IMG/VR virus record: IMGVR_UViG_3300025131_000346
Coordinates: 1-26,653 of that record
Source of the DNA: a virus
Length of the DNA stretch: 26,653 bases
Direction: 5' to 3' (one strand)
Shown: piece after piece, positions 1-26,653 of the stretch
Layout: the number at the start of each line of letters is the position of its first letter
Numbering within the stretch: the first letter of the stretch is position 1
Program-made: the position numbers and the translations under genes
Notes under the pieces: generated by a model
What the model saw: the letters and a program-made list of their open reading frames with translations, nothing else
What the model was told of the DNA's origin: nothing
Databases searched by the model: none

Positions 1-279
1 AGTTAATTCATTTTGTTTAACAAAGTACTGGGAAATACCAGATATATTATTCAAAGAAGAAGTTTGCGAATTTGCTACAGCAGACAAGGATAAAACGCTG
101 GCGATATTGTCTGCTGCAACTAAATTAGTATTTATAACTTGAGATAAAGTATTAATCTCCCTCCCACTAAGAGTTATATCCTCTTGGGCATACACCGCAG
201 GAGTAATCTTCTCTAAATAGTCTACAAAATTACTCTTGAAGTACTTTCTAGGAGAAGGTGTATACTTATTTTGGCCCAT
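1..279 (-). CDS. Probable baseplate/tail protein, N-terminal part (gene continues beyond the left edge)
   Basis: An open frame begins with ATG at 279, sharing a TAATG stop/start with the gp6-like gene upstream of it, and stays open to base 1, giving 93 residues (MGQNKYTPSPRKY at the start). I do not recognise the family. The visible part is polar, rich in Ser, Asn and Leu, with no signal peptide or membrane segment. The tight coupling to the gp6-like gene and its place at the distal end of the baseplate operon suggest a further wedge or peripheral baseplate component, by analogy with T4 where genes 7 and 8 follow gene 6. That role is inferred from position only. Confidence 0.7.
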   Translation of the reverse strand, partial: MGQNKYTPSPRKYFKSNFVDYLEKITPAVYAQEDITLSGREINTLSQVINTNLVAADNIASVLSLSAVANSQTSSLNNISGISQYFVKQNELT

Positions 280-1877
280 TAGTCTAAGAATTCAAGGTTA
301 ATTGTTAGGTTATTGAGTTGAATAATCTCATTAAAATCAACTCTTACATCCTGCTGAAGATTATCAATAGTGGAGTATCTTATCTCATCTATTTCAAAAA
401 TAACTCTGTTAATATCTGCAATAATTAGAGGTTGTCCAAAAGTTCTATTATCAACATTCAAATAGTTTAGTACCTTATTTCTAACCTTAGAAACAATAGA
501 CCCTTTGTTCGGTTCTTGCTCCTTATCAACTCTTACTGTAGTCACTAAATCAAAAGTTCTAATTAACCCGTCTACAATAACTATTTCATCTGTAGCCATT
601 TTCTTTGTGCCCATAGCAGCTAATAATTCAGTTTTGAAGTTAGGAGTAGCTTTTTGTAGCTGAAGATCGGAAGCTTTCTCTAAAATATAAATATCAAGCG
701 TATTTGCAGAAGCGTATGCTTTTCTAGTTGCTGCGACTGCTTTACCTATTGTCCCCCAACTACTAATATAAGTATTAGCAAATACAGTATAATCCTCTAA
801 AGTTACCAATCTATCTTGTCTTCTAAATGTTAAAGGAGCCCATTTTTTTGCATGATTTAAGGTTTCAGCATTAGAACCCCCTACAGCAACAGAAATATTT
901 GTAACAGTTCCTTCTTTACTAATACTGTTAGATGTTCCCGTTATTGTAGCATTTATAGATCTTTTCGCAATATTTCCTCTTCCTCCTCCTCCCACTCTAT
1001 AGGTTACAAAATAGGACGCAGTATCATCAGGTGACACTCCAACTACCCCGTCCCCAAATACTACCGTTGCTGCATAATCATCATCATAGACTATCTCAAA
1101 AATTTTATCTGATGTACCTGATGCAAAATAAACATTATCTACCTCTGTATATGCTCCACTTGCGGTTGCAGTATTAGAATTAATATATACATCTATACTT
1201 CCATCTACCACAGGACTTTGAGTAAGCTTAATGCTCTTTACAGCCTCTGTAGCAGCAAATTGACCACTATCAGTTACTAAAGCTCCCTCCTGTAGGACTA
1301 AATTGCTATAAATAGTACTAGTATCGTTACTATTATCAGACTCCACATCGTACAAAGAAATATTTCCTGTACTATTAGCTGTATCGGCAAATCCATTAAT
1401 TACTTTATATAAAGTGAAAGAAAGTGCTGCGCCATCTACTGGAGATACTGTAGAAATAACTCTATTTGCAGGAGTGAGAACATAGGGGAACCCTGCTACT
1501 GGGGAGTCATCAAAAGTTATTTGTGCGTCTGTGGCTGCTGATAGAGGGCCGCGCATTCTAACCCCAATTAATTGGAGTAGTTTTTTCATGCTACCTCTTT
1601 GCGTTGCTGTTGCAAAAAAGTTTTCATTAGCTAACATATCAGCTTTCATAGACAACACAGCACCCTGATAAGCTATAAGTTCTATAAACATCATCCCTAA
1701 GTCTGATTCCACAAAATATTGATACTCAAGAGGATAAACTGCCTTTATATAAGCAATTAAAGATTCTTTAAGTGAAAGAAAATCCGTAGCAGCAAAATTT
1801 ATTAAAGTTGGCTTCTTAAATTCAGGTAATTGCGCCAATTTCATAAAATCTGAGCTTAATGTTCCAGAAAAATTCAT
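279..1877 (-). CDS. Baseplate wedge protein, gp6/J-like
   Basis: This 532-residue protein carries the hallmark of the baseplate J/gp6 family around residues 273-304: VVFGDGVVGVSPDD followed by a YRVGGGGRGNIA stretch. In T4, gp6 dimers form the inner ring of baseplate wedges and clamp neighbouring wedges together, and P2 gpJ and Mu gp47 do the equivalent job. The N-terminal region (about 30-105) is helical and contains the conserved-looking LGMMFIELIAYQGAVLS segment typical of the family's wedge-core helix. It is somewhat shorter than T4 gp6 (about 660 aa). The ATG at 1877 overlaps the gp25-like stop in an ATGA junction, so translation is probably coupled. Confident at family level. Confidence 0.88.
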   Translation of the reverse strand: MNFSGTLSSDFMKLAQLPEFKKPTLINFAATDFLSLKESLIAYIKAVYPLEYQYFVESDLGMMFIELIAYQGAVLSMKADMLANENFFATATQRGSMKKLLQLIGVRMRGPLSAATDAQITFDDSPVAGFPYVLTPANRVISTVSPVDGAALSFTLYKVINGFADTANSTGNISLYDVESDNSNDTSTIYSNLVLQEGALVTDSGQFAATEAVKSIKLTQSPVVDGSIDVYINSNTATASGAYTEVDNVYFASGTSDKIFEIVYDDDYAATVVFGDGVVGVSPDDTASYFVTYRVGGGGRGNIAKRSINATITGTSNSISKEGTVTNISVAVGGSNAETLNHAKKWAPLTFRRQDRLVTLEDYTVFANTYISSWGTIGKAVAATRKAYASANTLDIYILEKASDLQLQKATPNFKTELLAAMGTKKMATDEIVIVDGLIRTFDLVTTVRVDKEQEPNKGSIVSKVRNKVLNYLNVDNRTFGQPLIIADINRVIFEIDEIRYSTIDNLQQDVRVDFNEIIQLNNLTINLEFLD

Positions 1878-2341
1878 TTTATAAGTACTCCTACATCAAA
1901 TACAGCTAACTCATTCTCATCTAATTGTAACATTAGAGTTACAAACAAAGAATTTCCTCCTGATGGCCCATTTACTCCAGCAGGAACTACGGATATTTTT
2001 TTTACTGTAGCCCCTACAATATATCTCTTAAAAGAATAGAGGACTTCGTTTTTTATAGCTTCAAAAGTGTTTTCATCTAAGGGCTGAAACAAGAATTTTC
2101 TTAAATTACATCCATATTTTGGTAAAAGAATTCTCTCTCCTCTTTCTGTAGCGAGTAATTGCTGTACGGAAGCCCTAATCATATACGCCCCGGAAGATTT
2201 ACTAAAAAATCCTCCTAAAGACCTACTTTTCCCCAAAGGATAGTCTAATCCATATATAACTCGCTCATGTTTAGTCTCTTTGAACTGAATAGAGCGAGGT
2301 GCTACTTTTCCGTAGATATTAACTGTTTGATTAGCTGCCAT
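1874..2341 (-). CDS. Baseplate wedge protein, gp25-like (GPW/gp25 family)
   Basis: This 155-residue protein matches the GPW/gp25 fold. Residues 65-88 contain TERGERILLPKYGCNLRKF, the family's conserved ER..P.yG..l..flF region, followed by a helix. gp25 forms part of the wedge core with gp6 and gp53 and initiates sheath polymerisation; the same fold is found in TssE of type VI secretion. Length is close to the usual size of about 130-150 aa. The start ATG at 2341 overlaps the upstream stop as TAATG, and the gene is followed directly by the gp6-like gene, the same neighbour order as in many contractile-tail systems. Confidence 0.92.
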   Translation of the reverse strand: MAANQTVNIYGKVAPRSIQFKETKHERVIYGLDYPLGKSRSLGGFFSKSSGAYMIRASVQQLLATERGERILLPKYGCNLRKFLFQPLDENTFEAIKNEVLYSFKRYIVGATVKKISVVPAGVNGPSGGNSLFVTLMLQLDENELAVFDVGVLIK

Positions 2342-5049
2342 TAGATTAGAATAGATTTAAAGAACCCTTGTTGGGCTTTATAATTTTTTAGGACCTCATT
2401 ACTATTTAGGGGTTTAGAATAAAATTTCAAACTACCTAGATGACCACGATAACTGCTTACGATACCCCCTCGGTCGCCACCTAAGAAGTTTCCGCTTTTA
2501 TACATTCCGTCTGTATAACCTCCTCCTACAATCCAAGGAGTATAGAATGAATTAAGTCTAGGACCTTGTTGCAATGTGGAAGGCCCATCAACTGTAGTAC
2601 TGGAATACTCAAAACTATTGTTATTCTTAAACGAAGGTAGGTTTATTGTTTTATATGGTTCCACTCCAAAAACGGTATCAATAGAAGAGGTAGCTAACAA
2701 AGTTCCATCAGCATAGAATTTTATTGTATTTGTTTGTGGGGATACAGTAATATTAAAAAGCACAAATTGAGAAGATACATTCCCTAATAAAGTATTGGAA
2801 GACAAATCAACTTTCATCTTATAGAAAGTAGGTGCCACCCCACAACCAGAAATATCCGTGTTGATCCAAGAAGCAGAGGATGTATCTCTTGCCTGGGTAG
2901 GTGCAATAAAGAAACTTAATGAGGATGCTGGGTCATTATCGTAATTACTATTACTGTATCCTACAGAGTCCTGAGTAAGCCTTCTATCCCTAGTAAAGCC
3001 GCAAATAAGCCCCCTATTGAAGTTTCCTCCCCTCATATTTTGTAGATAATCTAGATCTCTAAGGGCTCCCGTCTCATCTAAAGCAGAGGAGCCTACTGTG
3101 GCTCCAACATTCTCACAGGACAGAATAGCCTTGGTTAATGCGGAAGTTGTAGAGCTTAACCAACCAGCCTCTCCTTCCATTATGTTTGGAACATATGACC
3201 AAAACTCCATACTAAACCCACTAGGACTATAGGTTAAATCTCTATACTTTGAAGTGTCAGGTAATCTCACAAAAGAACCTAGAGCCGAGGCCGCTACAGT
3301 ATCTGTACTTTTGTTCTTCACAATTCCTTCCAGATATGGGATTGCCAGTCCTGATACAAAGATCGAAGAAGAATTTGTTGCAACTAACTTTGCATTATTG
3401 TACATATCTTGAGTAGCACAATTGGTAACAAAGAAGTCTGTAGAGGACGGGAGTACTACTTTAGTTTCTAAGAAATTATAAATGGAGAATAAACTATCCT
3501 CCTCTATTAAGTCTGTGAGGGAAAGCACCGTTCCTGATGGGCTCCCAGACGGAGTATAAATAATACTACCTTTTCCAACAGTAGGAACATTTAAATGATG
3601 ATATGTTAGGCTTGGGGGGTTGGGGGCTGAAATAGTAAAGACAGGATTAATGGGATAAACCATACCCTCAACCTCTCCCTCCTCAAAGATTAAAGCCTTT
3701 TGCTGCTCTAATTGAACAACTAGATTGTATGGCTCTAGAAAGGAGAAATCATTAATAGGTATATCTCCTGGAGCGAATATGGGTGCATCAGCACCTCCAT
3801 AAACTTGAGGAGCTTTTATAGCTACCTCTATCTGCTTTTTGCGTCTATCAATTTTACTATTATGATTAGCAAGTTCAGAAATAATTAACTGTCGCTCATT
3901 GTTAACTATAGAAGAGTCCTCCCCGTAAGTGCCAATAAACGAGACTAGATCTCCTGACAAATCATACACATGCTTGTCTCTCTGTTGTTTAAGCACACTT
4001 AAAAAGTGATCTGAATCATAATAAGCTTGCATACCCTTACTGTCATCTACTAAATCAAGATCAAACATATTATCTGAAAACTTATTCAGAGAATCAATAG
4101 AAACTGCGTCACCTTTTCCACCAAGGTTTGGATCATAATCGTATTTCCATTTATCTCCAGGAGCGATAATCCCTGATATAGCTAGATAGATTGGATCCAA
4201 TCCTCCAGCCTGGGAATCGTAATATAGACCGTCTGAGGTTAGAATATACTGACCTCCTGTGGTGAGAGGTGGTCCGTAAGTTAATCGGAAGACTTCCTCT
4301 TCGGGGAGACCAGGATCTTCAGCAGGTACTCTAATGAAGGTTGTACCTGAAAGAGCAGCATCCAACGCAGTAATATCTAAGAATCTAGGCTCTAAAGAAG
4401 GGTCTGCTGCTCTGTCTCCTAAGATAGTGTTAATATTACTCATAGTAATATTGCATTTTGCTACATGGTCTGCGGCATTGGCAAGTTTAGCCCTATCTCC
4501 CTCATAAAGATAGTATAAGAATGGATCAACAGCGGCAGCGGGCATCGTAGCCCTCTGAGTGGCCGCATTTCCTTGTTGAAACTCCTCCGTCCGGTTCCAA
4601 TCATCCAGACACTTTTTTGCTGCTGTAAAATCATCAATAACAGTTTTAACATTTTGATATATATCCATAGCTTGATCTATTGCCACAAAAAAAGCATCCC
4701 CTACTCCCTTATTATTGTCCGTACCTTGGCCCTCATCATTATCTGTTCCAATTTTTGACGAATTAGATTTGTACTTAAAATTTCCTTGATCAGTAGCAAA
4801 CTCTGTAACACCACTATCAAGCATTACTTTTTTCTGTGTTTCCCCTGCCACCTGATTAGCTTTCGTCTTCGATGATGCGACCTCTCCTAGTATCTGTGAT
4901 AAGGTATCATTAGGAAAATAAGATAATATGGTCCCTGGTAATGCAAGCATACAGCTTGGCAACCCATAAGCCATTCCTACGGCTTTAAGATTACTAACAC
5001 CAGTAGTGCCTTTTACTTTAATGAATGTTTCAAGATCGAATGATGCCAT
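2341..5049 (-). CDS. Large virion protein with C-terminal LamG/concanavalin-like domain
   Basis: This 902-residue protein sits between the spike and gp25-like genes, so it is almost certainly baseplate- or tail-associated. Residues 1-150 are helical and polar. Residues 240-300 hold a compact Gly/Tyr-rich segment (GGQYILTSDGLYYDSQAGGL). From about 545 to 900 the sequence looks like a concanavalin/LamG beta-sandwich: it contains GFSMEFWSYVPN (611-622) and closes with a GHLGSLKFYSKPLNSNEV motif typical of the last strands of such domains. That fold often binds carbohydrate, which would suit cell-surface contact. A strong ribosome site (AAGAGGT) lies about 5 nt before ATG 5049. I infer a peripheral baseplate or adhesin role; no T4 equivalent is obvious. 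Confidence 0.75.
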   Translation of the reverse strand: MASFDLETFIKVKGTTGVSNLKAVGMAYGLPSCMLALPGTILSYFPNDTLSQILGEVASSKTKANQVAGETQKKVMLDSGVTEFATDQGNFKYKSNSSKIGTDNDEGQGTDNNKGVGDAFFVAIDQAMDIYQNVKTVIDDFTAAKKCLDDWNRTEEFQQGNAATQRATMPAAAVDPFLYYLYEGDRAKLANAADHVAKCNITMSNINTILGDRAADPSLEPRFLDITALDAALSGTTFIRVPAEDPGLPEEEVFRLTYGPPLTTGGQYILTSDGLYYDSQAGGLDPIYLAISGIIAPGDKWKYDYDPNLGGKGDAVSIDSLNKFSDNMFDLDLVDDSKGMQAYYDSDHFLSVLKQQRDKHVYDLSGDLVSFIGTYGEDSSIVNNERQLIISELANHNSKIDRRKKQIEVAIKAPQVYGGADAPIFAPGDIPINDFSFLEPYNLVVQLEQQKALIFEEGEVEGMVYPINPVFTISAPNPPSLTYHHLNVPTVGKGSIIYTPSGSPSGTVLSLTDLIEEDSLFSIYNFLETKVVLPSSTDFFVTNCATQDMYNNAKLVATNSSSIFVSGLAIPYLEGIVKNKSTDTVAASALGSFVRLPDTSKYRDLTYSPSGFSMEFWSYVPNIMEGEAGWLSSTTSALTKAILSCENVGATVGSSALDETGALRDLDYLQNMRGGNFNRGLICGFTRDRRLTQDSVGYSNSNYDNDPASSLSFFIAPTQARDTSSASWINTDISGCGVAPTFYKMKVDLSSNTLLGNVSSQFVLFNITVSPQTNTIKFYADGTLLATSSIDTVFGVEPYKTINLPSFKNNNSFEYSSTTVDGPSTLQQGPRLNSFYTPWIVGGGYTDGMYKSGNFLGGDRGGIVSSYRGHLGSLKFYSKPLNSNEVLKNYKAQQGFFKSILI

Positions 5050-5060
5050 GATATACCTCT

Positions 5061-6326
5061 TTAGTATGTAGTAATTCCCCTACTACCATAGGAATTTCCT
5101 ACGGGGTTCACAGCAGGATTAGTAGTGCTAGATTTGCCACCTTGCAATTCAATTGTACCCCCATCAGCATCAGCAGCCACCACCCCGCCAGGGCAATTAA
5201 GACTTATTTTATTACCCGATTGTATCTTAACTTCATTGCCTGCTTTCATATTAATATTATTGGCAGCCTTTATATTAATATCACCCCCTCCTCCATCTAA
5301 ATTGTTTACAGCTTCTATACCAACTGTACCCGTGGTTTTAATAATAATATTCCCATTTGTACCATGTGTTTGGATTTCTATTCTCTGTCCATTTGCAATT
5401 CCCGAAGGATCTAAACATTCTATAAATATTCTTCCGTTTTGGGCTAAAGAAAGTGTATTAACATCCTTCCACTTACTCTGGATGTTAACATTTCCACAAA
5501 GAAGACCACTTTCCTCTCCCCACTCAACTGTAGCATTTTGTCCTGCGATAACAGCAGCGTTATTTAATATTTGAAGCTCTCGACCTCCAGTTCCTACCAC
5601 AATATCTGTTTGATTATCTGTATTTATATATTTTTGAGGTCCAGTAGTCTCTACCTGAACCATATCAGCGACAATACCTTGGCTTACTGCGTCTGCTGAG
5701 TCTCCAGTTATAGTTATTTTGCTTGTACCTGTCTTATTCCCCGCATCGAGGATTATGGAATCAATTCCTGGGCTGTCAATTAGAGAAACCTTCTTTCCTG
5801 CCGATGAATAAATCTCTGTTTTAATATTCATCGCTGGTTGGACTAGAGAGGGGTCATCGTCAGGAAAGCTTTGCGGATTTCCCCCAGCATCAAGTTGAGC
5901 TTGTTGTTCCCAACTCATTCTAGCTCTTTTTTGTCTTACAAATTTAATGCCATTCCCATCTTCATCTTGATAAGCTAGTATGTTTGGCACTCCAGTACCT
6001 GCTCCGAGTTCTCCAGCTACATCTACTACTCTTTGTGCAGGAGGAAGCTCAGAAAAAGAGTTTACCCCCTCATTAGTCATAGAAAGTTCTTGTTGAAAGG
6101 TTGAACTTAAGTAATACCAATCCCCTCCCTTCTCTGGCTGAACTACAAGAATAGAAACTCCTACTCCTGGAATATGACCAACAAAGCCTCCTCCTGCCCC
6201 TCCCATATAGGGGGAAGTTCCGTGGATAAACTTATCTTGTTCTCCTTCTCCATTAATTTTAGCATAAAATCCATGATTTCTCTTTGGATCAAATCTATTA
6301 GTTACTTCTGCTAGACATATTTTCAT
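5061..6326 (-). CDS. Baseplate central spike, gp5-like, without lysozyme domain
   Basis: This 421-residue protein starts with an OB-fold region like gp5/VgrG (residues about 1-90, with HIPGVGVSILVVQPEKGGDW matching the conserved P..G..V.v.fe.Gd..rp pattern). It ends in a repetitive beta-prism needle (about 310-395) in which hydrophobic residues alternate with Gly and Asn, for example INIKAANNINMKAGNEVKI. T4 gp5 has a lysozyme domain between these parts. Here the middle (about 90-300) shows no lysozyme-like catalytic arrangement and instead looks like an extended spike linker. The protein would trimerise on the hub and puncture the outer membrane. Start ATG 6326 overlaps the hub stop as TAATG, consistent with hub-spike stoichiometric coupling. 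Confidence 0.85.
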   Translation of the reverse strand: MKICLAEVTNRFDPKRNHGFYAKINGEGEQDKFIHGTSPYMGGAGGGFVGHIPGVGVSILVVQPEKGGDWYYLSSTFQQELSMTNEGVNSFSELPPAQRVVDVAGELGAGTGVPNILAYQDEDGNGIKFVRQKRARMSWEQQAQLDAGGNPQSFPDDDPSLVQPAMNIKTEIYSSAGKKVSLIDSPGIDSIILDAGNKTGTSKITITGDSADAVSQGIVADMVQVETTGPQKYINTDNQTDIVVGTGGRELQILNNAAVIAGQNATVEWGEESGLLCGNVNIQSKWKDVNTLSLAQNGRIFIECLDPSGIANGQRIEIQTHGTNGNIIIKTTGTVGIEAVNNLDGGGGDINIKAANNINMKAGNEVKIQSGNKISLNCPGGVVAADADGGTIELQGGKSSTTNPAVNPVGNSYGSRGITTY

Positions 6327-8155
6327 TAGAATGTTGGAACTTTTCTAGGATTACCTGAGGTGGGCTTTTTCTCTTCCTCTTTTATAGCTTTTTCTTTTTT
6401 TACTGTAGCTTGCTTTAATGATCTGTGCATTTTTACTAATTCAAACTCAGAGGATGCACCCTGGCTACTAATTTTATGTGTAAACGAGGTTATAGTATAC
6501 CATCCACTCATGAAGGTATTTAATAAGGTAGTCTCTGGCATTTCACTTTGAGTCTGGAGTATGGGAGCGTCTTGAGCAAAAAGAATACATGGTGACATTA
6601 ACATTTTTCCTGTTCCAAATCTAAAAGAAGGCAGTGTTGTAATAGACATTTGTAGAGAGTCTCGGTACATCCTTTCAGAAAACTCGGCCATCGCAATTAC
6701 TGGGTTTCCTGGCATTTTTTGATCCATTTTAGCTATAGGATTATCTGGTCTAGATAGCAATAAGGCATATACCGCATAAGCATTTTCTGCATACTCAAAA
6801 GCAGAATTAGATCCTTTAAAAAAGCCTAACTCAAATGCTGTGGAAAGCTTCTTCTCTAGTTTATTTATGATTATTTTTTGTGCCTTTACATCATTACCTA
6901 AAGATTTTTCATGATATCTAATAAATGCTATAATATCTCCATGAGTTCGTAAAGGAAGAGTACTATACTTGCTTTCTAATATACCACCAGCAGTTGTAGT
7001 TGCTCTTTTTGCAATCTCTCTCCTAAAGCCAATATTTAAATTATTACGATAAACTAAACTGTTGTCCAACTTTAAACTTAAAACATTAGGATTCTGAGTA
7101 TTATATCTAAACACAGGAATTCCTAAATTTTCAATTTTTTCCCTATCATCTTTGGAGAAAGTATCAATATGCTGGAAATCGTCTGGTAGATATGAGGTAG
7201 GTCCGTATGCTCCTATAATTGAGTGTGGGGGATAAGTAATTTTTCTCACTAAATTATTGTATTTTTGATCTACAAGTATAAGTTTATCTAGTGGGTGAAG
7301 AGGGGCTATCTCTAAAAGAGCCCTAGCTTGTGATATTTCTAAATTTTCAAATACTTTCTCATAGTCTTCTATTGTCGCTATATCTAAATATTGTTGAAGC
7401 TTGGCTTCATCTTCTGCATCTTCATACGCCTTTATGGTATTTTTTGTTTGATTGTCTAACTCTTGGGGGTCTTTAGCACCATATAAAAAGTCTCTTATAA
7501 GTTGTTGATCGCCAAATACGATAGCCCCTTCATCAGAATTAAATACTCGATCCACCCCTCCAAATAAGGGAAAATCTTTATTATATTGATCCGTAGCCCA
7601 AAACTCTAATAATTTTGTATCACTCTCATAAAATAATTGAAAATCAGACCCAGTAATACCTAATGTTGATTTACTTAGGTGCTTAGTTATTTTCATTAAG
7701 ATTCCCCAGTAATCAGGAAGTCCATCTTCGGATGCGCTAGTAATTCCCGCAGTAAAATAACGACTGTTCAAAAAACCTCTAAGAGTCTTATTATAAGAAT
7801 TATATGCATCTTGCTCTCTATAAGCCTCTAAAACTTTTAAAGTTCCTTTTACTGTAGAATCTTTCTCTGAAGAGTTTAGATTTATTCCAAACCCAGAAAG
7901 GATGTTACTCAGAGCATAAAATAATTTTCCTTGCTCGGTAAAATTATGATAATATGTATCATTATTTTCTACAACGGTATTCCATGTAGTTAATTTGTCT
8001 TTAGCTTCCAGATATTTCTTATGTTCCTCTTGTCCATAGAAAGGAATTTCCTCAACGGTCAGATCTAAATCAGGAACCTTTTCTGTCTTTTCTACTTTCT
8101 TTTGCGCTTCAGCTAATCCTTGCTCAATAAGATCCTGTTGGATTAGCTCAGACAA
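6326..8155 (-). CDS. Baseplate hub protein, C-terminal part of a split gene
   Basis: A 609-residue frame whose only available start is TTG at 8155. The frame is actually open further upstream, into the 68-bp duplication. Residues 550-577 (SGWYTITSFTHKISSQGASS, then FELVKMHR) resemble the last strands of gp27/gpD-type hub proteins, which form the ring holding the spike, and the next gene is the spike. The gene is severed from its N-terminal half (8215-9195) by the tandem duplication at 8163-8298. Removing 68 bp joins the two into one 933-aa frame with no internal stop. As it stands, this fragment would need initiation at TTG, and I see no good ribosome site there, so a functional separate protein is doubtful. 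Confidence 0.8.
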   Translation of the reverse strand: MSELIQQDLIEQGLAEAQKKVEKTEKVPDLDLTVEEIPFYGQEEHKKYLEAKDKLTTWNTVVENNDTYYHNFTEQGKLFYALSNILSGFGINLNSSEKDSTVKGTLKVLEAYREQDAYNSYNKTLRGFLNSRYFTAGITSASEDGLPDYWGILMKITKHLSKSTLGITGSDFQLFYESDTKLLEFWATDQYNKDFPLFGGVDRVFNSDEGAIVFGDQQLIRDFLYGAKDPQELDNQTKNTIKAYEDAEDEAKLQQYLDIATIEDYEKVFENLEISQARALLEIAPLHPLDKLILVDQKYNNLVRKITYPPHSIIGAYGPTSYLPDDFQHIDTFSKDDREKIENLGIPVFRYNTQNPNVLSLKLDNSLVYRNNLNIGFRREIAKRATTTAGGILESKYSTLPLRTHGDIIAFIRYHEKSLGNDVKAQKIIINKLEKKLSTAFELGFFKGSNSAFEYAENAYAVYALLLSRPDNPIAKMDQKMPGNPVIAMAEFSERMYRDSLQMSITTLPSFRFGTGKMLMSPCILFAQDAPILQTQSEMPETTLLNTFMSGWYTITSFTHKISSQGASSEFELVKMHRSLKQATVKKEKAIKEEEKKPTSGNPRKVPTF

Positions 8156-8162
8156 AGTATAA

Positions 8163-8298
8163 TTTAAATTTGGTAAAACAACAATAACATTGGAATTTCC
8201 TGTAGCTTTTCTAATTAAATCTCTAATAACTTTAAATTTGGTAAAACAACAATAACATTGGAATTTCCTGTAGCTTTTCTAATTAAATCTCTAATAAC
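8163..8298. repeat. 68-bp perfect tandem duplication that breaks the hub gene
   Basis: Bases 8163-8230 and 8231-8298 are identical head-to-tail copies (offset 68). The match stops on both sides: 8162 differs from 8230, and 8231 from 8299. Because 68 is not a multiple of three, the minus-strand hub frame shifts after reading the right-hand copy and ends four codons into the left copy (..LPNLKLLEI stop). With a single copy the frame reads ..LPNLNYTLSELIQQ and runs on into the downstream frame. Confidence 0.97.
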
Positions 8299-9195
8299 AT
8301 CCGTTATTAGCAAATGAATATCAATTTTATTTAAAAAGAAAGAAGTATCTTCTAATTCAGCCAAAGATAAATAATTATTAACTTCCTTCTGATATTTATC
8401 TGCTAAATCTAGGCCCCACATAGGTAAATCTTCTAAATAAGGAGGGTAGGCATATCCAGCCTCTTTATTCATTGCCGATCCTCTCCATCCATGCAATACC
8501 CTTTTATCTGAATGCTTAAATACATTCAAATCAATAGGAAAAGATTTAGCATCAATTTCTACTCCCAACCCCTCTAAATTTAAATCTACCGATTGTTGGT
8601 GAATATCTCGTCTACCCTCTGTACTGAAAGATAGAGAGGTTGCTGCAAAAGTTAGTGTAATCTGTCGGGATCCCTCTATAGAAAGTTCAGCACCCATTAG
8701 CATCATAGTGTGAGGACCCGACCAAGAATCTAAATTAGGACCTATCCCATAAGCAATATAAACTGATCTAATTCCTCCCAACTTATCTGCTAAAGTAGCA
8801 GAGAATTTTTTAGTAAATTTATCAATGTCTACCGTTTTTTCTGCCTCCGTTTTATCAGCATCTAATCTAATTTGAGAAATAGGATCGGTTTTTTGTGGAG
8901 CATTTCTAGAAATATAATCTACTAATGCATCTGATCCATTCTCCAACATGAATCTCTCTTCAAACTCCTTTTTTGGGTCAATCAGAGTTAATTTCATTAT
9001 ATTTCCCTGCTCCTTCCCACCAAAGAAATGCTCAAAACTAATGAAATTAGGATTAGCTTGGCTATCAAAAAGAAGTGCATCATCAGACTTAGCTATTTCT
9101 TTAGATAGGTCTTCATAATTAGTTCCTACCTTAAAAAGAGTACTTAGGACTCTCCTATCAAAAGCAACTACAACATGTGGGACAGGTAGATTCAT
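8215..9195 (-). CDS. Baseplate hub protein, N-terminal part of a split gene
   Basis: This 326-residue frame starts with ATG 9195, overlapping the gp53-like stop (ATGA). Residues about 145-205 contain a beta-rich segment (YIAYGIGPNLDSWSGPH, then SIEGSRQITLTFAATS) that reads like a hub/gp27 barrel domain, where a ring subunit describes a planar sheet surrounding the tail tube end. The last residues (KLLEI) are encoded by the out-of-frame left copy of the 68-bp duplication, so the natural protein very probably continues into the 6326-8155 frame, making a 933-aa hub. Position after gp53 and before the spike supports the hub assignment. The family call rests mainly on context and the C-terminal half. 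Confidence 0.75.
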   Translation of the reverse strand: MNLPVPHVVVAFDRRVLSTLFKVGTNYEDLSKEIAKSDDALLFDSQANPNFISFEHFFGGKEQGNIMKLTLIDPKKEFEERFMLENGSDALVDYISRNAPQKTDPISQIRLDADKTEAEKTVDIDKFTKKFSATLADKLGGIRSVYIAYGIGPNLDSWSGPHTMMLMGAELSIEGSRQITLTFAATSLSFSTEGRRDIHQQSVDLNLEGLGVEIDAKSFPIDLNVFKHSDKRVLHGWRGSAMNKEAGYAYPPYLEDLPMWGLDLADKYQKEVNNYLSLAELEDTSFFLNKIDIHLLITDVIRDLIRKATGNSNVIVVLPNLKLLEI

Positions 9196-9500
9196 ACCAT
9201 TTGAGGAATCAAAATTCTCTGATTTATTAGGAACCCTTCCGAAGGATCAGTTATATTATTAACTAACATTAAGAGCCACCAATATTTTGGACTACCATAA
9301 AAAATATTAGAAATTAAATCAGGTCTATGCTCATACCCATTAGGAACATACCCAACTTCATATTCAAAAGCATTCTCCAGGTCAGAAAGTATACCGTCGA
9401 ATATTGGAGTGTTAACAATAGTAGTTACTATAGCGTTCCTGTGCTTAACTTCCCTCATATCTAAAGCATAAGGTCCATTTTGTGATCCTAAAATAGCCAT
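9192..9500 (-). CDS. Baseplate wedge protein, gp53-like
   Basis: This 102-residue protein has the characteristic gp53 segment FYGSPKYWWLLMLVNNITDP (about 68-87), followed by a short IPQMV end that resembles a LysM-like tail. In T4, gp53 joins wedges to the hub by linking gp25 and gp6 elements across neighbouring wedges. T4 gp53 is longer (about 196 aa); the shorter version seen here is consistent with minimal gp53/LysM-type proteins. The gene lies 2 nt downstream of the gp48/54-like stop and overlaps the hub start by 4 nt. Confidence 0.85.
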   Translation of the reverse strand: MAILGSQNGPYALDMREVKHRNAIVTTIVNTPIFDGILSDLENAFEYEVGYVPNGYEHRPDLISNIFYGSPKYWWLLMLVNNITDPSEGFLINQRILIPQMV

Positions 9501-9502
9501 GA

Positions 9503-10591
9503 TTAAGTATTAAGTCCCATTCCAGGTGTTAACGAGAAGGTGCTTTCTCGTTTCTCTAAAGAGGCCCAACTACGGAAATCTTTCATATAAATATCATACC
9601 CAGGATCCATATTATGACCTCCGCTTATCACGGATTCCCATCCTGCTAAGTTATCTCTCTTAATTATATCCATAGAATCAAATGCTTTGAAATCTCCAGT
9701 TCTAATCTCCTCTAAATTTAATACAATTTTAAGTCTTCTTGGAAGGAGAGTCTCAACATCGTACCCCGCAACTTCATCCCAATCTAACCTGTAATCTGTA
9801 CAAATACATGGAACATCTTGATATAGTAATCCATGTCTCAATCTTATTATAGGTGGACCGTATAGAGGGTTAGTAGAGTGATTAGTAACACTACTTCTAA
9901 TTATACTTATCCAATATACAATAACATCAATTAATTTAGCTCTTGCCTGAGCATCGTAGGCTACGAACTCCGAAACTGTTTCGGATACTGCAACCTCTTT
10001 AGTTAAAGTTTGATCATTAAGAACATTCTCTCTATATTCTTGATAAGTGGGAACCTCCGACTTATCTCTACCAGAATTCATCAAAGCATCAACCCAAAGT
10101 TTATGTGCAAGTTGTAACCTCTCCTCAACACTCAAAGACTTATTTCGCATATTCATTCTAATAGATGATTGGAAAGCTTCAGTACCTAGATAATATTTTC
10201 CCATATAATCAATTGCGGCAGTCCCTTTTTCTCCATCATCAGTAAAACTAAACGCTGGGGAGGAAAATTTCATTCTTTCATCTTCTGGAAGAGCGTCTGG
10301 GCCAGAAAGATAGTCTTTAGGTTGATATGGATTTAAATCTATTAAATGTGGAAGTGTAATATTAAAAGATACATTTATTCTTCTAGAATCCGCTCCTAAG
10401 TATGTGTACAAATTACTAGATCTAGCAAGAAGAGAGTGTTTTTTGTACCGAGCTTTCTTAGATTCGGTAATTTTCGGATTTTCAAAAAAGGGCAACCCTA
10501 CTTTGTGGTAGTCAGACCCCTCATTTGGATTGGGGAAATAAAAAGATAGGTTAGCTCTTTCTGGTAATTCTCTATCAACAACGGGAGACAT
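9503..10591 (-). CDS. Baseplate tube-initiator protein, gp48/gp54-like (main part of a split gene)
   Basis: A 362-residue frame beginning at an internal ATG (MSPVVDREL) inside the left copy of the 128-bp duplication. Two stretches recall T4 gp48/gp54, the proteins that cap the hub and start tail-tube polymerisation: residues about 62-85 (LYTYLGADSRRINVSFNITL), and the C-terminal strand region with GYDVETLLPRRLKIVLNLEE. The position between tape measure and gp53 agrees with this. Removing one 128-bp copy restores a 390-aa protein starting at 10803 whose first 28 residues (GLLGSLAAGVGAAAAEAAKV included) are an Ala/Gly-rich helix. Family assignment is moderate, being based on pattern and synteny rather than a strong motif. 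Confidence 0.7.
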   Translation of the reverse strand: MSPVVDRELPERANLSFYFPNPNEGSDYHKVGLPFFENPKITESKKARYKKHSLLARSSNLYTYLGADSRRINVSFNITLPHLIDLNPYQPKDYLSGPDALPEDERMKFSSPAFSFTDDGEKGTAAIDYMGKYYLGTEAFQSSIRMNMRNKSLSVEERLQLAHKLWVDALMNSGRDKSEVPTYQEYRENVLNDQTLTKEVAVSETVSEFVAYDAQARAKLIDVIVYWISIIRSSVTNHSTNPLYGPPIIRLRHGLLYQDVPCICTDYRLDWDEVAGYDVETLLPRRLKIVLNLEEIRTGDFKAFDSMDIIKRDNLAGWESVISGGHNMDPGYDIYMKDFRSWASLEKRESTFSLTPGMGLNT

Positions 10592-10767
10592 GGGAATACT
10601 CTCTACTGCGACCTTTGCCGCTTCCGCTGCTGCTGCTCCTCAGACCCCTCATTTGGATTGGGGAAATAAAAAGATAGGTTAGCTCTTTCTGGTAATTCTC
10701 TATCAACAACGGGAGACATGGGAATACTCTCTATTGCGACCTTTGCCGCTTCCGCTGCTGCTGCTCC
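10512..10767. repeat. 128-bp tandem duplication with one mismatch, breaking the gp48/54-like gene
   Basis: Bases 10512-10639 and 10640-10767 are direct head-to-tail copies (offset 128) differing only at 10606 (c) versus 10734 (t). On the minus strand this difference is a Val (GTA) versus Ile (ATA) codon. Flanks diverge immediately: 10511 differs from 10639, and 10768 from 10640. As 128 is not divisible by three, the gene starting at 10803 goes out of frame on entering the left copy and ends at 10603. Confidence 0.97.
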
Positions 10768-10803
10768 AACCCCTGCTGCTAATGAACCTAGTAATCCTGC
10801 CAT
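10603..10803 (-). pseudogene. Truncated N-terminus of the gp48/54-like gene
   Basis: This 66-residue frame starts with ATG 10803 behind a good ribosome site (TAGGAGAAT). It carries the same MSPVVDRELPERANLSFYF segment as the following frame, then shifts at the duplication junction into a nonsense tail (SEEQQQRKRQRSQ). It is the genuine 5' end of the gp48/54-like gene rather than an independent gene: the native start, ribosome site and Ala-rich first helix are here, while the rest of the protein is encoded at 9503-10591. If the duplication is a joining error, the true gene is a single 390-aa frame from 10803 to 9503. Confidence 0.85.
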
Positions 10804-10821
10804 AATATTCTCCTATATGTA

Positions 10822-12660
10822 TTAGAGTCCCTTAACACTCCTAGGATTGCCTCTAGGCAATTTCAGTCTATCTGAATTTCCTTCAGCAGTTAGATCAACT
10901 AAAACTTCCATATTTTCACTCAAGGCATTCATAAATCCTTGCTCATCTCGGGCTGTGAGTCCCAAGATTTGATCCATACTTGTTGCAAGGAATTCATCCG
11001 TTAAACCTAAAAATCCCGAACCCGTATCTCTAGGATCAATAGTTTTTGCGTCTATAGAAGCTGTACTCTCCGCTATCTGTCCAGTTAATGCGTCTATGCT
11101 GTTCCACTCATCTCTCCAAGCATCCGTCTGAGAATTAATACTAGCTTGAATATCAAGTAAAGGATTTAATGCTCTAGTTACTTGAGTACCTATTTTATCC
11201 TGCTCTAAAGCATAAGCTCCCATATTAGCTCCTGCATCCTCAAGAGCAATTAAAGCTTCTGTTAATAAGGAATTAGTCATATCTGCTGCTGAGTCACCAG
11301 CACCCATATATTGACCTACCCCTACGGCACCAGCACCTAGGAGACCCGCTCCACCTAATGCAAGTAGGGATAACCCTCCAGTAGGAATAGCTAATACCGC
11401 AGCAGTAATTGCCGCTACTCCCCCTCCTATAAGCATGTTCTTAAATCCAGTAGAGGCATTTTCTATAAATTCTTTTAAAGTTGTATACAATCCACCAAGT
11501 CCTGCCACTACATTTAGGATTACAGGAATTAATATATTCGTAAAAACATTCTTTATTTCAAGAATTTTAGTCCAAAGTACTTCACTTACCGTATAAGTTA
11601 CATTTACCACTGTATGCATAAAGCTATCAAATACTTTTTCTACTGGTGCTAACTGCTTAAAAAATCTAGCTATGTTCCCTACCAACCATTGTGCTATAGA
11701 AGACATAGTTTTAGCCCAAGATTTTAATTGAGGTTCCATACTCATTACGAATACTTTAAGCGGGTTCCATACTTCTGACCATAAAGTAGTCATAAGATCA
11801 GCAAACTTGTGTTGAGCTTCCGCATTCACATCTGTACCTTCTGCTAATCTCTCCATAGCAGGAATAAGTAACTGGGCAGCAGGATCTAATTGACTAGTGA
11901 ATGCTCCAAACTGTAAGGAACTATCTCCAACAAATCCTTTGAGAGTCTTTCCAGCAGTCATTATTGCCTCTTTAAGAATAGCAAAGGTACGCACCTCATC
12001 CCCCCTGTGCTGCTCTAATCTAGTTCTAACATCTCCAATACCTAGCGCAGTTAAAGTTTGCAAACCTTTAGTGCCCGTATTGACAATCAGATTCATCATC
12101 TTTCCCAAAGATTCAGTATCAAATGCAGCCCCTAAAGTGGCTTGAAGTTTTACTATCGAAGACCCAATACTTTTGGTCATTCCTGCAATACCAAGAAATA
12201 CCTCTTGAGCTTTTAATGTATCAAGAGCTTTTACCAGCTTATCTGTAGAGATACCATAAATGTATCCAACCTCTCTGGTTTCAGTAGCTAATTCGTTCGT
12301 AGCCTCAATAGATAATCTTCCCATAACTTGCATACGAGCAAATTGTTTAATGGTTCCTTTATAGGCTGTACCTGTTAACATCTGCTGGTTAACTAACTTA
12401 CCTACGGCTGCTGCATTCCCCCTCAACCCCTTATCAAGCATCATAATGCCTGTAGTGTATTGCTGCTCAATGGTGCCTCTAAGTCCAGTAATAGATGGAC
12501 CCATCTTCTTCAGACCATCAGTAAAACTTAACCCTAAAGCGGCTGATGCTTTTTCAGCTTTGCCAGTAAATTCATAGGAGTCCTTAATGGCACCAGTTAA
12601 CTGGTCCATTGCTCTAAGAAGAGGTTCTGCCGCTGCTAATACAATCCCCGTTGCTACCAT
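10822..12660 (-). CDS. Tail tape measure protein
   Basis: This 612-residue protein is mostly helical, Ala/Leu/Met-rich and lacks catalytic motifs. It has two hydrophobic stretches, about 372-392 (NVFTNILIPVILNVVAGLGG) and 409-447 (rich in Gly, Ala and Leu), as tape measures commonly do. It lies between tail-assembly genes and the tube-initiator/hub genes, the usual tape-measure place. The length is close to that of T4 gp29 (590 aa), so a tail of roughly T4 length is expected if the usual proportionality of about 1.5 angstrom per residue holds. Tape measures fill the tube, set its length and enter the cell envelope on injection. ATG 12660 directly follows the stop of the 129-aa gene (TAAATG). 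Confidence 0.82.
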   Translation of the reverse strand: MVATGIVLAAAEPLLRAMDQLTGAIKDSYEFTGKAEKASAALGLSFTDGLKKMGPSITGLRGTIEQQYTTGIMMLDKGLRGNAAAVGKLVNQQMLTGTAYKGTIKQFARMQVMGRLSIEATNELATETREVGYIYGISTDKLVKALDTLKAQEVFLGIAGMTKSIGSSIVKLQATLGAAFDTESLGKMMNLIVNTGTKGLQTLTALGIGDVRTRLEQHRGDEVRTFAILKEAIMTAGKTLKGFVGDSSLQFGAFTSQLDPAAQLLIPAMERLAEGTDVNAEAQHKFADLMTTLWSEVWNPLKVFVMSMEPQLKSWAKTMSSIAQWLVGNIARFFKQLAPVEKVFDSFMHTVVNVTYTVSEVLWTKILEIKNVFTNILIPVILNVVAGLGGLYTTLKEFIENASTGFKNMLIGGGVAAITAAVLAIPTGGLSLLALGGAGLLGAGAVGVGQYMGAGDSAADMTNSLLTEALIALEDAGANMGAYALEQDKIGTQVTRALNPLLDIQASINSQTDAWRDEWNSIDALTGQIAESTASIDAKTIDPRDTGSGFLGLTDEFLATSMDQILGLTARDEQGFMNALSENMEVLVDLTAEGNSDRLKLPRGNPRSVKGL

Positions 12661-13050
12661 TTAAATAGTCTCTTTTGAATAGTCTCTTTTCAGTCTAAAT
12701 AAAGGTCCTACTATTTTACTCAAAATATAAGTTCTATAGGAATCCTCTGCTAGTTTAGATCTACTGGTATATAGATTCTCTAGATCAGATGCTGAAAAAA
12801 CTGAGTCAAGAGGGACTTTTACTACTGTAAGTAACTCATTCTGAGTTCCAGGAATTTTTACTATAGGCTTAACTATCAAGGTAAACCTTTGCTGCCTACT
12901 CCCTGGACCCGTACCCACAGGATACCTAAAAATTAGGAAATCTCCTACATTACCACAGGAAGTACTCTTTGGAACCATCGCAATATCATCCTCGGCATCA
13001 ATGCCAAGTTTTTTAAAGAAACTCAAGATTTCTGTTGAAAATATCCTCAT
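12661..13050 (-). CDS. Unknown 129-aa protein, first gene of the baseplate operon
   Basis: I do not recognise this protein. It is 129 residues long, soluble-looking, with a helical N-terminus (IFSTEILSFFKKLGIDAEDD), a Gly-rich central loop (YPVGTGPGSRQQRF, about 63-76), a beta-strand region and a basic helical C-terminus (LFRLKRDYSKE). It abuts the tape measure start (TAA followed by ATG) and is the promoter-proximal gene of the left-hand operon, so a role in tail or baseplate assembly is likely. The start at 13050 has no obvious Shine-Dalgarno motif; the preceding bases are almost entirely A and T. Confidence 0.75.
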   Translation of the reverse strand: MRIFSTEILSFFKKLGIDAEDDIAMVPKSTSCGNVGDFLIFRYPVGTGPGSRQQRFTLIVKPIVKIPGTQNELLTVVKVPLDSVFSASDLENLYTSRSKLAEDSYRTYILSKIVGPLFRLKRDYSKETI

Positions 13051-13095
13051 ACTTATATATAATATAAATATATATAAACAAAGATTTTTACCTAC
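13051..13095. promoter_or_regulatory. Divergent AT-rich promoter region with T4-late-type TATAAATA
   Basis: The 45-bp gap between divergent genes is almost pure A/T on its left side. TATAAATA at 13063-13070 on the plus strand equals the T4 late promoter -10 element and lies 25 bp before the plus-strand ATG at 13096. On the minus strand, overlapping TATATT and TATATA hexamers lie just upstream of ATG 13050. The same octamer also occurs inside genes about as often as base composition predicts, so this call rests on the intergenic position. Confidence 0.45.
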
Positions 13096-13398
13096 ATGAA
13101 TAATAGCACTTTAGATATCGACATAATAGATTTTCTTGATTTAATCAATGATACACTTAGTATAGGGTTTGTTAATAAATGGAGACATAAGTACTCTGAA
13201 AAATTTATTAAGCACTTTCAGTTAAAATTACTAGACTCTCTCAATAAACAAAAACCTATCAAGATAGAGATGCTTTTTAACTACCTGACTAAGAAATGTA
13301 AATATTCCCCAGAACAGGTAATTAACTTCTTCAATACCATTGATATTGAAATTTATAGACCCTTTATTTTCGGGACTTTGAAGAAGACTTCTTTTTAG
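13096..13398 (+). CDS. Unknown 100-aa protein
   Basis: This is a 100-residue basic, helical protein with no recognised family (start MNNSTLDIDIIDFLDL, with a central KYSEKFIKHFQLKLLDSLN helix). Its promoter-proximal position and small size fit an early or accessory phage protein. No Shine-Dalgarno motif precedes ATG 13096 (gatttttacctac). Its last 35 bp overlap the 3' end of the nuclease gene on the other strand, both frames being used there. A real gene is likely because it fills the only space between the divergent promoter and the convergent neighbour and starts behind a late-type promoter element. Function unknown. Confidence 0.65.
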   Translation: MNNSTLDIDIIDFLDLINDTLSIGFVNKWRHKYSEKFIKHFQLKLLDSLNKQKPIKIEMLFNYLTKKCKYSPEQVINFFNTIDIEIYRPFIFGTLKKTSF

Positions 13399-14152
13399 CC
13401 TTTAGCTCTTCTATCTTCTTAGTGCATTGCATGGGGTCAGTAAATTCAGGACATGCAGACTTATAAGCACACCAGTTGCAGAATTCATTTCTAGTGGCTC
13501 TTAGTTCATCCTTCTTCTTTTTGCGAATGGTCCAGATTTGGTCCACCACCTTTCTTATATGGTTATTGATCTGTGGGACTGAATACTGGACAAAAACGAA
13601 ATTATTGGTAAGAGGGTAGTAATGGGCAGCAACCACATTTGAGATGGGAGTGTCATATAACTTGCTAATAGCGTAAACATAGCCTTTTAGCTGACTATCC
13701 TGATAAAGCTCTACTTTGCTCTTTTCCCTCTTAGAAGTCTTATAGTCGATAATTAGGTATCCACCATCCTTTCCCTTAATAACCCTATCAATGATCCCAT
13801 TTAGGGTCATATCGTCCTTAAGAGGAACTTCGAAGACTAACTCGGTAGCAAGCGTATTTTCCAACTTGGCATTAAATTTAAGAAAATTGCTGATACACCT
13901 TAAATCCTTGCCTGTATACTTCTTTGATACCTTGTATGAACCCTTCACCTCTTCAGCGATCTGAACAAGCTCTTCTTCATTTTGAGCATTCACTCCTTCT
14001 TCAAGGATCTTATGAATATAAGACCCAAAGTGAAGAGCTTCGGTGTTTGTTTCTTCGGGCTCAGGAAGCCTCTCAACATAGCGGTAACGATACTTCAACT
14101 GGCATTGCCTAAAAGTTTGGAATTTTGATTCAGATATTGTTTTTATGTACAT
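13364..14152 (-). CDS. PD-(D/E)XK nuclease, Cas4/RecB-like with predicted Fe-S cluster
   Basis: This 262-residue protein shows the RecB/Cas4-type nuclease motifs in order: Cys17 (FRQCQLKYRYRYVERL), a GSYIHKILEEG motif with His47, Asp122 in GIIDRV, the catalytic IIDYKTSK (Asp136, Lys138), Gln154 and Tyr158 in QLKGYVY, and a C-terminal Cys trio CNWCAYKSAC (225, 228, 234). One early cysteine plus three late ones is the four-cysteine arrangement that binds a 4Fe-4S cluster in Cas4 and AddB. It probably acts as a DNA exonuclease in replication, recombination or end processing, alongside the divergent primase. The tail is Lys/Ser-rich. ATG 14152 has a GAGG ribosome site about 7 nt upstream. No CRISPR array or cas1/2 is present, so a Cas4 role in adaptation is not implied. 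Confidence 0.88.
   Translation of the reverse strand: MYIKTISESKFQTFRQCQLKYRYRYVERLPEPEETNTEALHFGSYIHKILEEGVNAQNEEELVQIAEEVKGSYKVSKKYTGKDLRCISNFLKFNAKLENTLATELVFEVPLKDDMTLNGIIDRVIKGKDGGYLIIDYKTSKREKSKVELYQDSQLKGYVYAISKLYDTPISNVVAAHYYPLTNNFVFVQYSVPQINNHIRKVVDQIWTIRKKKKDELRATRNEFCNWCAYKSACPEFTDPMQCTKKIEELKAKKKSSSKSRK
14145..14152. promoter_or_regulatory. Shared divergent start site ATGTACAT
   Basis: The palindrome ATGTACAT holds the start codon of the plus-strand primase (14145-14147) and of the minus-strand nuclease (14150-14152), so both proteins begin Met-Tyr-Ile. The nuclease start has a GAGG ribosome site in the primase coding strand's complement; the primase start has no evident one. Each gene's 5' signals must therefore lie inside the other gene. 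Confidence 0.8.
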
Positions 14153-15134
14153 TATAGCACCTCACTTTATTAAAGACTACATTACCCGCAACTTCAGCGA
14201 TAAAGGTAAACTATCTGCTGCTGGAAGCGAGTTTATCATGGAGTCTGTGTTCGTAGATAACGACTGGAAAAGGCACATGAGCATTAATATAGATAGTGGT
14301 CTATGGCAATGCTTTAAGACTGGACGATCCGGTAATTTCGTGAGACTCTACGCAGAGATAGAAAATCTCACTTATTTTCGCGCCGAGCAGCAAATTATAT
14401 ATAAAAACTTCGACTACCAAGATGTATGCGAAGAACATCAGGTGCTTAAAGATCCCAAGTATGACGAAATTGATACCTCTAAGCTAGAGCCAATCACAAT
14501 CAATTCCGTAGGCAGCGAGGATAAATTAATGCAGGATGCTTGGTGCTTTTTGTTTGGGAGGAATTTGTTTGATGTAGTGCATGAAGAGAAAGATCCCTTC
14601 TACCTATGCAGAACGGGCAGATTTAAGAATAGAATCATCATCCCCTTCAAAAACCTGGATACAGTCTATTATTTCCAGGGCAGAGCAATTTACGATGAGA
14701 AGCCTAAGTATCTAAACCCCTCTACAGACATAGCTGCCAAACCCTCAGATATTCTGTATCCTTACGATGAGGATGCTGATTTCGTAGTAATTTGTGAAGG
14801 ACCCCTCGACGCTAAATCTCTACAACTTCAAGGCGTAAATGCTACAGCTACTATTGGAAGCTCGATTAGCCGTAGACAAGCAGAGATACTCTCTACCTTT
14901 AAAGGAGAGCTAGTCCTGGGTTATGACAATGACGCTGCGGGAGAAAGAGGTATCAGTAAATTTGATAGATTAAGAAAAGAACTCAGGATGGACATCTTTT
15001 CCGTGTGCCCTCCTCCATCAGGGTTTAAAGACTGGAATGAGGCTCATGTTGCAGGAGAAGACCTACATCAATGGATTGCAGAGAAAGCTACCTTCTACGA
15101 TTTCGAATATCAGATCAAAGCTCAGATGGATTAA
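14145..15134 (+). CDS. DNA primase, T4 gp61-like TOPRIM protein with degenerate zinc domain
   Basis: This 329-residue protein has the TOPRIM primase core: NRIIIPFKN...YYFQGRAI (about 162-181), CEGPLDA with Glu218 and Asp222, LGYDNDAAGERG with the Asp261-x-Asp263 metal pair, and KDWNEA (295-300). The FQGRA and downstream EGP.D spacing follows T4 gp61, which makes RNA primers for lagging-strand synthesis with the gp41 helicase. The N-terminal region (about 28-75, with INIDSGLWQCFKTGRSGN) has the shape of a primase zinc-binding domain but retains only one cysteine (Cys56) of the usual four. Overall length is close to gp61 (342 aa). The gene ends 2 nt from the convergent 325-aa gene. Confidence 0.87.
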   Translation: MYIIAPHFIKDYITRNFSDKGKLSAAGSEFIMESVFVDNDWKRHMSINIDSGLWQCFKTGRSGNFVRLYAEIENLTYFRAEQQIIYKNFDYQDVCEEHQVLKDPKYDEIDTSKLEPITINSVGSEDKLMQDAWCFLFGRNLFDVVHEEKDPFYLCRTGRFKNRIIIPFKNLDTVYYFQGRAIYDEKPKYLNPSTDIAAKPSDILYPYDEDADFVVICEGPLDAKSLQLQGVNATATIGSSISRRQAEILSTFKGELVLGYDNDAAGERGISKFDRLRKELRMDIFSVCPPPSGFKDWNEAHVAGEDLHQWIAEKATFYDFEYQIKAQMD

Positions 15135-15136
15135 TT

Positions 15137-16114
15137 TTAGCTGATCGTGAAGTAAAGAGGCTTAGTTGTGATAGTTTCTCCTAAAAAGGTATAACTAGCT
15201 GTTAAAGCGAAAGTGCCCACACCTCCACCTTGTAATGCTGCGGTAGTAAGCCAGTTATCGACATTAAAACTATAAATCATAGTATTATCAGAAGTTATTT
15301 GATCCACATTCCTGTAATCAAATACAGTCTCTAGAGAAGGAAGGCTCGTTGTCCCCTCATTTACTTTTTGAATCTTAAAGAACGCATTATCAATTCCGTA
15401 ACTTTCAATTATATTTCTTACTGAAGAATCTAGATCTCTGTTCTGAACTGTGAGATCAGTAGTAACCTTCAGGTTTACAATAGATCCTAAAGTTACATGC
15501 TTATTTACGAGTCTGTTGCTAGTGCTAAGAAGAAGTGGCTGAGTAAGAGAGACCCAAGCATCATTATCAAGTTTAAATTCATTTATAAATAATTGATACT
15601 CGGATGTAGCAGTCATCTTGACAGTCCAAACATCAATATAGTCTTGGACTGAAGTGGCATCGTTTGCTATGGTAGTTCCTTTGAAAAAGGCAGAATGCAT
15701 ATTGTAGCCACCAGACAAGGCAATTGAACCATCTAAAACTGCAACATATTGCCCCGTCCCAGTTTGATAAATTCCACTGGCATATGGTTCTGGCCCATAT
15801 AAAGTATCTGCCATCCAATCAGTATTTTCGCTAGTTGTTCTTCCTGGTTGTCCGTCATGCTCAGTTCCAGCCTCCCCAGAAACACCAAAGCTCATAAGAA
15901 CAGAACTAATTGGTTGATCACTCTTTATTATTCCATCAGAGTTTACTATCGTATCGGGAGTTGCATTAGCGAGTTTTGTAAAAACGGTACATGCACTTAT
16001 ATCGTAAGGATCTTGGTACTGACCATCATTCAAAAACATAGCTCTTAGAGCCACTTTACCAGCTACACTTGGCCTGTTAAATCTTTCAGTTAGTTCTACT
16101 CCGTTTAATTGCAT
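15137..16114 (-). CDS. Probable virion protein, 325 aa, unknown family
   Basis: A 325-residue, beta-rich, acidic protein with low Lys content, the style of a phage structural protein. The N-terminus reads MQLNGVELTERFNRPS then KVALRAMFLNDGQYQDPYDI, and the C-terminal part (about 200-325) is Thr/Ser/Asn-rich with alternating hydrophobic residues. No membrane segment, signal peptide or catalytic motif is visible. It starts 29 bp inside the frameshifted extension of the chaperone gene, with GAGAAG as a ribosome site, so it is probably made from the same transcript. A neck, tail-completion or decoration protein would fit, but I cannot choose among them. Confidence 0.7.
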   Translation of the reverse strand: MQLNGVELTERFNRPSVAGKVALRAMFLNDGQYQDPYDISACTVFTKLANATPDTIVNSDGIIKSDQPISSVLMSFGVSGEAGTEHDGQPGRTTSENTDWMADTLYGPEPYASGIYQTGTGQYVAVLDGSIALSGGYNMHSAFFKGTTIANDATSVQDYIDVWTVKMTATSEYQLFINEFKLDNDAWVSLTQPLLLSTSNRLVNKHVTLGSIVNLKVTTDLTVQNRDLDSSVRNIIESYGIDNAFFKIQKVNEGTTSLPSLETVFDYRNVDQITSDNTMIYSFNVDNWLTTAALQGGGVGTFALTASYTFLGETITTKPLYFTIS

Positions 16115-17011
16115 TATCTTCTCGCTCTAATTCATCTTTCAGTAATTTAAGGAATACGGTCCTTTCTGTTCGGGTCATTCCTTTTACATCCGAATAGGTG
16201 AAATGAGCCCTCTTTACTAATATATAGGCTTCTAGAAGAAGATTGTCTACATCAATTACTTCTTCTAGCTCACATCGAAAAAATTTGCGTCGATTGGGAG
16301 GTCTACTACCGAAACCTCCTTGCAATTATTGCACCCAAATTTAATTTTGGTATCGACACCAAATTCAGTCTTCATAGAGTTTAGAATAGTTTTCATGTCC
16401 CTAATCGGTAATTTATCCAAAACAGCAGCAATTATAGATTTATCTGTCTGACCATCAATTTCTACAACAAACCTCCAAATTTCATCCAAAGTTTTTCCAA
16501 CATCCGTTAATAATTTTTCATCTCTAACCCTTGGAAGAGTTACTTTACAGGTTTTATTTATAGAGGGGAGAGTAACTTCTATAGGATCAACAAAATCGTC
16601 TGGAACTGGGTTCACATTTAACTCAGATAATTTGACAGTGGTAGGAATCTCTTCCTTACAGAATGAACAAATCAATAAAGTGTTATAATCATCTCCATAA
16701 GAAATTTCTCTTAGTTTCATTATAAGATATAATTTATCTATTGAAAGCAGATCTGAAATATTAATATTAGTTGAACACCTTTGTAAAATAATATTAACAG
16801 GATCTTGCTCCTTTTTTGCATTAACGATCTGTTTTTCATCCTCAAAGGTCATCGGCCTCAGAGTGATGGGAGCCGCAGGATCCTCTAGCGTATAAACCTT
16901 ATTCTCTGACGGAAGATCTACCTCAATAGAAGAGTCTACAGGTAAATCTTTAAGAATCTCTTCTACGATTTTTTCTTTAGCTGCACTAACAGCAGGACTA
17001 GTTTTTTGCAT
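16086..17011 (-). CDS. Long form of the tail-assembly chaperone made by -1 frameshift
   Basis: The protein follows the 248-aa frame for 244 codons, shifts -1 at the slippery site and continues through a second frame to a stop at 16086, giving 308 residues. The added 64 residues begin F-R-C-E-L-E-E-V-I and contain a helical, charged segment with MTRTERTVFLKLLKDELERE, a M.rxERxxFlxLlxxE pattern of the kind seen in T-domains of tail-assembly chaperones. The extension has no ATG or GTG start of its own behind a ribosome site; its upstream open frame could only begin at TTG 16325, so frameshift expression is the best explanation. By analogy with lambda gpG/gpGT, the short and long forms would chaperone the tape measure. 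Confidence 0.75.
16265..17011 (-). CDS. Tail-assembly chaperone, gp26-like, with zinc ribbon (short form)
   Basis: A 248-residue protein resembling the T4 gp26-type baseplate/tail-assembly family: LRPMTFEDEKQIVNA (about 51-65), LLSIDKLYLIMKLREISYG (about 88-106) and two CxxC pairs, CSFC (115-118) and CNNC (227-230), which should form one zinc ribbon. The N-terminal 45 residues are Pro/Glu-rich linker. It would act in the cytoplasm during tail initiation, not necessarily ending up in the virion. ATG 17011 has a GGAG ribosome site. The stop at 16265 lies only 4 codons past the slippery heptamer, and the -1 frame continues beyond it. In T4 this gene lies near the hub genes; here it is separated from them by a replication gene cluster. 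Confidence 0.75.
   Translation of the reverse strand: MQKTSPAVSAAKEKIVEEILKDLPVDSSIEVDLPSENKVYTLEDPAAPITLRPMTFEDEKQIVNAKKEQDPVNIILQRCSTNINISDLLSIDKLYLIMKLREISYGDDYNTLLICSFCKEEIPTTVKLSELNVNPVPDDFVDPIEVTLPSINKTCKVTLPRVRDEKLLTDVGKTLDEIWRFVVEIDGQTDKSIIAAVLDKLPIRDMKTILNSMKTEFGVDTKIKFGCNNCKEVSVVDLPIDANFFDVS
16280..16286 (-). other. Slippery heptamer A_AAT_TTT (programmed -1 frameshift site)
   Basis: Read on the minus strand in the zero frame, the bases are GCA AAT TTT TTC, so the heptamer A_AAT_TTT has the canonical X_XXY_YYZ layout in the correct frame. It is followed by the zero-frame stop at 16265-16267. In the -1 frame the same bases read AAA TTT TTT CGA and stay open for 64 codons. An inverted repeat GGAGGT...ACCTCC (11-nt loop) lies about 10 nt upstream of the heptamer; no strong stem is obvious downstream. 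Confidence 0.8.
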
Positions 17012-17037
17012 TTTATAATCTCCAAACGGGTATGTAA

Positions 17038-17054
17038 TATACTATTATAGTATA
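17038..17054. promoter_or_regulatory. Perfect palindromic bidirectional promoter or operator
   Basis: Seventeen bases form a perfect inverted repeat with 8-bp arms around a central T (TATACTAT t ATAGTATA). Reading toward the minus-strand chaperone gene it contains the -10 consensus TATAAT, about 33 bp before ATG 17011. Reading toward plus it contains TATTAT, ending 6 bp before GTG 17055, so a transcript would begin at or beside the start codon. The 11-mer TATTATAGTAT (17043-17053) recurs at 26605-26615. No good -35 hexamer is seen for either direction. Confidence 0.55.
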
Positions 17055-18422
17055 GTGAAAATACATATAAATACTGCAAATTCCAGGATAGAGACGGATA
17101 ATCCTAAATTATTTCAAGCACTCTATGATTTATATTCATTCAAAGTGCCTGGAGCCGAATATTCTATGGCATACAAGCGTAGAAATTGGGATGGAAAGCA
17201 GCACTTTATATCTAGGTCAGGTATATTCAGAACAGGTTTATTACCTAGATTGTTAAAAGATCTAGAAAAAATTGAATGTACTCCAGAACTAGAATATGCT
17301 TACCAAAAACAAATTACGCATAGTTCTTATGATATCGAACAATTTTCCTTTTATGATTATCAAGAAAAACTTATCAAAAAAGCTTTAGGTTGTCAGAGAG
17401 GGATAGTTAAGTCCCCCACAGGCTCAGGCAAAACCTTAATTATGGCTGCAATAGCCAAAGCTTGGACTAACAAAAAAATGGTACTATTGTTCAATGCGAA
17501 ACAACTCCTTACACAAACTTATAAATTTTTTACTGATACCTGCGGAATTGATAATGTTGGCCTATGTTATGGTGAAGGTTATCAGTATGGAGATATTATG
17601 CTTTGTACGGTCCAAAGTATTGAAAAGATTCTGGATACTCATCTTAAAGAGGCTGAAGTTCTAATGGTAGATGAGTGTCATGAGTTTGCTAACGGAAAAA
17701 CAACTTTGGCTGCCATACGATCTTTTCCTAATGCAAAAATTCGTTTAGGATTTACTGCTACTCCTCCTAAGGACAAGATACCTAGATATAATCTAGAGGG
17801 GGCACTCGGAGAGGTTTGGGAAATAGTTGAAACTTCAGATCTAGTGGAGTCAGGAAAATTGGCAAGACCTATCATTCAATTAGTTGACAGATCATATTCA
17901 GCAAGTGGGGCTGATGAGGATTTATCCTATTTAGATGTGTATGAGCAGTATATCGTTGATAACGACCTTAGAAACAAAATAATAAGAGAAATAGTAGATG
18001 ATATTAAAAACAAACATTCTAGAGCCCGTATCCTTATACTTACCAAATCGCTTGATCATGGAAGAGCCTTGGAAAACTTACTTGGAAAATCAAGCAAATT
18101 TCTTGTGGGAGGGGACTCCCTTGGAGAGCGGTATAAGGCTATATCTCACTTTAGGGGAAGAAAAGCGTCTAGCATCCTTATTGGGACGAGAATCCTCCAG
18201 ACTGGTATAAATATAGAGGAAATAACGCACTTTATTAATGCCAGAGGTATGAAGTCGGAGATAGCTACCATCCAAGCGTTAGGAAGGGCTCTTCGCAAAT
18301 CAAAAGGAAAAACCGAGGTTTTTGTGTATGATTTCCTAGATAAGGAAAAATACCTGCGTGAACATTCTTTGGAGCGCAAAAAACACTACGAAAATGAAGG
18401 ACATGAGGTTAGAATACTATGA
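17055..18422 (+). CDS. uvsW: UvsW-like superfamily 2 helicase
   Basis: This 455-residue SF2 helicase has all core motifs: Walker A PTGSGKT (121-127), DECH (206-209), TAT in LGFTATPP (235-237), motif V TRILQTGINIEEI (378-390) and motif VI QALGRALRKSKGK (407-419). The N-terminal 70 residues (RRNWDGKQHFISRSG) align with the small domain of T4 UvsW, where a YGNWDG sequence sits at the same distance from the start. T4 UvsW unwinds R-loops and branched DNA, switching replication from origin to recombination-dependent mode. The start is GTG at 17055; an in-frame stop at 17016 leaves no ATG upstream and no ribosome site is visible, so the mRNA may be leaderless. Length is somewhat below T4's 503 aa. 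Confidence 0.93.
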   Translation: MKIHINTANSRIETDNPKLFQALYDLYSFKVPGAEYSMAYKRRNWDGKQHFISRSGIFRTGLLPRLLKDLEKIECTPELEYAYQKQITHSSYDIEQFSFYDYQEKLIKKALGCQRGIVKSPTGSGKTLIMAAIAKAWTNKKMVLLFNAKQLLTQTYKFFTDTCGIDNVGLCYGEGYQYGDIMLCTVQSIEKILDTHLKEAEVLMVDECHEFANGKTTLAAIRSFPNAKIRLGFTATPPKDKIPRYNLEGALGEVWEIVETSDLVESGKLARPIIQLVDRSYSASGADEDLSYLDVYEQYIVDNDLRNKIIREIVDDIKNKHSRARILILTKSLDHGRALENLLGKSSKFLVGGDSLGERYKAISHFRGRKASSILIGTRILQTGINIEEITHFINARGMKSEIATIQALGRALRKSKGKTEVFVYDFLDKEKYLREHSLERKKHYENEGHEVRIL

Positions 18423-18646
18423 GAACATCCCACGATATTAGAAAAAAAGAGACGGAAATCTCTCCTGAAGAGAAAAAGCAATTAGAGACAATTATAGAAG
18501 AAATTAAATTTATTTTAAAATCTCCTAAAGTGAACGAAGATACGCTAAACCAACTGAAAAATGTAATAACTTCCGCAACGAATCTTAAAGAGAATTACAC
18601 CTTAAGAATCATACGGAAGTTAAAACAAAATCATATGCTCGACTAG
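18419..18646 (+). CDS. Small helical protein, UvsW.1-like by position
   Basis: A 75-residue charged, helical protein (EEKKQLETIIEEIKFILKS, then NLKENYTLRIIRKLKQNHML) overlapping the uvsW stop by 4 nt, so translation is coupled. In T4 a 76-residue protein, UvsW.1, directly follows UvsW, and the two were once thought to be one protein. Size, position and helical make-up suggest the same role as a UvsW partner, but I cannot confirm homology from residues alone. The stop codon shares CTAG with the convergent neighbour. Confidence 0.65.
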   Translation: MRTSHDIRKKETEISPEEKKQLETIIEEIKFILKSPKVNEDTLNQLKNVITSATNLKENYTLRIIRKLKQNHMLD

Positions 18647-18870
18647 CTTTCCTTCTCGCAGCAATTCTCGCTTAAGACGACCTCTTCAGCCTTCTTCATT
18701 CGCCCCATACGGGCTCCCCACTCGCCACGATCCGATCCACGCATACGCTCCATAATAGCACCACGCTTGCTCCCAGAGCGGTCACGATCCTTTCTCATAT
18801 CATTAACTTGCACAAGGAATAAAAATCCCACCATAGCAAGTAAAATGTTCTCTTTCGTTAAATACTTCAT
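18643..18870 (-). CDS. Small membrane protein with arginine-rich tail
   Basis: A 75-residue protein with one N-terminal membrane segment (ILLAMVGFLFLVQV, about 9-22) and a strongly charged Arg/Asp/Glu tail (KDRDRSGSKRGAIMERMRG). The tail coding region, 18701-18790, is about 63% G+C (57 of 90 bases), much above the neighbouring genes, and ends in a Cys-Cys pair. It starts 1 nt after the stop of another small membrane protein. A lysis-related or envelope role could fit, but holin features are not decisive, as holins are mostly more hydrophobic. Function unknown. Confidence 0.6.
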   Translation of the reverse strand: MKYLTKENILLAMVGFLFLVQVNDMRKDRDRSGSKRGAIMERMRGSDRGEWGARMGRMKKAEEVVLSENCCEKES

Positions 18871-18871
18871 A

Positions 18872-19108
18872 TTAGTTCTCCAAGTTGGGAATTGTTATAT
18901 CGGGGTTTCCCATTTTTAGTTTAAGACCCCAGTTTTCCATATCTCTCTTGGTCCACTGATCCTCCAGCTTCCCTTCCAACATATCCAGCTTATAGTTAAT
19001 ATTAGTAAGCTGAGTACTTATCCAGACCACCCCTCCACAGAGAGCGAGTACCATACCTAATGGCATTAGAGTGTCCTTTGTTATAAATGTTTTTCTTTCT
19101 TGTGTCAT
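18872..19108 (-). CDS. Small membrane protein with helical tail
   Basis: A 78-residue protein with a single hydrophobic segment (LMPLGMVLALCGGVVWIS, about 14-31) followed by a polar helix (NINYKLDMLEGKLEDQ) and a short acidic end ending NPDITIPNLEN. The N-terminus is charged, suggesting an N-in topology with a periplasmic helix, as in inner-membrane spanin-like or accessory proteins. It is paired with the next small membrane gene downstream. Ribosome site AAAGGA precedes ATG 19108. No family recognised; candidates are a lysis accessory protein, an envelope protein or a superinfection-exclusion factor. Confidence 0.6.
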   Translation of the reverse strand: MTQERKTFITKDTLMPLGMVLALCGGVVWISTQLTNINYKLDMLEGKLEDQWTKRDMENWGLKLKMGNPDITIPNLEN

Positions 19109-19120
19109 TAGGTTTTTCCT

Positions 19121-21106
19121 TTAATTTATTCTTCTTACACTAAAGCTGGTTCCTATCCTAGATGCGGCACTATTGCTCCCCCCCACTTCAACATGGCAAA
19201 GAAGCTTAACTCCAGCAGCTAAGTATCCCATCCACTCTATAACTTGGTCCTGAGGGTCAATATTCTGTCTAATAACTTGTACTCTTTGAGTTAGATCTGT
19301 GTCAACCCATCCAGGGGAACCTGTATTGGTCGCTAGTGTTAGTGTAATAGTCGTTGGGCTGGCATCAACCAGAAAACTTGCCTGGACACTAACATGATAA
19401 TATCCAGCGTTTACTATATTAAAATATGGATAAGTACTATCCCAATTAATCTCTTCAGAATCTATCGCTGTAACCGCTACTGTAGGATCGGATGGACTCT
19501 CAGCAACCCCAGAACCTATATAATAATCATTTTGTTCAGCATCTGTACCAGCAACAGTTATTCTTAAATAAGCCCAAGGAGCGGGAACGGGACAAGCACT
19601 TACTGTAATTGCAGATACTGTAGCAGCGGGAGCAGTACCTCCTAAAGACTTTGTACTTGATACATTAGCCCAAGTAGCGGCATCATTCCAGTCTGAATAA
19701 CCTGTTGCTGAAGGAAACAAGTCCGTACTATACGCAGCGTCCCAGTTAGAGGCTCCAGCATCTACTGTAGTTTTTGTACTATTCCAACCTGCAAAGCCTG
19801 TAGCAGAAGGAACTTGGGCCTCTACAGTGACTACTCTACCATCAATAGTAGTAGTAGAAGTTTCAACTGAGCCTGAAAATGCATTCAAGGCATCCGTACT
19901 AGTATCAAGAGTGGCTGTACTAGCCTCTACGGTACTAGAAAAACCTTCAAAAACAGATGATGCATTTACTAGAGATCCCGAACCATCAAAAACAAAAGTA
20001 CTAGTATTTCCAATAGTAGTAGAAGCCTGAGTTACATAATCCCTAGTTCTGTCCCAGTCAGAAAATCCTACTGCTGAAGGAACTTGACCCTCTACAGTAC
20101 CTACTCTAGTATCAATAGCAGTAATATTCGAATCAAGAGTGGCTGTACTAGTATCCACGGAGCCCGAAAATGCATTCAAGGCATCCGTACTAGTATCAAG
20201 AATGGCTGTACTAGTTTCAACTGAGCCAGAAAAACCTTCAAAAACAGATGATGCATTTACTAGAGATCCTGAACCATCAAAAACAAAAGTACTAGTATTT
20301 CCAATAGTAGTAGAAGCCTGAGTTACATAATCCCTGGTTCTATCCCAGTCAGAAAAGCCTACAGCAGAAGGACCTCCTATAGCAACAACATCGGCAGAAG
20401 TGGTTAAAATATTAGCTCTATCGCCATAAATGAGGTTCCAGTTAGCAAAGCCTACAGCAGAAGGAACTTGGCCTTCTACAGTACCTACTCTAGTATCAAT
20501 AGCAGTAATATCCGTATCAAGAGTGGCTGTACTAGTTTCTACCGAACCAGAAAATGCATTCAAGGCATCCGTACTAGTATCAAGATCAACTACACTAGTA
20601 TCAACTGAACCTGACCAAACATTCAAGGCATCAGTACTAGTATCAAGATCAACTACACTAGTATCGACTGAGCCAGAAAATGCATTCAAGGCATCCGTAC
20701 TAGTATCAAGAGTGGCTGTACTAGTTTCAACTGAGCCAGAAAATGCATTTAAAGTAGCAGATGTACTATTCCAGTTTTCAAACCCTGCTGCGGAGGGATC
20801 TCCTCCAGCATCCCAAGCATTAGAGGAGTCCTTTACTCTATCCCTAGATTGATTCCAATCATCGGAACTAGCAGCTACTACAGTAGAGGTGTCATTCCAG
20901 TTTTCAAACCCTGCCGCTGAAGGATCTCCCCCCTCATCCCAAGTAGCTGAAGTATCCTCCACAGCACTAACAACATTTCTAATATTTCTAGTAAGGGTAC
21001 TACTAGCAATAGTATCCCCTACAAGCCCAACCTTTAGACCTGATGGATCTCCACTATCGGGATCTAAATCTATTAAGACCAGATTTGTTGCTGAAAGCTC
21101 TGCCAT
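19121..21106 (-). CDS. Repeat-rich fibre protein with C1q/TNF-like tip
   Basis: A 661-residue protein. Residues 1-480 are Ser/Thr/Ala/Asp-rich and repetitive: PSAxGFxxW or a close variant occurs seven times (starting near 62, 104, 215, 246, 343, 433, 465); four tandem 21-residue repeats (AFSGSVETSTATLDTSTDALN type) span 121-204; a 97-residue unit occurs twice (246-342 and 343-439). Twenty-one equals three heptads, which favours a trimeric coiled shaft. The C-terminal 150 residues, with YFNIVNAGYYHVSVQASFL and LAAGVKLLCHVEVGG, look like a C1q/TNF jelly-roll tip that often binds surface glycans or trimerises the shaft. Likely a head or tail fibre; position upstream of small membrane genes does not decide which. 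ATG 21106 has AAGGA upstream. Confidence 0.8.
   Translation of the reverse strand: MAELSATNLVLIDLDPDSGDPSGLKVGLVGDTIASSTLTRNIRNVVSAVEDTSATWDEGGDPSAAGFENWNDTSTVVAASSDDWNQSRDRVKDSSNAWDAGGDPSAAGFENWNSTSATLNAFSGSVETSTATLDTSTDALNAFSGSVDTSVVDLDTSTDALNVWSGSVDTSVVDLDTSTDALNAFSGSVETSTATLDTDITAIDTRVGTVEGQVPSAVGFANWNLIYGDRANILTTSADVVAIGGPSAVGFSDWDRTRDYVTQASTTIGNTSTFVFDGSGSLVNASSVFEGFSGSVETSTAILDTSTDALNAFSGSVDTSTATLDSNITAIDTRVGTVEGQVPSAVGFSDWDRTRDYVTQASTTIGNTSTFVFDGSGSLVNASSVFEGFSSTVEASTATLDTSTDALNAFSGSVETSTTTIDGRVVTVEAQVPSATGFAGWNSTKTTVDAGASNWDAAYSTDLFPSATGYSDWNDAATWANVSSTKSLGGTAPAATVSAITVSACPVPAPWAYLRITVAGTDAEQNDYYIGSGVAESPSDPTVAVTAIDSEEINWDSTYPYFNIVNAGYYHVSVQASFLVDASPTTITLTLATNTGSPGWVDTDLTQRVQVIRQNIDPQDQVIEWMGYLAAGVKLLCHVEVGGSNSAASRIGTSFSVRRIN
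19790..20371. repeat. Two tandem 291-bp (97-codon) units in the fibre gene
   Basis: Bases 20081-20371 and 19790-20080 encode near-identical 97-residue modules beginning PSAVGFSDWDRTRDYVTQAS; the offset is exactly 291 bp. Within the unit, base differences are few and often third-position, so the duplication is recent or kept similar by recombination. Confidence 0.85.
20495..20746. repeat. Four tandem 63-bp (21-codon) repeats in the fibre gene
   Basis: Four 63-bp units (252 bp) encode FSGSV(E/D)TS-type 21-residue repeats at residues 121-204. The CTAGTATCAAG-type DNA core recurs here and in the adjacent 291-bp units, which would allow in-frame length change by slippage or recombination. Confidence 0.85.
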
Positions 21107-21126
21107 AGAAAATCCTTAGGTGCCCT

Positions 21127-21585
21127 TTAGACTCCTGCATCATAAGATTGTTCTAAGCGAAGACTATTTAATGGGAACAAGTTTCCGTAAGTGACACCTA
21201 TAAGCACACCCGCACCAGATTCGGTTTGAACTTTTACTTTTATTCCAGTACAAACTTGTCCATTAGACCCATGCCACTCAGCCTCGCCTGGACCCAAAGC
21301 CCCAACAAATCCAACACCGCAGATGCCCTTTCCTGGAACAGCCGCTTGGACTGCACTTAGAGTATCAGTAACCATATTTCCTGTATGAGAAACCCCACTA
21401 AGTTCAGCTACTACTGCCGTAGCATGTTCAACATCACCCGCTCCCCTTCCCGTAATACGGAAGTAACTACATTTAATATCATTTCCTGCTGAATCTCTAA
21501 AGGGAATTTCAGTGATACTTTCATTTACTAAACCAGAAACTCCAAGATAAAAAGTTCTTTGTCCTGTTACAAGATCGTTAGTCAT
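21127..21585 (-). CDS. Small beta-rich protein, possibly virion-associated
   Basis: A 152-residue, Gly/Val/Thr-rich protein with little charge (TFYLGVSGLVNESITEIPF near the start; GICGVGFVGALGPGEAEWHG near the middle). Such composition fits a small decoration or head-surface protein, as do the flanking structural genes, but I recognise no family motif. It starts in a TAATG junction with the 539-aa gene, so the two are probably co-translated. It may attach to the fibre encoded next. Confidence 0.6.
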   Translation of the reverse strand: MTNDLVTGQRTFYLGVSGLVNESITEIPFRDSAGNDIKCSYFRITGRGAGDVEHATAVVAELSGVSHTGNMVTDTLSAVQAAVPGKGICGVGFVGALGPGEAEWHGSNGQVCTGIKVKVQTESGAGVLIGVTYGNLFPLNSLRLEQSYDAGV

Positions 21586-23204
21586 TATTCTTTCTCCTCT
21601 TTATCTCCCATTCCAAGTTCAGACGCAATATCATCGACCATGTTTTCTAAATCAGAAAGACTACTTACTGCCTCGTCTTCAGGAACAGGCTCCTCGGGCA
21701 TTGGGGGTGTTGGCTCTTCTTCAGGAGGAGTCTCTTGTGATGCTTCTGCACTCGCCGCCTTGGCTAGGTTCTTATCTCCCTTCGCAGCAGCAACTTCAGC
21801 TTCAGCAGCCTTTCCTCCCTTCTCCCCAGCAGCCATAGCAGTCTTGTTTACATTCTCATCAGAAGGGTATTCTTGATCTGTATTAGCTTTAACCGTATCC
21901 TTTAAAGAATCTATTAATTCTTTTGCATCCCCAAGATTTTTAGAAAGTCTTTTAAAATCAACTTTAGATGATGTTTTCGTAGCTTCCTCTAAAATATCAA
22001 CATACCCCGCTTGAGAAAATACATGGTAAATATATTCATTTAAATCAATACATTCCACCCCAGACTTACCCTTTAAAGAATCTCCCATTTCAGAGAATAG
22101 TTGCTTAAGAACTGATCCACTAGAAGATAATCTAGAAAGGGCCTCAAAAATAACAATTTGAGTATTAATTAAACTTTTAAAAGATGCAGGTTCTTGTATA
22201 TTTTGAATATTCACTCCATACTTCTCATTAATAGTCTCAATCAATTCTTCCTTCACTTCTTTTTTAATTTCAAAAATTTTAGAAGAGTACTGTTGGATAT
22301 CTTTGTCATCTACACCAATACCATCTATGTTGGCTAAACAATTTTTAAAGGTATTAAATAGTGATTTTTTTGACGCTAAAGCAATATAAGGAACTTCTTT
22401 TAACGATTCAGCCAATGCTCCTACAATTTTTTCATCACTTTCAAAGATCATACTTGCAAGTTTTCTAACACTAGAGTTTGTAGCCCAAATAACATTAAAC
22501 TCTTTCTTTGATTCAATAAGTTCCTTTTTTACAAGTTCCTGACGACAAATCATTTCATAAATAGAAGATGATGTTCCTTCTTTAAGAATATAAGATTTGT
22601 TATCTACTAAGTCCTCATAAGAAAGTCTTGGAAAACTAAACGCTGTAGAGACCGCATTGGACAAAGTTACAGCGTTCTTTATTTCAGGAACACTCATAAT
22701 TTTCTCATAATTCTCTTGTAAAAAAGCTATCACTTGAGGAGTTACTTCTTCTATTTTAGAAAACTCTTCGGAGTCAATAATTTTTTCTATTTTTTCTAAT
22801 TTATGAGTTTTTTCCATTAGTTTATGTTGAAGGGAGTCTAATTTTAATCTGTTCTCCCATAAAGATAATACATCAGAGAACGAGTTCTCAGCAGAACCGT
22901 ATTCCCCATAGTAAATCCCCTCGACAAAATTATGAATTTTTTCACTTATAAAATTATCAAAAACATCTCCATCACTAAAGACAGAGGATTCTTGAATATT
23001 TATATTATTGAGAATAACATCCTTATCGGTGCTATAATTACCACTTATTACTTTATTATTTTCAGTTAAATAAGTAACTGTAGAATTGTGGCTATCAATA
23101 GAAAATAAAGTGATATTTTCTCGTAACGATCTTCCAATACAATCTCCTAGTTTCACTAATAGTGAAATGGTTTTGTCTCTCTCTTCAAATAACTGTGAAA
23201 ACAT
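21585..23204 (-). CDS. Unknown 539-aa helical protein following the portal gene
   Basis: A 539-residue, mainly helical protein (Lys/Glu/Ser/Leu-rich; KLMEKTHKLEKIEKIIDSEE near 130) whose last 100 residues are an Ala-rich then Pro/Glu-rich acidic tail (TPPEEEPTPPMPEEPVPEDE). T4-like phages usually have prohead core or scaffold genes and the protease after the portal. The acidic low-complexity tail and coiled parts would suit a prohead core/scaffold protein, but I see no protease motif and no clear homology. The ribosome site GGAGAA precedes ATG 23204. Best recorded as unknown with a possible head-assembly role. Confidence 0.6.
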   Translation of the reverse strand: MFSQLFEERDKTISLLVKLGDCIGRSLRENITLFSIDSHNSTVTYLTENNKVISGNYSTDKDVILNNINIQESSVFSDGDVFDNFISEKIHNFVEGIYYGEYGSAENSFSDVLSLWENRLKLDSLQHKLMEKTHKLEKIEKIIDSEEFSKIEEVTPQVIAFLQENYEKIMSVPEIKNAVTLSNAVSTAFSFPRLSYEDLVDNKSYILKEGTSSSIYEMICRQELVKKELIESKKEFNVIWATNSSVRKLASMIFESDEKIVGALAESLKEVPYIALASKKSLFNTFKNCLANIDGIGVDDKDIQQYSSKIFEIKKEVKEELIETINEKYGVNIQNIQEPASFKSLINTQIVIFEALSRLSSSGSVLKQLFSEMGDSLKGKSGVECIDLNEYIYHVFSQAGYVDILEEATKTSSKVDFKRLSKNLGDAKELIDSLKDTVKANTDQEYPSDENVNKTAMAAGEKGGKAAEAEVAAAKGDKNLAKAASAEASQETPPEEEPTPPMPEEPVPEDEAVSSLSDLENMVDDIASELGMGDKEEKE

Positions 23205-23242
23205 AATAATTCTCCATGTGCCTCTTGTTTTATATATGCAAG

Positions 23243-25054
23243 CTAATCAATAATACTATTAGCTTTTTTCTCCTGTTTCTCTATGATTCTAGAAAGGATT
23301 TCCTTTTTATCATCATTTGTCTCAATATTATCTCTTACAAATTCTAAATTACTAATGATACTTTCATTAGCAGTCGGTGGTGTATTTTCTGCTGGCTCTT
23401 GACCTCCAGCCTCACCATATCCTGGTCCACCTCCAGGAGGAGCCCCGCCAGGGGCTCCCGCGCCAGCGGAGCCAATGCCCATAGCGGCTGCTTCAGCCTC
23501 TTTTTCCATATTTTCTTCTTGCTCTTTTTCCATTTCAGATTTCATTCTTTCAATTTCCTCATCGTCCATATCATAGTATTCACGATATATCTCATCTTTA
23601 GGAAATAATTGTAGTTGCTGAACAGCCTGAATAACTCTAGTCTTTTGTTCATCTAGATCAAGCTTTCTTTTTGCCGACATATCTGATGGCTCAGGAAGAA
23701 CTATTTTTAATTTTTTAATTAAAGCGGCAGGAAATCCTTTTAATTGAAGGTGGCGTTTTGCCATATTCTCTAATCCAATTTGGACATTGAGTTGGACTCT
23801 ATGAATAGTTCTAGAAAATTTAACATCAAGCTGAGAAAGGTTAGCCTTTCTTTCTGGGGATTTATCCTTCTCTACAATATAATCTTTAGGAATTTTAAGT
23901 GAAGCCAGTAACTTATCTCTGTAGTACATGACATCCTCAATCTCCCCTAGATTTTGCGCTCCAGGTAAAGTATCAATCTTAGTACCCTTTCCACCCTTAC
24001 TTGGAACAAAGAAGTCCTCGTCCATAGACATTGGATTAAATCTAGCATCTACAGTACCTCTCTGACTATTGTAATACTTCTCTTTCTTAAACTTCTCTTT
24101 TAAGCGTTCAATAAACATCTCAGCTTTGCTTGCAGGGAGATTGCCTGTGTCCACATAAAATATTCTTCTCTCAGGTGCGCGAGAAAGGCGATAGATCATC
24201 ATAGCATCTTCCATCATCTTTAAGGATCTGAAGATTCTATGGCACATAGCCGCAATAGATTTCCCATATGGATAGAATAGGGGGTCCGAAGTGTGAAGTC
24301 TGTAATGAACAATTTGATTCTTATCCAATGTAATATACTTTACTGGGTTTTCTGCGGCTGGTCCGACTCCATAGCTAAAAGTTTCATTGTTGGGAATTTC
24401 TTGCATGAATTTTTTAAGGTAGCCAAACTCATTCTCAACTCGCAATATCCAATTTGGGTTCAAAATTTTAATCTTTTTGATACCTTCTTGAGGACTATTA
24501 ACATCTAGAATTAATTCAGTGAAACAATCTCCATACTTTACAGTATTTCTAATAATATCCCATAAAAAAGTTTCTAGCTTGATATTATCAAAAAGTGTGG
24601 TTACTTCATCAACTACCATAGAACTTTCTGATTTAATAGTCCACTTTTCGTTCCTAGGACCTCTTTGGGAAGAGTCGTCTGCATATATATCAAACGCAGC
24701 CCCGATCTCAGGGTACTCATCCATTTCTTCGTATTCTTTATATCGTCTACGCCTATTAAGCTCTAGTTGAGGTAATATGGGGTTTCTCGAAATTCCACCT
24801 ATAGCAGGAGCTTGATCATTAGTATCCTTAATAACATCCGTAGAAATTATGGTATCCCCACCAGCAGGAATCGCAGTTCCTGCATCCATGAGTTTCACGG
24901 CTTGCGCTTGAGCTTTTGTAGCAAAGAATTTAGCGAAGAATCTACCTATAGGCCCCGTTGGAATATAAGAAGTACTTACTTGACCCGCAGTAGTTCCACC
25001 AAATTCGGTATAACCCTCCTCTAAAGGTTTTTGTTTTTCTATTTCATCAGCCAT
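23243..25054 (-). CDS. Portal protein, gp20-like
   Basis: A 603-residue portal protein of the T4 gp20 type. Recognisable blocks are RRRRYKEYEEMDEYPEIGAA (101-120, the entry to the core), HYRLHTSDPLFYPYGKSIA, MMEDAMMIYRLSRAPERRIF (the family's most conserved segment) and LGEIEDVMYYRDKLLASLKI near the clip region. The portal forms the 12-subunit ring at one capsid vertex, on which terminase docks and to which the neck attaches. The C-terminal 80 residues are unusual: a Glu/Lys-rich helix then a Gly/Pro/Ala-rich stretch with a GC-rich DNA hairpin (23439-23458). ATG 25054 overlaps the terminase stop by 16 bp behind an AAGGAAG ribosome site. Confidence 0.93.
   Translation of the reverse strand: MADEIEKQKPLEEGYTEFGGTTAGQVSTSYIPTGPIGRFFAKFFATKAQAQAVKLMDAGTAIPAGGDTIISTDVIKDTNDQAPAIGGISRNPILPQLELNRRRRYKEYEEMDEYPEIGAAFDIYADDSSQRGPRNEKWTIKSESSMVVDEVTTLFDNIKLETFLWDIIRNTVKYGDCFTELILDVNSPQEGIKKIKILNPNWILRVENEFGYLKKFMQEIPNNETFSYGVGPAAENPVKYITLDKNQIVHYRLHTSDPLFYPYGKSIAAMCHRIFRSLKMMEDAMMIYRLSRAPERRIFYVDTGNLPASKAEMFIERLKEKFKKEKYYNSQRGTVDARFNPMSMDEDFFVPSKGGKGTKIDTLPGAQNLGEIEDVMYYRDKLLASLKIPKDYIVEKDKSPERKANLSQLDVKFSRTIHRVQLNVQIGLENMAKRHLQLKGFPAALIKKLKIVLPEPSDMSAKRKLDLDEQKTRVIQAVQQLQLFPKDEIYREYYDMDDEEIERMKSEMEKEQEENMEKEAEAAAMGIGSAGAGAPGGAPPGGGPGYGEAGGQEPAENTPPTANESIISNLEFVRDNIETNDDKKEILSRIIEKQEKKANSIID
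23439..23458. other. GC-rich perfect hairpin within the portal 3' coding region
   Basis: An 8-bp perfect inverted repeat (GGAGCCCC / GGGGCTCC) with a 4-base loop lies in the Gly/Pro/Ala codons of the portal tail. No T-run follows on either strand, so it is not a classical terminator. It would be a very stable RNA stem in an AT-rich message. Confidence 0.7.
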
Positions 25055-26583
25055 TTATAATCTTCCTTGGTCATTCGCCCATATGCATCTTTAAGATTTG
25101 CGGTATAATTCTTTGAAGGCATAACAGGAGTATCTTTGTGCGGAATTTTAGAGACAAACTCAATTGGAGTAGTATCCAACAGGTGTTTGTATCCATGTAC
25201 CGCTAAAGCTAAACTCATAATGAGATCATCATGATGATTTTTCTCAGCCTGCGCCTTTCCACCTTCTGTAATAATAAATGTCATTAGTTCATCACAAGTT
25301 CTTGTTGAATTAACTTTGATTAAATCCGTTCTTAAAGCTTCTTCCATGTCTGCCAGAATGCTGTCTCTATTTTTTGCTGTCACTTGAAAACCAATATCGC
25401 CCTTTTCATCAGACCACAGGTTTTCATACTCATAAATATTATAGAGCCAATCAATTAGGTTATTTCCGATAGTATTTCTCTCACAAATAACATGAGCTAT
25501 GTTATATAGCATACCTTCATTAGCAATAATTTGAGCAAAATCATTAATTGCGGTTTTATTAGAATAAAACTCGGCTACTTGTTGACCATTATAGAGATTA
25601 ATGACATGAAATGCTGAATAATCCCGATCCCGCCCTAAGGAAGTATCACATGAAATTAGATATGAGTACTGAGGATGGGGTTCTTGCCAAACACGCATTC
25701 TATTGTTGTATTTAGTGTAATATTCCTCGCTAGTTTGGTTAGAAATATCTTTGAGGACCATACCATCAACATAAGTATCACCTGTGCCTAGGAAAGAGCA
25801 TTCGTATTCTTGTAACCACTGCTTTATGGGCATGTTAGCTCTAGTGGTATCCTCCCACTTATAAATATCTAATCCCTTTTTCTCCATTTCTTTATACAAG
25901 TGAGAATAATTCTCGTTGTAGGAATACTCGGGATGCTCCTGCCAGCGAATATCTATTGGATTAAAAGAGTTTTTTCCGTTAACTGCGGCATCATAAACAT
26001 CATGATACCAATTTCCGACCCCGTTTACAGTAGAAAGAACAAAAGCTCTACCTCCAGTAGAAATAATAGGATAAACAGCAGCCCAAATAGTATCAATAGC
26101 CTCAATAAAAGCAGCTTCATCAATAATCAAGAAGGATCCTGCAAGAGATCTACCCGATTGCTTTCCAGAAGGTCTGGATTTGATCACGGAGCCAGTCTTT
26201 AGTTTAAGTGTATGTTTGTTATCATCAGTAATTCCTGGTTTTAAGAATCCAGGAAGCTCGTCATACATTAGTTTGATGCGATCCAACACCTCTGTAGCTT
26301 CTGTGTCTCCTTTTGAAAGAATGACAACTTGCTTATGTTTCTGAAAAATAATCATCCACAAAGAGTATGCAGCCGCAATAGTAGTACAGCCAGCCTGTCT
26401 GAACTTTCTGAGGATATTAAATCTATTATCCTCTAAACAGTTAACTATTCTATGTTGAAAAGGATACAACTTAAATGGAACAAGTCCCCGAACAGGGTGA
26501 GTTACCCTAATATATTTTGACATAAAATGAATGGGGTCTTCAGCGCACCTCTTAAATTCGTCTAATAATTGTTCTTTTTCCAT
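25039..26583 (-). CDS. Terminase large subunit, gp17-like
   Basis: A 514-residue packaging motor. The ATPase half has a deviant Walker A, RKFRQAGCTT (59-68), Walker B FLIIDEAAF (151-159) and the coupling motif STVNG (184-188). The RNase H-like nuclease half has Asp313 (SCDTSLGRDRDYSA), Glu368 (VICERNTIGN) and a His-His-Asp-Asp (450-453) near the end. These are the expected T4 gp17 elements in order; T4's is 610 aa. It cuts and translocates concatemeric DNA through the portal encoded next. Replacement of the Walker A lysine position by Cys is tolerated in some terminases, where a preceding basic residue serves. ATG 26583 has AGGA about 9 nt upstream. Confidence 0.95.
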   Translation of the reverse strand: MEKEQLLDEFKRCAEDPIHFMSKYIRVTHPVRGLVPFKLYPFQHRIVNCLEDNRFNILRKFRQAGCTTIAAAYSLWMIIFQKHKQVVILSKGDTEATEVLDRIKLMYDELPGFLKPGITDDNKHTLKLKTGSVIKSRPSGKQSGRSLAGSFLIIDEAAFIEAIDTIWAAVYPIISTGGRAFVLSTVNGVGNWYHDVYDAAVNGKNSFNPIDIRWQEHPEYSYNENYSHLYKEMEKKGLDIYKWEDTTRANMPIKQWLQEYECSFLGTGDTYVDGMVLKDISNQTSEEYYTKYNNRMRVWQEPHPQYSYLISCDTSLGRDRDYSAFHVINLYNGQQVAEFYSNKTAINDFAQIIANEGMLYNIAHVICERNTIGNNLIDWLYNIYEYENLWSDEKGDIGFQVTAKNRDSILADMEEALRTDLIKVNSTRTCDELMTFIITEGGKAQAEKNHHDDLIMSLALAVHGYKHLLDTTPIEFVSKIPHKDTPVMPSKNYTANLKDAYGRMTKEDYKWLMK

Positions 26584-26604
26584 AAACTAGCGTCCTAACT
26601 TATA

Positions 26605-26615
26605 TATTATAGTAT
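26605..26615. promoter_or_regulatory. Second copy of the TATTATAGTAT promoter-like element
   Basis: The 11-mer is identical to 17043-17053. On the minus strand it reads ATACTATAATA with TATAAT about 23 bp upstream of the terminase ATG. On plus it directly abuts an ATG at 26616. Both copies lie in the gap between divergent frames, which supports a promoter over chance. Confidence 0.55.
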
Positions 26616-26653
26616 ATGAATATATATTCACTTATATGTACTAGATCAAGAGA
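26616..26653 (+). CDS. Possible start of a divergent plus-strand gene (cut by the right edge)
   Basis: An ATG at 26616 opens a frame reading MNIYSLICTRSR up to the end of the window with no stop. It starts immediately after the TATTATAGTAT element, exactly as uvsW does at 17055. Twelve codons are too few to identify a product or be sure the gene is real. Confidence 0.35.
   Translation, partial: MNIYSLICTRSR

Follow-up and report, generated by a model that had tools for sequence, protein, structure and literature searches.

A probable lambda G/GT-type frameshift in a gp26-like tail assembly chaperone gene, at a slip site conserved among T4-like and environmental phages

A gp26-like gene on the minus strand of DNA from a marine relative of phage T4 very probably encodes a tail assembly chaperone of the lambda G/GT type, in which -1 frameshifting close to the end of the reading frame would generate two forms of the same protein, one short and one long. 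The gene lies within a stretch of 26,653 nucleotides (positions 1 to 26,653 of the IMG/VR record IMGVR_UViG_3300025131_000346), which was analysed in its entirety and is referred to below as the window. This reading of the gene is favoured because a slip site is conserved at the homologous position in its relatives, the -1 frame beyond that site is under selection, no ATG is available to that frame in the window's clade, the resulting C-terminal domain is homologous to that of gp51, and the best match to the predicted fold of the short form is the tail assembly chaperone of HK97. Chaperones of this frameshifted kind are already known, and the more interesting part is the wider family to which the gene belongs, whose members appear to have arrived at -1 shifted, +1 shifted and duplicated arrangements.

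The zero-frame open reading frame (17011..16265, minus strand) encodes 248 amino acids followed by TAG; its ATG at 17011 is preceded by GGAG, a likely ribosome-binding site that can be read directly from the DNA (17023..17020, minus strand), and its product is the candidate short form (TAC-N, the analogue of lambda gpG). At its 3' end the minus strand reads CCA ATC GAC GCA AAT TTT TTC GAT GTG AGC TAG, so that the protein terminates in DANFFDVS, with the stop codon at 16267..16265 being the one that the proposed shift would bypass. Two overlapping heptamers are found there in the appropriate phase: A_AAT_TTT (16286..16280, minus strand), four codons ahead of the TAG, and T_TTT_TTC (16283..16277, minus strand), beginning three bases later, and a slip at either would produce one and the same peptide, in which ANFF is joined to RCELEE. 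The -1 frame remains open from there for 63 codons up to its own stop at 16088..16086 (the extension as a whole spanning 16277..16086, minus strand), and encodes a candidate chaperone C-terminal domain resembling lambda T and gp51. Joining residue 245 of the zero frame (at the end of DANFF) to those 63 residues gives a fusion of 308 amino acids, in agreement with the 248- and 308-residue forms proposed in a first-pass annotation of the same DNA; that annotation had, however, begun the -1 region at 16325, which is merely the first TTG following an upstream stop in that frame, the -1 part proper beginning at 16277. The two forms are predicted to differ in their tryptic peptides, with EVSVVDLPIDANFFR being unique to the fusion and EVSVVDLPIDANFFDVS forming the end of the short form.

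Downstream of the chaperone gene, an open reading frame of 325 amino acids without a notable family match (15137..16114, minus strand, taken from the open reading frame list) shares its first 29 bases, from the ATG onward, with the end of the -1 frame. The presumed client, a candidate tape measure protein of 612 amino acids (10822..12660, minus strand), is weakly identified through phrog_4070 (E 0.0082), and lies approximately 3.4 kb beyond the chaperone gene rather than adjoining it. A search of phage records at the DNA level with positions 14500-18500 of the window returned no match, and a scan of genome contigs with the window protein returned no bacterial relative. Two further features of the same DNA were observed in passing. 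A stretch within the short open reading frame at 10603-10803, MSPVVDRELPERANLSFYFPNPNEGS, is identical to the start of a 362-residue frame at 9503-10591, the copy having arisen either by duplication in place or as an artefact of assembly; and a 661-residue protein encoded at 19121-21106, which contains many near-identical repeats (such as ALNAFSGSVETSTATLDTSTD and PSAVGFSDWDRTRDYV), has the appearance of a repetitive protein of the tail fibre or virion surface.

The assignment of the short form to the gp26 family, made initially from the letters of the sequence, was upheld by profile searches, in which it matched PF12322 (T4_baseplate) with an E-value of 5.3e-18 and 66 bits against a cut-off of 24.5, and phrog_150 (baseplate hub) with an E-value of 9e-23. 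The zinc ribbon that had been proposed at the same time is likewise recognizable, as a ribbon-like region with two CxxC pairs at residues 115/118 and 227/230. The direct match of the -1 part to phrog_634 (baseplate hub assembly catalyst, gp51) is weak (E 0.0056), as is that of its profile to T4 gp51 taken alone (E 0.025). The same profile aligns to the gp51 reading frames of T4-like phages with an hhalign probability of 95.9 (E 5e-9), and a profile of those T4-like domains in turn matches the C-terminus of T4 gp51 (E 2.6e-4); because both match this intermediate set, the window's C-terminal domain and the C-terminus of T4 gp51 are considered homologous.

In T4 itself, gp51 is a paralogue of gp26 (PF12322, E 2e-53; BLASTP to gp26, E 2e-6), within which the phrog_634 domain is fused in the same frame. 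A different arrangement is found in P-SSM2, S-PM2, HTVC008M, Cr30, phiM12, KVP40 and phiM9, in all seven of which that domain occupies the -1 frame across the end of gp26, with an in-phase TTTTTTC, TTTTTTT or TTTTTTG positioned just upstream of the gp26 stop. The gene order in HTVC008M and phiM12 is tail tube, gp26, -1 reading frame, small reading frame and tape measure, and that in SP-15 is tail tube, gp26 and tape measure. On sequence grounds, T4 would express its short and long forms from two separate, duplicated genes (26 and 51), where its relatives and the window phage would employ a single gene and a slip. A review of T4 counts both gp26 and gp51 among the hub assembly chaperones, and describes gp51 as an essential protein of unknown function that is absent from the particle (PMC3004832).

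Relatives of the gene were gathered from IMG/VR and from phage records in two sets, the first containing 88 sequences and the second, which is T4-like, containing 80. An in-phase T_TTT_TTY is present at the homologous place in 83 of the 88 (67 with TTTTTTC and 16 with TTTTTTT) and, no more than two codons from the gp26 stop, in all 80 of the T4-like loci (79 with TTTTTTC and one with TTTTTTT). The two sets pooled, which extend down to approximately 20-30% protein identity and within whose clades kinship prevents the counts from representing independent trials, retain it in 156 of 161 distinct relatives. Elsewhere in the related genes, a TTTTTT run occurs in this phase 10 times and in the other two phases 48 times. 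The residue ahead of the two phenylalanines varies (N, S, D, A, G or Y) and its codon ends in T in 156 of 156 cases; free synonymous codon choice would be expected to produce the run in no more than roughly 35-50% of genes, as calculated from the T-ending fraction of Asn, Asp or Ser codons (0.57-0.76) multiplied by the TTT fraction of Phe codons (0.64). Given the rarity of in-phase runs elsewhere and this codon expectation, the conservation of T_TTT_TTY exceeds chance. The first-pass annotation had placed the slip at A_AAT_TTT, and that heptamer is indeed in phase in the window, as it is in 49 of the 83 first-set relatives; the remaining 34, however, retain T_TTT_TTY without it, the preceding codon being AGT, TCT, GAT, GCT or GGT. 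The tRNA-Phe can re-pair fully on UUU at both sites of T_TTT_TTC, whereas slippage at A_AAT_TTT would require the Asn-tRNA to re-pair from AAU to AAA. Since T_TTT_TTC is kept in relatives that lack the other heptamer, it is taken as the conserved and most likely slip site, and slippage at A_AAT_TTT instead is regarded as unlikely.

A further question is whether the -1 frame is translated as an extension at all, rather than as a small gene in its own right, translated either from a dedicated start or by ribosomes that re-initiate once gp26 has terminated. That the frame is coding is clear, as among 19 close relatives its pN/pS past the zero-frame stop is 0.305 and it contains no stop in 19 x 45 codons (the other two frames containing 133 and 67), and the domain is under purifying selection. 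An independent gene is in fact what the records of P-SSM2, S-PM2, KVP40, phiM12 and HTVC008M annotate, under the name of gene 51, and an ATG is found near the junction in 46 of 79 distinct T4-like loci, where coupled re-initiation could supply a small gp51. Against this, 30 of those 79 loci possess no start codon, the heptamer is retained even beside an ATG, the start annotated in HTVC008M must truncate the conserved beginning of the domain, and in T4 the domain belongs to one fused protein. In the window's own clade, 36 of 42 distinct sequences offer no ATG, GTG or TTG able to start the domain, six offer GTG or TTG alone, and none offers ATG, an outcome opposite to the loss of the heptamer together with gain of an independent start that had been named beforehand as the counter-evidence to look for, and in accord with the earlier judgement that the domain has no credible start of its own. 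Because the clade is devoid of ATG, and because the sole candidate in the window (the TTG at 16325) lacks an upstream ribosome-binding site, an independent start is unlikely there, and a separate small gene in place of a frameshift is considered quite improbable overall. The six-T run is also the kind of place where insertion and deletion errors arise, and the two frames might represent one reading frame broken by a sequencing error or by decay of a fused gene; an identical frame break, with the zero-frame stop retained, is nevertheless present in more than 150 distinct sequences, as well as in finished genomes of isolates, and error or decay is ruled out by that conservation.

Structure prediction offers moderate support for a TAC-like fold in the short form. 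Its AlphaFold2 model (pLDDT 88) matches gp26-type proteins among viral models and finds no significant match in the PDB with Foldseek; in a VIA-align comparison, the highest-ranking chain comes from the HK97 tail assembly chaperone (2ob9), with a Z of 5.8 (the next row scoring 2.7), a match that was not searched for by name and a Z below the level that would suffice alone. The alignment covers residues 25-105 of the short form, with 73 residues superimposed at an rmsd of 3.3 and 8% sequence identity. The C-terminal domain is modelled mostly as two long helices (pLDDT 87), and its fold search returned non-significant matches alone, a few of which bear the name of a tail assembly chaperone or tape measure chaperone, including the tape measure chaperone of Citrobacter phage Moogle.

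A stimulatory hairpin probably follows the slip site. In the window, the candidate (16268..16232, minus strand) comprises 10 + 4 base pairs, starts 8 nucleotides after T_TTT_TTC, has a predicted energy of -13.5 kcal/mol, and carries the zero-frame stop codon within its 5' arm. Folding scores were computed against dinucleotide shuffles, and for the window alone (96 nucleotides folded) the z of -1.33 is unexceptional. Across 34 relatives in the window's clade, the mean z is -1.7 and -1.8 for 45-nucleotide segments beginning at +3 or +7 after the heptamer, and across 38 T4-like sequences it is -2.5 and -2.1 at the corresponding segments; in both groups it is near 0 in segments upstream and further downstream. 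The individual pairs are not conserved in the window's clade, where covariation does not clearly exceed that of shuffles, and RNAalifold recovered no consensus fold after the slip either in that clade or in the T4-like set. A T4-like subset displays 44 double-changed cells against 16 in shuffles, a count biased by the fact that the subset was hand-picked largely for the hairpin. In a more distant clade (loci L051-L090), the folding signal lies approximately 60 nucleotides downstream, away from the slip. The zero frame of that same clade continues for 7-23 codons past the slip, in a tail beginning FFFPRRK.

From these features we infer slippage, its rate and its role in assembly as follows. The majority of ribosomes would halt at the TAG and release the 248-residue short form (TAC-N), which corresponds to lambda gpG and T4 gp26. 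A minority, probably aided by the hairpin, would slip back one base at T_TTT_TTC, bypass the TAG by reading on in the -1 frame, and complete the 308-residue long form (TAC-NC), which corresponds to lambda gpGT and T4 gp51. On the model of lambda, many short and few long copies would then coat the tape measure protein, the additional helical domain of the long form would recruit tube subunits, and both forms would depart before completion of the tail.

Lambda gpG and gpGT belong to a different sequence family from the window gene and use a different slip site, and to our knowledge gpG lacks a region comparable to that containing the two CxxC pairs. The HK97 chaperone, although it is the best structural match to the short form, is about half the length of the window protein, which possesses the extra ribbon region. 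T4 gp26 and gp51, in contrast, belong to the same families as the window gene (the short form being a PF12322 protein and the long one containing the C-terminal domain of gp51).

The first-pass annotation had expressed doubt as to whether a frameshift had been described for this group, and that doubt is not borne out by the literature. According to two papers, both citing Vladimirov et al. 2022 (Virology 566:9-15), the name tail assembly chaperone has been given to genes of the gp26/gp51 type in T4-like phages (PMC10885494, PMC12846349), some T4-like phages dispense with the frameshift and carry one short gene plus one long, fused gene (PMC10885494), and poly-T -1 signals are present in T4-like chaperone genes (PMC12846349). 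Myoviruses of the Vandenendeviridae and Andersonviridae have also been reported to encode a chaperone with a conserved GTTTTT -1 signal (PMC12846349), and by that description they resemble the window phage in combining a myovirus chaperone, a poly-T -1 slip and a -1 frame that is open family-wide. The frameshift itself, as proposed initially, gains support from the slip site conservation, the frame selection, the gp51 homology and the HK97 match reported above.

What appears to be new, at least to us, is a switch in the direction of the shift within the family. Five relatives that lack the -1 site (SP-15, LIS04, GXN1, LR756508 and locus L083) carry the domain in the +1 frame, as does RM378, and further scans yielded a divergent branch of 42 distinct loci without a -1 site (L006, L007, L008, L083, L114 and L211-L263), those six included, in 40 of which the domain is in the +1 frame. 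Either at the homologous Phe codons or close to them, these loci mostly display TTT_CGN (16 loci) or TTT_TGG (13 loci), with SP-15 and LIS04 harboring other codons there. In both motifs UUU is followed by C or U, on which tRNA-Phe can re-pair one base forward, and it is from the motif that the position of the shift in this branch would be placed there. A start codon for the domain is missing from 18 of the 40 loci, and at least one ATG, GTG or TTG lies within reach in the remainder. The +1 domain aligns to the window's -1 domain with an hhalign probability of 95.8 (E 8e-9) and to the T4-like domain with an E-value of 1e-6. On balance, it seems reasonably likely that a single family shifts at the same Phe-Phe codons in either direction, the window's group and T4-like phages by -1 at T_TTT_TTY, and a branch that contains Streptococcus phage GXN1, Rhodothermus phage RM378 and many environmental phages by +1 at TTT_CGN or TTT_TGG, with T4 having replaced the shift by gene duplication. 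Open papers, in which this point was not specifically targeted, yielded no text on such a -1/+1 switch in the gp26/gp51 family.

These observations would give proteins of the gp26 and gp51 type a single reading, as a tail assembly chaperone in its short version and its long one. What has been annotated as an independent 'gp51' gene in cyanophages, in Pelagibacter and Sinorhizobium phages and in Vibrio phage KVP40 (loci L124, L125, L126, L127 and L129 among the T4-like phages considered here) is then probably the C-terminal end of a gp26 frameshift product. With three solutions (a -1 shift, a +1 shift and a gene duplication) apparently reached at one homologous spot, the evolution of recoding in this family would become testable.
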